Shown here: positions 1 through 64,000 of the stretch, piece after piece
How the letters are laid out: each line of letters begins with the position of its first letter
Position numbering within the stretch: the first letter of the stretch is position 1
NCBI GenBank assembly: GCA_023665275.1
Contig: JAMPEF010000001.1
Coordinates: 638,482 to 702,481, forward strand
From: Alistipes senegalensis
GTDB lineage: Bacteria; Bacillota; Clostridia; Oscillospirales; Ruminococcaceae
Length of the DNA: 64,000 nt
Direction of reading: 5' to 3'
Made by a program: the position numbers and the translations under genes
The notes under the pieces: generated by a model
What the model was told of the DNA's origin: nothing
Database searches by the model: none
What the model saw: the letters and a program-made list of their open reading frames with translations, nothing else

Positions 1-1
1 T

Positions 2-847
2 CCGGAAATTAAAGCCGAAATTAAAGTTACTGTCGGAAATCCGGTCACGGAGAATAAGATAACTGAAATAAAACTTTCCAAGTATGAAATGAATCTTGAA
101 AAAGGTGAAACGGATATATCATATGTTACAATGCTTCCGGAAGAAGTCGCAAACAAGGACGAAATTTGGACAAGTTCAGATGAAAAAGTTGCAACCGTCG
201 ACAAATGGGGAAATGTCACGGCAGTTTCAGCCGGTATGTGTACGGTAATGGTTACAAGCGTTGACAATCCGTCAGTTAAAGCCGAAATTAAAGTTACAGT
301 TACGGATAAACAGTCAGCTTTTCAGCAGATAAACGGACTTACATATATAAACGGAATTTTAATAGCCAATAAAAGTTATTCACTTCCCGCAAACTATGAT
401 CCCGGAATTGATGCCATCACTGTAAAGCAGTTCGGTGAGCTTTCAAATGCCGCTGCCAAAGAAGGACTTAATATATATTTATCTTCTGGATATCGTTCAT
501 ATGCTTATCAGAACACGATTTATAATAATTATGTTTCATGGCACGGGAAAGCCTTAGCTGATACTTTTTCTGCACGTGCCGGACATTCTGAACATCAGAC
601 GGGACTTGCAATAGACGTCAACACCATTGATGATTCATTTGCAGATACTCCGGAGGCTGTATGGCTTTCACAACACGCCCATGAATACGGCTTTATAATC
701 CGCTATCCGAAAGGCAAGGAAAGTGTTACCGGCTTTAAGTACGAACCGTGGCATATACGCTATTTAGGAATCGAAAAGGCAACGGAAGTATATAACAGCG
801 GTTTGGCTTTAGAAGAATATCTGGGTATTGATTCATATTATCATTAA
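2..847 (+). CDS. Ig-like (Big_2) / VanY-type D-Ala-D-Ala carboxypeptidase, 5'-truncated by window edge
   Basis: The reading frame is open from base 2, so the true start lies outside the window. The visible part has the end of one bacterial Ig-like module (PEIKAEIKVTV), a complete second one (about residues 30-100, ending PSVKAEIKVTV), then an M15 peptidase domain. That domain shows SGYRS, the zinc motif SEHQTGLAID (SxHxxGxxxD) and the catalytic EPWH. Members of this family trim the terminal D-Ala of peptidoglycan stem peptides or crosslinks outside the cell. Big_2 modules usually bind or space surface proteins. A strong bidirectional terminator follows, shared with the convergent TraB gene. 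The truncation is an artefact of the window, not a pseudogene. Family assignment is firm; the exact substrate (DD- or LD-bond) is not shown by sequence alone. Confidence 0.9.
   Translation, partial: PEIKAEIKVTVGNPVTENKITEIKLSKYEMNLEKGETDISYVTMLPEEVANKDEIWTSSDEKVATVDKWGNVTAVSAGMCTVMVTSVDNPSVKAEIKVTVTDKQSAFQQINGLTYINGILIANKSYSLPANYDPGIDAITVKQFGELSNAAAKEGLNIYLSSGYRSYAYQNTIYNNYVSWHGKALADTFSARAGHSEHQTGLAIDVNTIDDSFADTPEAVWLSQHAHEYGFIIRYPKGKESVTGFKYEPWHIRYLGIEKATEVYNSGLALEEYLGIDSYYH
9..297 (+). repeat. Tandem Ig-like module with 22-nt exact repeat at its borders
   Basis: A 22-nt stretch (TTAAAGCCGAAATTAAAG plus TTAC) occurs identically at 9-30 and 276-297. The offset of 267 nt is exactly 89 codons, so it marks the same end position of two successive Big_2 modules in the peptidase gene. 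Nucleotide identity at the module ends suggests recent duplication or gene conversion. Confidence 0.75.
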
Positions 848-853
848 ATAAAA

Positions 854-889
854 TACGGGAACTGTTTTTTTATGCAGTTCCCGTAATAT
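854..889. terminator. Bidirectional intrinsic terminator
   Basis: An 11-bp stem (TACGGGAACTG at 854-864 with CAGTTCCCGTA at 875-885) has a T-rich loop and is flanked by A- and T-rich runs on both sides. It sits between two convergent genes and can serve both. Confidence 0.85.
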
Positions 890-891
890 TT

Positions 892-2085
892 TTACTGGAT
901 TTTTTCCACAGTATAGCCCATTTCAGCAAGAATGTCATCAACGCCCTTGTCACCTGCATAGTGTGCAGAACCTACCATGAAAAGATAATTTTTTCCGTCT
1001 TTCAGAAATTCGGAGGCTTTTTCCGCCATGCCCTGATTTCTGTTATAAAGCATAATATCCATATAGTCTTCATAATCGTCTACAAGGTCTTCCGGCAGTT
1101 CGTCCATTTCTTCAAGTTCGTCATCAAGCATAGGGTCAATGTCTCCTATAGCCCATAAGTTATAGAGTTCGGCTAAATCTTCAGCAAAATCGTCTATTTC
1201 GTCCATATTGTCTAACATTTCATTTATTACAAAGTCCAGAAGTTCGTCACTCATACCGCCGATAGCATTTGCCTGTGTTTCAAGAGTTTCAATGCTTACG
1301 ACTTCTTTTCCGTCATTCTGTGCCTCTTCAATGGCTCTTGCGTCAATGCCATCTGTGCTGAGATTTTCAAGGCGGAGTATCATAACATTTTCAAGCTGAT
1401 TGTACCAGTAGCCAGCGGAAAACTGGTCAAGTTCTTCAACATAAGCGCCTATGCTTTCAAAGTATGATTTAGCTTTCTGATATGTTTCGTCTGAAATATG
1501 GTCAGTAATGGTTGTGCCGTCGTCATATAAAAACATCTGTTGATAAGTCATCAATGCACGTATATCACTTGTAAGCTGTGAAGTATCATATTCAACGGCG
1601 ATACCGTCGGAATTTTCATAAATATCCCTTATATGCTCCGGAAAACCGTCAAAATCAGACGGCAGAACGTGGATAGTACCCATTATATACAATTCATTTT
1701 GAGTTTCAGGGTCTGTGACTTTCCATAACGGCGGTTTTATTTCTGTATAGTTTATATATCTGGTGATGTCAGCGGTTGTGCCGTATGCGGAAACGTTTCC
1801 GGTATTATTGGAGTTATCAGCTTGTGTGTCGGGTTCTGTTTCAGCCTGACTTTCAGTTTCAGATTCTTCTTCCGGCTGTGTTTCTTCTGTAGTTTCCTGT
1901 TCAGTTTCGGATTTTGTTTCTTCTTCCGGAGTTTCATTTTTAGCCTGTGTATCGGATTCTGTTTCGGTTTCAGATACTGAAGCGCCGGAGTTTTCCGTTG
2001 ATTCTTCCTGTGTATCGCCGCATGAAACAGCGGTTACGCAAAGAAGAGCGGTAATAAATGCACATAAAATTTTTTTAGATTTCAT
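892..2085 (-). CDS. TraB/GumN family lipoprotein
   Basis: A 397-aa protein with a lipoprotein signal (Lys-rich start, hydrophobic core, lipobox VSC-G near residue 22). An acidic Glu/Thr/Ser-rich linker runs to about residue 100. The TraB/GumN domain follows: PPLWKV at its start, the GTIHVLP motif, VEYD, and a C-terminal GSAHYAGDKGVDDILAEMGY. TraB/GumN proteins have the Tiki-like metallopeptidase fold (GxxH motifs), and their bacterial role is poorly known. The protein is expected on the outer face of the membrane. It lies downstream of cdaAR but has its own promoter at 2124-2152, so it is probably a separate unit. The family call is confident; a proteolytic activity is inference. Confidence 0.85.
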   Translation of the reverse strand: MKSKKILCAFITALLCVTAVSCGDTQEESTENSGASVSETETESDTQAKNETPEEETKSETEQETTEETQPEEESETESQAETEPDTQADNSNNTGNVSAYGTTADITRYINYTEIKPPLWKVTDPETQNELYIMGTIHVLPSDFDGFPEHIRDIYENSDGIAVEYDTSQLTSDIRALMTYQQMFLYDDGTTITDHISDETYQKAKSYFESIGAYVEELDQFSAGYWYNQLENVMILRLENLSTDGIDARAIEEAQNDGKEVVSIETLETQANAIGGMSDELLDFVINEMLDNMDEIDDFAEDLAELYNLWAIGDIDPMLDDELEEMDELPEDLVDDYEDYMDIMLYNRNQGMAEKASEFLKDGKNYLFMVGSAHYAGDKGVDDILAEMGYTVEKIQ

Positions 2086-2123
2086 TTCGATTGCCTTTCT
2101 TTTGATAAAAATTTACAGATAAC

Positions 2124-2152
2124 AGTATAGCATATTGCTTGTGATTTGTCAA
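2124..2152 (-). promoter_or_regulatory. Sigma-70-type promoter for the TraB lipoprotein
   Basis: On the minus strand, TTGACA (2152-2147) and TATACT (2129-2124) are separated by 17 nt. The -35 box overlaps the last codons of cdaR. The start codon is about 40 nt downstream. Confidence 0.75.
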
Positions 2153-3504
2153 GTCTCCGGCGTTGTTGCTGTAGTTGTCTGTGTAACCTCAATAGTATTT
2201 GAATAAGTAGTAGTTTCCTTAGGTGTACGCTGTATAGATACCTTATAATTTGTTATTGCCCATATATTATCATATTTCGGACATGAAAATATAACATCAT
2301 ATGTGAACTGGTCTTCTGTAATGCTTGCATTGAGTAAGTTTACATCGGCAACTATATCATTTGGTGTTATTTTTTCTATAGTTTCGGCGTCACCGGCTAT
2401 TTCAAGATTAAGACTCTGAGTTATTACTTTATAGTCGTATTCGTCCGGAGCGTTGCTTATATTAATGCGGCTCTGGTCAAGAGTTATTCCCTTTGTTGTT
2501 AAATTTTCGGAGTTTGTCGTAACAGTTATGCTTGTTGTATCGGACATATTTATACAGTTTTGAGTTTCCAGTATAGTACTTATATCGAAAGTTTTTGAAA
2601 AATCGGGTGTTATATCGCTTAACAGAATCTTGCCTATTTCCAGCTTGTCGGGAATTTCCGTCTGACTGTTTTTTGAGGCTATTTTTATTGTATTAGTGGA
2701 CATTTTTAAATTAAGTGCATTCTGGTCAAAACTTGCCGGTGCGTTTACAATCTGAACATATACACCAACTTCCTTGACTGTCAGTACAGGTATATTTATA
2801 AGGAAATTAGTTGTATCGAAAGTCATTGATGACGGGTCAATAACGGTATTATCTTCTGAAAAAAGCTGAATTTCGTCACTGCTGAGTGCGTGTGAGGAAT
2901 CAAGGGTCATTTCACGGTTTGAGACGGCATATACATTGCTTATTTTCTTTATCTGTGAAGAAGGTCCGGTTATCGTAACTATATTTGGTTCACAGGAAAA
3001 TTCATTTGAATTTATTGTTTTGTTTTCGTCAAATTTTACATTAGGTATTTTCGGCTGTACCGGAAACTGTACAGATTCGTATTTATCAAAAACCACTTCT
3101 GCCGTTGAGGGTTCAATTGAAGATACTTCAAATTCTATTCCGTTTGTGCTTTTTACTTTTATAGGGAGGTTTTTTCTGCCGGTTGTATATACATTATCTG
3201 TATCAACATACGCTGAAATTGTATCGCTGTCGATATTGGCAATTTGTGTACGGCTTCCTATTACTTTTACTTTCACGTCCTGAGTGTTGCATGAAATTAC
3301 ACTTAATGTGCTGTCCGATGCGGCGGTACTTCCTATAGCTAAATCAAGAGTAACATTTTCAATAGTTTTCGGCACGGACGGATAAAGTGTAAGTGATACC
3401 GCAAACCATACCGCCACCGCTATAATCACGGAGTATATGGCAAGTGAAAAATTTGTCTGACTTTTCCGGCGGAAAATTTCACGTATAGTATCAGTAAATT
3501 TCAT
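2149..3504 (-). CDS. cdaR: CdaR, YbbR-domain regulator of the diadenylate cyclase
   Basis: A 451-aa protein with one N-terminal membrane helix (about residues 20-42, IYSVIIAVAVWFAVSLTLYP), preceded by a basic cytoplasmic stretch. Several extracytoplasmic YbbR repeats follow, seen as recurrent V.V.G....I..I....I.A.VD patterns, and the tail is Thr-rich. In Firmicutes, CdaR binds the membrane cyclase CdaA and modulates c-di-AMP synthesis. Its start overlaps the cdaA stop as ATGA, which indicates translational coupling. The usual third partner glmM is not next to it; a TraB lipoprotein gene follows instead. Confidence 0.9.
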   Translation of the reverse strand: MKFTDTIREIFRRKSQTNFSLAIYSVIIAVAVWFAVSLTLYPSVPKTIENVTLDLAIGSTAASDSTLSVISCNTQDVKVKVIGSRTQIANIDSDTISAYVDTDNVYTTGRKNLPIKVKSTNGIEFEVSSIEPSTAEVVFDKYESVQFPVQPKIPNVKFDENKTINSNEFSCEPNIVTITGPSSQIKKISNVYAVSNREMTLDSSHALSSDEIQLFSEDNTVIDPSSMTFDTTNFLINIPVLTVKEVGVYVQIVNAPASFDQNALNLKMSTNTIKIASKNSQTEIPDKLEIGKILLSDITPDFSKTFDISTILETQNCINMSDTTSITVTTNSENLTTKGITLDQSRINISNAPDEYDYKVITQSLNLEIAGDAETIEKITPNDIVADVNLLNASITEDQFTYDVIFSCPKYDNIWAITNYKVSIQRTPKETTTYSNTIEVTQTTTATTPET

Positions 3505-4352
3505 TTTTCGGTCTTGCTCCTTTCACTGTCTGACGGGTTTTTAGTATCTGTTACTGTCTGGTAGAGAAGATTTTTAAGTTTTTCACGGGTATAGTCACGG
3601 GTCAATACACCATTCATAGCAACGGAAATCTGACCTGTTTCTTCCGATACGACAATAATTACAGCGTCAGAATTTTCACTCATACCGATAGCTGCCCTGT
3701 GTCGTGAACCAAGTTTCTTGTTTATAATAGCGTCATTCTGAGGTTTAGGAAGAAAACAAGCCGCCGCTAATATAATTCCGTCACGCATGATAACAGCACC
3801 GTCATGAAGCGGAGTTTTCGGATAGAATATATTGCCGAAAACTTCCTTACTTGGTACGGCGTTCATGATAGTACCCGTTTCAATCTGTTCACCTAACCTG
3901 ACTTGTCTTTCCACGACGATAAGCGCACCGGTACACGTTGCGGAAAGTTCAACGCATGAATCACATATAGCCTCAATGGCGGATTCCCATTTTTTTATCA
4001 GGCTGTCTGAACCTTGTCCGAAACCGAAATTTAATATATCCAGTTTTGCACGTCCGAATTTTTCAAGCGCACGGCGTAACTCCGGCTGAAAAAGTATAAT
4101 CATTGCAATAAGACCTATATCAAGCGTGGACTTGAGAAGATATTCTATTATTTTAAGTTTAATAAATTTACTTAAAAAATATGCGCCCACAAGAAACATG
4201 ATTCCTTTTACAAGCTGACCGGCACGGGTTTCACGGATAAGTTTCAGGGCTATATATATTATGTATGCAAGAATACCCATGTCAATGAAATCTTTAAATT
4301 CAAGTGTGCTTAAAATACTTAAAAAAGCGTCTGTTATATCATGGAAATTCAT
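3501..4352 (-). CDS. cdaA: Membrane diadenylate cyclase CdaA
   Basis: A 283-aa protein with three N-terminal membrane helices within residues 25-95, then a DisA_N (DAC) catalytic domain. Visible motifs are FQPELRRALE at the junction, the DGA nucleotide-binding motif (HDGAVIM) and the RHR motif (GSRHRAAIGMSE). The enzyme joins two ATP molecules into cyclic di-AMP, a second messenger for osmotic and cell-wall homeostasis. The length is typical. A GGAGGTG ribosome site lies 8 nt before ATG. The gene is first in the cdaA-cdaR operon, with a plausible promoter at 4430-4457 and a hairpin in its leader. Confidence 0.95.
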   Translation of the reverse strand: MNFHDITDAFLSILSTLEFKDFIDMGILAYIIYIALKLIRETRAGQLVKGIMFLVGAYFLSKFIKLKIIEYLLKSTLDIGLIAMIILFQPELRRALEKFGRAKLDILNFGFGQGSDSLIKKWESAIEAICDSCVELSATCTGALIVVERQVRLGEQIETGTIMNAVPSKEVFGNIFYPKTPLHDGAVIMRDGIILAAACFLPKPQNDAIINKKLGSRHRAAIGMSENSDAVIIVVSEETGQISVAMNGVLTRDYTREKLKNLLYQTVTDTKNPSDSERSKTEK

Positions 4353-4380
4353 GCGCCCACCTCCTTGTTATAGTATGTAA

Positions 4381-4397
4381 AGAGGGCACAGCCCTCT
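4381..4397 (-). promoter_or_regulatory. Perfect hairpin in the cdaA leader
   Basis: AGAGGGC and GCCCTCT form a 7-bp stem with a 3-nt loop, 29 nt upstream of the cdaA start. The sequence after it on the minus strand is TTTACAT, a poor U-tract, so it may be a weak attenuator or a processing/stability element. It does not resemble the c-di-AMP (ydaO) riboswitch. Confidence 0.5.
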
Positions 4398-4429
4398 ATG
4401 ATTTTCTGTATGTGCATACCTATATTATT

Positions 4430-4457
4430 ATTGTACCACAAATTCAGATAATTTCAA
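4430..4457 (-). promoter_or_regulatory. Probable cdaA-cdaR promoter
   Basis: On the minus strand, TTGAAA (4457-4452) and TACAAT (4435-4430) are separated by 16 nt. The -35 box lies inside the 3' end of the cysteine desulfurase gene, and the start codon is about 78 nt downstream. Confidence 0.55.
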
Positions 4458-5604
4458 TAGTTTTGCGTGATTTTTCTGAAACTGTCACAATTCTGACAAG
4501 TTCAGCAAGTTTAAGGGCGTCGCTTTCATGGCTGAATATCGACGGTGCAAAACGTATTGTACCATTTTCAGTTCCTAACTGAGTGTGTGCCAGTGCTGAA
4601 CAGTGATAGCCAGCACGGAGACAATAGCCGTATCCGGCGAGAATATCGGCGACTTTTTCAGGCATTACGCCTTTTACATTGAATGATACTATAGGAACGT
4701 ATGAAGATTCCGGATTCCTGTAAATTATTATATCTTTATTTTTTCTTAAAGCGTTTATAAAAGTCCTGCATATTCTCTCTTCATGTGAAAAAATTTTTTC
4801 AATGCCGGTTTTCCGGATAAATTCAATGCCTGCTTTTATAGTCATTGCTCCCGTGATATTAAGTGTACCGCTTTCGAGACTATCCGGCAGAAAATCCGGC
4901 TGATACAGACTTGAAGAAGAACTTCCCGTACCGCCCTGAATTATGGGTTTTATCTTATATTTTCCGTCCGATATAAGAAGACCCGTTCCGGTTATTCCGT
5001 AAAGCCCTTTATGACCTGCGGTACAGAGAATATTTATTCCATCATTCATTTTTATATCAAGTATTCCGCAAGCCTGTGCGCCGTCGGCAATAAAGCAGAT
5101 GTTTTTTTCACTGCAAATCTGTGCAATTTCCTTGTATGGCAAAATCTGTCCGGTTACGTTGCTTGCAAGCGTACAGACTACAGCTTTTGTATCCTTGTGG
5201 ATAAGTGACCGGAAACTTTCAACTGTCCTGCGGTCATCGGGATATACCTGTGCAACGGAGAGAGTTATTTTTTTATTGCGGGCGAGTTCCGCCGCCGGAC
5301 GTGCCGACGAATTGTGTTCCATACCACTTATAATCATATGACCACCACCGGACATAATGCCTTGTATAGCCATATTCATAGACTGGGTACAGTTCATTGT
5401 GAAGACGACGTTTTCAGGTTCTGCACCGAAAAAATCCGCTACAGTTTCACGGGCAGAAAATACCGCTTCAGAAGTTTTCATAGCAAGGGCATGACCGCCA
5501 CGCCCTGCATTTCCTCCGAAATTTTCAATAGCATTCAGAGCGGCTTTCCGGACAGTTTCAGGTTTAGGAAAAGTAGTAGCGGCATTGTCAAAATTTATAA
5601 TCAT
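4444..5604 (-). CDS. Cysteine desulfurase-like class V aminotransferase
   Basis: A 386-aa PLP enzyme. It starts with the class V signature INFDNAATTFPKPE and has the PLP-lysine motif in TAGHKGLYGITGTG. Near the C-terminus is the Cys loop RAGYHCSALAH, where the Cys would carry the persulfide. It fits the cysteine desulfurase branch common in Clostridia (TIGR01977 type) that is not tied to an Isc/Suf cluster. It is predicted to release sulfur (or selenium) from cysteine to a carrier. Its start overlaps the stop of the upstream DUF3343 gene by one base (TAATG), so the two are translationally coupled, and the small protein is a candidate sulfur/selenium acceptor. Confidence 0.85.
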   Translation of the reverse strand: MIINFDNAATTFPKPETVRKAALNAIENFGGNAGRGGHALAMKTSEAVFSARETVADFFGAEPENVVFTMNCTQSMNMAIQGIMSGGGHMIISGMEHNSSARPAAELARNKKITLSVAQVYPDDRRTVESFRSLIHKDTKAVVCTLASNVTGQILPYKEIAQICSEKNICFIADGAQACGILDIKMNDGINILCTAGHKGLYGITGTGLLISDGKYKIKPIIQGGTGSSSSSLYQPDFLPDSLESGTLNITGAMTIKAGIEFIRKTGIEKIFSHEERICRTFINALRKNKDIIIYRNPESSYVPIVSFNVKGVMPEKVADILAGYGYCLRAGYHCSALAHTQLGTENGTIRFAPSIFSHESDALKLAELVRIVTVSEKSRKTIEII

Positions 5605-5825
5605 TATACACCTCCGTATTCTTTAATAGTATACGGAACTGAATATTTTTCCAGTATTGAGGCGGCATTACGGCAGTCGCTGAAAACGTGCAGTGAGTAA
5701 CCACAGCCGTCCTTTGAAGTGACTTCATTTCTTCTTATTTCGCATGGATACCCTCTTGCTTTCAGGAGCTTTTCACCTTTAATAACATAGGTGTAAGAGG
5801 GCATTGTAATGATACATTTTTTCAA
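5604..5825 (-). CDS. DUF3343 small protein, putative Se/S carrier
   Basis: A 73-aa protein matching the DUF3343 pattern (MPSYTYVIKGEKLLKARGYPCEIRR...GCGYSLHVF..C). Cysteines at the N-terminus, mid-protein (KDGCGYS) and at FSDC could hold sulfur or selenium. The start codon is TTG, preceded at good spacing by AGGGGGA. That Shine-Dalgarno can pair in a leader hairpin (5834-5860). Coupling to the downstream cysteine desulfurase by a TAATG overlap supports a shared sulfur- or selenium-transfer role. Function is inferred from family annotation and context. Confidence 0.75.
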   Translation of the reverse strand: MKKCIITMPSYTYVIKGEKLLKARGYPCEIRRNEVTSKDGCGYSLHVFSDCRNAASILEKYSVPYTIKEYGGV

Positions 5826-5833
5826 AAAGATTC

Positions 5834-5860
5834 CCCCTGAATAGTCTGCACCTACAGAGG
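5834..5860 (-). promoter_or_regulatory. Leader hairpin overlapping the DUF3343 ribosome-binding site
   Basis: On the minus strand, CCTCTG (5860-5855) pairs with CAGGGG (5839-5834), with a further TAG/CTA pairing inside and a GTGCAGA loop. The 3' arm is part of the AGGGGGA Shine-Dalgarno of the TTG start at 5825, so folding would hide it. Confidence 0.45.
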
Positions 5861-5877
5861 AATTTGTGATACACTTT

Positions 5878-5883
5878 ATTATA
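5878..5883 (-). promoter_or_regulatory. Possible -10 box for the DUF3343-desulfurase operon
   Basis: A TATAAT on the minus strand lies about 53 nt before the TTG start. The corresponding -35 is poor, so this is a weak prediction. Confidence 0.35.
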
Positions 5884-5935
5884 TGATATTTTTTATAAAA
5901 ATGTGAGAACGCTTTTCAGGTTTCTGAATAAATAT

Positions 5936-5966
5936 AAAAAAGGGCAGACTTTTTACAGTCTGCCCC
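5936..5966 (-). terminator. Intrinsic terminator of the triple-module dockerin gene
   Basis: On the minus strand, GGGCAGACT and AGTCTGCCC form a 9-bp stem with a 6-nt loop, followed by six T. It lies 16 nt past the stop codon. Confidence 0.9.
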
Positions 5967-5981
5967 ATTAATTTTTATAAT

Positions 5982-8117
5982 TTATGCAAGTTTTTCATTA
6001 AGTTCATCAGTTGTAAGCGGGAGGTCGCTTTCAGCAAGAAGATTTATATCTATAACCTGAATAGCAAGAGCGTCCATAGTAGTTACACCGCTTGTGCCGT
6101 TGTCGACAACATCGGCATTTAATGCGCCCTGTTCTGAAAGTTTAAATTCATTCGGATTAGAAAGCGACTGCATGATTAATACAGCATCTGCAACACTTAC
6201 TTTTCCATCAATGTTAGCGTCGCCCCAGAGTGTAACGCCAAGTGTGGTAGGTTCAGCAGTTGTAGTAGTTGTTGTAGATGTTTCAGTTGTAGTAGTTGTC
6301 TGAGTTGTGGTAGCAGTAGTTGTTGTTGTGGAAGAAGTAGTAGTAGCTGTAGTTGAAGTTGTTGTAGTTGTCTGAACGTCATAATAAACTTCAATATTAT
6401 CAATTGAAATAGCGTCAGCCTCACCATAGTAGTAACCGAAGTAAACTTCACCGGCGGGGTCAATATAGTTAGTCTTGCTGTCTACACCGGCGGCTGCTGT
6501 CGGGATTATCCACATGATTTCAGCTTTCTGACCTGCTTCAAGTACACAATAATCGCCGTTTTCCTGATACCAGTATTCCTGTTCTGTGACAGCGTCGGCA
6601 GTAACACTTGTTCCGGTATTGTAAACGAGTTTATCAACGTCAGACTTTGCAGAGATGTCAAAACGGATTGCATAAACGTCCATTGTTTCGTCAATGCCGA
6701 GGTCTTCATATTTGACGTGGAGTGCGTTTTTATCCTTGTCGGCGTGTTCGAGCATTTCGCCTACTTTTTTGCTTATGGAATCTGTATATGGTACAGTTAT
6801 TTCCTTTGTATAAGTAAGAACAGCACTTGTAAGATTTACAGTTTCAACGAGTTCAGGCTCTGTAGCGCCTTCAGCCTGTTCAGCCTTAGTGCCATACCAG
6901 TACTGGAATGAAATTTCATCGTCAATCTTAGTATTGGTGTATGGCTGTACTTCAGCAGGAACTTCCCAGTAAGCCTTTATATAAGTACCTGCTCCGGTCA
7001 TTGTTGCACCAGCGGAGGGGGCTATTTCAAATTTTACACCAGCGTCTATAAATTCTTTAAGCTGGTCTTCGCCACAATCGTTGTACCAGTAACCAGCACT
7101 TTCTTTACCCTCAATTCCAGCTTCTTTCTTGGCGTATTCGGTATCAGCCGGCGAACCCTGTTTAACGTTAAGACCACCACCATACATGAATGTATCAACA
7201 GCTTCATCAGATTCAATTATAGCTGTAATGGATTCAATAGTAACGCCATCCATATCTGTGAGACCGAAATCAGAATACTTGAATTTATGACTGTTAATCG
7301 GGTCGCCATCTTCAGGTGTTTTGCCCTGTGATGCGTAAGTATCTTCATCATAGCCCTGTGTAAGAACTATCGGTTCTTCAAATTCAACCTGTCTTGCAAC
7401 AGTTGAACGGATAGTAGCAGTACCATCGCCGTTATCCTTGAAAGACCAGTTATCACCACTGGTGGTCTTGTTGTTATGCGGGACGTTTTCAACGGGTTTA
7501 TTTGGTGTGTCGGGCTTATCCGGCTTATCGGGTTTTTCCGGTACGGCGACAGTTCCGTTAGCCTCAACCTTATCTACAGTGATAGAGCCTTTTGTTTCAC
7601 CTGCATAGTAGTTTCTAAATTCAAACTTTCCGGGATATTCGCTGTCTTTAGCATCATATTTGAGGTCAAGTTTTGAAAGGTCAAAGCCTACTGTTACCGG
7701 CTCACCGGCTGTACAAGCTATTTCAGTAGCGGCAACGTCAACTTTACCACCCTTTGAGTCGATAAAGCCTTTTACGGAATCGTATTCAAGCCAGTAGGGT
7801 GAATCTTTAACACCGATACCGAAACCACATGAAAAATTACCGGTAAAATCAGGTGTGAAAGTTATATTTACAGTTTTAAGACCGCTTTTAGCAAGTTCAG
7901 CAGTGTAGCCAATGTATTTATCGCCAACACCAATTTCCTTGCCGAGTTCTTCAATTTCAGCCTCTGCCTTTTTATTGGCAGCCACGCTGATAACAGGTGA
8001 TGTCACATTTACAGCTCCGGCAGAAACGGACACCATAGCAGCCGGTACACATGATGCAGTCATAACAAAGCTCATCATAGATGCCTTTAAACGTCTGGAA
8101 AAGTTTCTTTTCTTCAT
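5982..8117 (-). CDS. Secreted dockerin protein with three diverged beta-sandwich-like modules
   Basis: A 711-aa protein with a signal peptide (residues 1 to about 35, Ala-rich cleavage region). No glycosidase motif was recognised. Three related segments cover about residues 50-190, 230-435 and 445-605. Each has a (G/E/P)YW(Y/L) motif followed by an acidic stretch, and ends with a Tyr-rich strand such as FRNYYAGETKGSITVDKV, FQYWYGTKAE or YFGYYYGEADAISIDNIEV. This looks like repeated carbohydrate-binding or scaffold-associated modules. A Thr-only linker leads to a C-terminal dockerin (GDANIDGKVSVADAVLIMQ ... GVTTMDALAIQ) in the last 85 residues, which would anchor it to a cohesin. It is monocistronic, with its own terminator. 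Ligand binding is inference; the export and dockerin calls are firm. Confidence 0.8.
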   Translation of the reverse strand: MKKRNFSRRLKASMMSFVMTASCVPAAMVSVSAGAVNVTSPVISVAANKKAEAEIEELGKEIGVGDKYIGYTAELAKSGLKTVNITFTPDFTGNFSCGFGIGVKDSPYWLEYDSVKGFIDSKGGKVDVAATEIACTAGEPVTVGFDLSKLDLKYDAKDSEYPGKFEFRNYYAGETKGSITVDKVEANGTVAVPEKPDKPDKPDTPNKPVENVPHNNKTTSGDNWSFKDNGDGTATIRSTVARQVEFEEPIVLTQGYDEDTYASQGKTPEDGDPINSHKFKYSDFGLTDMDGVTIESITAIIESDEAVDTFMYGGGLNVKQGSPADTEYAKKEAGIEGKESAGYWYNDCGEDQLKEFIDAGVKFEIAPSAGATMTGAGTYIKAYWEVPAEVQPYTNTKIDDEISFQYWYGTKAEQAEGATEPELVETVNLTSAVLTYTKEITVPYTDSISKKVGEMLEHADKDKNALHVKYEDLGIDETMDVYAIRFDISAKSDVDKLVYNTGTSVTADAVTEQEYWYQENGDYCVLEAGQKAEIMWIIPTAAAGVDSKTNYIDPAGEVYFGYYYGEADAISIDNIEVYYDVQTTTTTSTTATTTSSTTTTTATTTQTTTTTETSTTTTTTAEPTTLGVTLWGDANIDGKVSVADAVLIMQSLSNPNEFKLSEQGALNADVVDNGTSGVTTMDALAIQVIDINLLAESDLPLTTDELNEKLA

Positions 8118-8176
8118 TACAAATCAATCCTCTCTCAAAAATATTCGATATACGTTAATAACTTTTGTCTAAGTTA

Positions 8177-8182
8177 ATTATA
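8177..8182 (-). promoter_or_regulatory. Possible -10 box for the 711-aa dockerin gene
   Basis: A TATAAT on the minus strand sits about 60 nt before the ATG. No good -35 is placed 17 nt upstream, so activation by a regulator would be plausible. The 320-nt gap 8118-8437 otherwise holds only the tepA promoter. Confidence 0.4.
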
Positions 8183-8340
8183 GCACGGTTTTCAACAGAA
8201 ATTGTTACCAAACTATTAACATTGAGTGATTATTCAATGAAAATTCATAATTTGTACAAAGGTTGTGTATACTATGTGTTTATAATTACTGAAAGTATAT
8301 AAAAAATCAATCTGGCGGAAAAATTTTGTCACTGTCCGTA

Positions 8341-8369
8341 TTGACTTTACAGACAGAATATTATATAAT
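8341..8369 (+). promoter_or_regulatory. Promoter of the tepA-like gene
   Basis: TTGACT (8341-8346), a 17-nt spacer and TATAAT (8364-8369), about 70 nt before the start codon. Confidence 0.75.
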
Positions 8370-8437
8370 TATAATGTATATCCCCCGAAAAAGTTCCCAT
8401 AATAAAACGTGAGTATTTTTACATGGAGGGTATACTT

Positions 8438-9139
8438 ATGGAAGATGATAATAACAAGACTATTGTTGAGGAAAAAATCGACGAGGCAAAACTTGCCGCC
8501 GAAAACGGTCAGAGTGTTTCACAGAATGCAAAACATCTTATACACTGCCTTACGGTAATTGGACAGATTGAGGGTCATTATGTTCTTGCGGAACAGAATA
8601 AAACTACAAAATATGAACACATAATACCGGCACTTGTGGCAATAGAACAGGACAGGAGTGTTGAAGGGCTTCTTATAATACTGAATACTGTCGGCGGAGA
8701 TGTTGAAGCAGGTCTTGCAATAGCTGAACTTATAGCAGGTATGAAAACTCCTACAGTCTCACTTGTTGTAGGTGGCGGACATTCAATAGGCGTACCACTT
8801 GCGGTAAGTGCAAAACATTCATTTATAGTGCCGTCAGCGTCAATGACCATTCACCCCGTCCGCATGAACGGTACAGTATTAGGTGTTCCACAGACTTTAT
8901 CATATTTTGACAAGATGCAGGACAGAATTATTAATTTCGTCACGGGAAACAGCAGTATCAGTGAAGAGGATTTCCGCCGTCTTATGATGAATACGGAAGA
9001 GTTAGTACTTGATGTCGGGAGCGTTATTGAGGGCAGAAAAGCTGTTGAAATCGGTCTTATAGACCAGTTAGGCGGACTAAGCGACGCTATGGAATGTCTG
9101 TATGATTTGATTGAAAAATCAGAAAAAAGATATATTTAA
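8438..9139 (+). CDS. tepA: TepA-like ClpP-family membrane-associated protease
   Basis: A ClpP/crotonase-fold protein. I place the start at ATG 8438 (233 aa), because GGAGGG at 8425-8430 precedes it by 7 nt; the upstream in-frame ATG at 8423 overlaps that site. Visible family features are [22 protein letters not shown], the serine motif [14 protein letters not shown], and TIHPVRMNG. TepA-type proteins were linked to protein export and are serine protease homologues lacking a signal peptide. The gene lies directly before ftsK, an arrangement seen in other Firmicutes. A GC-rich hairpin lies between the two. Confidence 0.85.
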
Positions 9140-9156
9140 ATAATCTGAAAATATAA

Positions 9157-9175
9157 GGGCGGACATTGTTCGCCC
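9157..9175 (+). promoter_or_regulatory. Hairpin between tepA-like gene and ftsK
   Basis: GGGCGGAC (9157-9164) pairs with GTTCGCCC (9168-9175), 8 bp with one wobble and a 3-nt loop. It is followed by ATAAAATT rather than a U-tract, so it is more likely a leaky terminator or processing site than a full stop. Confidence 0.45.
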
Positions 9176-9202
9176 ATAAAATTCCCTGTCAGGAGGTTTA
9201 TA

Positions 9203-11686
9203 ATGGCAGATGCAAAAAAAAATAAGAAAAAAAATCAGCCTGAAAACCCTTTGTTGAAGTTCTTGCCACCTATTAATGACAAAAATTATTTCTGGTCAGT
9301 AGTGCTTTTCGCATTAGGTGTGCTGTCATTTTTTATGACATTCGTAAAGGGCAGTGAGGGCTGGTTGAAAGTACATAATTTTTTACTGGGAATGTTCGGC
9401 TTTGCGGTTATATTTGTGCCGGTGATACTTGTCTATACGTCCATACAAATGGGCATGGAAAAAAGCAACAAATGCATTTTTGACCGTGCAATATGGGGGA
9501 TAGTAATTATTTTTCTTATAAGCGGTGCGATACAGATTTTTGTATCAGGTGAGCTTATCGGAGAAAGTTTTGAGGAACACATAACAAATCTTTATAAAGA
9601 GGGTGTTGAACTCAACGGCGGAGGTATTGCCAGTTATCTTGTGGCAGGACCTTTGCTTAGTTTTTTCGGAAGTACCGGCGCACGCATAATAACTATAATG
9701 CTTTTCTTTGTTGCAGGAATGTTCTTCACACATAAAAGCCTTATGCAGTTTATTGACTTCATAACAAAACCTTTCCGGAATTTCGGTAAGGTTTTACAAG
9801 TGCTTTACACTATGCTTATGGGCGGGGATTTAAACGAAATCTTCAGTGAAGACGACCTCAACGATGATATAGAAAAAGAGTCTTTCAATGCAGATATGGA
9901 GGCAATAAATATAATAAATGACCGTCCGGAAATACCCGTAAACCGTGATTTTGTGGAAATTTCAGTACCTGTCAGCAGTAATCCCGAACCGGAAGAGGAG
10001 TTTTGGTTTGATGTTCCGCTTAAATCAGGTGTCATGCCTGAACCGGAAGCGTCAGAAACTCCCGTGATTGAAACTCCTGAACCTGAAAATGACAATACAG
10101 AAAACACGGAAAGTGAACAACTTGAAAACAACATAAAGCGTGTCACTGAAAATAAACGTAAAAAGAAAATCTCCCGTGAAAACAGTAAGCCGGAAAATGC
10201 AAATACTTACATACTCCCATCACTTGAACTTCTTGAACTCCCGAATAATAAATCAGACATTAAAAAAGAAAAAGCTGAAATAGACGCTAAAGCACAGAAA
10301 ATAGTTGATACCCTGAAAAGTTTCAAAGTGGAAGTAACAGTAAAAGATAAATTAAGAGGACCATCTATAACACGTTATGAAGTTCAGCCAGGGGTGGGGG
10401 TTCAGGTAAAGAAAATCAAGAATCTTGAAGACGATATAGCACTTAATCTTGCGGCACAGGGTGTAAGAATTGAAGCCCCTGTCCCTGGAAAATCAGTCGT
10501 CGGAATAGAAGTCCCGAATGAAAACAAGGATACTGTAACTATCCGTGAAATATTTTCAACACCGGCTTTCAGAAATTCCGCAAGTAAACTTACTTTTGCA
10601 GTCGGAAAGGATATAGCAGGAAATATAATTCTTGGCGATATTGCAAAAATGCCACACGTCATTATAGCAGGTACTACCGGTTCAGGTAAGTCCGTTTGTA
10701 CACGTTCTATAATAATGAGTATTCTTTACAACGCCACACCGGAAGAAGTAAGAGTTATACTTATTGACCCGAAAATTGTTGAATTTAAAATCTTTGAGGG
10801 TATACCACATCTGCTTATACCGATAGTTACAGAATGCAAAAAAGCTGCCGGTGCACTTAACTGGGCAGTAAATGAAATGATGCGGCGTTATCAGATTTTC
10901 GCTGACGTCGGTGTAAATGACCTTAAATCATATAACACATATGCCGGAAAGAATGAAGATATTCAGAAAATGCCGCAGATTGTCATATTTATTGACGAAC
11001 TAGCGGACATGATGCTTGTTGCCGGTAAGGAAGTTGAAGATTATATCTGCCGTCTTGCACAGATGGGTCGTGCTGCCGGAATGCATCTTGTCATAGCCAC
11101 ACAAAGACCTACAACAGACGTCATAACCGGACTTATCAAGGCGAATATTCCAAGCCGTATAGCACTTTCTGTAATGTCACAGGTTGATTCACGCACCATT
11201 ATTGATATGGCAGGTGCGGATAAACTTCTTGGAAACGGCGATATGCTTTATATGCCAATCGGTACAAATAAGCCGGTACGTGTTCAGGGGTGTTTTGCCT
11301 CACAGGTGGATATAGATGCCACTATTGATTTTATCAAGTCACAGGTTGAGGGTGAATACGATGACAATATTATTCAGGCTGTAGAAAATTTCGTACCACA
11401 GACTAAAGGTTCATCTAATTCAAACGACGATTACGGCAGTGGTACATTGCTTACAGATGAAGATTTCATAGAAAAGGCTATTGAACTTGCCGTCAATAAC
11501 GGACAGATTTCTACATCTACAATTCAGAGAAAGTTGAAGTTAGGCTATGCAAGAGCAGGCAGAATCATGGACGAACTCGAAGAAATGGGCATTGTCGGAG
11601 CTAAAGACGGTGCAAAACCACGTAAAGTTCTTATGTCAAAAATGCAGTATGACGAGAGAAAATTAAGAAAACAGGAGGGAAAATAA
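9203..11686 (+). CDS. ftsK: DNA translocase FtsK/SpoIIIE
   Basis: An 827-aa septal DNA pump. About four membrane helices lie in residues 25-180, then an acidic linker (about 210-330) and the alpha/beta motor. The Walker A motif is GTTGSGKSV, the Walker B FIDELADMM, and GMHLVIATQRPTTDVITGLIK is typical of the family. The C-terminal gamma domain (EKAIELAVNNGQISTSTIQRKLKLGYARAGRIMDELE) is the winged helix that reads chromosome-orienting sequences. It uses ATP to move chromosome ends through the division septum or into the forespore. A GGAGG site precedes ATG by 8 nt. Its stop overlaps the next gene as TAATG. Confidence 0.95.
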   Translation: MADAKKNKKKNQPENPLLKFLPPINDKNYFWSVVLFALGVLSFFMTFVKGSEGWLKVHNFLLGMFGFAVIFVPVILVYTSIQMGMEKSNKCIFDRAIWGIVIIFLISGAIQIFVSGELIGESFEEHITNLYKEGVELNGGGIASYLVAGPLLSFFGSTGARIITIMLFFVAGMFFTHKSLMQFIDFITKPFRNFGKVLQVLYTMLMGGDLNEIFSEDDLNDDIEKESFNADMEAINIINDRPEIPVNRDFVEISVPVSSNPEPEEEFWFDVPLKSGVMPEPEASETPVIETPEPENDNTENTESEQLENNIKRVTENKRKKKISRENSKPENANTYILPSLELLELPNNKSDIKKEKAEIDAKAQKIVDTLKSFKVEVTVKDKLRGPSITRYEVQPGVGVQVKKIKNLEDDIALNLAAQGVRIEAPVPGKSVVGIEVPNENKDTVTIREIFSTPAFRNSASKLTFAVGKDIAGNIILGDIAKMPHVIIAGTTGSGKSVCTRSIIMSILYNATPEEVRVILIDPKIVEFKIFEGIPHLLIPIVTECKKAAGALNWAVNEMMRRYQIFADVGVNDLKSYNTYAGKNEDIQKMPQIVIFIDELADMMLVAGKEVEDYICRLAQMGRAAGMHLVIATQRPTTDVITGLIKANIPSRIALSVMSQVDSRTIIDMAGADKLLGNGDMLYMPIGTNKPVRVQGCFASQVDIDATIDFIKSQVEGEYDDNIIQAVENFVPQTKGSSNSNDDYGSGTLLTDEDFIEKAIELAVNNGQISTSTIQRKLKLGYARAGRIMDELEEMGIVGAKDGAKPRKVLMSKMQYDERKLRKQEGK

Positions 11687-12444
11687 TGGAAGATAGAAAT
11701 TGCAGGAATGCTATAATTCTATGCGATAAAAAAGATGTGGGAAAGGATATTCCAATAGGTGCAAGCAAGATGGGAGGATTTCCTGATTTACCGCCTGAAA
11801 TTGAATATCCTACAATTACGGCACATACTGAAAAATTCATGAAAGGCTGTAATAGTAAAACTGATAGATATGAAAAATCAGCTATGCAGTTGGTGGCACA
11901 GATTAACTTATATGAACTTGCGGAATCCGGTGCGGATATTGATAATCTTCTGCCAAAAAAGGGTATGCTTTACATCTTCTGGAGTGGTGAAACTATGACC
12001 CTTGAAAGCAATGAATATGTGGAAATTCATTGTGACGAACCTGAAAAAAAAGATATTCAGAAAGTAATCTACTGGGATGGTGATATGTCAACACTAAGGC
12101 GTACACAACCACCATGTCCGTATTATAGTAAATACTTTGAAAATAATATTACAAAGGAATGTTTTCCGGAGTGTGCTGTTGATTTCAGTGAACAAAGGGA
12201 ATATGATTGTGATGATAACGATGATGGTGACTATGACGATGAAAATTCTGATTCCAATAAACTTTTGGGTTTTCCGTATGGCGTAAATAATCCTTGGATT
12301 GAAGACTATGAAGTGAATTTGTTTCAGTTTGACTGCCACAGTATTTTTAGGGGCTGTATATGGTACGCCTACTGGATAATGAAACATAAAGACCTGAAAA
12401 ACCTTGATTTTTCGCACATTACTTTAGGTTGTGATATGGATTGA
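11686..12444 (+). CDS. YwqG-like DUF1963 protein
   Basis: A 252-aa cytoplasmic protein. It contains the DUF1963/YwqG pattern: a GASKMGGFPDLPPEIEYP entry segment, MQLVAQINLYEL, and LPKKGMLYIFWSGE. An acidic Asp/Asn stretch (about residues 180-200) separates this from a Trp-rich end. The biochemical function of YwqG-like proteins is not established. The start codon overlaps the ftsK stop by one base, so it is translationally coupled to ftsK, but this need not mean shared function. Confidence 0.75.
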   Translation: MEDRNCRNAIILCDKKDVGKDIPIGASKMGGFPDLPPEIEYPTITAHTEKFMKGCNSKTDRYEKSAMQLVAQINLYELAESGADIDNLLPKKGMLYIFWSGETMTLESNEYVEIHCDEPEKKDIQKVIYWDGDMSTLRRTQPPCPYYSKYFENNITKECFPECAVDFSEQREYDCDDNDDGDYDDENSDSNKLLGFPYGVNNPWIEDYEVNLFQFDCHSIFRGCIWYAYWIMKHKDLKNLDFSHITLGCDMD

Positions 12445-12457
12445 ATGGTGATTTTTT

Positions 12458-14398
12458 ATGTATGATAAATTTCTGCCGATAACTAAAAAAGAAATGGACG
12501 AACTCGGCATAGAACAGTTTGACTTTATATACGTGACCGGCGACGCATACGTTGACCACCCCAGTTTTGGTGTGGCTATCGTCACAAGGCTTATTGAGGC
12601 TATGGGCTTTACTGTCGGGATTATCTCACAGCCCGACTGGCATACCGACAGGGATTTTAAAAAATTCGGCAGTCCAAAATATGCATTTCTTGTGACATCC
12701 GGAAACATAGACTCAATGGTGGCACATTATACGTCTGCTAAAAGAAAACGTTCCGACGACGCATACACCGCCGGAGGTGTTGCCGGAAAACGTCCCGACC
12801 GTGCCGTAATAGTCTACTGTCAGAAGATACGAGAATATTTCGGAGATATTCCAATAGCCATAGGCGGACTTGAGGCATCATTGAGACGTTTTGCACATTA
12901 CGACTACTGGGACGACGCTGTGAGACCGTCCGTACTTGTCGACAGCGGTGCGGATTTGCTTATGTACGGCATGGGTGAACATCAGATAAAGGAACTATGT
13001 ACACGTCTTTCCGCCGGTGAGGATATTAAAAATATACATGATATTCGTGGCACTTGCTATCTTACAGAGCCGGTAAATACTCCGATAGGTTCGGCGCAAT
13101 GTCCATCTTTTGAACAGGTAAGGGACAATAAAAGAGAATATGCAAAGGCGACTAAAATTCAATACGACTGGCAGGACGAAGTTTATGGTAAAACCATAAT
13201 TCAGCGTCACGGAAATGTTATGTTAGTACAGAATCCGCCGGCATATAGTCTCACGACAGAAGAACTTGACTATATTTATTCCTTGCCGTATACAAGGACT
13301 TATCACCCGTCATATGATACAGTGGGTGGTGTCCCTGGTATTGAGGAAGTCCGTTTTTCTATCACACATAACCGTGGTTGTTTCGGATATTGTAATTTCT
13401 GTTCGATTGCCTTGCATCAGGGTCGGCGTGTGACGTGCAGAAGTGAAAAGTCAATACTTGAAGAGACGGAACGAATAACTAAAATGCCGGATTTCAAGGG
13501 CTATATACACGATGTGGGAGGTCCTACAGCTAATTTCCGGAGTACTTCATGTGAAAAGCAAATTAGTAAGGGTCTTTGCATGGGTAAAAAATGTCTTGCT
13601 CCGAAACCGTGTCCGGCTCTGAAAGTAGACCACACGGAATATATGGAAATTCTCCGTAAGATACGCAAAATCAAGGGTATAAAACGTGTTTTTATACGTT
13701 CCGGAATAAGATATGATTATCTTATGGAGGACAAAAGCGGTGAATTTATGCGTGAACTGATAAAATATCACGTAAGCGGTCAACTGAAAGTCGCTCCAGA
13801 ACACTGTTCGGCGGTGGTACTTGACAAAATGGGTAAGCCACATATAGAGGCATACAAGGCATTTCAGAAAAGATTTTACGAAATCACAAAAGGCATAGGC
13901 AAAGAACAGTATTTAGTACCGTATCTGATGTCGTCACACCCCGGAAGTACTCTTAATGAAGCTATAGAACTTGCTGTATTCCTGAAAGAAAATAAAATAC
14001 GTCCGGAGCAGGTACAGGATTTCTATCCAACGCCGGGGACTATTTCAACGTGTATGTTTTATACGGAGCTTGACCCTTACACTATGGAAAAAGTATATGT
14101 CCCGAAAACTCCGGAGGAAAAGGCACAGCAAAGGGCTTTGTTACAGTATTTCCGCCCACAGAATAAGGAGATAGTTTTAAAAGCACTCAGAAAAGCCGGA
14201 CGGTATGACCTTATAGGCACATCACCGGAATGTCTTGTTGATGACAATCAAAATAAAAGAAAGTCAGGTGAAAAGCAATGGCAGAAAAAGACAAGTTCAG
14301 ACTTACGGACGAACAGAAAAAAAATCTCACAGAATACGCACGGAAAACCAAACAGGAATACGACAGCCAGTCACCGAAACAGAAAAGGAAAACCCTGA
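12458..14398 (+). CDS. YgiQ-family radical SAM protein
   Basis: A 646-aa protein with the UPF0313/YgiQ layout. The N-terminal region resembles a B12-binding fold (YVTGDAYVDHPSFGVAIVTRLIEAMGF). The radical SAM centre is NRGCFGYCNFCSIALHQGR (CxxxCxxC). A second Cys cluster follows (GLCMGKKCLAPKPCPAL), then a conserved end PTPGTISTCMFYTELDP. The family is widespread but its reaction is unknown. The last 40 or so residues are Lys/Asn/Arg-rich and lie in the 121-nt overlap with the next gene, so the conserved part ends near ECLVDD. The ribosome-binding site is weak. Confidence 0.9.
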   Translation: MYDKFLPITKKEMDELGIEQFDFIYVTGDAYVDHPSFGVAIVTRLIEAMGFTVGIISQPDWHTDRDFKKFGSPKYAFLVTSGNIDSMVAHYTSAKRKRSDDAYTAGGVAGKRPDRAVIVYCQKIREYFGDIPIAIGGLEASLRRFAHYDYWDDAVRPSVLVDSGADLLMYGMGEHQIKELCTRLSAGEDIKNIHDIRGTCYLTEPVNTPIGSAQCPSFEQVRDNKREYAKATKIQYDWQDEVYGKTIIQRHGNVMLVQNPPAYSLTTEELDYIYSLPYTRTYHPSYDTVGGVPGIEEVRFSITHNRGCFGYCNFCSIALHQGRRVTCRSEKSILEETERITKMPDFKGYIHDVGGPTANFRSTSCEKQISKGLCMGKKCLAPKPCPALKVDHTEYMEILRKIRKIKGIKRVFIRSGIRYDYLMEDKSGEFMRELIKYHVSGQLKVAPEHCSAVVLDKMGKPHIEAYKAFQKRFYEITKGIGKEQYLVPYLMSSHPGSTLNEAIELAVFLKENKIRPEQVQDFYPTPGTISTCMFYTELDPYTMEKVYVPKTPEEKAQQRALLQYFRPQNKEIVLKALRKAGRYDLIGTSPECLVDDNQNKRKSGEKQWQKKTSSDLRTNRKKISQNTHGKPNRNTTASHRNRKGKP

Positions 14399-15249
14399 TA
14401 ACTGCAATTCCGGTAATACTGCTTATGCTGGTGGGATTTCTTGTATGGAATGTCGCCGGCGGTGGATTTTCCGGAAACGTTGAGGAACTGACCATACATT
14501 ATATAGACGTCGGACAAGGTGACAGTATTTACATAAAATCCGGTGATGAGGATATGCTTATTGATTGTGGTGAATCCGGCGACTGTGAAAAAGTTCTTTC
14601 ATATCTTGATGGCATGGGAATTACTGATATTGATTACGTTGTAGGTACGCACCCACATTCAGACCATATGGGCGGTATGAGTAAAATTGTTGAACATTTC
14701 AATATAGGTGAGATGATTATTCCGCATATAGACGACAGTGATACTCCGACAACAAAATACTTTGAAAAATTTCTTAATGCCTGCTCCGCAAAAAATCTGT
14801 CACTTACGGAGGCAGAATTAGGCAGAAAAATAACTATCGGTGACGCTGAACTTGAAATAATTGCTCCGTGCAGTGAGGATTACAGCAATGTCAATAATTA
14901 TTCAGTGACTTTTATAATGCATCACGGTGACAATAGTTTCATATTCAGTGGTGATGCTGAAAAACTCGCTGAAAATGAAATGATTGAAAGCGGAAAACTT
15001 ACGGACATAGACGTTTATAAAGTCGGACACCATGGCAGTGATACATCATCTTCTGAGGATTTCCTTAACGTAATAAAGCCGGATTATGCGGTTATTTCGT
15101 GTGGTGTGGGAAACTCATACGGACACCCATGCGATATAACAATTGAGAATCTGAGTAAATTTACAGATAAAATTTACCGCACAGATATTGTCGGAACTGT
15201 AGTATTTACTTCCGACGGCAAAAGTCTTGATGTCAAGACAGAAAGGTAA
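14278..15249 (+). CDS. ComEC-like metallo-beta-lactamase-fold hydrolase, membrane anchored
   Basis: A 323-aa protein. It has a basic start, one membrane helix (about residues 42-62, ITAIPVILLMLVGFLVWNVA) and an extracellular MBL domain. Motifs are HYIDVGQGDSIYI, DCGE, the zinc motif THPHSDHMGG (HxHxDH), FSGDAE and KVGHHGSDTSSSE. The domain matches the C-terminal part of ComEC, the DNA-uptake channel protein with nuclease activity, but the channel helices are absent. It overlaps the YgiQ gene by 121 nt in another frame and is followed by a DUF3006 gene, a common partner of these stand-alone enzymes. Nuclease or phosphodiesterase activity is likely but not shown. Confidence 0.85.
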   Translation: MAEKDKFRLTDEQKKNLTEYARKTKQEYDSQSPKQKRKTLITAIPVILLMLVGFLVWNVAGGGFSGNVEELTIHYIDVGQGDSIYIKSGDEDMLIDCGESGDCEKVLSYLDGMGITDIDYVVGTHPHSDHMGGMSKIVEHFNIGEMIIPHIDDSDTPTTKYFEKFLNACSAKNLSLTEAELGRKITIGDAELEIIAPCSEDYSNVNNYSVTFIMHHGDNSFIFSGDAEKLAENEMIESGKLTDIDVYKVGHHGSDTSSSEDFLNVIKPDYAVISCGVGNSYGHPCDITIENLSKFTDKIYRTDIVGTVVFTSDGKSLDVKTER

Positions 15250-15255
15250 TAATTT

Positions 15256-15465
15256 ATGACGATTATTGACCGTTTGGAAAATAATAAAGCCGTCCTTGAA
15301 ACTGACGGCGGAATGATTGAAATTGAACGCTCACAGTTACCGGAAAATGTCCGTGAAGGTGATGTTATTACTGAAAATAACGGTGTATGGTCTGTTGATA
15401 TTCCGGCAACTGAAAAAAGGCGTTCAGATATGCGTGAATTAATGAAAAGGCTGATGAAAAAATGA
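15256..15465 (+). CDS. DUF3006 small protein
   Basis: A 69-aa protein beginning MTIIDRLENNKAVLETDGG, a small beta-rich DUF3006 domain followed by a basic tail (MRELMKRLMKK). It sits 6 nt after the ComEC-like hydrolase and overlaps the next gene by ATGA. DUF3006 genes repeatedly accompany stand-alone ComEC-like MBL genes, so a partner or accessory role is inferred. Confidence 0.8.
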   Translation: MTIIDRLENNKAVLETDGGMIEIERSQLPENVREGDVITENNGVWSVDIPATEKRRSDMRELMKRLMKK

Positions 15466-16679
15466 CTGATATAATTATAATAGGTGGCGGAGCTTCTGGC
15501 TGTTTCGGAGCGGTACAGGCTACACGTTTAGGGAAAAGCGTTATACTTTTTGAGCCTAACGAAAAATTAGGCAGGAAACTCCGCATTACTGGTAAGGGAA
15601 GATGTAATTTAACTAATAATTCCGACGTTCAGGAGCATATGAAAAATATCCCCGTGAATAACAGATTTATGTATAGTTCGTTTTCTGCTTTCAATGCTTA
15701 CGATACAATGAATTTTTTTGAGGCATTAGGTGTACCTCTTAAAACCGAACGTGGTAACAGAGTTTTTCCGGTAAGCGACAACGCAAATGATATAGCCGAC
15801 GCACTTGTACATGAAATGAAAAAATCCGGCGTGAAGATTATTCATAAGCGTGTGACAGGAATAATTATGGAAAATAATATCTGTAAGGGCGTTAAAGCCG
15901 GAAATGAAACTTATTATGCTGAATCCGTTCTTATAGCTTGTGGTGGGAAGTCTTATCAGGGAACAGGTTCTACCGGTGACGGTTACAGGCTTGCCGAATC
16001 GGTAGGGCATACAATAACCGAAATAAAACCAAGTCTTGTACCGCTTGTATCTCCGGACAGGTATTGTGCCGATATGATGGGACTTTCTTTAAGAAATGTA
16101 ACACTCAATCTCTATGACCGTGAGAAGCTTATATATTCTGAATTAGGTGAAATGCTTTTCACACACTTTGGTGTTTCCGGACCGTTGGTGCTTAGTGCAA
16201 GCTCACATATACGGGAAATGCAGTCCGGACGGTATAAAATTTTTATAGACCTCAAACCTGCTCTCACTCCTGAACAGCTTGACGCAAGAATACAACGAGA
16301 TTTTTCTGAAAATTTAAACCGTGATTTTGTAAACGGTATAAGAAAATTACTTCCGGCGAAACTTATTCCGGTTGCCGTGAGACTTTCCGAAATAAGTCCG
16401 GAACAGAAAGTCAACAGCATAACTAAAGAACAACGGCATAAATTCGGTGAACTGCTAAAGGCTTTTCCGGTAAGAATATCGGGATTCCGTCCGGTAGAGG
16501 AGGCTATTATAACAAGCGGTGGTGTTTCCGTCAAGGAAATAAACCCTAAAACTATGGAGTCAAAAATAATCAATGGTCTTTTCTTTGCCGGTGAGGTCAT
16601 AGACGTTGACGCCTATACAGGCGGGTTCAATTTACAGATAGCTTTTTCAACGGCATATTCAGCCATACTATATATGTAA
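15462..16679 (+). CDS. HI0933-type NAD(P)/FAD-dependent oxidoreductase
   Basis: A 405-aa flavoprotein. The N-terminal Rossmann motif is IIIIGGGASGCFGAVQA, followed by EKLGRKLRITGKGRCNLTNN, which is characteristic of the HI0933/YhiN (BaiN-like) group. A second dinucleotide-binding region is GGKSYQGTGSTGDGYRLAES. The C-terminal FAD segment is GGVSVKEINPKTMESK ... GLFFAGEVIDVDAYTGGFNLQ. Members are cytoplasmic and mostly uncharacterised; some reduce unsaturated steroid intermediates. It is translationally coupled upstream and leads into cmk 14 nt later. Confidence 0.88.
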   Translation: MTDIIIIGGGASGCFGAVQATRLGKSVILFEPNEKLGRKLRITGKGRCNLTNNSDVQEHMKNIPVNNRFMYSSFSAFNAYDTMNFFEALGVPLKTERGNRVFPVSDNANDIADALVHEMKKSGVKIIHKRVTGIIMENNICKGVKAGNETYYAESVLIACGGKSYQGTGSTGDGYRLAESVGHTITEIKPSLVPLVSPDRYCADMMGLSLRNVTLNLYDREKLIYSELGEMLFTHFGVSGPLVLSASSHIREMQSGRYKIFIDLKPALTPEQLDARIQRDFSENLNRDFVNGIRKLLPAKLIPVAVRLSEISPEQKVNSITKEQRHKFGELLKAFPVRISGFRPVEEAIITSGGVSVKEINPKTMESKIINGLFFAGEVIDVDAYTGGFNLQIAFSTAYSAILYM

Positions 16680-16693
16680 AGGAGTTTTTTATT

Positions 16694-17356
16694 ATGAATA
16701 TAAATATTGCAATCGACGGACCAGCAGGAGCAGGTAAAAGTACCATTGCAAAAATGGTATCTTCTGAACTGGGCTATATATACGTTGATACGGGGGCATT
16801 ATACAGGACTATTGCACTTTTTATCATGGAGAATAATATTTCTGACGAAAATATCCCCACAGAAATTAAAAAAGCAGATGTTTCACTTAAATTCGTTGAC
16901 GGTACACAGAAAGTCTTTTTAGGTGACAGAGACGTTTCTGGTCTTATACGTACTCCGGAAATTTCTATGGAGGCGTCAAGGACTTCTGCTATGCCGGCAG
17001 TCCGTCAATATCTTTTCGGTACACAACAGAAAATAGCCCGTGAAAACAATGTCATCATGGACGGAAGAGATATCGGGACTGTTGTACTTCCAAATGCAGA
17101 CGTTAAAATTTTCCTTACCGCTACACCGGAAGAACGTGCAAACCGTCGTTATAAGGAACTTGCCGAAAAACCACACTGTCCGTGCTATGAGGAAATTTTA
17201 AGCGACATTATAGAACGTGACCATAATGACATGAATCGTCCTGTAGCACCGCTTAAACAAGCTTATGACGCCGTACTTGTTGACAGCACAAATCTTACAT
17301 TACAGGAATCGGCAGACAGAATAATTGAGATTATTAACGAAAAGACAGGCAGGTGA
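16694..17356 (+). CDS. cmk: Cytidylate kinase
   Basis: A 220-aa enzyme with P-loop GPAGAGKSTIAK, the CMP-binding segment YVDTGALYR, DGRDIGTVVLPNADVKIFLTA, and the lid Arg region ANRRYKEL. It phosphorylates CMP and dCMP for nucleotide recycling. Ribosome site AAAGGAG precedes ATG. The order cmk-plsC-ispH-S1 found here is a well-known Clostridia cluster. Confidence 0.95.
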   Translation: MNINIAIDGPAGAGKSTIAKMVSSELGYIYVDTGALYRTIALFIMENNISDENIPTEIKKADVSLKFVDGTQKVFLGDRDVSGLIRTPEISMEASRTSAMPAVRQYLFGTQQKIARENNVIMDGRDIGTVVLPNADVKIFLTATPEERANRRYKELAEKPHCPCYEEILSDIIERDHNDMNRPVAPLKQAYDAVLVDSTNLTLQESADRIIEIINEKTGR

Positions 17357-17360
17357 TATT

Positions 17361-17975
17361 ATGCTTTATGCTATTGAAAAATTTCTTGTAAGACTTGTAA
17401 TGACTATAGCTTTTAATCTGCATTTTGAGGGAAGGGAAAATATCCCGAAAGATACAACAGTAATATTTGCCTCCAATCACCGCACCAATGCTGACCCACC
17501 ATTTGTAGGCTGTGCATTACGTGGTAAACACGCTTTTATGGCTAAGGAAGAATTATTCAGAAATAAATTTTTCGGCGCTCTGATACGGAGTGCGGGAGCT
17601 TTTCCGGTATCTCGTGGAAAGGGCGATACAGCAGTTATTGATACGGCGGTTGATGCTCTCAACAATAACAGAAGTCTGATGATTTTTCCGGAGGGTACAC
17701 GTTCAAAAGATGGTAAAGTACACAAAGGTCATTCAGGGGCGGCGCTTATTGCAGCACGTTCCGGAAAACCTATAATTCCGGTTGGAATAGTTTTCGGTGA
17801 AAAACTTACATTCCGTACAAGAGTTACTGTAAAATACGGTAATCCGATAAATCCGGCTGATTATTGTGAAATATCCGATACACCTAATCCACGTCAGATT
17901 GTTAAACTTAAAAATCGTTATATGGCTGATATAAAATTACTCGCTGAGGGTGAACCGGAGGCGGAAAATGAATAA
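17361..17975 (+). CDS. plsC: 1-acyl-sn-glycerol-3-phosphate acyltransferase
   Basis: I start it at ATG 17361 (204 aa), preceded by AGGTG; the frame is open 36 nt further up but that would run into cmk. A hydrophobic N-terminus is followed by the acyltransferase motifs: SNHRTNADPP (the HxxxxD form here is NHRTNAD), the FRNKFFGALIRSAGAFPVSR segment, and FPEGTRSKDGK. It makes phosphatidic acid from lysophosphatidic acid at the inner membrane face. Its end overlaps the next start by 8 nt. Confidence 0.92.
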   Translation: MLYAIEKFLVRLVMTIAFNLHFEGRENIPKDTTVIFASNHRTNADPPFVGCALRGKHAFMAKEELFRNKFFGALIRSAGAFPVSRGKGDTAVIDTAVDALNNNRSLMIFPEGTRSKDGKVHKGHSGAALIAARSGKPIIPVGIVFGEKLTFRTRVTVKYGNPINPADYCEISDTPNPRQIVKLKNRYMADIKLLAEGEPEAENE

Positions 17976-19902
17976 AATTACTGTTGCAAAATCGGCTGGT
18001 TTCTGTTTCGGGGTTGACAGAGCCGTGAAAATGGTGTATAATGAACTTGACAAGGGTGCTAAGGTGGCTACTTTCGGAGCTATCATACACAATCAGGACG
18101 TTGTAAACGATATGACCGCACGGGGTGTGAGAATTGTTAATTCTGTTGACGAACTCAAGCCGGATGAAACTGTTGTTATACGTTCACACGGTGTCGGCAG
18201 GGAAGTATATGAACAAATCAGGAAAAAAGGAAACAGACTTCTTGATGCCACCTGTCCGTTTGTTTCCAAAATTCATAAAATAGTTGCAGAAAAAACAAAA
18301 GAGGGTTACTTTATTCTTATTGCCGGTAATTCCGAACACCCTGAAGTGCAAGGAATTGTTGGTCATTGTGACGAAAATTACTTCGTTTTTAAAGATAATT
18401 TTGAACTAAATCACTTTTTTGAAAATCTGGACGAAAATTTTAAAAAAACTATTGCTTTTGTCGCTCAAACGACGTATAATATATTAGTATGGGAAAAGTG
18501 TTTAAAGGAGATTCCGGCAGATATCCCCGTTGTTATATCCGATACAATCTGCAATGCTACAGAAGCAAGGCAGACAGATGCCCGTGAACTTGCTATGAAG
18601 TCAGATATAATGATTGTTGTCGGTGGTAAGCACAGTTCAAACACTGTCAAGCTATATGATGTTTGCAGTAAGTATTGCAGAACATATCATATAGAAAACT
18701 CGGCGGAACTGGAAACTTTAAATATTCCCGCTGCTGAAAATATCGGCATTACTGCCGGAGCGTCAACTCCGGCTTATATAATTAAGGAGGTACTAACCAA
18801 AATGGCAGAAATTGAAAAGGAAACTATTCAGGAAGAGGAAAACTTTCAGGAATTACTTGACAAGTCATTCAAAAAAATACATACAGGAGAAAAAGTCAAG
18901 GCTATTGTTGAGTCTGTAAACAGCGCAGAAGTTGTTGTTTCACTCGGCACTAAGCACACAGGTTATGTGAAACTTGAAGACCTTACAGACGACCTTACAA
19001 AAAAACCTGAGGAAATTGTAAGCGTCGGCGAGGAAATCGAACTTGTTGTTATTAAGGTGAATGACAATGAAGGTACTGTTTCTCTTTCCAAGAAGAAGGT
19101 TGATGAACAGGCTGGCTATGAAAAGATTGTCAAGGCTAAGGAAGAGGGAACTATACTTGAAGGTGTTATACAGCACGTTGTAAATAGAGGTGTTACACTT
19201 AACGTTCACGGCGTGAGAGTGTTTATTCCGGCATCACATACAGGTCTTCCGAGAGGTGCAGAACTTGACCAGCTTCTTAAGAAAAAAGTTGAATTTATGA
19301 TTATTGAAGTTACTGACGGCAGAAAGAGAGCAGTAGGCTCTATCAAGGCTGTACAGAACGCTCAGAAGGAAGAAGCTAAGGCTAAATTCTGGGAATCTAC
19401 AAGCATTGGCGATACTTTCACAGGTAAGGTTAAATCACTTACAAACTTCGGTGCATTCGTTGACCTTGGCGGTATAGACGGAATGGTTCATATTTCCGAA
19501 CTTTCTTGGAAGAGACTTAAACACCCGAGTGAAGTTGTAAGTCTTGGTGATACTCTTGAAGTATACATCAAAGACCTTGATAAAGAATCCGGCAGAATTT
19601 CACTTGGCTACAAGAAGTCTGAAGAAAATCCGTGGGAAGTCTTCATGAATAACTACAAAGTCGGCGACGTTGTAAATGCTACTATCGTTTCTATCACTGC
19701 TTACGGTGCGTTTGCACAGATTATTGACGGTGTAGACGGTCTTATTCATATCTCAAAAATTGCAGACAGAAAGGTTGAAAATGTAAAGGACGTTCTTTCT
19801 GTAGGCGATGAAGTAACTGTCAAGATTACAAGCATTGAAGAAGACAGAAAGAGAGTAAGCATTTCTATGCGTGACGTTGCGGAAACTGAAGACGCTGAAT
19901 AA
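17968..19902 (+). CDS. ispH: IspH - ribosomal protein S1 fusion
   Basis: A 644-aa fusion, started at ATG 17968 because GGAGG (17957-17961) lies 6 nt before it. Residues 1-275 are IspH, the iron-sulfur enzyme of the last MEP-pathway step: Cys13 (AGFCFGV), Cys96 (DATCPFV) and Cys195 (SDTICNAT) are the cluster ligands, and HPEVQGIVGH carries the catalytic Glu region. Residues 290-644 hold four S1 RNA-binding repeats, the third and fourth being the best (TNFGAFVDLGGIDGMVHISEL; TAYGAFAQIIDGVDGLIHIS). This fusion is known in Clostridia. An AAGGAGG at 18784-18790 precedes an in-frame ATG at 18802 (Met279), exactly at the domain junction, so an S1-only product is possible. Confidence 0.93.
   Translation: MNKITVAKSAGFCFGVDRAVKMVYNELDKGAKVATFGAIIHNQDVVNDMTARGVRIVNSVDELKPDETVVIRSHGVGREVYEQIRKKGNRLLDATCPFVSKIHKIVAEKTKEGYFILIAGNSEHPEVQGIVGHCDENYFVFKDNFELNHFFENLDENFKKTIAFVAQTTYNILVWEKCLKEIPADIPVVISDTICNATEARQTDARELAMKSDIMIVVGGKHSSNTVKLYDVCSKYCRTYHIENSAELETLNIPAAENIGITAGASTPAYIIKEVLTKMAEIEKETIQEEENFQELLDKSFKKIHTGEKVKAIVESVNSAEVVVSLGTKHTGYVKLEDLTDDLTKKPEEIVSVGEEIELVVIKVNDNEGTVSLSKKKVDEQAGYEKIVKAKEEGTILEGVIQHVVNRGVTLNVHGVRVFIPASHTGLPRGAELDQLLKKKVEFMIIEVTDGRKRAVGSIKAVQNAQKEEAKAKFWESTSIGDTFTGKVKSLTNFGAFVDLGGIDGMVHISELSWKRLKHPSEVVSLGDTLEVYIKDLDKESGRISLGYKKSEENPWEVFMNNYKVGDVVNATIVSITAYGAFAQIIDGVDGLIHISKIADRKVENVKDVLSVGDEVTVKITSIEEDRKRVSISMRDVAETEDAE
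18784..18804 (+). promoter_or_regulatory. Possible internal translation start for a free S1 protein
   Basis: AAGGAGG (18784-18790) and an in-frame ATG (18802) separated by 11 nt lie at the boundary between the IspH and S1 parts. The spacing is long but usable. Confidence 0.4.
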
Positions 19903-19920
19903 TTATTCATTTTGACCAAC

Positions 19921-19957
19921 AAGGAACTGTGCTTTATTGTGCAGTTCCTTTTGTTTT
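19921..19957 (+). terminator. Intrinsic terminator after ispH-S1
   Basis: AAGGAACTG (19921-19929) pairs with CAGTTCCTT (19942-19950), 9 bp, followed by TTGTTTT. It ends the long run that begins upstream of ftsK. Confidence 0.85.
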
Positions 19958-19972
19958 AGAAAGAGGTTGTTT

Positions 19973-20386
19973 ATGGAAAGATTTTTAATAGCTCAGGAAA
20001 GTTCCTATCCAATAGCTTTGGACGAAATAAAAAACGGAAAAAAACGTTCCCATTGGATATGGTATATATTCCCACAGCTTGCCGAACTTGGAAGAAGTTC
20101 CATGGCTAAGTATTACGGAATAAAAGATATTGATGAAGCAAGAAAATATCTTGAAAATGATATACTCCGTGAAAGACTTGTAGAGATTTCAAATGCTTTA
20201 CTTTTAGTAGATGATACGGCGGTTAATATTTTAGGTCATATTGACGCTTTGAAAGTCAAGTCATGCATGACGCTTTTTCATATGGCAAGTCCGGAAAATA
20301 AAGTTTTCAGCAGAGTTATTGATAAATTCTATGGCGGAAAATATGATAATATAACTATTGATATTATAAACAAACGGGAAAAATAA
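19973..20386 (+). CDS. DUF1810 family protein
   Basis: A 137-aa protein started at ATG 19973, after AAAGAGG; upstream in-frame codons lie inside the terminator hairpin and are excluded. Family signs are the YPIALDEIKNGKKRSHWIWYIFPQL segment, AKYYGIKD and the end KSCMTLFHMASP. DUF1810 (YbgA/YfiG-like) proteins are soluble and of unknown function; the conserved Trp/His face suggests a binding pocket. It appears to stand alone, since a terminator precedes it and a promoter for the cellulase follows. Confidence 0.8.
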   Translation: MERFLIAQESSYPIALDEIKNGKKRSHWIWYIFPQLAELGRSSMAKYYGIKDIDEARKYLENDILRERLVEISNALLLVDDTAVNILGHIDALKVKSCMTLFHMASPENKVFSRVIDKFYGGKYDNITIDIINKREK

Positions 20387-20414
20387 CCGGTATATAAAAA
20401 TTTTCAGAATATTA

Positions 20415-20443
20415 TTGACAAATTAAAATAAATAATGTATATT
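20415..20443 (+). promoter_or_regulatory. Promoter of the first GH9 cellulase
   Basis: TTGACA (20415-20420), a 17-nt spacer, TATATT (20438-20443). The start codon follows 37 nt after the -10 box. Confidence 0.7.
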
Positions 20444-20480
20444 TAAATTATACTGATTTAACAGAAAGAGGTTAATATTT

Positions 20481-22901
20481 ATGATTTTCAAGAAAATTAC
20501 AGCTATGGCATCTGCTTTAGCGCTTTCAGCAGGAATGATGACTTGTCTTCCGGCAGGGAAGAACGTTACGGCAAATGCAGCAGTTGACTATGATTATGCG
20601 GAGGCACTCCAGAAATCAATGTTTTTCTATGAAGTGCAACAGGCTGGCATTCTTCCGGAATGGAACTCTGTTTCATGGCGTTCTGATACTATGATAAAAG
20701 AGGACGGCACACCCTCAGATATTATTGATGGTGGTTGGTTCGACGCCGGCGACCATCTGAAATTTACTCTCACTAATGCTTATACTGCTTCTGTTCTTTC
20801 ATGGGGACTTATTGAATACAAAGACGCTGTAAAGAAAGCTGGCTTATATGACTTGTATCTCAGAAATCTCAAGTGGGGGCTTGATTATGTTGCTGCCTGT
20901 GATTTAGGTGATAAGGTTATAGGTACTATCGGTGAAGACGGTTTCGACCATGTATGGTATGGTAGCCCTGAAGTTTATATGCGGAAGTTCAATCTCAAGA
21001 ACGATACCGAAGAAAGACCCTATGATACTATAACAAACTGTACTACAGTTGCGGAAATGGCGGCGGCTATGGCGGGCGGATATATCGTTTTCAAGGACGA
21101 AGACCCCGAAACTGCTAAAAGCTATCTCAAACACGCTGAAAGTCTTTTCAAACTCGCAAACGACGTATGGGCTGAAAAAGGTGCTGATGCCAATGAAGAC
21201 GAAGGCATTCAGGGAAAATATTATCATACTATAAACAATCAGGGTACGGATAACTTCATTGATGAGCTTATGTATGCTGCTAACTGGATGTATATGGCTA
21301 CCGGTGACCAGTCATACCTTGACAAGTGCGAAAAAGAATATATTCCGCTGTTCCCTAAGGAAAGTCAGTCTACAGATAAAAAATTTACATGGGGTTTCTG
21401 CTGGGACGATACAACACAGGCGGCGGCACTTCTCTATGCTATCAATACCGGCAAGCAGGAATGGATTGACCATGTTTCCCATCATCTTGATTATATGATT
21501 GGTGGCTACAACGGCAAAAAGCCTGTAGGTGGCTGGACTCCTGATGGCATGACTGTCGTTGACGGTGCAGGCTGGGGAACTCTCAGATATACGGAAAATG
21601 CGGCTTGGCTTGCAAAGCTTTCCTGCGACACTATCTTCAAGGACAATGCACAGCTTTCTGAAAAGTATAATACGTGGGCAAAGAAAATGATGGATTATGC
21701 TTTTGGTGATAATGATTTAGGTCTTTGCTATGTTGTCGGCATGGGCGAAAAGAATCCTTTGAATATCCACCACAGAGGAGCTTCCGGTATACATGACGAC
21801 CACTGGAATGAACTCGGTACGCTTGAACCGGAAGAAGATGACGGCTGGCAGAGAGAATATGCACACGTTCTTTACGGTGCTCTTGAGGGTGGTCCTAATC
21901 AAGATGGTACATTCAAAGATGATAACAGCTCATACACTAATACAGAGGTAGCTATTGACTATAACGCCGGATATACTGCTGCATTGTGTGCATTCCTTGA
22001 AGATTACGGCGGTGAAAAACTTGCTGATTTCCCACAGGCTGAAACTCCTAAGTGGGCAGAATGGGAAATATCGGCAAGTCTTAATGGAAAGGGCGACAGC
22101 TATACTGAAATCAAGGCATGGGCTATGAATCACACTGCATGGCCTGCAAGAGTAGCAAAAAATATCAAGTACAGATATTATTTTGACGTTTCAGAAGTTC
22201 TTGAAGCTGGTCTGTCTGTTGATGATATTACTGTAAAAATCGGTTCACAGCAGTATCAGGAGGGACAACAGGGACACGCTACAACTACAGGCAAACCAAT
22301 AAAATATGATGGTGACCCCTCCGGCAACACTTATTATGCTGAAATTGTATTTGAGGACGGCAGAGCTATTATGCCTACTGGTCAGAGCGAACACAGGGAT
22401 GAAGTTCAGTTCAGAATTTCAATTCCTGATGCTATTGACGGCAAATCCACAAAAGGTGCATGGAATCCGGCAAATGACTGGTCATATGAAGGTGTTGAAG
22501 ATGCTCCGATGAAAATGGAACTTGAGGCGGCACTTAATGACCATATCACTATGTATGTTGATGATATTCTTGTATGGGGTACTGAACCCGACGGCACAAA
22601 ACCTGATGTTACAAATCCTACCGGAGCAACTACTAAGCCGTCTACTTCCGGCGGTGGCAACGGAGTACTTCTCGGCGACGCTAACGAAGATGGTAAGGTA
22701 TCTATTGCTGATGCAGTATTGATAATGCAGGCTCTTTCAAATCCGGCTGACTATCAGCTTACCGAACAGGGTGCAAAAAATGCCGATGTTGCTAATATCG
22801 GAGATGGCGTAACTACTATTGACGCTCTTGCTATACAGTGCCTTGATATTAATCTTATCGATGGTTTCCCGTTTGATATGAGCATTCTCGAAAAATTATA
22901 A
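20481..22901 (+). CDS. Cellulosomal GH9-CBM3c endoglucanase
   Basis: An 806-aa exported enzyme. The signal peptide ends near Ala34. The GH9 catalytic domain follows directly (residues 35-500), with D88/D91 in GGWFDAGDH, the HHRGASG motif, and E489 in NTEVAIDYNAGY as catalytic acid. A CBM3c-like module (about 515-685, starting WAEWEISASLNGKGDSYTEIKAWAMNHTAWPAR) should feed the chain into the active-site cleft and make the enzyme processive. A short linker leads to a dockerin (about 731-800; GDANEDGKVSIADAVLIMQ, GDGVTTIDALAIQ). It cuts beta-1,4-glucan in cellulose. It has its own promoter and terminator. Confidence 0.95.
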   Translation: MIFKKITAMASALALSAGMMTCLPAGKNVTANAAVDYDYAEALQKSMFFYEVQQAGILPEWNSVSWRSDTMIKEDGTPSDIIDGGWFDAGDHLKFTLTNAYTASVLSWGLIEYKDAVKKAGLYDLYLRNLKWGLDYVAACDLGDKVIGTIGEDGFDHVWYGSPEVYMRKFNLKNDTEERPYDTITNCTTVAEMAAAMAGGYIVFKDEDPETAKSYLKHAESLFKLANDVWAEKGADANEDEGIQGKYYHTINNQGTDNFIDELMYAANWMYMATGDQSYLDKCEKEYIPLFPKESQSTDKKFTWGFCWDDTTQAAALLYAINTGKQEWIDHVSHHLDYMIGGYNGKKPVGGWTPDGMTVVDGAGWGTLRYTENAAWLAKLSCDTIFKDNAQLSEKYNTWAKKMMDYAFGDNDLGLCYVVGMGEKNPLNIHHRGASGIHDDHWNELGTLEPEEDDGWQREYAHVLYGALEGGPNQDGTFKDDNSSYTNTEVAIDYNAGYTAALCAFLEDYGGEKLADFPQAETPKWAEWEISASLNGKGDSYTEIKAWAMNHTAWPARVAKNIKYRYYFDVSEVLEAGLSVDDITVKIGSQQYQEGQQGHATTTGKPIKYDGDPSGNTYYAEIVFEDGRAIMPTGQSEHRDEVQFRISIPDAIDGKSTKGAWNPANDWSYEGVEDAPMKMELEAALNDHITMYVDDILVWGTEPDGTKPDVTNPTGATTKPSTSGGGNGVLLGDANEDGKVSIADAVLIMQALSNPADYQLTEQGAKNADVANIGDGVTTIDALAIQCLDINLIDGFPFDMSILEKL

Positions 22902-22931
22902 TAAAATATAACTTATTCATATAAATTTCAT

Positions 22932-22962
22932 ATAAGGGAGTTTATCTCTCTTATGATTTTTC
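22932..22962 (+). terminator. Intrinsic terminator after the first GH9 gene
   Basis: ATAAGGGAG (22932-22940) pairs with CTCTCTTAT (22946-22954), 9 bp with one wobble and a TTTAT loop, followed by GATTTTTCT. Confidence 0.8.
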
Positions 22963-23037
22963 TGAATATTGTGAAATGTGTACAAAAATACCAAGGCAAT
23001 ATTAGGAGAATCAACGAATTTCCGAAAAGCTATTTAC

Positions 23038-23056
23038 TTTTTTTACGGGATATAAT
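23038..23056 (+). promoter_or_regulatory. Probable promoter of the second GH9 gene, with TTTTTTTACGG element
   Basis: TATAAT at 23051-23056 is preceded by TTTTTTTACGG (23038-23048). The same 11 nt lies just before the -10 box of the pectate lyase gene (29057-29067). No good -35 box is placed 16-18 nt upstream, so an activator or alternative sigma contact is possible. Confidence 0.5.
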
Positions 23057-23064
23057 ATAATAAG

Positions 23065-23160
23065 ATTGGTAAGTAAAAAGGTTTGGTGCAAGTCCTTACG
23101 GACAACCGCTTGCCAATAATTCAAATATAATCGTGGTGTTTGCACTGGCACTGCGTTATA
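23065..23160 (+). ncRNA. Candidate structured 5' leader RNA with a kissing-loop interaction, before GH9 gene 2
   Basis: The leader starts about 8 nt after the -10 box. P1 pairs ATTGGTAAG (23065-23073) with CTTGCCAAT (23109-23117), 9 bp with one wobble. Inside, P2 is GGTT/AACC (23080-23083 with 23104-23107) and P3 is GTCC/GGAC (23092-23095 with 23100-23103), closed by a TTAC loop; an 8-nt bulge TGGTGCAA (23084-23091) lies between them. A second hairpin (23126-23160, about 12 bp with a bulged T) exposes a 10-nt loop TTTGCACTGG. The bulge and the loop are complementary over 8 positions (six Watson-Crick GTGCAA/TTGCAC plus two G-T). The order of elements recalls the kissing loop of cobalamin riboswitches, but no B12 box is present. 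The family is unknown to me. Confidence 0.6.
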
Positions 23161-23194
23161 ATTAAACCTATATTTTTAAGGGAGGGCACTTAAA

Positions 23195-26100
23195 ATGCAT
23201 AAGACATTTGGTAAGAAAATTGCCGGCGGACTTATGGCAGCAGCTATGGCAGCTTCAGCAGCAACTGCTGTAATCGCTCCTATGGGAGCATTTGCAGGTG
23301 ACCAGCTCGGACAGTCTACTTTCGATGAAGGTATTGGTCTTCCGTGGCATACTTGCGAAACTAACCCCGCTAAGCAGACATTTGAAATCGCAGATGGTAC
23401 ATACAACGTAACACTCAAAGAAATTCATGGTCCTGAATCAAGATGGGACTTACAGCTCCGTCACAGAGGACTCAAGATTGAATCCGGTCACACATACAAG
23501 GTTCACTGGGAAGTAGAAGCTTCCAATGCCGGTCAGCTTTATACAAAGATTGGTGACTACGGCGGAAAAAATGAAGTATGGCACAATAACATGAGCGACG
23601 GTCAGTTTGACCAGACATGGGACTGCGTTACAATCAATGCAGGTAAAAACTCCTTTGATGCTACATTCACAGCAAATACTACTATTGAAGTTGCTGAATG
23701 GGCATTCCACTATGGTGGTAAGGGTGAACACCAGCCTGTAGACTGTTTCCCACAGGATACAGTTCTTAAGTTCGATAACCTTACACTTGAAGATACAACA
23801 AGTGATGCTAACGATTTCGACAAGACAAACGAATTCGGTGTAATCAGACCTAAGTCAAATGTTCGTCTTAATCAGGTTGGTTATTATCCGAATCTCGCTA
23901 AGAAAGCATCTTATGTAACAGATGCTGATTCACCACTTGAATTTGAAATCCGTGATTCTTCAGGTAAAGCTGTTTATACTGGTACATCAAAAGTATTTGG
24001 TGCTGACCCGAACTCCGGTACAGGTAAGACAGAACAGGTTGATGGCGGTTTAACAAAATACAAGGACAGCGGTGCTAATGTACATATCCTTGACTTCTCT
24101 GATTTCACAACTCCTGGTGTATACAAAATCTTTGTAAAGGATACAACAGGCGTATCAGGCACACAGTCAGGCTTGAAAGAAGCCGCTTATGATACAACAA
24201 TGGACGGCGACAAGGTTATGTGGCATAACTGGGTAACTGACGTTGATTATGTAATGAATGAAAGCCATTCATTCCGCATTGATGAAAATATCTACAGCGA
24301 TGACCTCGTAAGAGATTCTATCAGTTACTTCTATCAGAACCGTTCAGGTGTTTCGATTGAGGCACAGTATATCAAGAACGGCGATACAAGCACACTCGCA
24401 CACAGCGAATACGGTCACTCACCTGATAAGGCATATGTTCAGTCCAAGTGGCAGAAGTCATACTCTTCTGAATTCGACGGCGATAAAACATATCAAATCG
24501 ACGTAACAGGCGGTTGGTACGATGCCGGTGACCACGGTAAATATGTTGTTAACGGTGGTATCTCTGTATGGACTCTTCAGAATGCTTATGAAATGTCCAA
24601 GAAGAACGGCACAGACGCTATCTGGGCTGATAATGGTGCAGTTCTTGTTCCTGAAAACAGCAACGGTGCTCCTAACATTCTTGACGAAGCAAGAGTTGAA
24701 CTTGACTTTATGCTTGCAATGATGGTTGATTCCAAAGACCCATACTGGGGCAAGTACGAAGGCATGGTTTACCACAAGATGCACGACCACAAGTGGACTG
24801 GTCTTGCTATCCACGCTTGGAAGTACGAAGGTTTTGACGGCTGTGAACGTATTGTAAAGCCACCAACGTTTGCCGCTACTTATAACCTCGCTGCTACTGC
24901 TGCACAGGCTGCACGTCTCTGGGAAGGCATTGACGATGCATACGCTAAGAAGTGTCTTGAGGCTGCTAAGAAGGCTTATGATGCTGCTAACAAGAATTTC
25001 TATGCATATCCAGGCGAATCAGAAAATACTAACCCGACTGCTCTTTATGCTCCTCTTGACCAGGCTATTGGTGGTGGTGCTTATGGTGATACTTACGTTG
25101 AAGACGATAAGTACTGGGCAGCTTGTGAACTCTATGCTACAACAGGTGACGACACATACTACAATGACCTTAAGGCATATTCTAACCCGAATGACACCAC
25201 TGGCAACGATAAGGCATTCAGCCTGACAACTAACCTCGGTGGCGGTGAAAACAATGGTTCATTCAGTTCATTCAACTGGGGCTGTACTTCCGGTCTTGGT
25301 ACACTTTCACTCTACCTCAGCGATAAGCTCAGTGATGCTGACAGAGCAACTGTAGAGGGTTCTATCGCACAGGCTGGTGATGCATACCTTGCACAGATGA
25401 CAACAGAAGGTATGGGTATTCCTTACAAGCCAGCTACTTTCGAGGATGGAGTAAATATCGGTGCTGGTATCAAGGTAACCGGTTATGAGTGGGGTTCAAA
25501 CTCATTCGTTATCAATAATGCTATTGTTATGGCATACGCTTACGACTCAACCAAGGACGTTAAGTACATGAACGGTGCTGCTGAAGCTATGGACTATATC
25601 TTCGGACGTAACGGTCTTGACTTCTCATACGTTTCAGGTTACGGCGATACAGAAATGGGAACAACTCTCCAGTGGCCACACCACAGATTCTGGTGTAACG
25701 GCGTTGACCCGACATTCCCGAAGGTACCTGCTGGCGTAATGTCAGGTGGTCCTGGTGCTGGTATGCAAGACCCATACATCGGCGGTCTCGGCTATAAGAG
25801 AGGTACACTTGCTAACCAAAAGTGCTATGTTGATAACGCTGAAGCATGGTCTGTAAATGAAATCACAATCAACTGGAACTCACCACTTGTATGGATTTCT
25901 TCTTACATGAATGCTGAAGCTGCTAAGGCTGACGGCAAACAGGATCCTAATACAAAGCCTACAACAAGTCAGAACACTACAGGCAACAATGATGATATCC
26001 TTTGGGGCGACGCTAACGTTGACGGTAAAGTAAATGTTGCTGATGCTGTTCTTATCATGCAGGCACTCAGCAACCCGAATGAATTTACTATTTCTGAAAA

Positions 26101-26245
26101 AGGTCAGCTCAACGGTGACGTTGTTGACAATGGCACAAGCGGTATCACAACTATGGATGCTCTTGCTATCCAGTGCATCGATATCGGTCTTGTTGACCAG
26201 AAAGACCTTCCTATCACAAGTGATGACCTCACTAAATTAGGTTGA
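23195..26245 (+). CDS. Cellulosomal CBM4-Ig-GH9 cellulase (CbhA/CelK-like architecture)
   Basis: A 1016-aa exported enzyme. The signal peptide ends near AFA-G34. A CBM4-like module covers about 35-205 (LGQSTFDEGIGLPWHT ... DTVLKFDNLTLE), a CelD-type Ig-like module 220-325 (SNVRLNQVGYYPNLAKKA), and the GH9 domain 330-910. D443/D446 lie in GGWYDAGDHGKY and the catalytic E889 in SVNEITINWNSPLVW. A Thr/Asn linker leads to a dockerin (about 937-1005). This order is that of processive cellobiohydrolase-like GH9 enzymes, which complement the CBM3c endoglucanase just upstream. Ribosome site GGGAGGG. The long leader contains the candidate structured RNA. Confidence 0.95.
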   Translation: MHKTFGKKIAGGLMAAAMAASAATAVIAPMGAFAGDQLGQSTFDEGIGLPWHTCETNPAKQTFEIADGTYNVTLKEIHGPESRWDLQLRHRGLKIESGHTYKVHWEVEASNAGQLYTKIGDYGGKNEVWHNNMSDGQFDQTWDCVTINAGKNSFDATFTANTTIEVAEWAFHYGGKGEHQPVDCFPQDTVLKFDNLTLEDTTSDANDFDKTNEFGVIRPKSNVRLNQVGYYPNLAKKASYVTDADSPLEFEIRDSSGKAVYTGTSKVFGADPNSGTGKTEQVDGGLTKYKDSGANVHILDFSDFTTPGVYKIFVKDTTGVSGTQSGLKEAAYDTTMDGDKVMWHNWVTDVDYVMNESHSFRIDENIYSDDLVRDSISYFYQNRSGVSIEAQYIKNGDTSTLAHSEYGHSPDKAYVQSKWQKSYSSEFDGDKTYQIDVTGGWYDAGDHGKYVVNGGISVWTLQNAYEMSKKNGTDAIWADNGAVLVPENSNGAPNILDEARVELDFMLAMMVDSKDPYWGKYEGMVYHKMHDHKWTGLAIHAWKYEGFDGCERIVKPPTFAATYNLAATAAQAARLWEGIDDAYAKKCLEAAKKAYDAANKNFYAYPGESENTNPTALYAPLDQAIGGGAYGDTYVEDDKYWAACELYATTGDDTYYNDLKAYSNPNDTTGNDKAFSLTTNLGGGENNGSFSSFNWGCTSGLGTLSLYLSDKLSDADRATVEGSIAQAGDAYLAQMTTEGMGIPYKPATFEDGVNIGAGIKVTGYEWGSNSFVINNAIVMAYAYDSTKDVKYMNGAAEAMDYIFGRNGLDFSYVSGYGDTEMGTTLQWPHHRFWCNGVDPTFPKVPAGVMSGGPGAGMQDPYIGGLGYKRGTLANQKCYVDNAEAWSVNEITINWNSPLVWISSYMNAEAAKADGKQDPNTKPTTSQNTTGNNDDILWGDANVDGKVNVADAVLIMQALSNPNEFTISEKGQLNGDVVDNGTSGITTMDALAIQCIDIGLVDQKDLPITSDDLTKLG

Positions 26246-26260
26246 TTATAAAATAATATA

Positions 26261-26287
26261 AGGGGACACTTCGGTGTCCTCTTTTTT
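26261..26287 (+). terminator. Intrinsic terminator after the second GH9 gene
   Basis: AGGGGACAC and GTGTCCTCT form a 9-bp stem with a TTCG loop, followed by a T run. Confidence 0.9.
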
Positions 26288-26333
26288 GCGTTATGCGTGT
26301 GAAGTTTTTTTGTCAGAAAAACATTCAGGGCAT

Positions 26334-26362
26334 AAAAAAAGACAGTCCCGAAAGACTGTCTT
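26334..26362 (-). terminator. Intrinsic terminator after rplA
   Basis: On the minus strand, AAGACAGTC and GACTGTC close a 6-nt loop and are followed by seven T. It ends the rpmG-secE-nusG-rplK-rplA operon directly after rplA. Confidence 0.9.
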
Positions 26363-26374
26363 AGATATGCTTAA

Positions 26375-27070
26375 TTAAACGCCATATTTTGTAGTTGCAA
26401 CCGGTACGCCAGGACCCATTGTTGATGCTACTGTACAGGACTTAAGATAAGTACCTTTAGCAGCAGCCGGCTTAGCCTTGACGATAGCTTCCATAAGAAC
26501 GTTGAAATTTTCTTCAAGTTTGCCAGCGCCGAATGATGCTTTACCGATAGGGCAATGAATGATATTTGTCTTGTCAAGACGGTATTCAATCTTACCAGCC
26601 TTAGCTTCTGCAACAGCCTTTGCAACATCGGGAGTTACAGTACCAGCCTTCGGGTTAGGCATAAGACCACGTGGACCAAGAATCTTACCGAGACGACCAA
26701 CAAGACCCATCATGTCAGGTGATGCAACAACAACGTCGAAATCCATCCAGTTTTCTTTCTGAATTTTTTCCACCATGTCCATACCGCCGACGTAATCAGC
26801 ACCGGCAGCCTGTGCAGCCTCGTACTTGTCCTCTTTGCAGAATACAAGTACTCTCACGTTCTTACCTGTACCGTTAGGAAGAACAACAGCACCTCTTACC
26901 TGCTGGTCAGCGTGTCTGGAGTCAACGCCGAGACGGATATGTGCCTCAATAGTTTCATCAAACTTAGCCTTTGCGTTCTGGCATACTAAGTCAAGAGCCT
27001 CTGTGGACTCGTAAAGCTTTGCATAATCAACAGTTTTTGCACTGTCAATATATCTTTTGCCGTGTTTCAT
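26375..27070 (-). CDS. rplA: 50S ribosomal protein L1
   Basis: A 231-aa protein of normal length with L1 signatures: [24 protein letters not shown] near the N-terminus, [17 protein letters not shown] in the middle, and [18 protein letters not shown] at the end. L1 forms the mobile stalk at the ribosomal E site and represses its own operon by binding an mRNA copy of its 23S site. Such a copy lies directly upstream (27090-27143). The usual downstream genes rplJ and rplL are absent; a terminator follows. Confidence 0.97.
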
Positions 27071-27089
27071 TATATATCCTCCTGTTTAA

Positions 27090-27143
27090 GTGGTAATACC
27101 GCTCTGCCTATAGCAGAACGGTTAGCGGAATCTTCCTCCCACC
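27090..27143 (-). promoter_or_regulatory. L1-binding-site mimic upstream of rplA
   Basis: On the minus strand, GGTGGGAGGA (27143-27134) and ATTACCAC (27097-27090) flank a perfect 10-bp hairpin (ACCGTTCTGC/GCAGAGCGGT at 27122-27098). The pattern GGUGGGAGG...UACCAC matches the L1-stalk base of 23S rRNA (helices 76-77). L1 is known to repress its operon through such a mimic. The element ends 20 nt before the rplA start, next to its ribosome site. Confidence 0.75.
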
Positions 27144-27193
27144 ATTGAGAAGTCAGAACGGGAAAAAATTCCCTTTCATCATTCAAAAATTAA

Positions 27194-27619
27194 TTAGTCA
27201 ACGACTACAACGCCCATAGAACGAGCTGTACCAGCAATCATGCTCATAGCTGCTTCAAGAGAGCCTGCATTGAGGTCAGGCATTTTCTGCTCAGCGATCT
27301 TCTGAACCTGTTCTTTAGTTATGTTAGCAACCTTGGTCTTGTTCGGAACTCCTGAACCGCTGTTTATATTGCAAGCCTTCTTGATAAGAACTGCTGCCGG
27401 TGGTGTCTTTGTTATGAAAGAGAATGAACGGTCTGCATAGACTGTGATAACAACTGGAATAATCATACCGATGTCGTTCTTTGTTCTTTCATTGAATTCC
27501 TTTGTGAATGCCATGATGTTTACGCCGTGCTGACCGAGTGCCGGACCAACAGGCGGTGCAGGAGTAGCCTTTCCTGCTGCAATTTGAAGCTTAATGTAGC
27601 CAACTACTTTCTGTGCCAT
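27194..27619 (-). CDS. rplK: 50S ribosomal protein L11
   Basis: A 141-aa protein of standard length with L11 signatures: [58 protein letters not shown], and the C-terminal rRNA-binding part ending [11 protein letters not shown]. It lies in the GTPase-associated centre. It is preceded by the first L1-binding mimic and followed, after 123 nt, by rplA. Confidence 0.97.
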
Positions 27620-27637
27620 GTTCGCACCTCCATAAAT

Positions 27638-27696
27638 GTGGTAAATGGCGGGGCAAGAATTATTTTACCCCTCCCACTGAAGTCCGTGCGGACTTC
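27638..27696 (-). promoter_or_regulatory. L1-binding-site mimic with flanking hairpin, upstream of rplK
   Basis: On the minus strand, an 8-bp hairpin GAAGTCCG/CGGACTTC (27696-27679) is followed at once by GTGGGAGGGG, an internal GGGG/CCCC pairing, and TTTACCAC ending at 27638. This is the same GUGGGAG...UUACCAC pattern as the copy before rplA, and resembles the 23S rRNA site of protein L1. The rplK start codon is 19 nt downstream. Confidence 0.75.
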
Positions 27697-27712
27697 TATT
27701 TTTGACCTTAAA

Positions 27713-28270
27713 CTAATCCTCCACGCTTACAACCTGATTGATAGGCAGTGTAGTGGGGGTTTCACGACCGAACATTGAAACGAGTAAATCAACTGTGCGG
27801 TCTTCGAGATTGATATTCTGAACAACACCTACAAAACCGTCCATAGCAGTACCGGAAATCTGTACGCTGTCGCCGACCTTGAAATTAACTTCAATACGTG
27901 AAACGTCCACGCCGAAAAGTTTCTTTACTTCCTCTTCGGAGAGTGGTGTAGGGTCAGAAGCAGGACCTACAAAACCGGTACAGCCACGGGTATTTCTTAC
28001 GATATACCACGTATCGTCAGTAACGACCATTTTTATAAGGACATAGCCCGGATAGGTTTTGCGTTCAACTTCCTTTTCGACGTTTTTAATTTCGCCGGTT
28101 TTTTTGTTTTTTGTTTCAGTAATTTCAATCACTTTTTCAGTAGGAACTCTAACGTCTTGGATAAGTTCATGCAGATTACGGTTTTCGACAATCTTCATGA
28201 TGTTCTGGGCTACCTTGTTTTCATAGCCGGAGTAAGTGTGGACAACATACCATCTTGCTGCTTCCGCCAT
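27713..28270 (-). CDS. nusG: Transcription factor NusG
   Basis: A 185-aa protein. The NGN domain starts ARWYVVHTYSGYENKVAQNI and contains YPGYVLIKMVVTDDTWYIVRNTRGCTGFVG. A KOW domain lies at the C-terminus (FKVGDSVQISGTAMDGFVGVVQNI). NusG binds RNA polymerase and links transcription with translation or termination. It follows secE by 28 nt, the classic arrangement. Confidence 0.97.
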   Translation of the reverse strand: MAEAARWYVVHTYSGYENKVAQNIMKIVENRNLHELIQDVRVPTEKVIEITETKNKKTGEIKNVEKEVERKTYPGYVLIKMVVTDDTWYIVRNTRGCTGFVGPASDPTPLSEEEVKKLFGVDVSRIEVNFKVGDSVQISGTAMDGFVGVVQNINLEDRTVDLLVSMFGRETPTTLPINQVVSVED

Positions 28271-28298
28271 TACAAATCCTCCTTAGATTTCTTACTGA

Positions 28299-28604
28299 TT
28301 ACTGGTAGATAAGCCTGAGCAGAGCAAGGAAACCCTCATCAAGCAGTCCGACAAGAACGGCAGACGCTGCAATTACTGCAACAACAACAGATGTATTTGT
28401 AACAACTGTTTTCTTAGTCGGCCATACTACCTTTTTAAATTCGACTTTCAAGTCATGAAACCATTTTCCGACTTTTCCCTGTTCCTTTTTTTCGGAATTT
28501 TTCTTGTCGGATTTTTTGTCAGCCTTGGAAACCTTTTCTTCCTTTACGGGCTTTTCGGTTTTCTTTTTTGTTTCGGGAGTAGTATTTTCCTTTTCTTTAG
28601 CCAT
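28299..28604 (-). CDS. secE: Preprotein translocase subunit SecE
   Basis: A 101-aa protein. The first 50 residues are a Lys/Glu/Thr-rich extension. The SecE core follows: FHDLKVEFKKVVWPTKKTVVTNTSVV, then one membrane helix (about 72-95). The core length fits the single-helix Gram-positive SecE; the charged extension is longer than usual. It stabilises SecY in the export channel that the dockerin proteins here depend on. Confidence 0.93.
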   Translation of the reverse strand: MAKEKENTTPETKKKTEKPVKEEKVSKADKKSDKKNSEKKEQGKVGKWFHDLKVEFKKVVWPTKKTVVTNTSVVVAVIAASAVLVGLLDEGFLALLRLIYQ

Positions 28605-28621
28605 CAGAAAACTCCTCCTGA

Positions 28622-28771
28622 TTACTTTGTTTCTTTGTGAAGAGTATGCTTGCGGCAGAACTTACAATGTTTGTTCATTTCAAGTCTGTCGGGGTCATTC
28701 TTCTTGTTCTTCTTAGAAACATAATTTCTCTGCTTACATTCTGTGCAAGCTAAAGTAACCTTTACTCTCAT
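28622..28771 (-). CDS. rpmG: 50S ribosomal protein L33
   Basis: A 49-aa protein started at ATG 28771 ([17 protein letters not shown]), because AGGAGGTG lies just upstream; the open frame above it is leader. It has two CxxC pairs (CTEC, CKFC) that can bind zinc. It opens the rpmG-secE-nusG-rplK-rplA operon. Confidence 0.95.
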
Positions 28772-28796
28772 ATCGGCACCTCCTGAATTAGTACTT

Positions 28797-28864
28797 CCTC
28801 CGCTTGCGGAGATAGGTTGTTTGCCTCCCTCGAACAAGGCAAAAAATAAGACCTCATACGAGGT
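28797..28864 (-). promoter_or_regulatory. Three-hairpin leader of the rpmG operon, possible attenuator
   Basis: On the minus strand, hairpin 1 (ACCTC-GTAT-GAGGT, 28864-28851) begins at the expected transcription start and is followed by CTTATTTTTTG, like a terminator. Hairpin 2 pairs TTTGCCT with AGGCAAA around 28845-28819. Hairpin 3 pairs CTCCGC with GCGGAG (28811-28798). The run ends about 27 nt before rpmG. Confidence 0.5.
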
Positions 28865-28870
28865 AAATTA

Positions 28871-28899
28871 ATTATATCACGTAATTTTTTCTTTGTCAA
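28871..28899 (-). promoter_or_regulatory. Main promoter of the rpmG-secE-nusG-rplKA operon
   Basis: On the minus strand, TTGACA (28899-28894), a 17-nt spacer and TATAAT (28876-28871): a consensus promoter. Confidence 0.85.
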
Positions 28900-29000
28900 G
28901 GGTTTTTCTGAAAATTTTTCAAAAAAAATTTATACTATTATAATGTCAAACAAAAATTATACTCTCTGAATAAAATGATGATTATTTGTGCGGAAAAAAT

Positions 29001-29028
29001 ATTATAAAAAGCACAAAATATCAGTCAA
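29001..29028 (-). promoter_or_regulatory. Second, upstream promoter toward rpmG
   Basis: On the minus strand, TTGACT (29028-29023), a 16-nt spacer and TATAAT (29006-29001). It lies only 17 nt from the divergent pectate lyase promoter. The 383-nt gap 28772-29154 contains this divergent control region and nothing else that I can see. Confidence 0.5.
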
Positions 29029-29044
29029 TAAGCACTATGTATCA

Positions 29045-29073
29045 TTGAAATTTCATTTTTTTTACGGTATAAT
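29045..29073 (+). promoter_or_regulatory. Promoter of the double pectate lyase gene
   Basis: TTGAAA (29045-29050), a 17-nt spacer ending in TTTTTTTACGG, and TATAAT (29068-29073). The T-run/ACGG element is shared with the second GH9 promoter. Confidence 0.75.
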
Positions 29074-29154
29074 ATAAAACAAGAAAAAACGCATACTGCA
29101 CACGAGGTGTAGTAAAAAAATTTTTAATCATTATATTTACGGAGGAAACTTAAA

Positions 29155-32100
29155 ATGAACTCTAAATTTTTCAGAAAGCATGCCGCTATTGCAGCAGCTG
29201 CTGTAATGTCACTTTCATGTATGGCATCAGTAGTAAACAGTCCGGCATATATACCAACAGCTACAACAACTATCACAGCATTTGCCGCTGACAGCGTAAA
29301 CATCACAAGTTCTGTAGGCTATGCAGAGGGTATGTATGTTACATGGTCATCTGTTTCAGGTGCTGAGGGTTACAACGTTTATGTTGACGGCGTTCAGATT
29401 GATTCAATGCTTATCAGACAGTATGCCAGCTATATGCGAGCCGATGCAGTAGGCATTAAAGCAGGAAGTCATACAATGAAAGTAGTTCCTGTTATCAGCG
29501 GTAAGGAAGATACTTCAAAGGCTGCTGAAGCAAAAGCTGATGTTTATGCACACGACAGGAGCGGTTATGCTTTTGCAGATGGTCATATGCCGGGTGCTTA
29601 CAAGGCAGACGGTACACTTAAAGACAATGCAATTGTTGTTTACGTAACAAACGAAAACAAGGATACTGTTACAGTTGCACTCAATGCAGAGGGTAAAGGT
29701 AATGTTGACTGTGTAGGTTTTCAGAATATTGTTACAGCTTACAAGAAAGGCAAGGAAACACGTCCGATTTCTATAAGACTTATCGGAAATATCGAAGACC
29801 CCGCTAATATGCCTAAGGGTGATATTATGGTTGATACTGTAACATCAGCAGGCATGACAATTGAGGGTATCGGCAATGATGCTACTGCTAACGGCTGGGG
29901 TATCGTTCTTAAAAACTGTGTTGACGTTGAAGTAAGAAACGTTGGTACAATGAACTGCAACAGTGATGAGGGCGATAATATCGGACTCCAGCAAGGCGAT
30001 TCATATTGTTGGGTTCATAACTGTGACTTCTTCTATGGCGATGCCGGTTCAGACAAAGACCAGGTAAAAGGCGATGGCGCACTTGATACAAAGAAATCCC
30101 ACCATATAACACATTCATATAACCATTTCTATGATAACGGCAAGTGTAATCTTCAGGGTGCAAATGCAAGTGATACATCAAACTACATTACATATCACCA
30201 CAACTGGTATGACCACTCAGATTCACGTCACCCACGTGTAAGAAAAGCAACCGTTCATGTTTACAACAACTACTATGACGGCAATGCTAAATATGGTATT
30301 GGTTCTACAACTGATTCTGATATATTCGCTGAAAATAACTACTTCCGTAACTGTAGCAAACCTATGATGATTGCAAATCAGGGTACAGACGCAGCCGGTG
30401 AAGGTACATTCTCCGGTGAAGTAGGTGGTATGATTAAAGCATATGGCAATGTATTTGATGGTGGTACTTATGTGCCATACAGTAAAAATAATACACAGTT
30501 TGATTTCTATGACGCAAAGTCAAGAGACGAAAAAGTGCCATCATCTGTAAAGACTGTAGACGGTGCAGGATATAATAATTTTGATACTGAAAGTGGTTTC
30601 TATAGCTATAAAGTTGATAAGGCTGAAGACATTCCTTCAATTGTAACTTCAAAGGCTGGACGTGTAGACGGTGGTGACTTCAAATGGCAGTTTGACAATT
30701 CAGTTGATGATGCAAGCTATGATGTAAATCAGGCTCTTAAATCTGCACTTGTTGCATATAAAGACTCAATAGTTGCGATCGGCAGCGGCTTCACAAATAC
30801 AAGCTCAACATCACCTACAAATACAACTACAACAGCATCTAAATCAAATACACAGAATACAACAACTACAACATCAAAGCCTAATACATCAACTGTAGCT
30901 CCGACTGGTATAAAGGTTGAGTATTCAGGTGGCTGGAATGAAATGGCATATATGGGTATATCCGGCATAAAGGACGCTGATGTTACAGGCGTATCATATT
31001 CCGGTGCGTCAAGCGGTTCACTCAAAGGTGAGGACCTTGAGTATCTCGTAAGAGACGTTGATGGTGGTGTACGTGTTGACCTCCTCGGACTTAAAGCAGG
31101 TACATATACAATTACTGTTACTACTTCAAAGGGTGAAGTTAAGCAAAGTGGTATTGTAGTAGGTCAGCAAGACAGGTCAGGTTATGCACATTATAACTAC
31201 TCCGACGGTGTAGGTGCATATAACGATAACGGCGAACTTAAGGCAAATGCTAAAGTTATCTATGTTACAGAAGAAAATAAAAATACAGTTTCCGTTACAT
31301 CAAAGGACGGCACAACTGTTAAAGGTATAGGTAATATCCTTAACTCCGTTGCACAAGACGTTGGCGGTGGTAAAAACGCTAACGGCGGTACAGCTAACAC
31401 CAATCAGGATATTATCAAGAAACTTGCCAAGGACGGCACACCACTTGTTATCAGAATTGTAGGAAACGTTTCAACTCCGGAGGGTGTAACAGTATTCGAC
31501 TCCGTAGACATGGGCGGTTCAAAGGGTGATAACGGTGGTATGGCTAGAATGCGTTCAGGTAAGAATATTACAATTGAGGGTGTCGGTGCAGACGCTACAG
31601 TAAACGGCTGGGGCTTCCACTTTATGTCCGAATCATCTGCTCCGGAACTGGGCAAGAGTTTTGAAGTAAGAAATATTGCATTCAGAAACGTTCCTGAAGA
31701 CTGTATTGGTATGGAAGGTGTACAGGAAGGCTCTTCACTTACAGCTTCCGTTGAAAGATGCTGGATTCATAACTGTGAATTCTATGTACCAAAGATAGCT
31801 AATCCGGCAGAATCAGACAAGGCAGAAGGTGATGGTGCTTGTGACTTCAAACGTGGTCAGTATTTCACAAACAGCTATTGTTATTATGAAGGCTATCACA
31901 AGACAAACCTTGTAGGTGCTTCAGACAGCAATCTTCAGTTTAATATATCATTCCACCATAACTACTGGAAAAACTGTGAATCAAGAGGACCTCTTGCACG
32001 TCAGGCAAATATCCACCTTTACAACAACATATTTGACGGACAGTCAAGTTACTGTGCAAGTGCAAGAGCTAACTCTTTCCTCTTCTCTGAATATAACGCT

Positions 32101-33114
32101 TACGTCAACGAATGTAAAGACCCTGTACTTCTTAAGTCCGGTGGTGTTTTCAAGAGCTATAATGATGCTTATATCAGTCTGAAGAAAGGTGCAAAGAACG
32201 AGGGCACAATTGTAACAGACAAGGGCCAGACTATCACAAGTTCCTGCCAGAAAGCAAACTTTGATACAGATTCAAAACTTTCATATATTCCGTCCGGCAA
32301 TTACAAGCTTATTGAGGCTACAGGTGAGGCACTCTATACAGCACTTACTGCTGAATTTGAGGCATACGGTGGTTGCATGGACAATACAAAAATCAGCGGT
32401 AGCGGAAGCACTACTACAACTCCACAGCAGACAACAACAACTTCCTCTACAGCAAAGCCAAGTGGTTCTACTACCACAACTACAACTAACGGCGGTACAG
32501 TTGTTGCCGGTGGTTACGTTCATGACTTTACTGCTAACGGCACAAAGAGTGATTTTTATACAATTACCGGTAACCTCTCTACATCTAAGGGAACTGTAAA
32601 TTATAATGGTCTCACACTTAAACAGTGTCTCAAGATGGAAAGCGCAACAAATATTACATTCAATGCACCATCAGCAGGCAAGATTACGCTTGTATTCGTT
32701 GAACCGGCTGCAACTATAAAGGTTGATGGTACTAAATATACATCTGCTGGTGACGGCACAATAACTGTTGACCTCAAGGCAGGCGCACATACAATTACTA
32801 AGGCTGATACTGCTAACCTCTTCTATATGGTTTACAGTGAAGAAGGCAGCAATATAGGCGCAACCACTACTCAGAATCCCGGTAAAGATATAATCTATGG
32901 TGATGCAAACGGCGACGGCAGAGTAAGTGTTTCAGATGCTGTACTTATAATGCAGTGTCTCTCTAACCCGAATGAATTCCAGATGAATGCAGAACAGGCA
33001 GACGCTGCTGACGTTTACAGCAGAGGCGATGGCGTTACAACTATGGACGCTCTTGCAATCCAGAAGATTGATATCGGTCTTATTGATACACTTCCGGAAT
33101 CTTACATGGAATAA
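29155..33114 (+). CDS. Cellulosomal double-PL1 pectate lyase with dockerin
   Basis: A 1319-aa exported enzyme. The signal peptide is followed by an FnIII-like module (about 48-125). PL1 domain A (about 135-480) shows DGALDTKKSHHITHSYNHF and catalytic Arg region R358-HPR-VR. After a Thr/Asn linker comes a small module, then PL1 domain B (about 670-1085), with EGDGACDFKRGQ and R944-GPLA-R949. A short beta-rich module (about 1117-1235; HDFTANGTKSDFYTITGNLS) often found at the end of pectate lyases precedes the dockerin (about 1247-1315). PL1 enzymes cleave polygalacturonate by beta-elimination with calcium. Two non-identical lyase domains suggest different pectin preferences. It has its own promoter and terminator. 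Confidence 0.93.
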   Translation: MNSKFFRKHAAIAAAAVMSLSCMASVVNSPAYIPTATTTITAFAADSVNITSSVGYAEGMYVTWSSVSGAEGYNVYVDGVQIDSMLIRQYASYMRADAVGIKAGSHTMKVVPVISGKEDTSKAAEAKADVYAHDRSGYAFADGHMPGAYKADGTLKDNAIVVYVTNENKDTVTVALNAEGKGNVDCVGFQNIVTAYKKGKETRPISIRLIGNIEDPANMPKGDIMVDTVTSAGMTIEGIGNDATANGWGIVLKNCVDVEVRNVGTMNCNSDEGDNIGLQQGDSYCWVHNCDFFYGDAGSDKDQVKGDGALDTKKSHHITHSYNHFYDNGKCNLQGANASDTSNYITYHHNWYDHSDSRHPRVRKATVHVYNNYYDGNAKYGIGSTTDSDIFAENNYFRNCSKPMMIANQGTDAAGEGTFSGEVGGMIKAYGNVFDGGTYVPYSKNNTQFDFYDAKSRDEKVPSSVKTVDGAGYNNFDTESGFYSYKVDKAEDIPSIVTSKAGRVDGGDFKWQFDNSVDDASYDVNQALKSALVAYKDSIVAIGSGFTNTSSTSPTNTTTTASKSNTQNTTTTTSKPNTSTVAPTGIKVEYSGGWNEMAYMGISGIKDADVTGVSYSGASSGSLKGEDLEYLVRDVDGGVRVDLLGLKAGTYTITVTTSKGEVKQSGIVVGQQDRSGYAHYNYSDGVGAYNDNGELKANAKVIYVTEENKNTVSVTSKDGTTVKGIGNILNSVAQDVGGGKNANGGTANTNQDIIKKLAKDGTPLVIRIVGNVSTPEGVTVFDSVDMGGSKGDNGGMARMRSGKNITIEGVGADATVNGWGFHFMSESSAPELGKSFEVRNIAFRNVPEDCIGMEGVQEGSSLTASVERCWIHNCEFYVPKIANPAESDKAEGDGACDFKRGQYFTNSYCYYEGYHKTNLVGASDSNLQFNISFHHNYWKNCESRGPLARQANIHLYNNIFDGQSSYCASARANSFLFSEYNAYVNECKDPVLLKSGGVFKSYNDAYISLKKGAKNEGTIVTDKGQTITSSCQKANFDTDSKLSYIPSGNYKLIEATGEALYTALTAEFEAYGGCMDNTKISGSGSTTTTPQQTTTTSSTAKPSGSTTTTTTNGGTVVAGGYVHDFTANGTKSDFYTITGNLSTSKGTVNYNGLTLKQCLKMESATNITFNAPSAGKITLVFVEPAATIKVDGTKYTSAGDGTITVDLKAGAHTITKADTANLFYMVYSEEGSNIGATTTQNPGKDIIYGDANGDGRVSVSDAVLIMQCLSNPNEFQMNAEQADAADVYSRGDGVTTMDALAIQKIDIGLIDTLPESYME

Positions 33115-33144
33115 TCCGACTCCCTCAAATATAATGATATAATG

Positions 33145-33176
33145 AAAAAAGGAACTCTCCGGAGTTCCTTTTTTCG
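33145..33176 (+). terminator. Intrinsic terminator after the pectate lyase gene
   Basis: AAGGAACTC and GAGTTCCTT form a 9-bp stem with a 4-nt loop, extended by an A-run/T-run on either side, so it can act in both directions. Confidence 0.9.
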
Positions 33177-33203
33177 CATATGGCGTGTTATTTTTATCAT
33201 GCA

Positions 33204-33237
33204 GAAAGGACGGTTTCTTTAAAGAAGCCGTCCTTTC
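33204..33237. repeat. 17-bp inverted repeat with no loop
   Basis: GAAAGGACGGTTTCTTT and AAAGAAGCCGTCCTTTC abut and are complementary except for one G-T. It lies between two convergent dockerin genes and is not followed by a clear T-run on either strand. It may be a backup terminator or mRNA-protecting hairpin. Confidence 0.6.
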
Positions 33238-33282
33238 CGTTTAATTTATTTTAGGAGAGTATATATATACTTTCTTTTGTTT

Positions 33283-35049
33283 TTATTCTGCACTTACCGG
33301 AAGGTCTTTAACTGAAATAAGGTTTATACTTGTCATCTGTATAGCGAGTGCATCCATAGTTGTAATGCCGTCACCTCTGTTGTAAACGTCAGCAGCGTCT
33401 GCCTGTTCTGCATTCATCTTGAATTCATCCGGATTAGCGAGACACTGCATTATAAGTACAGAGTCTGCAATATTTACTTTGCCGTCACTGTTGGAATCAC
33501 CGTATGTTATAACTTCAGGAGTGGCAGTGGTAGTAGTTGTTGTTGTTGTGTCTGTCGGGAATTGTGGTCTTGTACCGCCAGCGCCATGTGAACGACATTC
33601 CTTGCAGACAAAAGCAATCGGAGTATTTATGCCGTCGTCAATATTTATTATTGTACCGCATACATCACATGACTTATATTCAATGTCATCACTGTGCAAA
33701 TAGCAATATGAACATATAAACTTTCCGTCCGAAGTAGTTACGCCATATTCAGCCGCCGCAAGACAACCGCATGACTGACACATCTTGTCTATCATAATAG
33801 TAGTAGTTGTAGTAGTTGTGGTTGCAGTTACGGTTTCCGTCTGGAAAGGAGGTCTTGTACCGCCTGCTCCTGCTGATTTGCAGGAAGGACATACAAAAAC
33901 GCCAAGCGGAGTGGTTACGCCGTCGTTAGCGTCTATAATTGTACCGCAAATGTCACATGCCTTACAAGCTATAACAGTATTGGTGGTTGTAGTAGTAGTA
34001 GTTATTGGTGGTGTGGTTATGTTTGCGATTGGTGGTGTTGTGTGTGTGTTTGTGCTTGGCATTATGGGAGAAGTATTGTATGGGTCATAGCCTTCTTCAT
34101 ATACATACAAAACAAAACTCAGATTAGATGAGTTTGCACCTACATAACTTTCCACAAACGGACAATATGTGTATTTGCTGTATTTTTCGGGGAGTTTATC
34201 AGCTACAAACTGAACAAGAATAGATTGACTGTCACCTGGTACAGTAAAATCAAAATCTATATTTTCTTGCTTTCCGCTGGTAACCCATTCCACACAGTTG
34301 CCGAGGTTGCCGTGTCTGTCCCATTCGCTTAGCGATACTTCCGCACCCTCAACATATTCTCCGGTGTGACCGTCAATCAGGAGACAAGAAGCCTTAGCAG
34401 TTCCTTTATATTCCTTGTCAAGATATATTGTCAAGTCAGTGTTTGGCTGGTGTTCATAACCGTAATAATTGGCATAATACCAATCCATAGCATTGTCAAT
34501 GATAAAATCATGTATATTTGTTGCACCGCCGAGATAGGAATAACCCTCCGGCATATCCTCAAGCACTGCTGTAAGTGTAATAGTTGATGATAAATTTGTA
34601 AAAAGATGGATAATGTCTATGGAATAGCTTTCAGATTCGGAAGTATCCCATGTTCCGTAATCACGTGTTATAACATTGCTTTGCAGGTCTTGTGTTTCAA
34701 CAAAATGTACTTTTACTCCGTCGACGTGTTCATTTGTCTTGCTGTCAACGACATTGACATTTACGTCATAAGTTCTTCTGAGCGGAAATTCTGTCGGCTG
34801 AACTTCAATTCCCGGAACGGTTGTGCAGGTGTATACTCTGTCGGGAATGGTTGCTGTGGTTGAGACCGGCATCATTTCATCGTCAAGGACTGTCGGAACG
34901 TCCACACAGGTGTGCAGTTCCTGCATGACTGCTCTTTCCGGAATTGTTTCAACGGGTTCAGCATTTTCAGCGTATGTCGCAAGCGGGCTGACCGTTGAAA
35001 GCAGGGTGGCGATTGCTGTCAGGACAGCGATTTTGTTTTTTTTCAACAT
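33283..35049 (-). CDS. Secreted dockerin protein with two Cna-B-like and three zinc-ribbon-like modules
   Basis: A 588-aa exported protein (signal peptide ends near TYA-E28). After a stretch with repeated short motifs come two Cna-B/transthyretin-like domains (about 93-200 and 212-315), seen as YDVNVNVVDSKTNEHVDGVKV and ASCLLIDGHTGEYVEGAEV. Then three Cys4 segments, separated by Thr-only linkers: CDICG...CPSC (about 358-390), CQSCG...CSYC (423-455) and CDVCG...CKEC (460-497). The first and third both end SxGAGGTRPxF. A dockerin closes the protein (about 515-580; GDSNSDGKVNIADSVLIMQ). No enzyme motif was seen. Cna-B domains usually form stalks; extracellular zinc ribbons in a dockerin protein are unusual. 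Role unknown; adhesion or a cellulosome accessory is a guess. Confidence 0.8.
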   Translation of the reverse strand: MLKKNKIAVLTAIATLLSTVSPLATYAENAEPVETIPERAVMQELHTCVDVPTVLDDEMMPVSTTATIPDRVYTCTTVPGIEVQPTEFPLRRTYDVNVNVVDSKTNEHVDGVKVHFVETQDLQSNVITRDYGTWDTSESESYSIDIIHLFTNLSSTITLTAVLEDMPEGYSYLGGATNIHDFIIDNAMDWYYANYYGYEHQPNTDLTIYLDKEYKGTAKASCLLIDGHTGEYVEGAEVSLSEWDRHGNLGNCVEWVTSGKQENIDFDFTVPGDSQSILVQFVADKLPEKYSKYTYCPFVESYVGANSSNLSFVLYVYEEGYDPYNTSPIMPSTNTHTTPPIANITTPPITTTTTTTNTVIACKACDICGTIIDANDGVTTPLGVFVCPSCKSAGAGGTRPPFQTETVTATTTTTTTTIMIDKMCQSCGCLAAAEYGVTTSDGKFICSYCYLHSDDIEYKSCDVCGTIINIDDGINTPIAFVCKECRSHGAGGTRPQFPTDTTTTTTTTATPEVITYGDSNSDGKVNIADSVLIMQCLANPDEFKMNAEQADAADVYNRGDGITTMDALAIQMTSINLISVKDLPVSAE

Positions 35050-35251
35050 AAAAATTCCTCCTAAAAAATTTTTTTCATGAATAAACGGATTTTAATTCTC
35101 GTTCACTTATTAGACACTTCAGGAGTGAAATTCTCTCACAGAAAATTTCATTTTTGTATTAATGTACAAAAAAATTCATGAAAATTTATATATTATGACT
35201 ATTCAAATGTGAAAATTTTATGGAAACTTGTGTTTAAGTACATGTTAGCAC

Positions 35252-35280
35252 TTGAAAAAACGTTTTATATATGCTATAAT
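35252..35280 (+). promoter_or_regulatory. Promoter of the miaB-mutSL-miaA-hfq run
   Basis: TTGAAA (35252-35257), a 17-nt spacer and TATAAT (35275-35280), about 40 nt before the miaB start. Confidence 0.8.
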
Positions 35281-35321
35281 AATTTATTATCTGATTTTGA
35301 TTGATTGAGAGGAATTTGATT

Positions 35322-36689
35322 TTGAATGAAAAAGATGTTATTATAAATGAAGTTGCAGAAATTTTATCTGACAAAAAGCGTCTTGCATACGTCCGGAGTT
35401 TCGGGTGTCAGCTGAATGTTTCTGACGGTGAAAAAATAAAAGGTCTTCTGAAAAGAATCGGCTATGATTTCACTGACGAAGAAAAACAGGCTGATATTAT
35501 AATTCTTAATACGTGTGCAGTCCGTGAGAGTGCAGAAGAAAGAGTTTTCGGAATAATAGGCAGTATGAAAAAACTGAAAGAAGAAAAACCCTCACTTGTC
35601 ATAGGACTTGCAGGCTGTATGACAGCACAGGCACATATAGTTGAAAAAATAAAGAAATCATATCCACAGATTGATTTTGTCATGGGAACTTCTGCAATAA
35701 ATTCATTGCCGAAACTTCTTCTTGAATGTCTCAGAGGGAAAAATTTTTCTGCTGATACGGGTGAATATGATGATTTTTCAGAAAATACGGAGCAGGTGCG
35801 TGAAAGTCCTTTCAAGGCGTCTGTACCGATAATGTTCGGCTGTAATAATTTCTGTACATATTGTATAGTTCCGTATGTTCGGGGTCGTGAAAGAAGTCGT
35901 CAGCCGGAAGACATTATAAATGAAGTTAAAAAACTTGTCAGTGACGGTTACAGGGAAATAATGTTACTGGGACAGAATGTTAATTCATACGGTAAGGACC
36001 TTGAAAATAAAATGTCATTTCCGGCACTTCTCCGTGAGATAAATAAAATAGATGGTGATTTTATAATACGTTTCATGTCGTCACACCCTAAAGACGCATC
36101 ACATGAATTGATAGATACTATTTTTCAGTGCGAAAAAATAGCCAAACATCTTCATTTGCCGTTGCAGAGCGGAAGTAACAGCGTTCTTGAAAGAATGAAC
36201 CGCCGTTATACAATTGAACAGTATTCAGAAACTGTTGATTATATAAGAAGTCATGAACCTGATTTTTCGTTGACTACTGATATTATAGTAGGATTTCCGA
36301 ACGAAACAGACGAAGAATTTCACGAAACTCTGGATATAATAAAGCATATCCGGTATGATAATATTTATTCTTTCATATATTCACGGAGGACAGGTACAAA
36401 AGCTGCTGAAATTATTGATACTATACCGGAGGACGTCAAGGGTCGCCGTATGCGTGAACTTCTTGAAGTACAGCGTGAGGTATCAACAGAAAACTATAAA
36501 CGCTTTATCGGTCGCCGTATGCGTGTACTTGTGGACGGTGTTTCAAAGAAACGCACCGGATTTGTCACCGGAAAAAGCGACGAATTTATAATAGCTGAAT
36601 TTGCAGGAGATATGTCCATGATTGGTAATTTCGTGGAAATAGAAGTTACCGGCTCAATGAACTGGGCAGTTTCCGGCAGAATTGTATAA
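35322..36689 (+). CDS. miaB: tRNA methylthiotransferase MiaB
   Basis: About 455 aa from a TTG start at 35322, chosen because GAGAGGA (35307-35313) lies 8 nt upstream; no in-frame ATG exists near the 5' end. The N-terminal UPF0004 domain has YVRSFGCQLNVSDGEKIKG, the NTCAVRE and GCM cysteines. The radical SAM motif is FGCNNFCTYCIVPYVRGRE (CxxxCxxC), and a C-terminal TRAM domain follows. MiaB adds a methylthio group to i6A37 of tRNAs reading UNN codons. Its substrate is made by MiaA, encoded 7 kb downstream in the same run. Confidence 0.95.
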   Translation: MNEKDVIINEVAEILSDKKRLAYVRSFGCQLNVSDGEKIKGLLKRIGYDFTDEEKQADIIILNTCAVRESAEERVFGIIGSMKKLKEEKPSLVIGLAGCMTAQAHIVEKIKKSYPQIDFVMGTSAINSLPKLLLECLRGKNFSADTGEYDDFSENTEQVRESPFKASVPIMFGCNNFCTYCIVPYVRGRERSRQPEDIINEVKKLVSDGYREIMLLGQNVNSYGKDLENKMSFPALLREINKIDGDFIIRFMSSHPKDASHELIDTIFQCEKIAKHLHLPLQSGSNSVLERMNRRYTIEQYSETVDYIRSHEPDFSLTTDIIVGFPNETDEEFHETLDIIKHIRYDNIYSFIYSRRTGTKAAEIIDTIPEDVKGRRMRELLEVQREVSTENYKRFIGRRMRVLVDGVSKKRTGFVTGKSDEFIIAEFAGDMSMIGNFVEIEVTGSMNWAVSGRIV

Positions 36690-36719
36690 AAAATTTCAGG
36701 ATAAAAGGAGAATTTATTT

Positions 36720-37127
36720 ATGGACAAGATTATTCAGTTAACAAGAGAATTAGGAAAAGCACTCCAGCAGGACGACAGATACATTGCCTATACTCTTGCA
36801 AAGCAGGTCAATGACGACGACACGGAGTTACAGGAGGAAATAACAAAATTCGATGAACTCCGTGCAGAAATGCGTACCGCTATGAGCAGTGAAAATCCGG
36901 ATTTTGACAAAATCAACGCCATTGACAAGGAAACAAAAGCGCTCTATCAGAAAATCATGAACAATCCGCATATGATGGTTTTCAATGCTACACAGAAAGC
37001 ACTTGAAGAACTGGTCAGCAACATGAACCAGATTATAACCATGTGTGCAAATGGTCAAGACCCTGAAACGTGTGAAATCCCTAAAGGTTGTGCCGGTGAC
37101 TGTTCTGCATGCGGAGGCTGTGGCTGA
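36720..37127 (+). CDS. YlbF/YmcA family regulator
   Basis: A 135-aa mostly helical protein of the YlbF/YmcA (DUF964) family, with a Cys-rich tail (CEIPKGCAGDCSACGGCG). In Bacillus subtilis the YmcA-YlbF-YaaT complex carries iron-sulfur clusters and controls RNase Y-dependent mRNA maturation. There too ymcA follows miaB and is near mutS, as here. Its stop overlaps mutS as TGATG. Confidence 0.85.
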   Translation: MDKIIQLTRELGKALQQDDRYIAYTLAKQVNDDDTELQEEITKFDELRAEMRTAMSSENPDFDKINAIDKETKALYQKIMNNPHMMVFNATQKALEELVSNMNQIITMCANGQDPETCEIPKGCAGDCSACGGCG

Positions 37128-39742
37128 TGAATATTGACAGAAAAAAAGTCTCTGCCATGATGAGACAGTATCTTGAAATCAAAGATAAATATCAGGATTG
37201 TATATTATTTTTCCGTGTAGGTGATTTCTATGAAATGTTTTTTGATGATGCGCTTACAGCTTCAAAGGCAGTTGAATTGACGCTCACCGGCAAGGATTGC
37301 GGACTTGAAGAACGTGCGCCAATGTGTGGTGTACCTTATCATGCGGCAGATACCTATATAAAAAAACTTATAGATGCAGGGTTCAAAGTTGCAGTATGCG
37401 AACAGCTCACAAACCCGACATCAAGTAAAGATATAGTCGTGCGTGATGTCATACGTGTTGTCACACCAGGGACGCTCACGGAAAGCACCATGCTTGACGA
37501 TAACAGAAATAATTATATATGCAGTATTTTCTATGACAGTTATAACCGGCTATGCGCTGTTGCTTCAGCGGATATTTCCACGGGAGAGGCATTCCTGAGC
37601 ATGATGGACGGAAACGATATTGAATCAGAGGTCATAAATGAACTTTCACGGCGTCAGCCAGCAGAGATTATATTTCCTGAAAGTTTTCTGTCACTGAAAA
37701 ACGTATGTGATTTTATAAAAATGCGCCTTAAATGTACGGTTACTTTAAGGGAAAGAGAGTGTTTCTATCCGGCAGGAAATCATGATATAATTGAAAGTGT
37801 TTTCAGCAAGTCACCGGAGGCGCTGGGCATAAGCAGTTATGGTGCGGACTGTTCAGCGGTATGCGGATTATTTGACTATATAAACGATACACAGAAGACA
37901 TCAGTTTCAAGATTTACGACATTGGAAATACTTAAAGAAGATACATTCATGGGACTTGACCTGAATGCACGTCGAAATCTTGAACTTACGGAGACTCTCC
38001 GTAATAAAGAGCGTAAAGGTTCATTGCTATGGGTGCTTGATTCCGCAAAGACTTCTATGGGTCGGCGACTTCTTAAAAACTGGATTGAACAGCCTTTGAA
38101 AAGTCCGGCAAGAATTATTGAACGTCTTGACGCTGTAGAGGCACTAAAAAGAAAAAGCGTTATATTATATGAATTGCAGAATTTATTATCAAATGTCTAT
38201 GACCTTGAACGTCTTATGACGAAAGTCATGTATAAAAGGGCTAATCCCCGTGACCTGAAAGCGCTTTCAGCAACAGCCATACAATTACCATTTATAAAAA
38301 AGGAACTTGAAAAACTTGATACTTCAAAACTTCTGACAAAATACAATAATGATATTTCAGGTCTTGACGAAATTGTAAAACTGGTTGAAAAGGCTATCAT
38401 GGACGAACCACCAGTAGCCATAAAGGAAGGCGGAATTATAAAAGACGGTTTCAACAGCGAACTTGACAATTTGCGTCATATAATGAATAACGGTCAGGAA
38501 ATTATTGATAACATTCTTAATCTTGAACGTGAACGCACAGGCATTAAAAATCTTAAAATAGGATTTAATAAAGTATTCGGCTATTATCTTGAGGTTACAC
38601 GTTCATATTATGAATATATCCCACCGGAATGGACACGCAAACAGACTCTTGCGAATGCGGAGCGATTCATAACAGAAGAACTCAAAAACGCTGAAAACTC
38701 CATACTTGGTGCGAAGGACAAGGCTTTAGCACTTGAGGCGGATATTTTCGTTGAAGTCCGTGACTATCTTGCTACGATGCTTGAAAAAGTCCAGCGGACA
38801 GCAACGGCGGTAGCGTCTGTTGATGTTTTGTGTTCGTTTGCGGACGTCGCTATAAGAAATCTGTATGTCAAGCCAGAAATCTCCCTTGATGGCGTAATTG
38901 ATATAAAAGCCGGCAGACACCCTGTAGTTGAAATCATGCTTGAGGAAGAGTTATTTATTCCGAATGACATATACATTGATAAGAAAGAAAACAGAATGTC
39001 CATCATCACAGGACCTAATATGTCGGGTAAGTCGACGTATATGCGACAGACTGCATTAATAGTACTAATGGCACAGATTGGCTCTTTCGTTCCGGCGGAT
39101 TCCGCCAGAATATCCATAGTGGATAAAATTTTCACCCGTATAGGCGCATCAGATGACCTTACAGCCGGACAAAGTACATTTATGGTTGAGATGAGTGAAG
39201 TTGCTGATATACTGAAAAATGCCACACCGGAAAGTCTTGTTATTCTTGACGAGGTAGGAAGAGGAACATCGACGCATGACGGTGTAAGTATAGCACGTGC
39301 TGTTGCTGAACATATATGTACATCGAAGAAATTAGGCTGTAAAACGCTTTTTGCCACTCACTATCATGAACTTATCGGGCTTGAAAACGAACTTGACGGC
39401 GTAAAAAATTACAGCATAGCAGTAAATAAGCGTGGTGGTACAATACGCTTTTTAAGAAAAATAGTCCGTGGCGGTATTGACGAAAGTTACGGCGTGGACG
39501 TCGCCAAACTTGCCGGATTACCCACAAAAGTAATCAATCGTGCGAAAGAAATACTTACAGAAATGGAAAAAAACAATAACATTGATATCGACGTTAATTC
39601 CGGAAATGAAAACAGTCAGATAACTTTTGAAAGTATAAACCGTGAAACAGCCTTTAATATGCTCCAGAAAACCAATATTGACGAACTCACAGACAGTGAA
39701 TGCAGAATGTTACTTAATGATTTGCTTGAAATTATAAAATAA
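37127..39742 (+). CDS. mutS: DNA mismatch repair protein MutS
   Basis: 871 aa from ATG 37127; GGAGG at 37113-37117 supports this start. The mismatch-binding N-terminal domain contains DFYEMFFDDA (Phe-x-Glu wedge motif). The ATPase has Walker A GPNMSGKSTYMRQ, Walker B VILDEVGRGTSTHDG and FATHYHEL. It recognises mispaired bases and recruits MutL, encoded 2 kb downstream. Length is typical. Confidence 0.97.
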   Translation: MNIDRKKVSAMMRQYLEIKDKYQDCILFFRVGDFYEMFFDDALTASKAVELTLTGKDCGLEERAPMCGVPYHAADTYIKKLIDAGFKVAVCEQLTNPTSSKDIVVRDVIRVVTPGTLTESTMLDDNRNNYICSIFYDSYNRLCAVASADISTGEAFLSMMDGNDIESEVINELSRRQPAEIIFPESFLSLKNVCDFIKMRLKCTVTLRERECFYPAGNHDIIESVFSKSPEALGISSYGADCSAVCGLFDYINDTQKTSVSRFTTLEILKEDTFMGLDLNARRNLELTETLRNKERKGSLLWVLDSAKTSMGRRLLKNWIEQPLKSPARIIERLDAVEALKRKSVILYELQNLLSNVYDLERLMTKVMYKRANPRDLKALSATAIQLPFIKKELEKLDTSKLLTKYNNDISGLDEIVKLVEKAIMDEPPVAIKEGGIIKDGFNSELDNLRHIMNNGQEIIDNILNLERERTGIKNLKIGFNKVFGYYLEVTRSYYEYIPPEWTRKQTLANAERFITEELKNAENSILGAKDKALALEADIFVEVRDYLATMLEKVQRTATAVASVDVLCSFADVAIRNLYVKPEISLDGVIDIKAGRHPVVEIMLEEELFIPNDIYIDKKENRMSIITGPNMSGKSTYMRQTALIVLMAQIGSFVPADSARISIVDKIFTRIGASDDLTAGQSTFMVEMSEVADILKNATPESLVILDEVGRGTSTHDGVSIARAVAEHICTSKKLGCKTLFATHYHELIGLENELDGVKNYSIAVNKRGGTIRFLRKIVRGGIDESYGVDVAKLAGLPTKVINRAKEILTEMEKNNNIDIDVNSGNENSQITFESINRETAFNMLQKTNIDELTDSECRMLLNDLLEIIK

Positions 39743-39768
39743 ATGTTGAATAAACAGGAGGTACTTAA

Positions 39769-41394
39769 ATGAAAGTAAAAAAATTAATGGCTATGGCATT
39801 AAGTATGAGCCTTGCGCTTTGTGCCTGTGCTGAAAAAACCAAAACACCGGAAGAAACTTCCGAAGAACCTACTACAGAACCCGTCACAGAAACGACAGAA
39901 CCAGTAACAGAGCCACCAGCTCCGGAAAAGACAGTACCGGAAAAAGTTCTTGAAAGAATGTCACTGCATGACAAGGTTTGTCAGATGTTTATTACAACAC
40001 CTGAACAGCTATCCGGTTATGATATAGTGACGCTTTATGACGATATTGTAGCGGATTCAATAGCCAGCTACAATATAGGCGGACTTATAATGTTTACTGA
40101 AAATCTTGAAACAACTGAACAGACTTCACAGATGATAAGCGACATACAGGAGTGTGCGCTTGCCACCAGTGGTATAGGAATGTTCATGTCAGTTGACGAA
40201 GAGGGCGGAACTGTTGCAAGAGTAGCCGATACACTTGGAACTACAGCATTTTCAGATATGGCGGTTTATGGTGAGCAGAATGACTCACACGTTTCCTATG
40301 AAATAGGTTATCAGATTGGCACAGACCTTAAAGCGCTTGGATTTAATCTTGATTTTGCACCGGTTGCAGATGTAAACACAGTTGACGAAAACACAGGTTA
40401 TTACAGTGAACTTGGTGACCGTATTTTCAGCAGTGACCCTGACATAGTTGCTGATATGGCTTCCAATGTGGCAGTAGGTTTGAAAGATGCCGGAGTATGT
40501 GCTACTATGAAACATTTTCCCGGTTTGGGAGGCTCTGTAGGTGATACACATTTAGACGCAAATGTTACTATAAACCGTTCTGTTGACGACTTAAGAAATA
40601 CAGAATTTTTACCATTCAGGGCAGGAATAACCGCCGGAGTTGATTTCATAATGGTAGGACATCAGGTTATTTCCGGAATAGGTGACTGGTTGCCCTCTGA
40701 TTTGTCATATACCGTTGTTACGGAGCTTTTAAGAAATGAATTAGGCTTTGAGGGAATAATTATAACAGATTCACAGATGATGAGTACTATTTCAGAAGTG
40801 TATACCTCAGCGGAAGCCGCCGTTATGGCTGTAAATGCTGGCGTTGATGTCATTCTTATGCCGACAGACCTTGTATCAGCTATAGACGCTGTATGTCAGG
40901 CAGTTGAAAACGGTGAAATCAGTTCTGAAAGAATAGATGAGAGCGTTTTGCGCATACTCAACAAGAAACATGAACTGGGTCTGTTAGATGAAAATTTTGT
41001 TCTGACAGCAGAAGAAGAACCAACTACAGAAGAAACAACGGAAGAAACTACTGAGACAACCACAGAAGAAACTACTGAATCCACTACAGAGGAAGTTACT
41101 GAAGAGGAAACAGTAACAGAAGAAACTACTACAGAAATCATGCTCACTGATGTAGGCGGAAATCCGATAAAAACTACAACTACATTTGCCGGATATGTTG
41201 CAGGTTCATTCGTTGACCCGAACAGAATTACAACAACCACAACCACCACCGCTGAATATTACGAAGATTACAACTATGACTATAATTATGACTACAGCTA
41301 TGATTATGACTATGATTATAATGATGGCTATTATGATTACGGTTATGATGGTTACTATGATGACTATGGCTATGATGATTATTATGCATATTGA
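39769..41394 (+). CDS. GH3 beta-N-acetylhexosaminidase-like lipoprotein with Tyr/Asp-rich tail
   Basis: A 541-aa lipoprotein (lipobox ALC-A-C, Cys near residue 21), with a Thr/Glu/Pro linker. The GH3 N-terminal domain follows (about 60-405): MFITTPEQL, MSVDEEGG, LDFAPVADVNT, MKHFPGLGGSVGDTHLD, MVGHQVI, and nucleophile Asp in IITDSQMM. This fits NagZ-type enzymes that release N-acetylglucosamine from cell-wall fragments. The C-terminal 130 residues are a Thr/Glu repeat and then a tail almost entirely of Tyr, Asp, Gly and Asn. The gene sits between mutS and mutL, an odd place for a wall enzyme. Confidence 0.85.
   Translation: MKVKKLMAMALSMSLALCACAEKTKTPEETSEEPTTEPVTETTEPVTEPPAPEKTVPEKVLERMSLHDKVCQMFITTPEQLSGYDIVTLYDDIVADSIASYNIGGLIMFTENLETTEQTSQMISDIQECALATSGIGMFMSVDEEGGTVARVADTLGTTAFSDMAVYGEQNDSHVSYEIGYQIGTDLKALGFNLDFAPVADVNTVDENTGYYSELGDRIFSSDPDIVADMASNVAVGLKDAGVCATMKHFPGLGGSVGDTHLDANVTINRSVDDLRNTEFLPFRAGITAGVDFIMVGHQVISGIGDWLPSDLSYTVVTELLRNELGFEGIIITDSQMMSTISEVYTSAEAAVMAVNAGVDVILMPTDLVSAIDAVCQAVENGEISSERIDESVLRILNKKHELGLLDENFVLTAEEEPTTEETTEETTETTTEETTESTTEEVTEEETVTEETTTEIMLTDVGGNPIKTTTTFAGYVAGSFVDPNRITTTTTTTAEYYEDYNYDYNYDYSYDYDYDYNDGYYDYGYDGYYDDYGYDDYYAY
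41255..41391 (+). repeat. Low-complexity Tyr/Asp-coding repeat
   Basis: Runs of TAT/GAT/TAC/GAC codons encode a tail built of YD, YDY and GYYDYG units. It lies at the 3' end of the GH3 lipoprotein gene and could vary by slippage. Confidence 0.8.
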
Positions 41395-41434
41395 TAAATC
41401 AGCATATATTGATTACTGAAAGGAGTGATTTTTT

Positions 41435-41755
41435 ATGAAATATTTTATCAGAAAAGATGAACTCAGGGGGACAGACTGTCACGAGTTTTTTAGAGGAAAA
41501 TGGAATAATATTTTTTGGAATGACGAATCAATCTATATCTATGACGAGGATTTCACTGATACCGGATTGAAAAAACTTTTTCTTGATGTTCTTCCGGAGT
41601 ATTCACCTTATGAAGCAACCGAAATCACGCCGGAGGACTGGCAGGCAATCTGTGAATCCTCTTTCGGACGTACTAAAGAGGCTGTGAAAGATTTGAATGA
41701 CTGGGTACAGGAAGTCTTTGCGGAATGTGGTTTATTTACCATACTTGGTATATGA
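41435..41755 (+). CDS. Small protein of unknown function between GH3 gene and mutL
   Basis: A 106-aa acidic protein rich in Trp, Phe and Glu (RGKWNNIFWNDESIYIYDEDF ... AITPEDW-like repeats, ending ECGLFTILGI). No signal peptide or membrane segment is visible. AAAGGAG precedes ATG at good spacing and codon use resembles that of its neighbours, so it is probably real. I do not recognise the family. Confidence 0.7.
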   Translation: MKYFIRKDELRGTDCHEFFRGKWNNIFWNDESIYIYDEDFTDTGLKKLFLDVLPEYSPYEATEITPEDWQAICESSFGRTKEAVKDLNDWVQEVFAECGLFTILGI

Positions 41756-41780
41756 AATCTGAAAGGAGCTTAAAATTTAT

Positions 41781-43661
41781 ATGTCGTCAATAAATATTCT
41801 CAGCAGGGAAGTGGCAGAACTTATAGCAGCCGGAGAAGTCATTGAAAAGCCGGCGTCCGTCATAAAGGAACTTGTAGAAAATTCCATAGATGCCGGAGCA
41901 GGTCATATAACCGTTGAGATAAAGCACGGCGGCAAGACATATATGCGTGTAACTGATGATGGTTGCGGAATAACCTTTGATGATGTTCCTAAAGCGTTTA
42001 TGCGTCATGCAACAAGTAAGATTTCCGAAAAGCAGGATTTAAACAATATATATACGCTTGGCTTTCGTGGTGAGGCTCTTGCTTCTGTGGCGGCTGTCTC
42101 AAAAGTCGAAATAATAACGAAACCTGAAAATGAAAATTCCGGAACTTCTTACAGTATGGAGAATAATAAAGGCATTTCGCATGAAAAGTGTGCCTGTCCG
42201 GACGGAACGACAATAATTATAAGAGACCTTTTCTATAACGTCCCCGCAAGATGTAAATTTATGAAAAAGGACGTCACGGAGGCAAATGCTGTAAGTCATA
42301 TAATACAGAAAACAGCTCTTTCACACCCTGAAATAGCGTTCCGGTTTATCCGTGATAATCGAGTTGAAATAAACTCCAGCGGTGACGGTGAACTTCTTTC
42401 GGCGATTTATGCGGTATACGGTCGTGACATGGCACATGATATGATACCCGTTGACTATGAAAACAATAATATCCATGTAAGCGGTTATGTCATAAAACCA
42501 TTATATGCAAAAAATAACCGTTCATTTCAGAATTTTTTTGTCAACGGAAGATATGTAAACTCAAAAATATGCTCTTCAGCGGTTGAGAGTGCATACGAAA
42601 ATATGCTTATGACGGGAAAGTTTCCGGCTTGTGTTCTTATGATTTCTATAAATTCGGCAGATACTGACGTAAATATACACCCATCAAAACTGGAGGTACG
42701 TTTTTCAAATGAAAAAGCAGTTTCTGAGACGGTATTTTTTGCGGTAAAAAATGCTATGGTAAAAGACGGTCTTATATATGAATTTGAGTTTCCGGCAGAA
42801 AAAAAAGAACCTGAAATATCAGAAGAAAAAATATCTGAAAAACCTGTTGAAGAAATTCCGGAAAAAGAAGAAGAATTTTCTTTAGATGATATTTTCACAC
42901 CGGTTGAGGAAATAGAAAAGGCAGAAGCAGAAATTTCAGAAAATCCACCGGAAAATGCTGTAATTCCGGAAGAACCGGAAAAAATTTCCGCTGAAAAACC
43001 GGTAATGCTTGAAGGATTCAATTATATAAGTCAGAGTATTTTTGAAGATACTGAAAAAACTGAAATTCCCGAACCTGAAAAGCCTGAAGTACCGGCAATT
43101 CATGCGGTAGGTGAGGTTATGGGGCTTTACATCATAGCCGAAACCGACGACAGAAAAATGATTATTATTGACAAACACGCCGCCCATGAAAGAATAATAT
43201 TTGAACGTCTTAAAAGCCGTAACTGCCGACAGTATACACAGATGTTGATAACAGAAATTAAAATACTGTTCACATCGGAAGAAATCGGCGTTATGGAAGA
43301 AAATAAAGAACTTCTTGCCGATATGGGTTTTATATTTGATTTTTCTGAAAGTCCTTTTATAAAAGTAAAAGCTGTGCCGACGTTCATAACTGATACTGAT
43401 ATAGAGGGGGTTATATCTGAAATAGCCGAAAATTTAAAACTTCATGTACATAATCCACAGTCACATATGCTTGATGACGTACTGCATACGGTGGCTTGCC
43501 GTTCAGCTATAAAGGCAAATCATAAAACCAGCCTTATGGAAATGCAGTCGCTTGCGGAGCAGGTATATTATAATGACAATATACGACATTGTCCGCACGG
43601 CAGACCGGTTATGTTTACCATGTCGGAAAGTAATATTTCACACCAGTTCAGGCGTACATAA
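41781..43661 (+). CDS. mutL: DNA mismatch repair protein MutL
   Basis: A 626-aa protein. The GHKL ATPase N-terminus shows AAGEVIEKPASVIKELVENSIDAG, DDGCGI and TLGFRGEALASVAAVSKV. A Glu/Pro-rich linker (about 345-435) separates a C-terminal dimerisation/endonuclease domain with DKHAAHERIIFE, a form of the DQHA(x)2E(x)4E metal motif, so it probably nicks DNA itself, as in other bacteria without MutH. It ends with the conserved CPHGRP. Confidence 0.96.
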   Translation: MSSINILSREVAELIAAGEVIEKPASVIKELVENSIDAGAGHITVEIKHGGKTYMRVTDDGCGITFDDVPKAFMRHATSKISEKQDLNNIYTLGFRGEALASVAAVSKVEIITKPENENSGTSYSMENNKGISHEKCACPDGTTIIIRDLFYNVPARCKFMKKDVTEANAVSHIIQKTALSHPEIAFRFIRDNRVEINSSGDGELLSAIYAVYGRDMAHDMIPVDYENNNIHVSGYVIKPLYAKNNRSFQNFFVNGRYVNSKICSSAVESAYENMLMTGKFPACVLMISINSADTDVNIHPSKLEVRFSNEKAVSETVFFAVKNAMVKDGLIYEFEFPAEKKEPEISEEKISEKPVEEIPEKEEEFSLDDIFTPVEEIEKAEAEISENPPENAVIPEEPEKISAEKPVMLEGFNYISQSIFEDTEKTEIPEPEKPEVPAIHAVGEVMGLYIIAETDDRKMIIIDKHAAHERIIFERLKSRNCRQYTQMLITEIKILFTSEEIGVMEENKELLADMGFIFDFSESPFIKVKAVPTFITDTDIEGVISEIAENLKLHVHNPQSHMLDDVLHTVACRSAIKANHKTSLMEMQSLAEQVYYNDNIRHCPHGRPVMFTMSESNISHQFRRT

Positions 43662-43676
43662 AGGGGGAGTTTTTAT

Positions 43677-44627
43677 TTGAACGAAAAAATAAAACCTAAA
43701 GTTCTTGCGGTAGTAGGAGCTACAGCCTCCGGAAAGACCGCATTAAGTGTGGAGCTTGCAAAAATATATAACGGTGAAATCATTTCAGCGGATTCAATGC
43801 AGATTTACAAGGGACTTGATATAGCTTCCGCAAAACCTACAGCGGACGAAATGCAGGGTATACCACATCATCTTATAGATTTTCTTGAAAGAGATGTCGT
43901 ATTCAGTGTTTCAGATTATGTAAGTCTTGCAAACGAAAAAATAAAGGAAGTCCTGAGCCGTGGAAAACTTCCGATAATAACAGGCGGTACAGGACTTTAT
44001 ATTGATTCGCTTCTTGAAAACGTAAAATTTTCAGACGGTGGAAGTGATGAGGTGTACCGTGCGGAACTCTATAACATAGCCCGTGAAAAAGGAAATAGAT
44101 TTCTGCATGATATGCTTAAAGCCGTTGACCCTGTATCTGCTGAAAATATCCATATGAATAATCTTGTACGTGTAGTGCGTGCATTGGAAGTTTACCATAT
44201 CACCGGACGGCTTTTCAGCGAACTTAAAGCCGAAAGTCGTTTAACTGAAAGTCCGTATGATTCACTTATAATAGGACTGACTTTCCACGACAGACAGATT
44301 TTATATGACCGTATAAATCGCCGTGTTGACGAAATGGTTAATCATGGCATGATTCCGGAGGCTGAAAACCTATGGCTTAAAGGCAATCAGCGGACAGCCT
44401 CCAATGCTATAGGCTATAAAGAACTTATCCCGTATTTTCAAAATACCATGTCACTTTGTGATTGTCTCGACAGGATAAAACAGGAAACACGTCGTTATGC
44501 TAAAAGACAACTGACCTGGTTTAGAAAAAATACACGTATTCAGTGGCTTTTTTTGGACGAATTTAATAAAAAAAGTGAAATTTTAGAAAAGTCTGAAAAA
44601 ACTATAGAAAATTACTGGAATGTATGA
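43677..44627 (+). CDS. miaA: tRNA dimethylallyltransferase MiaA
   Basis: A 316-aa enzyme starting at TTG 43677, after GGGGGAG. P-loop GATASGKTALSVELA, then ISADSMQIYKGLDIASAKPT, the prenyl-binding GGTGLYIDSLL, and the tRNA-binding region with KQETRRYAKRQLTWFRKN. It transfers dimethylallyl to A37, giving the substrate of MiaB. The order mutL-miaA-hfq is conserved in many bacteria. Confidence 0.96.
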   Translation: MNEKIKPKVLAVVGATASGKTALSVELAKIYNGEIISADSMQIYKGLDIASAKPTADEMQGIPHHLIDFLERDVVFSVSDYVSLANEKIKEVLSRGKLPIITGGTGLYIDSLLENVKFSDGGSDEVYRAELYNIAREKGNRFLHDMLKAVDPVSAENIHMNNLVRVVRALEVYHITGRLFSELKAESRLTESPYDSLIIGLTFHDRQILYDRINRRVDEMVNHGMIPEAENLWLKGNQRTASNAIGYKELIPYFQNTMSLCDCLDRIKQETRRYAKRQLTWFRKNTRIQWLFLDEFNKKSEILEKSEKTIENYWNV

Positions 44628-44633
44628 TATAAT
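44605..44633 (+). promoter_or_regulatory. Possible hfq promoter at the end of miaA
   Basis: TAGAAA (44605-44610), a 17-nt spacer and a perfect TATAAT (44628-44633), 60 nt before the hfq start. The -35 is weak. Confidence 0.4.
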
Positions 44634-44692
44634 GTATTAAGTGTATATAAATGCATTTTTATTTAAAAAAATTTAAGAATGGAGATTTGTGT

Positions 44693-44932
44693 ATGAACAA
44701 AACTATCAACTTACAGGACGTATTCCTCAATCAGTGCAGAAAAGACAGAATTATGGTGACTATCATTCTCACAAACGGCTTTCAGTTCAAAGGTATGGTA
44801 AAAGGCTTTGACAGCTATGTTGCCATCTTTGATTGCGACGGCAAGCAGCAGCTTGTTTATAAGCATGCTATCTCAACAATTATACCCACAAGGGCTGTTT
44901 CTATTCTTGAAACCTCCGACAGAAACAACTGA
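44693..44932 (+). CDS. hfq: RNA chaperone Hfq
   Basis: 79 aa from ATG 44693, with GGAG at 44681; the frame above it is leader. The Sm1 core is [42 protein letters not shown], and the Sm2 motif is YKHAISTI (KHA conserved). It forms a hexameric ring that helps small RNAs pair with mRNA. The short C-terminal tail is typical of Firmicutes. Confidence 0.95.
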
Positions 44933-44945
44933 ACTGGTGATTTAA

Positions 44946-46244
44946 ATGCGTTCCAGTAAATCGGATACCAGCAGTTCAGATGCCGGTAAATTGAATATCG
45001 GCGGCGCTGTTGTAAAGTTCCTCCGGAATGCTGTTGTTATTCTGTTTGTTTTCATTTTCGTGAGCATATTATATAACTACTTCAATAACAAGGAAATCCC
45101 CACGGAATCGGCTATAATGGCGGAGGCGACTTCTTCCGGCAGAATCAAGGGTGTTTTCATAAGGGACGAACAGGTTATAAGATACAGCGGAAACGGTGTG
45201 TTAAGTTATAATGTATCTGACGGTGGTAAGCTGGGTATGGGCAGTATAATTGCACAGGCTTACCTCGACGATACACAGATAACTATAAACAGGCAGATTG
45301 AAGAACTTGAAAGAGAACTGGCAATACTTCAGAAAATTCAGAATCCTGGTACTCTTGAATCGGCGCAGCCGTTAAGTCTTTCTGCAAATATTGAGGAAAA
45401 TTACCGCAATTTTATTTATTGCCGTGATATGAAAGACTATGATGCTATAAAATCAGACCTTGATAATCTTGTTGTACAGATGAGTACGTACCAGATTATC
45501 ACTAATGAAGTGACTGATTTCAAGCAGCAGATTGAAGACATAGAAAACGAACTTACACAGCTTAAACAGCAGTCTGTACAGTCCGTTGAAGTTATTCTTT
45601 CGGAGCGACCCGCATATTTCGCAAGCTATTGTGATGGCTTTGAGGAATTACTTACAAAAGAGAATGTAAAAAAACTCACCATTCAGCAGCTTGAAAGCAT
45701 TACAGATGTAAAAAGTAATGATAATACTGTTGTCGGAAAACTTATAGACGATTACAGCTGGTATCTTGCAGGAATAATTGACAATTCTCACCATGACTAT
45801 GAAGTGGGCAAGTGGGTAAAACTCAGGTTTGAGGCGTCCGCCGATACATACAACGCAGAAATAACTAATGTATATGACGAGGGAAATCCCGAACAAAGTA
45901 TAATAGTTCTTTCATGCAGTCAGTTCAGTCAGGAACTTGTACAGCACAGGTGCGAGAATGTGGAAATTATCCGTGGAGATTTTCGGGGGCTTAAAGTTCC
46001 AAGAGAGGCCATAAGATTTATGGATATGACAGAAGAAATTACAGAAGAATTGAACGGTGTTGAAGTGACCCGTGAAGAGACAACAAACTGTAAGGGTGTA
46101 AATATTTTAAAGGGTGAACAGACTGAATTCAAGAAAATTGATGTTATATATGAAGGCAGTGACTATGTCCTTTCTGCTGTTCATGACGGAGACAGTAGTT
46201 ATCTTTCCCTCTATGACGATATTATGATTGAAGGTGTTGAATAA
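44946..46244 (+). CDS. HlyD-like membrane-anchored protein
   Basis: A 432-aa protein with one N-terminal membrane helix (about 24-44), a hairpin-like region with coiled coil (about 105-215; INRQIEELERELAILQK, DFKQQIEDIENELTQLKQQ) and beta-rich ends, as in HlyD/AcrA adaptor proteins (KGVFIRDEQVIRYSGNGVL resembles the lipoyl half-motif). No ABC or efflux partner is nearby. It is followed immediately by yggS-sepF-ylmH-divIVA, so it may serve the envelope or division machinery. Its function is unknown. Confidence 0.7.
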   Translation: MRSSKSDTSSSDAGKLNIGGAVVKFLRNAVVILFVFIFVSILYNYFNNKEIPTESAIMAEATSSGRIKGVFIRDEQVIRYSGNGVLSYNVSDGGKLGMGSIIAQAYLDDTQITINRQIEELERELAILQKIQNPGTLESAQPLSLSANIEENYRNFIYCRDMKDYDAIKSDLDNLVVQMSTYQIITNEVTDFKQQIEDIENELTQLKQQSVQSVEVILSERPAYFASYCDGFEELLTKENVKKLTIQQLESITDVKSNDNTVVGKLIDDYSWYLAGIIDNSHHDYEVGKWVKLRFEASADTYNAEITNVYDEGNPEQSIIVLSCSQFSQELVQHRCENVEIIRGDFRGLKVPREAIRFMDMTEEITEELNGVEVTREETTNCKGVNILKGEQTEFKKIDVIYEGSDYVLSAVHDGDSSYLSLYDDIMIEGVE

Positions 46245-46943
46245 ATGGTGAATGATTTCAGCTATATTGATGAAAATCTGCATATTATACGTGAACGTGC
46301 CGGAGAGGCTTTTTCAAAATATCGTATCGCCGGAGACAAATTGCGTATCATGGCAGTAACAAAAACTGTTGCTCCGGAGGCTGTCAATCATGCTGTTTCA
46401 CTTGGTCTTGATTTGCTTGGTGAAAATCGTGTACAGGAATATCTTTCCAAGAAAGATTTTTATGAAAAATCCGCTGAGGTGCAGTTTATAGGCAGTCTTC
46501 AAACAAATAAGGTAAAATATATCATTGATTCTGTAACTATGATACAGTCAGTTGATAATATTAAACTTGCTGAGACTGTCAGCCGGCTTGCCGTAAAAAA
46601 TAACAGGGTCATTGATGTATTATGTGAAGTCAATATAGGCGGTGAAGATTCAAAAAGTGGTATAGCTCCTTGTGAAACCGGAGATTTTATAGAACAGATT
46701 TCACAGTTTGAGGGCATACGTGTAAGGGGTCTTATGACTATACCGCCACCGTCCGATAGTGATATTTTTCTTGGCAGAATGCAGGAGCTTTTTAATACAA
46801 TTTCTGTACAGAAAAAATTGATTGTTTCTATGGATACGCTTTCAATGGGCATGACTAATGATTATGCAGAAGCCATAAAATACGGTTCTAATATTGTCAG
46901 GATAGGAACAGGGCTTTTTGGTGCAAGAAACTATAACATGTAA
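46245..46943 (+). CDS. YggS/YlmE family PLP-binding homeostasis protein
   Basis: A 232-aa protein with the PLP lysine in MAVTKTVAPEAVN, followed by GENRVQEYLSKKD, HFIG-like VQFIGSLQTNKVKYI, VNIGGEDSKSGI and LSMGMTNDYAEAIKYGSNIVRIGTGLFG. Members balance pyridoxal phosphate and are not catalytic racemases. In Firmicutes the gene (ylmE) is next to sepF, as here. Its start abuts the stop of the HlyD-like gene. Confidence 0.93.
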   Translation: MVNDFSYIDENLHIIRERAGEAFSKYRIAGDKLRIMAVTKTVAPEAVNHAVSLGLDLLGENRVQEYLSKKDFYEKSAEVQFIGSLQTNKVKYIIDSVTMIQSVDNIKLAETVSRLAVKNNRVIDVLCEVNIGGEDSKSGIAPCETGDFIEQISQFEGIRVRGLMTIPPPSDSDIFLGRMQELFNTISVQKKLIVSMDTLSMGMTNDYAEAIKYGSNIVRIGTGLFGARNYNM

Positions 46944-46961
46944 AAAATGACTTTTGCCGTT

Positions 46962-47023
46962 CACGGAATACTCCGCATTTATTCCGTGTTTGCAACAGAT
47001 GTAAATAAAATGCGGAGAAGGAG
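46962..47023 (+). promoter_or_regulatory. Candidate pseudoknot or two-state leader at the sepF ribosome-binding site
   Basis: Stem 1 pairs CACGGAAT (46962-46969) with ATTCCGTG (46981-46988). Its loop holds CTCCGCATTT (46971-46980), complementary over 10 nt to AAATGCGGAG (47008-47017), which overlaps the start of the GGAGAAGGAG ribosome site. This gives either an H-type pseudoknot or two exclusive hairpins. Confidence 0.5.
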
Positions 47024-47030
47024 TAATAAT

Positions 47031-47624
47031 ATGATGATTGTTGACAAAATAAAGGATTTTTTCTTTTCACTGGACGATAATGACGGAGAAGGGGACGAGG
47101 ACGAAGAAATGGAAGAACTTACTGAACCTGTACGCAAGCCCGTTCCTGAACCGGCACGCGATAATGAAGAACGTGAGGAACCGGCTGCACCTGTTCCGCC
47201 TCCTGTCCGTGAAAATCCTGCACCTCCTCCGGTCAGCAGTTCAAACAGCAGTGCAAATGACAGAGTGAACAGCAGCGACAGAATTAACAACAATAATAAC
47301 AGCGGCGGCGGTCGCAGAAATAAGGTGGTTAATATTCAGACTACAGCACAATTACAGGTGGTACTTGTAAAGCCATCAGCTTTCACAGACGCAAAGCAGA
47401 TTGCTGACCATCTGATAGCAAAGAAAACAGTTGTACTCAATCTTGAGACAGCTTCTCCCGAAAACAAGAGAAGAATTATAGATTTCCTCGTAGGTGTTGC
47501 ATATGCAAACGGTGGAAGTCTCAAACCCGTTGCAAATCTTACGTATATAATAACTCCGTATAACGTCGGTTTTATCGGTGAAGACCTTGTCGGAGAACTT
47601 GAAAACAACGGCGTATTTATATGA
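47031..47624 (+). CDS. sepF: Cell division protein SepF
   Basis: 197 aa from ATG 47031, after GAGAAGGAG. The amphipathic N-terminal membrane-targeting helix (MIVDKIKDFFF) is followed by an acidic, then Pro/Ser/Asn-rich linker (about 15-95). The SepF core follows (VNIQTTAQLQVVLVKPSAFTDAKQIADHLIAKKTVVLNLE ... RRIIDFLVGVAYANGG). It bundles FtsZ filaments at the septum. The linker is longer than in Bacillus. Its stop overlaps the next start as ATGA. Confidence 0.93.
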   Translation: MMIVDKIKDFFFSLDDNDGEGDEDEEMEELTEPVRKPVPEPARDNEEREEPAAPVPPPVRENPAPPPVSSSNSSANDRVNSSDRINNNNNSGGGRRNKVVNIQTTAQLQVVLVKPSAFTDAKQIADHLIAKKTVVLNLETASPENKRRIIDFLVGVAYANGGSLKPVANLTYIITPYNVGFIGEDLVGELENNGVFI

Positions 47625-48382
47625 CGAATAATTCAGACGATAAATTCTTTTTTGCCCGTCTCGCCGATATGGTCAGCCAGTGCGAAAGGAACACTATAAG
47701 CATTTTTTCGGATTTCCTTGATGAAAGGCAGTCTGCACAGGCAGAGGAATGGTGTTCCCGTAATGCCGGAGGTCTTCTCTATAAGCTGTGGGGCGGTTAC
47801 GAAAGAGCAGGCAGAAAAATGCTTGCCATATATCCGGATTTCTATGCGGATTATATCATGGAAGATTTCCCTTTTCAGTGCATTACTTTTACTTACCGCA
47901 AGGAAGATAAACTCACTCACAGGGATTTTTTAGGTACTTTAATGGGCATGAAATTCAAGCGTGATACTATAGGCGATATTATCGTTGGTGAGGGCATAAC
48001 ACAGGTTTTTGTGACAGAAATTGCTGCAAGGCTTATTGTTGCGACGGTTTCAAAAATCGGCAGGACAGGTGTTAAGTGTTCCAATGAAAAGCCTTTTGAG
48101 ATGGAAGTGAGGCAGGAGTTCAGAACTGTCAGCGGAACTGTTGCCTCACTGCGCCTTGACTGTATCGTAAGCCTTGCTACAGGATTAAGCCGTGAAAAGT
48201 CCGCCGTGCTTATACGTTCAGAAAAAGTTGAAATAAATCATTTCATAACTGAATCAATTTCAGCGGAAGTAAATTCCGGTGATATAATTTCTGTAAGAGG
48301 TTACGGAAAATTTTTACTCTCTGAGGTTGGCGGAAACACCCGTAAAAACCGCATACATATTATTATAAAAAAATTTGTTTAG
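47621..48382 (+). CDS. YlmH-like S4-domain RNA-binding protein
   Basis: A 253-aa protein with the YlmH N-terminal domain (FFARLADMVSQCERN...IFSDFLDERQ) and a C-terminal S4 domain (RLDCIVSLATGLSREKSAVLIRSEKVEINH ... GDIISVRGYGKFLL). YlmH binds ribosomal complexes and was recently tied to rescue of stalled ribosomes. It is coupled to sepF by ATGA and followed by divIVA. Confidence 0.9.
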   Translation: MTNNSDDKFFFARLADMVSQCERNTISIFSDFLDERQSAQAEEWCSRNAGGLLYKLWGGYERAGRKMLAIYPDFYADYIMEDFPFQCITFTYRKEDKLTHRDFLGTLMGMKFKRDTIGDIIVGEGITQVFVTEIAARLIVATVSKIGRTGVKCSNEKPFEMEVRQEFRTVSGTVASLRLDCIVSLATGLSREKSAVLIRSEKVEINHFITESISAEVNSGDIISVRGYGKFLLSEVGGNTRKNRIHIIIKKFV

Positions 48383-48393
48383 AGGTGAAATAC

Positions 48394-48942
48394 ATGATTA
48401 CTTCAAAAGACGTAAGAAACAAGAGGTTTGAAAAAGCGGCTTTCGGCTACAAACAGGAGGAAATTGACGAATTTTTCGCAGAGCTTGAAGCAGAACTTGA
48501 TGAAATGGAACGTGAAAGAAACGAAGCCAACGGAAAAATACAAGTTCTTGCTGATAAAGTCCGTGAGTATATGCGGGACGAAGACGCATTGAAAGACGCT
48601 CTTTTAGGTGCGCAGAAACAGGGTCATCAGGTTATTAATGAAGCAAGGGAAAAAGCCGAAAAAATCATAGCAGAAGCCAAGCAGAAAGCTGCTGCCCTTG
48701 AAGATGAAGCTGTCCGTCAGCATGCTTTGGCTATGGAAAAAAACCGTGAGGAAATCGCCAAGGAAAAGGAAGCACTTATTGAGGCACAACAACAGGTTGC
48801 AGACTTTAAAAAGAGCCTTTTTGATATTTATAAAGAACATCTTGACCTTATTTCCACAGTTCCCGAAACTTACGAAGAGGCTACCGGAAAAATTCAGACT
48901 GCTGAACAGATAGCAAATGAAATAGTTTCCGAAAATAATTAA
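48394..48942 (+). CDS. divIVA: Cell division/polarity protein DivIVA
   Basis: 182 aa from ATG 48394; AGAGG at 48381-48385 favours this over the GTG at 48385. The lipid-binding N-terminal segment (MITSKDVRNKRFEKAAFGYKQEEIDEFF) is followed by a long coiled coil to about residue 155. It marks curved membrane at poles and septum. The order sepF-ylmH-divIVA-ileS-lspA is a classic Gram-positive cluster. Confidence 0.93.
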   Translation: MITSKDVRNKRFEKAAFGYKQEEIDEFFAELEAELDEMERERNEANGKIQVLADKVREYMRDEDALKDALLGAQKQGHQVINEAREKAEKIIAEAKQKAAALEDEAVRQHALAMEKNREEIAKEKEALIEAQQQVADFKKSLFDIYKEHLDLISTVPETYEEATGKIQTAEQIANEIVSENN

Positions 48943-48962
48943 TGATTATTAAAAATATTATG

Positions 48963-48998
48963 AAAGGAGAATTTTTCACACTGGTGAAAAATTAAGGA
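48963..48998 (+). promoter_or_regulatory. Hairpin between two ribosome sites before ileS
   Basis: AATTTTTCAC (48970-48979) and GTGAAAAATT (48984-48993) form a perfect 10-bp stem with an ACTG loop. A strong AAAGGAGA lies just before it and a weaker AAGGA just after it, 6 nt from the ileS ATG. Folding would bring the strong site within about 11 nt of the start. Confidence 0.5.
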
Positions 48999-49004
48999 AA
49001 AACA

Positions 49005-51776
49005 ATGTCTTTAGATTATAACACTACTCTTAATCTGCCTAAAACAGATTTTCCAATGCGTGGAAATCTACCGAAAAGAGAACCAGCTGTCGTTGAAAAA
49101 TGGGAAAATGACAGACTCTATTATAAAATGATTGAAAAAAATCAGGGAAAACCGACATATATTCTGCATGATGGTCCGCCATATGCTAATGGTGAAATTC
49201 ATCTTGGAACTGCACTCAACAAAACGCTTAAGGATATTATTGTTAAATATAAAAACATGAATGGTTTCTGTTCGCCGTATGTTCCGGGCTGGGATACACA
49301 CGGTCTGCCTATTGAATTAAAGGCTATGAAAGCTATTGGTGTTGAAAATGGTGCTATATCGCCGGTTGAGTTAAGAAAACACTGCCACGATTTTGCCATG
49401 AAACACGTTGAAAATCAGATGAAACAGTTTAAGCGTCTCGGCACACTTGGCGACTATGACGACCCATATCTTACATTAAAGCCGGAATTTGAAGCACGTC
49501 AGATTGAGGTTTTCGGCGAAATGGCAAAGAAAGGCTATATGTATAAAGGTCTTAAGCCTGTTTATTGGTGTCCTGATTGTAACACAGCACTTGCCGAAGC
49601 AGAAATTGAGTATTCCAATGACCCTTGCCACTCTATATATGTAAAGTTCAACGTTACCGACGATAAGGGAATTTTCACTGGAATGGGTCTTGATATATCA
49701 AGAATCTACTTTGTAATCTGGACAACTACAACATGGACTATCCCCGGAAACCTTGCAATCTGTCTTGGACCTGAATATAACTATACACTTGTTAAGAACG
49801 GTGAAGAATACTATGTAATGGCTGAAGAACTCGTTAAAAATACCATGGAGACAGCCGGAATCACTGACTATACTACACAGGGAATTTTTACAGGTACGGA
49901 ACTTGAGGGTATGAAGACAAAGCACCCGCTTTATGACAGACTTTCACCGGTTATAGTCGGTGACCACGTAACTCTTGAAAGTGGTACAGGTTGTGTACAC
50001 ACAGCTCCCGGCTATGGTGTAGAGGATTTTGAAGTATGCAAGAAGTATGACGATATAGGAATTATCGTATGTGTTGACGCAAAGGGCAGACAGACAGCAG
50101 AAGCCGGTGAATTTGAGGGTATGGACACAGATACAGCCAACAAGGCTATTGGCAAAAAACTTGAGGAACTCAATGCACTGCTTGCAATTCAGAAAATCGT
50201 ACACCAGTACCCGCATTGCTGGCGTTGTAACAGTCCTATTATATACCGTGCTACTGAACAGTGGTTCTGTTCTGTGAATGGCTTCAGGGACGAAGCTATA
50301 AAAGCTATCGAGTCTGTACAGTGGATTCCCGAATGGGGCGAGGACAGAATAAAAGGCATGGTACGTGACCGTAGTGACTGGTGTATTTCCCGTCAGAGAA
50401 CATGGGGTGTACCTATTCCGATTATCTATTGTAAGGATTGCGGAAAGCCGATTGTCAACGACGATACTATAAAAGCAATAGCAGACCTTTTCCGTGCAGA
50501 AGGTTCTGACGCATGGTGGACTAAAGATGTTAGGGAATTTATTCCGGAAAGCGTAAAATGTGAATGTGGTTGCGGAGAGTTTACTAAAGAATACGATATC
50601 ATGGACGTATGGTTTGATAGTGGTGTATCACATTCTGCCGTAATGGAACAGCATAAAGGACTTACATGGCCAGCCGATTTGTATTTAGAGGGTGCAGACC
50701 AATATCGTGGTTGGTTTCAGTCGTCGTTGCTGACGTCGGTAGTGTATAAAGGTTCTGCACCGTATAAGGCAGTATGTACACACGGCTGGGTTGTTGACGG
50801 TCAGGGAAAAACTATGCATAAGTCATTAGGAAACGGTATTGACCCAAGCGAGATTACAGACCAGTACGGAGCAGATATTTTACGTTTGTGGGTAGCATCT
50901 TCCGACTACCATTCAGATATAAGAATTTCAAAACCGATTTTAAGCCAGTTATCCGACGCTTACAAGAAAATCAGAAATACAGCACGTTTTATACTTGGAA
51001 ATCTTGGCAACGGTGAGGGCTTTAATCCTGATACCGACTGTGTATCATATGACAAACTCACAGAGCTTGACAAGTGGGCTATGATGAAACTTGATGCACT
51101 CATTGACAAGGTAAACGAGGGGTATAATGCGTTTGATTTCCATATAGCATTTCATGCGATTCATAATTTCTGTGTAATTGATATGTCAAATTTCTATCTT
51201 GACATAATCAAGGACAGACTTTATTGTGAAAAGGAAAATTCCGAGTTACGCCGTGCCGCACAGACTACAATGTATAAGATTCTAAGTGCAATTGCAAGAC
51301 TTTCCGCACCTATCATATCGTTCACGGCTGAGGAGATATGGGGCTTTATGCCGCACTCTTCCGACGACGACAAGGAAAGTGTTTTCCTTAATCAGATGCC
51401 TGAAAAGTCCAGAATTGAATTTGACAATGAATTTGTTGAAAAATGGAACTTCATTTACTCAACCCGTGAGACTGTAAATAAGGTTCTCGAAGACGCAAGA
51501 AATGCAAAGACAATCGGTAAATCACTGGAGGCACATATTGTTATACACGCTTCCGGAGATGACTATGAAAAGTATAATACCCTTGCAGAACAGCTTACCG
51601 AGATACTGATTGTATCGGGCGTTACTGTTGAAAAGACAGACGGTGAAACAAGCTTTGAAGTTGTAAAGGCAGAGGGCGAAAAATGTGAACGTTGCTGGTG
51701 CTATTCAAAGTACGTCGGCACAAGTCACGAACACCCGACACTCTGTCATAGATGTGTCATAGCTGTTGAAGTATAA
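49005..51776 (+). CDS. ileS: Isoleucyl-tRNA synthetase
   Basis: A 923-aa class I synthetase with HIGH-like motif GPPYANGEIHLGTALN, KMSKS-like GKTMHKSLGNGIDPSE, and editing domain segments (TTTTWTIPGN, GTGCVHTAPGYG). The C-terminal zinc motif is CERCWCYSKYVG...CHRC. It charges tRNA-Ile. No T-box leader was found upstream, unlike in many Firmicutes. Confidence 0.97.
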   Translation: MSLDYNTTLNLPKTDFPMRGNLPKREPAVVEKWENDRLYYKMIEKNQGKPTYILHDGPPYANGEIHLGTALNKTLKDIIVKYKNMNGFCSPYVPGWDTHGLPIELKAMKAIGVENGAISPVELRKHCHDFAMKHVENQMKQFKRLGTLGDYDDPYLTLKPEFEARQIEVFGEMAKKGYMYKGLKPVYWCPDCNTALAEAEIEYSNDPCHSIYVKFNVTDDKGIFTGMGLDISRIYFVIWTTTTWTIPGNLAICLGPEYNYTLVKNGEEYYVMAEELVKNTMETAGITDYTTQGIFTGTELEGMKTKHPLYDRLSPVIVGDHVTLESGTGCVHTAPGYGVEDFEVCKKYDDIGIIVCVDAKGRQTAEAGEFEGMDTDTANKAIGKKLEELNALLAIQKIVHQYPHCWRCNSPIIYRATEQWFCSVNGFRDEAIKAIESVQWIPEWGEDRIKGMVRDRSDWCISRQRTWGVPIPIIYCKDCGKPIVNDDTIKAIADLFRAEGSDAWWTKDVREFIPESVKCECGCGEFTKEYDIMDVWFDSGVSHSAVMEQHKGLTWPADLYLEGADQYRGWFQSSLLTSVVYKGSAPYKAVCTHGWVVDGQGKTMHKSLGNGIDPSEITDQYGADILRLWVASSDYHSDIRISKPILSQLSDAYKKIRNTARFILGNLGNGEGFNPDTDCVSYDKLTELDKWAMMKLDALIDKVNEGYNAFDFHIAFHAIHNFCVIDMSNFYLDIIKDRLYCEKENSELRRAAQTTMYKILSAIARLSAPIISFTAEEIWGFMPHSSDDDKESVFLNQMPEKSRIEFDNEFVEKWNFIYSTRETVNKVLEDARNAKTIGKSLEAHIVIHASGDDYEKYNTLAEQLTEILIVSGVTVEKTDGETSFEVVKAEGEKCERCWCYSKYVGTSHEHPTLCHRCVIAVEV

Positions 51777-51785
51777 TTATTGTTA

Positions 51786-51818
51786 TACTGCCTGCTGTCT
51801 GAATGTCGGCGGGCAGTA
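51786..51818 (+). terminator. Possible weak terminator between ileS and lspA
   Basis: TACTGCCTGC (51786-51795) pairs with GCGGGCAGTA (51809-51818), 10 bp with one wobble and a 13-nt loop. It is followed by TTTGTTG, a poor U-tract, so read-through into lspA is likely. Confidence 0.5.
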
Positions 51819-51838
51819 TTTGTTGAAAGGAAAATTTA

Positions 51839-52336
51839 ATGGTAGTTTTTCTTGTTATAATGATTAGTGTGCTTGTTTTTGCCGACCAGTTCATGAAAAA
51901 CTGGGCAGTGAATGTACTTCAGCCGGTGGGGAGCATGGATTTTATACATTTTGGTGACTTTAAAATACTTGACTTGACATATCTTGAAAACAGAGGAGCT
52001 ATTTTCGGAAGTATGGCGGGTCAACGATGGTTTTTGGTGGGATTTACTTCACTTGTAATCATTGCTGGAATAATTTTCATGTTTGCGACCCTGAAACGTT
52101 CAAAACTGCTTAATATAGCTGTAGGACTTTTCATAGCCGGAGGAATCGGAAATTTAATTGACCGTATCCGTATGGGTTATGTTGTAGATATGTTTGAAAT
52201 CAAGCTATTTGATTTTGCGATATTCAACGTTGCCGATATATGTGTTACGGTAGCATTTGTATTGCTTATAATATATACCGTATTCATTGAACCGAAAATA
52301 GAAAAAGCACGTCAGGAGGCTGAAAAAAATGCCTGA
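51839..52336 (+). CDS. lspA: Lipoprotein signal peptidase
   Basis: A 165-aa protein with four membrane helices. The catalytic aspartates lie in GNLIDRIRMGYVVDMF and FNVADICVTVAF. It cleaves prolipoprotein signal peptides after lipidation, as needed by the TraB, GH3 and OppA-like lipoproteins in this window. It overlaps the rluD start by 8 nt. Confidence 0.95.
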   Translation: MVVFLVIMISVLVFADQFMKNWAVNVLQPVGSMDFIHFGDFKILDLTYLENRGAIFGSMAGQRWFLVGFTSLVIIAGIIFMFATLKRSKLLNIAVGLFIAGGIGNLIDRIRMGYVVDMFEIKLFDFAIFNVADICVTVAFVLLIIYTVFIEPKIEKARQEAEKNA

Positions 52337-53246
52337 AACTATTGAACTTACTGCCGGAGTGGAAAACTCCGGCAAGAGAGTAGATACTTTTATTTCCGAA
52401 AATATCAATGAACTTACACGCTCAGCGGTACAGGGACTTATTGAAAAAAATAAAGTTCTTGTAAACGGAAAGCCGGTAAATAAAAATTATAAGCTGAAAT
52501 CCGGCGATAATATAACACTTGAAATTCCCGAACCGCAAGTAATGGATGCTGTACCGGAAAATATTCCGCTTGAAATAGTCTATGAAGACAGTGAGTTACT
52601 TGTAGTCAATAAGCCTAAGGGAATGGTTGTACACCCAGCGCACGGAAATTATAATAGTACTCTTGTTAATGCCCTGTTGTATCACTGTGGGGATAGTCTT
52701 TCCGGAATAAACGGAGTTATCCGCCCTGGGATAGTCCACCGCATAGATAAAAACACAAGCGGTTTGCTTATCGTCGCAAAAAATGACCGTTCACATCTTC
52801 ACTTGGCGGAACAGATTAAGGAACATAGTTTCACCCGTGAATATGAAGCGGTGGCGACAGGTTATTTTAAAGAAACTTCCGGCACTATTAATGCACCTAT
52901 AGGACGGCACAAAACAGACCGTAAAAAAATGTGTGTCACTATGGAAAATTCCCGTCATGCAGTGACACATTATTCAGTGATAAAGCAGTATGGCGGATAT
53001 GCCCACGTAAAATTAAAACTTGAAACCGGACGCACTCACCAGATAAGAGTACATCTTGCCTATACCGGACACGCTGTATTAGGTGACGACGTTTACGGCA
53101 AGCCATATAAAAACATTGACGGTCAATGTCTCCATGCCAGAAAAATAGGCTTTATTCACCCGACTACCAGTGAATATATGGAATTTACAAGTGAATTACC
53201 GGATTATTTCCGGAAAATTCTTGATAAACTTGAAAAAATGGGGTGA
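52329..53246 (+). CDS. RluA/RluD family pseudouridine synthase
   Basis: A 305-aa protein: S4 domain at the N-terminus (VDTFISENINELTRSAVQGLIEKNKVLVNGKPV), then the catalytic domain with the Asp motif RPGIVHRIDKNTSGLLIVAKN and end motif ETGRTHQIRVHLAYTGHAVLGDDVYG. It converts specific uridines, probably in 23S rRNA, to pseudouridine. lspA-rluD is a standard pair. Confidence 0.94.
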   Translation: MPETIELTAGVENSGKRVDTFISENINELTRSAVQGLIEKNKVLVNGKPVNKNYKLKSGDNITLEIPEPQVMDAVPENIPLEIVYEDSELLVVNKPKGMVVHPAHGNYNSTLVNALLYHCGDSLSGINGVIRPGIVHRIDKNTSGLLIVAKNDRSHLHLAEQIKEHSFTREYEAVATGYFKETSGTINAPIGRHKTDRKKMCVTMENSRHAVTHYSVIKQYGGYAHVKLKLETGRTHQIRVHLAYTGHAVLGDDVYGKPYKNIDGQCLHARKIGFIHPTTSEYMEFTSELPDYFRKILDKLEKMG

Positions 53247-53251
53247 AAGTT

Positions 53252-54073
53252 GTGTTTAAAGATATATCAAAAATTGTCATCATGTCCGATATGGACGGCA
53301 CACTTTTAAATTCTGAGAAGAAAATCACTGAAAAGGACCGTCTTGCAATAGAAAAATTTGTATCATTCGGCGGAAAGTTCACGGTATCGACGGGGCGGAC
53401 TCTTGAGGCTTTTGAACAGTATCGGAAAATGCTTGATTTGCGGATACCGGTCGTTCTGTATAACGGGGGAATTATATATGATTATCAGACGGAAAAAATT
53501 CTTTATGCCGAATATCTTCCGGACGGTTCACGGGCAATAACTGCTGAACTTCTTGAGGCTATGCAATCTGCCGGCGGTGAAGTCCTGAAAATAGATAAAA
53601 CCTATGTTTTCCGGAATAATTACTATCAGCAGTATCATACTAATCTGTGCGGAATATCACCGGTATATGCCGGATTACCGGAAATTTCCGGTGATGGCTG
53701 GCTGAAAGTCCTGTTTGCTATGTCACCGGACGATATACCAGTTATGGAAAAAATAATTTCCGGAAAAAATTACAAAAATGTTGATTTTGTGAAGTCTTCC
53801 GATATTTTTATTGAGATGTTACCACATAATATAAGTAAGGGTTCGGCGATAGCTGAATACAGAAAACTTGATGGTATGAATGACTGTACATTTGTGGCAA
53901 TAGGAGATTTTGACAACGACATAGAAATGATACAGTCAGCGGATTTAGGTGTATGTCCGTTAAATGCTGAAAACTCAGTTAAAAATATCGTCGATATTAT
54001 TCTTGAAAATACCAACGACACCGGTGCGGTGTCTGAATTGATTGAATATATAATAAAAAAATGTAATGTTTAA
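53252..54073 (+). CDS. Cof-type HAD-superfamily hydrolase
   Basis: 273 aa from GTG 53252 (an overlapping GTG at 53243 is the alternative; GGGG at 53240-53243 favours 53252). HAD motif I is SDMDGTLLN (DxDGT), motif II STGRT, motif III Lys region, and motif IV GDFDNDIEMI. Cap region type IIB. These enzymes dephosphorylate sugar phosphates or similar small molecules; the substrate cannot be read from sequence. Confidence 0.9.
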   Translation: MFKDISKIVIMSDMDGTLLNSEKKITEKDRLAIEKFVSFGGKFTVSTGRTLEAFEQYRKMLDLRIPVVLYNGGIIYDYQTEKILYAEYLPDGSRAITAELLEAMQSAGGEVLKIDKTYVFRNNYYQQYHTNLCGISPVYAGLPEISGDGWLKVLFAMSPDDIPVMEKIISGKNYKNVDFVKSSDIFIEMLPHNISKGSAIAEYRKLDGMNDCTFVAIGDFDNDIEMIQSADLGVCPLNAENSVKNIVDIILENTNDTGAVSELIEYIIKKCNV

Positions 54074-54113
54074 AACGGTTAAATCCGTTCAAATAAAAAT
54101 TATGGAGGTTATC

Positions 54114-54953
54114 ATGGACGCATCTGTTAAAAAGGATTTGCAGATAAAAGCCTGCAAAGTAAGAATGGGTGTTATAGAGGGTACTTATAACGCCAAATCG
54201 GGACACCCTGGTGGTTCGCTGTCAATAAGCGACACACTGACATATCTTTACTATAATAAAATGAATGTTGACCCGAAAAATCCGGAAGACCCCGACCGTG
54301 ACAGGCTGGTACTTTCAAAAGGTCATACCGCTCCGGCATTGTATGCGGTACTTGCACAGAAAGGTTATTTTCCGGAAGAAGATTTAAAGACACTCCGCCA
54401 TATCGGGTCGGCATTACAGGGACACCCGTGTATAAATATAAATGGCGTTGATATGTCAAGTGGTTCACTCGGACAGGGTATTTCAGCGGCTTGCGGAATG
54501 GCACTCGCAGGAAAGATTGACAACAAATCATATAAAGTATATGCAGTTCTCGGTGACGGCGAAATTGAAGAAGGTCAGGTATGGGAAGCGGCTATGTTTG
54601 CAGCGCATTACAATCTTACAAACCTTGTTGCAATCGTGGATAACAACGGCTTGCAGATTGACGGTGCAATAACTGAGGTGTGTTCACCTGAACCGATTAC
54701 AGATAAATTTACAGCTTTCGGCTGGCACGTCATTACAATGGATGGTCACGATTTTGATGACATAGACCGTGCGTTCACAGAGGCTGAAACTGTCACAGAT
54801 AAACCGGTTGCCATTATACAGAAATCGGTAAAGGGTAAAGGTGTATCTTTCATGGAAAATCAGGTAGGCTGGCATGGTACAGCTCCGAACAAAGACCAGT
54901 ATGAACAGGCTATGGCTGAACTCAATACACAGCTTAAAGAATTGGAGGACTGA
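54114..54953 (+). CDS. Transketolase, N-terminal subunit
   Basis: 279 aa from ATG 54114, with GGAGG 5 nt before it. TPP-binding domain with GHPGGSLS, SKGHTAPALYAVL, GSLGQGISAACGMALA and GDGEIEEGQVWEAAMFAAHYNLTNLVAIVDNN (TPP motif GDG...NN). It pairs with the next gene, and together they make one transketolase of the non-oxidative pentose phosphate pathway, split as in many Firmicutes and Archaea. Confidence 0.95.
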   Translation: MDASVKKDLQIKACKVRMGVIEGTYNAKSGHPGGSLSISDTLTYLYYNKMNVDPKNPEDPDRDRLVLSKGHTAPALYAVLAQKGYFPEEDLKTLRHIGSALQGHPCININGVDMSSGSLGQGISAACGMALAGKIDNKSYKVYAVLGDGEIEEGQVWEAAMFAAHYNLTNLVAIVDNNGLQIDGAITEVCSPEPITDKFTAFGWHVITMDGHDFDDIDRAFTEAETVTDKPVAIIQKSVKGKGVSFMENQVGWHGTAPNKDQYEQAMAELNTQLKELED

Positions 54954-54957
54954 AATT

Positions 54958-55905
54958 ATGTCAGATGTAATAAAAAAGGCAACACGTGAGAGTTACGGCG
55001 AAACTCTGAAGGAACTGGCAGAGGAATATAAAAATCTTGTTGTGCTTGATGCAGACCTTGCCGCCGCTACAAAGACAGCCATTTTCAAGAAAGCATATCC
55101 GGAAAGATTTTTTGATTGTGGCATAGCAGAAGCAAATATGATGGGTGTTGCCGCCGGACTTGCAACGTGTGGAAAAATCCCGTTTGCAAGTACATTTGCA
55201 ATGTTCGCCGCAGGAAGAGCGTTTGAAATCGTAAGAAATTCAATCGGATATCCGCACTTAAATGTAAAGATAGGTGCTACCCACGCCGGAATTTCAGTCG
55301 GTGAGGACGGTGCAACACATCAGTGTAACGAAGATATAGCACTTATGCGGACTATCCCCGGAATGACTATTATAAATCCATGCGATGACGTAGAGGCAAG
55401 AGCCGCTGTAAGAGCCGCTGTTGAGTTCAATGGTCCTGTTTATATGCGTTTCGGCAGACTTGCTGTTCCGGTGATAAACGACAGGGAAACTTATAAATTT
55501 GAACTTGGCAAGGGCGTTGTCATGAAAGACGGAAAAGATGTTACTATTGTAGCCACCGGACTTATGGTAAACGAGGCACTGGAGGCGTCGAAAGTCCTTG
55601 AAAAAGAGGGAATTTCCGCAAGAGTTGTGAATATCCATACTATTAAACCGCTTGACAGGGAATTAATATGCAGATGTGCAAAGGAAACTGGTGTAATTGT
55701 CACAGCAGAGGAACATAGCATTATAGGCGGACTTGGTTCAGCAGTTGCAGAAGCTGTAACGGAATGTTGTCCAGTACCGGTTGTCAAAATCGGCGTAAAT
55801 GATGTATATGGCTATTCAGGACCGGCAGTTGAGTTATTAAAGAAATTTGGTCTTTCCGCCGAAAATATCATAGAAAAGACAAAATACGCACTTACACTTA
55901 AATAA
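54958..55905 (+). CDS. Transketolase, C-terminal subunit
   Basis: 315 aa from ATG 54958; GGAGG at 54944-54948 supports it, and the open frame upstream is inside the first subunit gene. It contains the pyrimidine-binding domain (DADLAAATKT, FDCGIAEANMMGVAAGLATCGKIPFASTFAMFAAGRAFE) and the C-terminal domain. It works with the N-terminal subunit, 4 nt upstream. A strong terminator follows. Confidence 0.95.
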   Translation: MSDVIKKATRESYGETLKELAEEYKNLVVLDADLAAATKTAIFKKAYPERFFDCGIAEANMMGVAAGLATCGKIPFASTFAMFAAGRAFEIVRNSIGYPHLNVKIGATHAGISVGEDGATHQCNEDIALMRTIPGMTIINPCDDVEARAAVRAAVEFNGPVYMRFGRLAVPVINDRETYKFELGKGVVMKDGKDVTIVATGLMVNEALEASKVLEKEGISARVVNIHTIKPLDRELICRCAKETGVIVTAEEHSIIGGLGSAVAEAVTECCPVPVVKIGVNDVYGYSGPAVELLKKFGLSAENIIEKTKYALTLK

Positions 55906-55911
55906 TCATAT

Positions 55912-55947
55912 AAAAACAGGTCTTTTTTTCTGAGACCTGTTTTTTTA
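55912..55947 (+). terminator. Intrinsic terminator after the transketolase genes
   Basis: AAAAACAGGTC and GACCTGTTTTT form an 11-bp stem with an 11-nt loop, followed by T-rich sequence. Confidence 0.9.
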
Positions 55948-55985
55948 TTTTGTATGTAATTCAGATGAAAAATATCCGGAAATAC

Positions 55986-56014
55986 TTTACATTCCTGAAA
56001 AATTATGATATAAT
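55986..56014 (+). promoter_or_regulatory. Promoter of the second VanY-like gene
   Basis: TTTACA (55986-55991), a 17-nt spacer and TATAAT (56009-56014), 33 nt before the start codon. Confidence 0.75.
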
Positions 56015-56047
56015 TTAGATTATCAAAAGAAAAAGGAGATAATAATT

Positions 56048-57172
56048 ATGGGCAAAGGAGACAAACGACGTAAAAAAAGAAAATATAAAGTCCGTTATGA
56101 CAGAATAGCCGCTGTACTTCTTGCACTGATAGTTATGATTGTAGTAATAACTTCATGTGTAAAGGGCATACTTAAAAAGGGTGATACTCCGGACGATGTA
56201 AGCATTTCAGATACAGAAACAACCACGTCTTTACCGGAAAATATTACAGAAATTACTACAGAGGCAATATTAACAGAAATAACTTCAGAACCAGTTACAA
56301 CAACGACAACAACAACAACAACTGAAACCACGTCAGCAACTACACAGACAACAACAGAATCTGCAACAACCACTACTACAACCGCCACCAAAAAAGAACC
56401 ATTGCCGGAAGGTTATACGGAAATCCCGATTGATTCGGAAAAAATTTACAGCGGAAATCTTATCACGGTAAACGGAAATAATATATATCATTTTCCGGCA
56501 GATGATATAAACGTTGTCACGCTTTACGACCATATAAGCACGCAATATTATGGTGTCAGTGACCTTGTTGTATGTCTTGATGAGGAAGTTATTGAACATC
56601 TCAACGAACTTATGGAAGATTTCGCCGAAAATAAGTACAATACGGATATAGTTGTTATAGGTGGCTACCGTTCTTCAGAAGACCAGAACCAGCGATATAA
56701 TGATGGTATATCGGGTGTGATGAGTGGATTTTCTGACTATCACACCGGCAGAAGTTTTGATATGGGAGTATTCCCACAGGACGGCTCAGGTTCGGGATAT
56801 TATTCACCGACGGGTATTTATGCATGGATTGACGAACACGCCGCCGATTATGGCTTTGTTGTACGCTATCCGGAAGGAAAAGAAGTCTATACAAATGAAC
56901 GTGCAAGGACACAAACTTACAGATATGTAGGAGTTCCGCATTCAACTTATATGAAACAGAATAATCTTTGTCTGGAAGAGTATATTGAAAAGCTGAAATC
57001 ATATACTATAAACAAACCTCTTGAAATTTCTTCAGGGACAAGCCTTTATAAAGTATATTACGTCGGAGCAGGTAACGGAACAGAAACAGATGTAGGAGTA
57101 CCGCTTGGCAGTGATTACGAAGTTTCCGGAAACAATCAGGACGGATTTATAGTTTCTGTAAAAGTACGTTGA
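56048..57172 (+). CDS. VanY-like (M15) membrane-anchored protein with altered active-site residues
   Basis: A 374-aa protein with a very basic start, one membrane helix (about 21-40), a Thr-only linker (about 75-115), the M15 domain (about 165-310) and a C-terminal tail. The domain keeps GGYRSSEDQNQRY and YGFVVRYPEGKE. The zinc motif reads S229-D-Y-H-T-G-R-S-F-D238: Tyr replaces the usual His, and a His sits one residue later. The usual ExWH is R287-T-Q-T, but a PHS (H298) follows. The related gene at the window start has intact SEHQTG and EPWH. It may be a variant enzyme with shifted ligands or a peptidoglycan-binding pseudo-enzyme. Confidence 0.8.
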   Translation: MGKGDKRRKKRKYKVRYDRIAAVLLALIVMIVVITSCVKGILKKGDTPDDVSISDTETTTSLPENITEITTEAILTEITSEPVTTTTTTTTTETTSATTQTTTESATTTTTTATKKEPLPEGYTEIPIDSEKIYSGNLITVNGNNIYHFPADDINVVTLYDHISTQYYGVSDLVVCLDEEVIEHLNELMEDFAENKYNTDIVVIGGYRSSEDQNQRYNDGISGVMSGFSDYHTGRSFDMGVFPQDGSGSGYYSPTGIYAWIDEHAADYGFVVRYPEGKEVYTNERARTQTYRYVGVPHSTYMKQNNLCLEEYIEKLKSYTINKPLEISSGTSLYKVYYVGAGNGTETDVGVPLGSDYEVSGNNQDGFIVSVKVR

Positions 57173-57196
57173 TAATCTGAAAGAACGGAGATAAAC

Positions 57197-58840
57197 TTGA
57201 AAAAACTGACATTTCTTGTATGTATGATATTTACAGCCACACTTTTTTCATGCGGAAACACTGACAGGGGCGACGGTTCGGGGCATATGTATGATGTTTC
57301 CATTTTAGGAAATCCGCATAGCCTTGACCCGCAATACGCCACGGATTCCGCATCGGAGACAATTATTAAAAATCTTTACAGCGGTCTTATGACTACCGAT
57401 TCATACGGTAATATTACGTGCTGTAATGCTGAAAGTTACAGCATTTCACCTGACGGACTGGAATATACTTTCACGCTCCGTCAGGATAACTATTGGTTTT
57501 ATGACGAAAACAATAATGATTACATTGATGATAATGAATATTTTCCTGTTACTGCAAAGGATTATGTATTTGCATTCCGACGCATTCTTGACCCAGCCAT
57601 GAAATCACCGTATGCGGAGGATTTTGCCTGTATCAGAAACGGAAGTAACATAATTGCTGACAAGGCACTTCCGGAAACAGCCGGAGTTATAGCAGTAGAT
57701 AATTACACACTTAACATATCGCTTGACTATCCATGTGCGGAATTTTTAGGACTTCTTGCAACAAGTCCGGCTTGTCCGTGCAACAGGGAATTTTTCTATT
57801 CCACTAAAGGACGTTACGGACTTGATGACCGTTCTGTGATGTCAAACGGCTCATTTTTCGTCCGCCAGTGGTTCTATGACCCTTACGGCGTCAATAATAT
57901 TCTGTACATGAAGAAAAATTCCGTCAACAGCAGTGAAACCAATCCGGTAATACCATCGTTTCTTAATTTCACGATTGAATCAGACGAAAACGATATTAGA
58001 AATATGTTCCGGACAGGTGATATTGAGTGTTTCACCACAGAAAACATTGATGGCATAAATGTCGAAAAAAATATTATAACGTCTTCATGTGCCATAACTT
58101 TAGGACTTGTTTTCAATTCAGAGGATAAATATTTTTCCAGCCTGAGTATGCGTAAAGCTCTTGCGTTTTCTATTGACAGGGATAAAATTCTTGATGAAAA
58201 TGAAAAGGATATTTTCATAGCTTACGGAGTTATTCCACCTGCTGTAAGTCTTCTCGGAAGAAGTTACCGTGAACTTGTTTCCGACAGACAGTATGAATTT
58301 TATGGCATATCGGAGGCGGAAAGATGCCTTTCCATTGCACAGGCAGAATTGGATATTGAAGACCCAGCATATTTTGAAGATATTAAAATACTTGTTTCTG
58401 CCGGAAGCGTTGACGCTGAATATCTGAACCGACTTTCTGAACAGTGGTACGACGCTTTAGGTGTATATATTGGTATAGAAGAGGTCACGCCGGCAGAATT
58501 TGAACAGCGTATAGCCAATAAAGATTACGGATTAGCTCTTTATCCGCTTAAGGCAGAGTTTAACAGCGGACTTTCTGTTATTGAACAGTTTTCCGGAAAT
58601 GAATGTCTTGAATATTCTGTAAACGGAAAAAAGTTAGCCGACGAAATCCGGAAATGTTCCGATGTCTCAGAACTTGTTGACTGCTATTGTAAACAGGAGA
58701 GCAGAATACTTGATGGTTACGGATTTATACCATTATTTTATAAAAATTCCTACCTTGTCATGAACAGCGACAATGAAGATATTATCTATGATGCATTCAC
58801 GGGAGCTGTAGATTTCCGCATAGCCAAGAATTATAATTAA
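57197..58840 (+). CDS. Oligopeptide-binding (family 5) lipoprotein
   Basis: A 547-aa protein from TTG 57197, after CGGAG. Lipobox LFSC-G. The solute-binding protein family 5 signature follows: LGNPHSLDPQYATDSASETIIKNLYSGL, SPDGLEYTFTLRQDNYWFYDENN, VTAKDYVFAFRRILDP, and MRKALAFSIDRDKI. It would capture peptides or other solutes for an Opp/Dpp ABC importer, but no permease or ATPase gene is adjacent. A bidirectional terminator separates it from the AraC gene. Confidence 0.9.
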   Translation: MKKLTFLVCMIFTATLFSCGNTDRGDGSGHMYDVSILGNPHSLDPQYATDSASETIIKNLYSGLMTTDSYGNITCCNAESYSISPDGLEYTFTLRQDNYWFYDENNNDYIDDNEYFPVTAKDYVFAFRRILDPAMKSPYAEDFACIRNGSNIIADKALPETAGVIAVDNYTLNISLDYPCAEFLGLLATSPACPCNREFFYSTKGRYGLDDRSVMSNGSFFVRQWFYDPYGVNNILYMKKNSVNSSETNPVIPSFLNFTIESDENDIRNMFRTGDIECFTTENIDGINVEKNIITSSCAITLGLVFNSEDKYFSSLSMRKALAFSIDRDKILDENEKDIFIAYGVIPPAVSLLGRSYRELVSDRQYEFYGISEAERCLSIAQAELDIEDPAYFEDIKILVSAGSVDAEYLNRLSEQWYDALGVYIGIEEVTPAEFEQRIANKDYGLALYPLKAEFNSGLSVIEQFSGNECLEYSVNGKKLADEIRKCSDVSELVDCYCKQESRILDGYGFIPLFYKNSYLVMNSDNEDIIYDAFTGAVDFRIAKNYN

Positions 58841-58874
58841 AAACAGGAGCTTATATAAAAGCTCCTGTTTTTTA
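58838..58874. terminator. Bidirectional intrinsic terminator
   Basis: AAAACAGGAGCTT and AAGCTCCTGTTTT form a 13-bp stem with a 6-nt loop between the convergent OppA-like and AraC genes. Confidence 0.92.
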
Positions 58875-59645
58875 ATTTCTTGATTTCCGCCGGTATTCCG
58901 ATGGGGTGCAATTTCTGTACTGCCGGAACTGTCGCATAAAATAAGAGTCATTTTCATATCCGCATTTTTCGGCTATTTCGCTTATTGATAAATCAGTATT
59001 TTTAAGGAGTTCACAAGCATATTTCAGACGGTTTTCTATGACGTCCTGAATACACGTCACACCGAATGCCTGTTTATACAGCCGGTGAAAATAAGTTCTG
59101 CTCATGTTCAGATGATAACATATGTCATCAATAAACCACGGTTTAGCAGGATTAGCAAGGATTTCACTGCGGAGTGCTTTTAACTTGTCATAGTGCGGAA
59201 TATCCGGCTCTTGTTCACGGACGGTAATTTCACAAATAGATATAAGAAGAATTTTCATTGAAAGTTCCATAAATTCGTTGCGGTATATACCACTGTGTGA
59301 AAATTCTGCTTTCATTGAATGAAGTGTATTGCTTATAACTGAATCATCATAAACCGGAACAAGCGTATTTATGGGAATGCCCATTGAAAGTATGTATTGT
59401 TTATCAATGGATAACGTCTGGAAACATATATAGTCAAATATAAGAGAATGTTTTTTTTCCGGCACAAAATCGGGAATATTTCCACGACTGAAAACACCCG
59501 CTGAATTGCTTGTGAATTTTATTGTTTCGCTGGAAGTCCGGCAGGTAACAGGTGACCGGAAAATAAAGAACACAAAATCATATTCAGAATCAATGCCGGA
59601 AACTATTTGTTTTTTGCAGTTAATACGTATTTCAATTATTTTCAT
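58872..59645 (-). CDS. AraC-family transcriptional regulator
   Basis: 257 aa from ATG 59645 (a GTG 9 nt upstream is possible; GGGGTG is well spaced for the ATG). The C-terminal 100 residues carry two helix-turn-helix motifs: PWFIDDICYHLNMSRTYFHRLYKQAFGVTCIQDVIENRLKYA and LSISEIAEKCGYENDSYFMRQFRQYRNCTPSEYRR. The N-terminal part (about 1-130) has beta-rich AraC ligand-binding character. The signal and targets are unknown. It has a consensus promoter and is divergent from the acidic membrane protein gene. Confidence 0.9.
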   Translation of the reverse strand: MKIIEIRINCKKQIVSGIDSEYDFVFFIFRSPVTCRTSSETIKFTSNSAGVFSRGNIPDFVPEKKHSLIFDYICFQTLSIDKQYILSMGIPINTLVPVYDDSVISNTLHSMKAEFSHSGIYRNEFMELSMKILLISICEITVREQEPDIPHYDKLKALRSEILANPAKPWFIDDICYHLNMSRTYFHRLYKQAFGVTCIQDVIENRLKYACELLKNTDLSISEIAEKCGYENDSYFMRQFRQYRNCTPSEYRRKSRN

Positions 59646-59661
59646 AAATCTCACCCCTTAT

Positions 59662-59690
59662 ATTATATCATGAATAAAATTTTCTTTCAA
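59662..59690 (-). promoter_or_regulatory. Promoter of the AraC gene
   Basis: On the minus strand, TTGAAA (59690-59685), a 17-nt spacer and TATAAT (59667-59662), 16 nt before the start codon. Confidence 0.8.
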
Positions 59691-59743
59691 CCTGTAAAAA
59701 ATTACATATTATATACAAATTGATTAAATTATGGGAATTTGCA

Positions 59744-59772
59744 TTGACATCCGGCAGATTATATGTTATAAT
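59744..59772 (+). promoter_or_regulatory. Promoter of the acidic membrane protein gene
   Basis: TTGACA (59744-59749), a 17-nt spacer and TATAAT (59767-59772), 54 nt before the ATG. Its -35 box is 53 bp from the -35 box of the divergent AraC promoter. Confidence 0.85.
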
Positions 59773-59826
59773 ATTTATTGTAAATAAGTTTTTAATTGCT
59801 GACCCGTTTTTAAGGAGGGTAAAATT

Positions 59827-61710
59827 ATGTCTGAAAATATTAATCTCAATGATAAATTTGATAGTTCTGTATCAGGTGTTGAGAGAGTTTCAAAGAAAAA
59901 AGGTAAGAAAGTTGCTGTTATAAGCGGTGTGACTGCTGTTGCATTAATCGGTGGCGGAGCTGCTGCATATAATCTGTCTGATTTTGTCAAAAATCAGGTA
60001 AACCTTCGTGTGATGAAACCTGAAAACTATTATTCATGGGTTATTGAGGAAAATTCAAAGAATTTTGCTTCTGATGTCAAGGAAAAATATGCAAAATCCA
60101 TCAACAGAGCAGAAAAGGGACAGAATATGTCAATGTCTCTGAAATATGTTGTCAGTGAAGATGCTAAAAATCTTGCACTTATTGACCTGATTGGCGAAGA
60201 TTACAGAAATACCAGCTCCGGTGAAGAAAAATCTATTGTTGATATTTTCGATAATCTCAGCGAAATATCAATAGGTGGTAATGTTGATTTCAAGGACAAT
60301 GCGCTTTCAGGTACAGTTTTTGCGGCACTCAACGGTGAAAATTTCATTGACGGCGATATAGCTTTTAATTATGAAAATTATGATTTCTTTTTGAGAGTTC
60401 CTGAACTTACTGAACAGTGGTTCTGTATGGCAATGGGTGACAGCATAGACCTTGAGAATATTAAGGGTAAGGGCAATGTGTATGACTATCTCACGCCGGA
60501 AGAACTGGAAGATATTATTATCCGTTATACTGACGTATGGAATAAGTCCGTTGAAGATATAGAAATTGAAAAGAAAGAAGTCGTTGATATATGCGACATT
60601 TCAGTTGAATATACCGTTGTTTCGGCGGAATTTACACAGGCAGATGTTGTTGAACTGACAACAAATCTTGTAAACGAACTCAGAAACGACAGCATTATAA
60701 AAAATATCGTTGTTAATGAACTTGAAATCTGTACGGAAGATGACTACAATTCCGAACTTGACGATATAATAACTGAATTATCGGAGCAGGAATCTGACAG
60801 CGACGATAAATTAACTTTCAATACCTATATTGACCCTAACGGCGATATAAGAGGTATAAAGTTCTTTGATGATGAAGATGAATGTTTCTTTGTCATGGGC
60901 AAGGACGGCGATAATATCCGTGGTGAATTTTACGTATCAGAAAGAAATGAAAAACTTGTAAGTGCTGAACTCTATGCGGACGAAAACGGCGGAAAATATA
61001 CCGGTAATCTTGACATTATGGCAGATGATACGGAAGTTTCTGTTGAGTTCACCGACTATGAACTTGTCAACGAAGATAAGGGCTATGTAAATGCCGGAGT
61101 AAATATTATAATTCCGGATATTGAACCGGTTCATATTGATTTCAGTTCTGACGGCAATTCACAGGATATTTCATACAATATAAATATTGGCGGCACAGAT
61201 TACGGAACAGTTATACTCAACATGGCAGTGAATGACGCTTCTGCACCAGCAATGCCATCTAAAGACGGCGCATTCATTATAAGTGATGCAATGGATTCAG
61301 AGCCTGAATTTTCTGACTATATTCCGGAAGAAAATATGAAAACTTTCATTCATGATATTCTTGTAAAAATCGGATTCAGTGAAGAATTAGCTGAAGAGGG
61401 TGCAGACGATATAGCATGGGAATTATATGATGATTATGACGAATGGGAAACTTATGATTCTGACTGGAATCTTGTTGGTGCTGATACAGACTGGGATAAT
61501 TATGATGATTTAATAGTTGAAGAAACAAAATCATCTGATTCTGATGAAAATTCACAAAATGTCTGGAATCCCGATGAAGAGGGTATGTTTGCAGTCAGTG
61601 AGATTGAAGAATCACAGCCGCCTGTCGCTGACCCGTGGCAGTCAGAAGAGGCACAGGAAATAATATCTGATATTATAGACAGTGCTGAAACTTTACGTAA
61701 TCAGACCTGA
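59827..61710 (+). CDS. Large acidic membrane-anchored protein of unknown function
   Basis: A 627-aa protein with a Lys-rich cytoplasmic start, one membrane helix (about 27-50, KVAVISGVTAVALIGGGAAAYNL) and a very acidic extracellular part. The middle (about 130-460) is beta-rich with repeated strand patterns (GGNVDFKDNALSGTVFAALNGENFIDGDIAFNYENYDFFLRVP). The last 150 residues are extremely rich in Asp, Glu, Trp and Tyr. It may belong to a large family of uncharacterised Clostridia surface proteins (DUF6583-like), but I am not certain. Good ribosome site AAGGAGG. Transcribed alone, with its own promoter and terminator. Confidence 0.65.
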   Translation: MSENINLNDKFDSSVSGVERVSKKKGKKVAVISGVTAVALIGGGAAAYNLSDFVKNQVNLRVMKPENYYSWVIEENSKNFASDVKEKYAKSINRAEKGQNMSMSLKYVVSEDAKNLALIDLIGEDYRNTSSGEEKSIVDIFDNLSEISIGGNVDFKDNALSGTVFAALNGENFIDGDIAFNYENYDFFLRVPELTEQWFCMAMGDSIDLENIKGKGNVYDYLTPEELEDIIIRYTDVWNKSVEDIEIEKKEVVDICDISVEYTVVSAEFTQADVVELTTNLVNELRNDSIIKNIVVNELEICTEDDYNSELDDIITELSEQESDSDDKLTFNTYIDPNGDIRGIKFFDDEDECFFVMGKDGDNIRGEFYVSERNEKLVSAELYADENGGKYTGNLDIMADDTEVSVEFTDYELVNEDKGYVNAGVNIIIPDIEPVHIDFSSDGNSQDISYNINIGGTDYGTVILNMAVNDASAPAMPSKDGAFIISDAMDSEPEFSDYIPEENMKTFIHDILVKIGFSEELAEEGADDIAWELYDDYDEWETYDSDWNLVGADTDWDNYDDLIVEETKSSDSDENSQNVWNPDEEGMFAVSEIEESQPPVADPWQSEEAQEIISDIIDSAETLRNQT

Positions 61711-61733
61711 CAATTAAAAAAATAAAACTGCTG

Positions 61734-61760
61734 TACTTTATGTATGGCAGTTTTTTATTT
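61734..61760 (+). terminator. Intrinsic terminator after the acidic membrane protein gene
   Basis: AAAACTGC (61734-61741) pairs with GCAGTTTT (61747-61754), 8 bp with a short loop, followed by a T-rich run. Confidence 0.8.
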
Positions 61761-61763
61761 TTC

Positions 61764-61792
61764 TTGCATTTTCCGACAAAAAAACGTATACT
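61764..61792 (+). promoter_or_regulatory. Promoter of the two-component operon
   Basis: TTGCAT (61764-61769), a 17-nt spacer and TATACT (61787-61792), about 42 nt before the ATG. Confidence 0.65.
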
Positions 61793-61833
61793 ATATATAA
61801 GTGGAAAAATTTTTTTATCGGGAGGAATTGTTA

Positions 61834-62529
61834 ATGATATATCTTCTTGAGGACGATTCAGGAATAAGAAGTTTTGTTACATATGCGCTGAATAATTCCG
61901 GACTTGAAACAGAAAGTTTTGAATTACCGTCGGAATTCTGGTCAGCAATGAATGAAAAAATTCCGGAGCTTATTTTACTTGATATAATGCTTCCGGAAGA
62001 GGACGGTCTTTCAATACTTAAAAAAATACGTTCAGACGGTAAAACGGCAGGACTTCCGGTTATAATGCTTACTGCCCGTGATACAGAATATGACAAAGTT
62101 CAGGGACTTGACAGCGGTGCAGATGATTACGTTTCAAAGCCTTTCGGAATTATGGAACTTCTCTCACGGATAAAGGCGCTTTTAAGGCGTACCTCCGGAA
62201 AAAATTCCGAAAATATCTCACTTGACGCCGGTAATATATGTATATATCCGTCAAAACATGAAGTTCTTGCGGACGGCGTGAAAATAAATCTCACACTCAA
62301 AGAGTATGAATTATTGTTATGGCTTGTTAAAAATAAAGGTGAGGTCTATTCCCGTGATACGCTCTTGCAGAAAATATGGGGTTATGATTTTTCCGGTGAA
62401 AGCCGTACCGTTGATGTTCATGTACGGACATTGCGTTCCAAACTTGGAAAAAGCGGAGATGTCATAAAAACCATACGTGGTGTAGGATACAAGGCGGAGG
62501 GTGAAAGAAATGACAGGAAAAATATTTAA
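61834..62529 (+). CDS. OmpR/PhoB-family response regulator
   Basis: 231 aa from ATG 61834, preceded at 8 nt by GGAGG. The receiver domain has the acidic pair LEDD, phospho-acceptor Asp in LLDIMLPEEDGL, switch Thr in MLTARD, and Lys in KPF. The winged-helix DNA-binding domain contains LTLKEYELLLWLVKNKGEVYSRDTLLQKIWGYDFSGESRTVDVHVRTLRSKL. It closely resembles PhoP/PhoB-type regulators of phosphate starvation or cell-wall stress. Coupled to the kinase gene by a 20-nt overlap. Confidence 0.93.
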   Translation: MIYLLEDDSGIRSFVTYALNNSGLETESFELPSEFWSAMNEKIPELILLDIMLPEEDGLSILKKIRSDGKTAGLPVIMLTARDTEYDKVQGLDSGADDYVSKPFGIMELLSRIKALLRRTSGKNSENISLDAGNICIYPSKHEVLADGVKINLTLKEYELLLWLVKNKGEVYSRDTLLQKIWGYDFSGESRTVDVHVRTLRSKLGKSGDVIKTIRGVGYKAEGERNDRKNI

Positions 62530-63811
62530 CAGTATATTATGGACTGTCATTGTAACTAATGCTGTTACGCTTATTTTAGTCAACGTACTGGACGAGAATA
62601 ATTTAACATATATCGGAATATTTGCCATAGCGGTTCTGATAGGGATTATTTCAGCATTGAGAATGTCCCGTAAAATAACTCGTCCGCTTGTTGAAGTGAA
62701 TCCCGATGACCCGAAAATAAATTATTCTGAAATAAACCCTCTTATAAATAAAATACGTATTCAGAAAGGAAAAATCCGCCGACAAAGCAACGAGGTAAAA
62801 AGTGGCAGAGAACAGTTAAGTCTTATAACTGAAAATATGTCCGAGGGAATAGTTATAGCCGACCCGAAAACAAATATACTTTCATGCAATACGGGAGCTT
62901 TAAAACTTCTCAGTGCGGAGAATGTCAAAACCGGTGACAGCATATATTTACTTGATAATTCGGAAATTTTCCGGCACTGCATTCAGGACGCTATGGGGGG
63001 CAGAAATTCAAGCTGTATTCTGAAAACTTCCGGTGGCGACAGGGAAATTATAGCCAGTCCTTCCAATATAACCGATACGATTAATGGCATTGTGGTATTT
63101 ATTTTTGATGTCACCGAAAGACAACAGCTTGAAACAATGCGTCGTGAATTTACATCTAATGTTTCCCACGAACTGAAAACTCCGCTCACGACAATATACG
63201 GCATTTCAGATATGCTTGCAAACGGCATAGTCAAGCCGGAAGATGTGGGACAGTTCGTACAGAATATACGCAGTGAGGCGGAAAGACTTATAATTTTAAT
63301 CAATGATATAGTTTCGCTGTCCAAACTTGACGAAAATTCAGTACCCCGTGACGATACCGGCACGGATTTATATAATCTTGCAGAAGAAGTAATTGAAAGA
63401 TTACGTCATAGTGCAGACGAAAAAGATATAAAAATAAGTCTTTCCGGAGAACATATTGAGTTTACAGGCAATAAGACTGTACTTGATGAAATAATATATA
63501 ATCTTTGCGATAATGCCATAAAATATAACAGAATTTCCGGTCATGTGGAAGTGAAAATTTCGCATATTCCGACGAAAATATTAATTACTGTCAGTGATGA
63601 CGGAATAGGTATTCCGTCGGAACATATAAACCGTATCTTTGAGAGATTTTACCGTGTGGACAAAAGCCGTTCAAGACAGATTAACGGTACTGGTTTAGGT
63701 TTGTCTATCGTGAAACACGGAGTAATGTACCATAACGGCACTATCCGTGTGGAAAGTATAGTCGGGAAAGGTTCTGTATTTATTGTGGAATTTCCCATAG
63801 AAAAAAAGTAA
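62510..63811 (+). CDS. PhoR-like sensor histidine kinase
   Basis: 433 aa from ATG 62510 (GGAGG 9 nt upstream). Two membrane helices (about 8-25 and 33-50) with almost no extracellular loop, then a linker and a PAS domain (about 105-215). The HisKA motif is FTSNVSHELKTPLTTIYGISDML with the phospho-His, followed by the HATPase with NLCDNAIKYN, DDGIGI and GTGLGLSIV. With no external sensor it probably senses the membrane or an intracellular/partner signal. It phosphorylates the regulator just upstream. Confidence 0.93.
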   Translation: MTGKIFNSILWTVIVTNAVTLILVNVLDENNLTYIGIFAIAVLIGIISALRMSRKITRPLVEVNPDDPKINYSEINPLINKIRIQKGKIRRQSNEVKSGREQLSLITENMSEGIVIADPKTNILSCNTGALKLLSAENVKTGDSIYLLDNSEIFRHCIQDAMGGRNSSCILKTSGGDREIIASPSNITDTINGIVVFIFDVTERQQLETMRREFTSNVSHELKTPLTTIYGISDMLANGIVKPEDVGQFVQNIRSEAERLIILINDIVSLSKLDENSVPRDDTGTDLYNLAEEVIERLRHSADEKDIKISLSGEHIEFTGNKTVLDEIIYNLCDNAIKYNRISGHVEVKISHIPTKILITVSDDGIGIPSEHINRIFERFYRVDKSRSRQINGTGLGLSIVKHGVMYHNGTIRVESIVGKGSVFIVEFPIEKK

Positions 63812-63814
63812 AAT

Positions 63815-63846
63815 AAAAGCCGTCTATGACAGGACGGTTTTTTTAT
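63815..63846 (+). terminator. Intrinsic terminator after the two-component operon
   Basis: AAAGCCGTC and GACGGTTTT form a 9-bp stem with one wobble and an 8-nt loop, followed by a run of T. Confidence 0.85.
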
Positions 63847-63959
63847 TCGTACCAGTTATTTATATATTCAACATCATAATCAGATTCTGTGTTTTTCATC
63901 AACACATTTTTAAGTACAGATTTATTGTCGGTAACAAGCCAGTCAATGATATAGTAAAC
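63843..63959 (-). pseudogene. Possible remnant of a protein-coding gene
   Basis: The minus strand encodes 38 protein-like codons (YYIIDWLVTDNKSVLKNVL...VEYINNWYE) ending in TAA at 63843. A stop (TAG, 63962-63960) precedes them in frame and no usable start or ribosome site is visible, except an internal ATG for 18 codons. This suggests the C-terminal remnant of a decayed gene; it could also be chance. Confidence 0.3.
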
Positions 63960-63963
63960 CTAC

Positions 63964-63992
63964 TTTACAAAAGAACGCAAATGTGATATAAT
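63964..63992 (+). promoter_or_regulatory. Promoter pointing out of the window
   Basis: TTTACA (63964-63969), a 17-nt spacer and TATAAT (63987-63992). The gene it serves begins beyond the right edge. Confidence 0.7.
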
Positions 63993-64000
63993 AAAAATAT

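Follow-up and report, generated by a model that had tools for sequence, protein, structure and literature searches.

What is encoded between the promoter and the start codon of a ruminococcal GH9 cellulase gene, and how might it act on that gene? Ruminococci rank among the main degraders of cellulose in the rumen and gut, so that an element controlling one of their GH9 cellulases post-transcriptionally would offer a handle on how fibre is digested. The stretch of DNA analysed here (the window, 64,000 nt) contains a leader at 23065-23160 that spans the distance from the promoter to 34 nt 5' of the GH9 start codon. A preliminary description took this leader for a small cis-regulatory RNA, perhaps a riboswitch. 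The first part of that reading has held, as a small conserved cis RNA does precede a GH9 dockerin enzyme, while the riboswitch part has not. That the RNA tunes a cellulosomal enzyme, as was also suggested, is plausible. The explanation that we favor, with a probability of roughly 0.4, is a post-transcriptional 5' leader acting in cis and dedicated to one gene, in which the loop of the downstream hairpin (P3) binds a trans-acting factor and a kissing contact with the 5' domain is a genus-specific addition.

Organization of the leader and its surroundings

From the promoter to the target gene, all features lie on the forward strand. The promoter (23033-23061) consists of a -35 element TTTACT at 23033-23038, a 17-nt spacer, and a -10 element TATAAT at 23056-23061, and the same spacer length occurs in 95 of the 97 leaders (out of 100) with a scorable -35 match. 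In the minimum free energy (MFE) fold, the closing stem P1 pairs 23065-23074 with 23108-23117 and has 10 bp, the nine that had been described plus one. It encloses a weakly supported stem P1b (23080-23083 with 23104-23107), an 8-nt bulge UGGUGCAA (23084-23091) with the proposed kiss strand GUGC at 23086-23089, and the hairpin P2 (23092-23103), formed by 23092-23095 and 23100-23103. The second hairpin, P3 (23126-23160), has a bulged U23131 and an 8-nt loop UUGCACUG at 23140-23147 closed by a U-G pair; the MFE fold gives its loop as UUUGCACUGG at 23139-23148. UGCAC in this loop (23141-23145) is the proposed kiss partner of GUGCA at 23086-23090, and the complementarity extends to six Watson-Crick pairs between GUGCAA (23086-23091) and UUGCAC (23140-23145). 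The inner stems, the bulge, the second hairpin, and the six-pair complementarity all agree with what had been read from the letters, as does the position of the element, with the -10 box ending at 23061 and the ATG at 23195 standing 34 nt 3' of P3.

An A/U-rich linker (23161-23179) separates P3 from the Shine-Dalgarno (SD) sequence GGGAGGG (23180-23186), which has no conserved pairing with the leader. The target gene (23195-26245) encodes a protein with the Pfam arrangement CBM4_9 - CelD_N - GH9 and, by sequence, a C-terminal dockerin that matches 34 other places in the same genome. The neighborhood holds further genes of interest. Upstream, 20481-22901 encodes a second GH9 enzyme (GH9-CBM3, with a dockerin by sequence) followed by a terminator-like hairpin at 22931-22955; 17950-19902 encodes LytB (IspH) fused to four S1 domains; and 29155-33114 encodes a 1319-residue protein with a dockerin-like end that by eye resembles a secreted pectate lyase. 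The promoter region (about 23000-23038) is itself strongly kept across 97 scored leaders, with ATTA, CGAA.TT....AAA.CTA, and TTTACT followed by the 17-nt spacer. This conserved sequence is possibly an operator or an UP element, and a comparison by eye found similar promoter regions in genus g28.

The energy of the fold is unremarkable by itself (z -1.62, with 14 of 200 shuffled sequences as good or better), so the case for the leader rests on its conservation.

Conservation of the leader and of its target

A BLAST search with a 141-nt leader query (E<=1) gave matches in 106 of the 125 genomes of the genus, many of them short or partial and the strong ones upstream of GH9. A covariance model (R1) trained on 53 leaders gives strong hits, at E about 1e-5 or better, in 107 of the 125, a number that includes the 53 training leaders; of the 68 genomes with completeness of 90% or more and contamination of 5% or less, 65 have a match at E<=10. 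The next gene is an orthologous GH9 (identity 34-100%) in 106 of the 107, the remaining one being cut by a contig end. As for the 18 genomes lacking a strong match, four (G017, G042, G103, G109) carry the gene at a contig edge, in two (G102, G110) the GH9 ortholog is present but GUGC and GCACUG are both gone from its leader, and in the remaining 12 the GH9 matches are all weaker or more distant, as judged from identities and coordinates. Under strict filters at E<=0.01, R1 found nothing outside the genus: all 8 hits in 396 family genomes and both hits in 394 genomes at the order level belong to the window's genus. The observation of the leader is thereby confirmed as real and far above chance.

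Within a genome the leader is as a rule found once. R1 has a single match in the window's own genome at E<=10, and at 21 further ORFs with a dockerin-like motif, one or more of which likewise encode GH9, no such leader was seen by eye; 10 of the 21 have TATAAT within 60 nt of the start codon. A P3-only model, whose training set includes P3 hairpins of this genus, places the GH9 leader first in the window's genome (E 3.8e-4, the next hit at E 0.27) and ranks the leader first in 11 of 12 genus genomes; the exception is G103, with its GH9 copy at a contig edge, where a hit in coding sequence takes the top place. Other candidate copies were rejected. Among 11 weaker P3-only hits, the one in G103 included, 10 fall in coding sequence on either strand and one (L332) lacks a real gene start, none being leader-like; four weaker BLAST hits in the window's own genome and 19 near matches to the pattern GGTGCAAGTCC, examined out of 48 besides the leader, showed no such structure by eye. 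Genome G071 alone has a diverged second copy (L154:6302-6398) before a tandem GH9 paralog, and another diverged leader (L175:95-173, minus strand) before an ORF cut at a contig end; both keep the P3 loop and miss the GUGC bulge.

Covariation of the stems

Two alignments were used for the genus. A1 contains 53 of 83 distinct leaders aligned with MAFFT and is not fitted to the structure, whereas A2 contains 100 of the 107 leaders fitted to R1, so that its counts lean toward the structure in a way that those of A1 do not. In A1, 85.4% of the cells of the structure, kiss included, are paired, and its covariation score was reached by none of 500 shuffles; the number of pair types does not separate the alignment from shuffles (100/500 reach it). 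In A2, 88.6% of cells are paired, 23 of 30 pairs show double changes, and again 0/500 shuffles reach the covariation score; pairing falls to 31.7-34.0% when partners are slid by one column. Mapped on a GH9 protein tree with 99 of the 100 leaders (one being cut by a contig end), coincident changes on a branch total 194, whereas the null distribution has a mean of 90 and a maximum of 115 in 1000 runs; 152 of the 194 preserve the pair.

The earlier proposal had named compensatory changes as the check to be made, and P1, P2, and P3 do covary, both in the alignments and on the protein tree. All nine modelled pairs of P1 change on both sides, with an excess of coincident changes on the tree (p<0.05) at seven of them. 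P2, with 85.7% of cells paired, has double changes at 4/4 pairs and p<0.05 at all four, and P3, with 97.8% of cells paired in A2, has p<0.05 at 6 of 13 pairs. P1b is paired in 64.4% of cells and none of its four pairs shows such an excess. The pairing of P1, P2, and P3 and the conservation of the leader are thus shown, and the compensatory changes in the stems together with the fixed place before the gene identify it as a structured cis-acting leader RNA.

These data also bear on a reading in which no RNA fold is needed and the inverted repeat of P3 is a protein-binding site in the DNA. Such an operator would account for a near-perfect inverted repeat adjoining a strongly conserved promoter. 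G-U pairs are frequent in P3, however, its arms change while the asymmetric center stays, and P1 and P2 covary, all of which make a DNA site hardly credible.

Search for an expression platform

No riboswitch expression platform was found in the leader. A terminator scan found no U-tract terminator 3' of P3 in the window, and inspection of relatives by eye found none either. The scan does flag P3 itself as terminator-like, but this is no more than an effect of its U-rich 3' strand, which makes up most of the tail UUAUAAUUAA; no U tract follows. A hairpin at the SD sequence (P4) was rejected (mean z of linker-SD folding -0.19 over 100 leaders), as was pairing of the leader with the SD (mean duplex z +0.46, 0/100 below -1.5). 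On average the leaders avoid the SD, and anti-SD-like words occur in 2 of 100. The window's own leader pairs with it somewhat better than shuffled sequences do (-11.6 against a mean of -9.3 kcal/mol), and the predicted openness of the SD averages only 0.40 over the 100 leaders and is 0.93 in the window. The alternative fold between CCTTA in the leader and TAAGG beside the ribosome site, suggested at first, does not survive comparison, as TAAGG precedes the SD in 3/100 leaders and is accompanied by CCTTA only in the window's. Pairing of the P3 loop with the dockerin-coding stretch was likewise rejected: CAGTGCA is present in the window's gene and in 0/15 relatives with a full gene. Neither a terminator nor a conserved sequestration of the SD was found.

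The original riboswitch idea fares poorly on these grounds, with one orthologous target, no U-tract terminator, no conserved SD pairing, and an unconserved alternative fold. In its strongest form it would be a small-molecule riboswitch of a new class, whose aptamer, when occupied by its ligand, adopts the kissed form and affects translation. In its favor are a compact architecture of two domains with a possible kiss between them and, following the kiss core, positions that stay constant though unpaired (in A1, column 108 is an invariant U and column 109 nearly always G). A new class would also have no match in Rfam, and the Rfam scan suggested at the outset indeed places the leader outside the catalogue: no Rfam 15 family passes its gathering cut-off in the window or in 20 related loci, and the six hits at E<=10 over 22900-23300 are all well under their cut-offs. 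Such a riboswitch would nevertheless serve in practice a single gene and would lack both a U-tract terminator and pairing to an SD that the leaders on average avoid; the CCTTA/TAAGG fold is peculiar to the window, and the kiss partner is missing from most leaders of other genera. We regard it as unlikely.

Much of the same evidence suits a quite different reading, that of a passive stabilizer, in which a helix at the very 5' end and a second hairpin block RNase and give a long-lived mRNA with no regulation at all. P1 begins a few nt 3' of the -10 box, and the absence of both conserved SD sequestration and a switching fold is what such a barrier would predict. In Ruminococcus flavefaciens 007, a GH9 dockerin enzyme is reported to be an abundant, major extracellular protein and to be less affected by growth substrate than GH48 (PMC3672088), which would fit a constitutive stabilizer if that GH9 were the ortholog of the present gene. 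A plain barrier, on the other hand, requires neither an invariant loop nor an invariant GUGC, and the loop is kept in three other genera on a stem that has been replaced. The passive reading is therefore somewhat unlikely, and dedicated control in which the loop has a function of its own is preferred.

The proposed kiss between bulge and loop

All 99 scored leaders contain GUGC in the 5' domain, and GCAC is found in every P3 loop (100/100); in the hundredth leader (L172), GUGC sits just upstream of the aligned stretch. The fifth pair of the kiss is A-U in 87 of 99 leaders and G-U in seven. The kiss had been singled out for a search for compensatory changes, and the answer is mixed: the complementarity is always present, but the core GUGC:GCAC never varies, so that covariation can neither support nor refute the pairing. 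The run of pairs averages 6.5 bp compared with 6.3 in shuffles (p 0.003, with relatedness not corrected), and position 6 by itself is not above shuffles (p 0.34). Losses of the partners are mixed as well. In G102 and G110 both have gone, in the two paralog leaders of G071 the bulge has gone and the loop stays, and in L213, from another genus, the bulge stays and the loop has gone.

The bulge has a second potential partner. GUGCA could pair either with UGCAC of the P3 loop or with the start region AUGCAC/AUGCAU, in which case P3 would be a decoy that frees the start codon. Were this true, the hairpin loop of the leader would serve as a decoy of the start codon in its own mRNA, although we consider it quite improbable. 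A variant is given a similarly low chance; in it, access to the cellulase start codon would depend on the occupation of P3 by a ligand or by a factor that binds the loop. The start region (23195-23203 in the window) reads AUGCA in 97 of 99 scored orthologs, complementary to GUGCA, and both exceptions (L098, L171) have GUGCU or GUGCG in its place; L213, without GCAC in its loop, yet keeps GUGC and AUGCAC. The AUGCA start is, however, still found in 10 of 12 leaders that have GUGC without GUGCA, and codon 2 is CAC in 76 of 96 genes, hardly above the usage of this codon for His in the same genes (1208/1667). Enrichment at codon 2 is thus not clear, and a constraint on it at the RNA level was rejected. 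Met-His also begins orthologs with no GUGC in the transcript (L291, L292, L224), and in g28 the loop persists mostly without an AUGCA start.

P3 in other genera

Beyond the genus, a hairpin at the same place in three other genera keeps the loop NUGYACUG on a different stem, and GUGC is mostly missing. In g28, 19 loci, part of the g28 matches, were taken as orthologs from their protein starts, and 17 of these have, immediately 5' of the SD, a hairpin whose loop still reads GCACUG; the exceptions are L308 (loop GCAUUG) and L310 (loop GCACAG). A hairpin of this type is missing from seven other g28 GH9 paralogs with upstream sequence. L214 (g65) and 3 of 4 g108 loci (loop GUACUGG) also carry it, and it was not found by eye in the examined loci of g35, g117, g6, g96, g27, g55, g103, g71, and g85. 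The loop stands 38-59 nt from the ATG in these non-genus leaders. Four g108 leaders (L225, L226, L228, L231) share an upstream GCACGGG, in or beside a small hairpin, along with the P3 loop GUACUGG (GUACCG in L226).

Sixteen of the A2 leaders and 15 from other genera were combined in a 24-nt hairpin alignment (A4). Its 31 chosen hairpins, from four genera, give a stem covariation score of 0.80 compared with 0.27 for shuffles (reached by 0/500) around a nearly constant loop. All eight stem pairs change on both sides across the four genera; this count does not separate the alignment from shuffles, 104 of 500 of which equal it. A4 omits four of 35 hairpins (L171, L039, L310, L312), three with less regular arms, which somewhat raises its paired percentage.

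Complementarity of the 5' domain to the loop is rare outside the genus. In 22 non-genus leaders, selected because they carry the loop or something close to it, it reaches p<0.05 in L221, L299, L310, and L214, with GUGC itself as the partner in L221 and L214, and the summed complementarity (p 0.03) is carried by these four. GUGC is missing in most g28 and g108 leaders that retain the loop. An apparent compensated kiss in L310, whose loop GCACAG faces CUGUG, was not counted because L316 has CUGUG opposite an unchanged loop. By this distribution P3 is older than the kiss, and the GUGC bulge is an addition that is fixed in the window's genus and also seen in two outside loci.

A model for the leader

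When a loop stays constant while its stems change, this usually marks it as being read by something else. That the P3 loop is steady while its stem changes therefore suggests that it is read in trans, and together with the strongly conserved two-part structure and the lack of an Rfam match, which give the leader the look of an undescribed control element, it leads us to the following model. The cellulase transcript would start with the terminal helix P1/P2, and P3 would form a second helix directly 5' of a ribosome site that is strong and lacks conserved sequestration. The 8-nt loop of P3, N-U-G-Y-A-C-U-G, would present a surface to be recognized, most likely by a trans-acting factor and probably by an RNA-binding protein. 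The GUGC bulge of the window's genus would kiss this loop and hold it in a compact pseudoknot or shield it. The outcome may be control of the lifetime or the translation of the mRNA for one enzyme. The whole mechanism, from the formation of the kiss and the binding of a factor by the loop to the regulatory outcome, is inferred, and the partner of the loop may be a protein, an RNA, or a ligand. One gene per genome is also few for a dedicated regulator, which speaks against the model, as do the weakness of P1b, the invariance of the kiss core, the absence of GUGC from most g28 and g108 leaders with the loop, and the low mean openness predicted for the SD. A protein bound by the P3 loop, if there is one, may be new, as the loop is kept over four genera and the stem is not. 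The element is well suited to testing, with one gene, a length of about 100 nt, a clear loop and bulge, and many natural variants.

Comparison with known systems

The leader is not described in the parts of the literature searched, and it may be listed without a name in the supplements of PMC8040213 or PMC11109978. Several known systems resemble it in part.

In cobalamin riboswitches (RF00174 and its relatives), the 5' domain makes a kissing contact with a hairpin near the ribosome site. The present leader is similar in having a kissing-type contact proposed between its 5' domain and a 3' hairpin, and the window shares the sequence GGUGCAAGUCC with them, as had been remarked. The likeness stops there, since GGUGCAAGUCC occurs in only 11 of 107 leaders and no cobalamin covariance model, with its B12-box core, matched in the window or in the 20 related loci; the lack of an Rfam match implies that this core is absent. 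Here GUGC also lies in a bulge and not in a hairpin loop, and the complementarity is invariant (99/99), with a core that does not vary.

Stabilizing 5' leaders with a 5'-terminal hairpin are found on the mRNAs of abundant exported proteins, as in aprE of Bacillus subtilis and ompA of Escherichia coli. The ruminococcal leader shares the terminal hairpin and, probably, the abundant exported product with them and differs in holding the sequence of a loop and a bulge constant over many species.

Closest in subject are the stem-loops of the cip-cel operon of Ruminiclostridium cellulolyticum, which are reported to determine how much of each subunit is made, relative to the others, from a single operon (PMC4423207, PMC10311766); stem-loops of the cip-cel type are placed in 3' UTRs in the related PMC8219983. 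On these accounts, both systems involve RNA hairpins that set, or in our case may set, the amounts of cellulosome parts, whereas the ruminococcal element is a leader at the 5' end, its loop is conserved, and the gene that it precedes has a promoter of its own.
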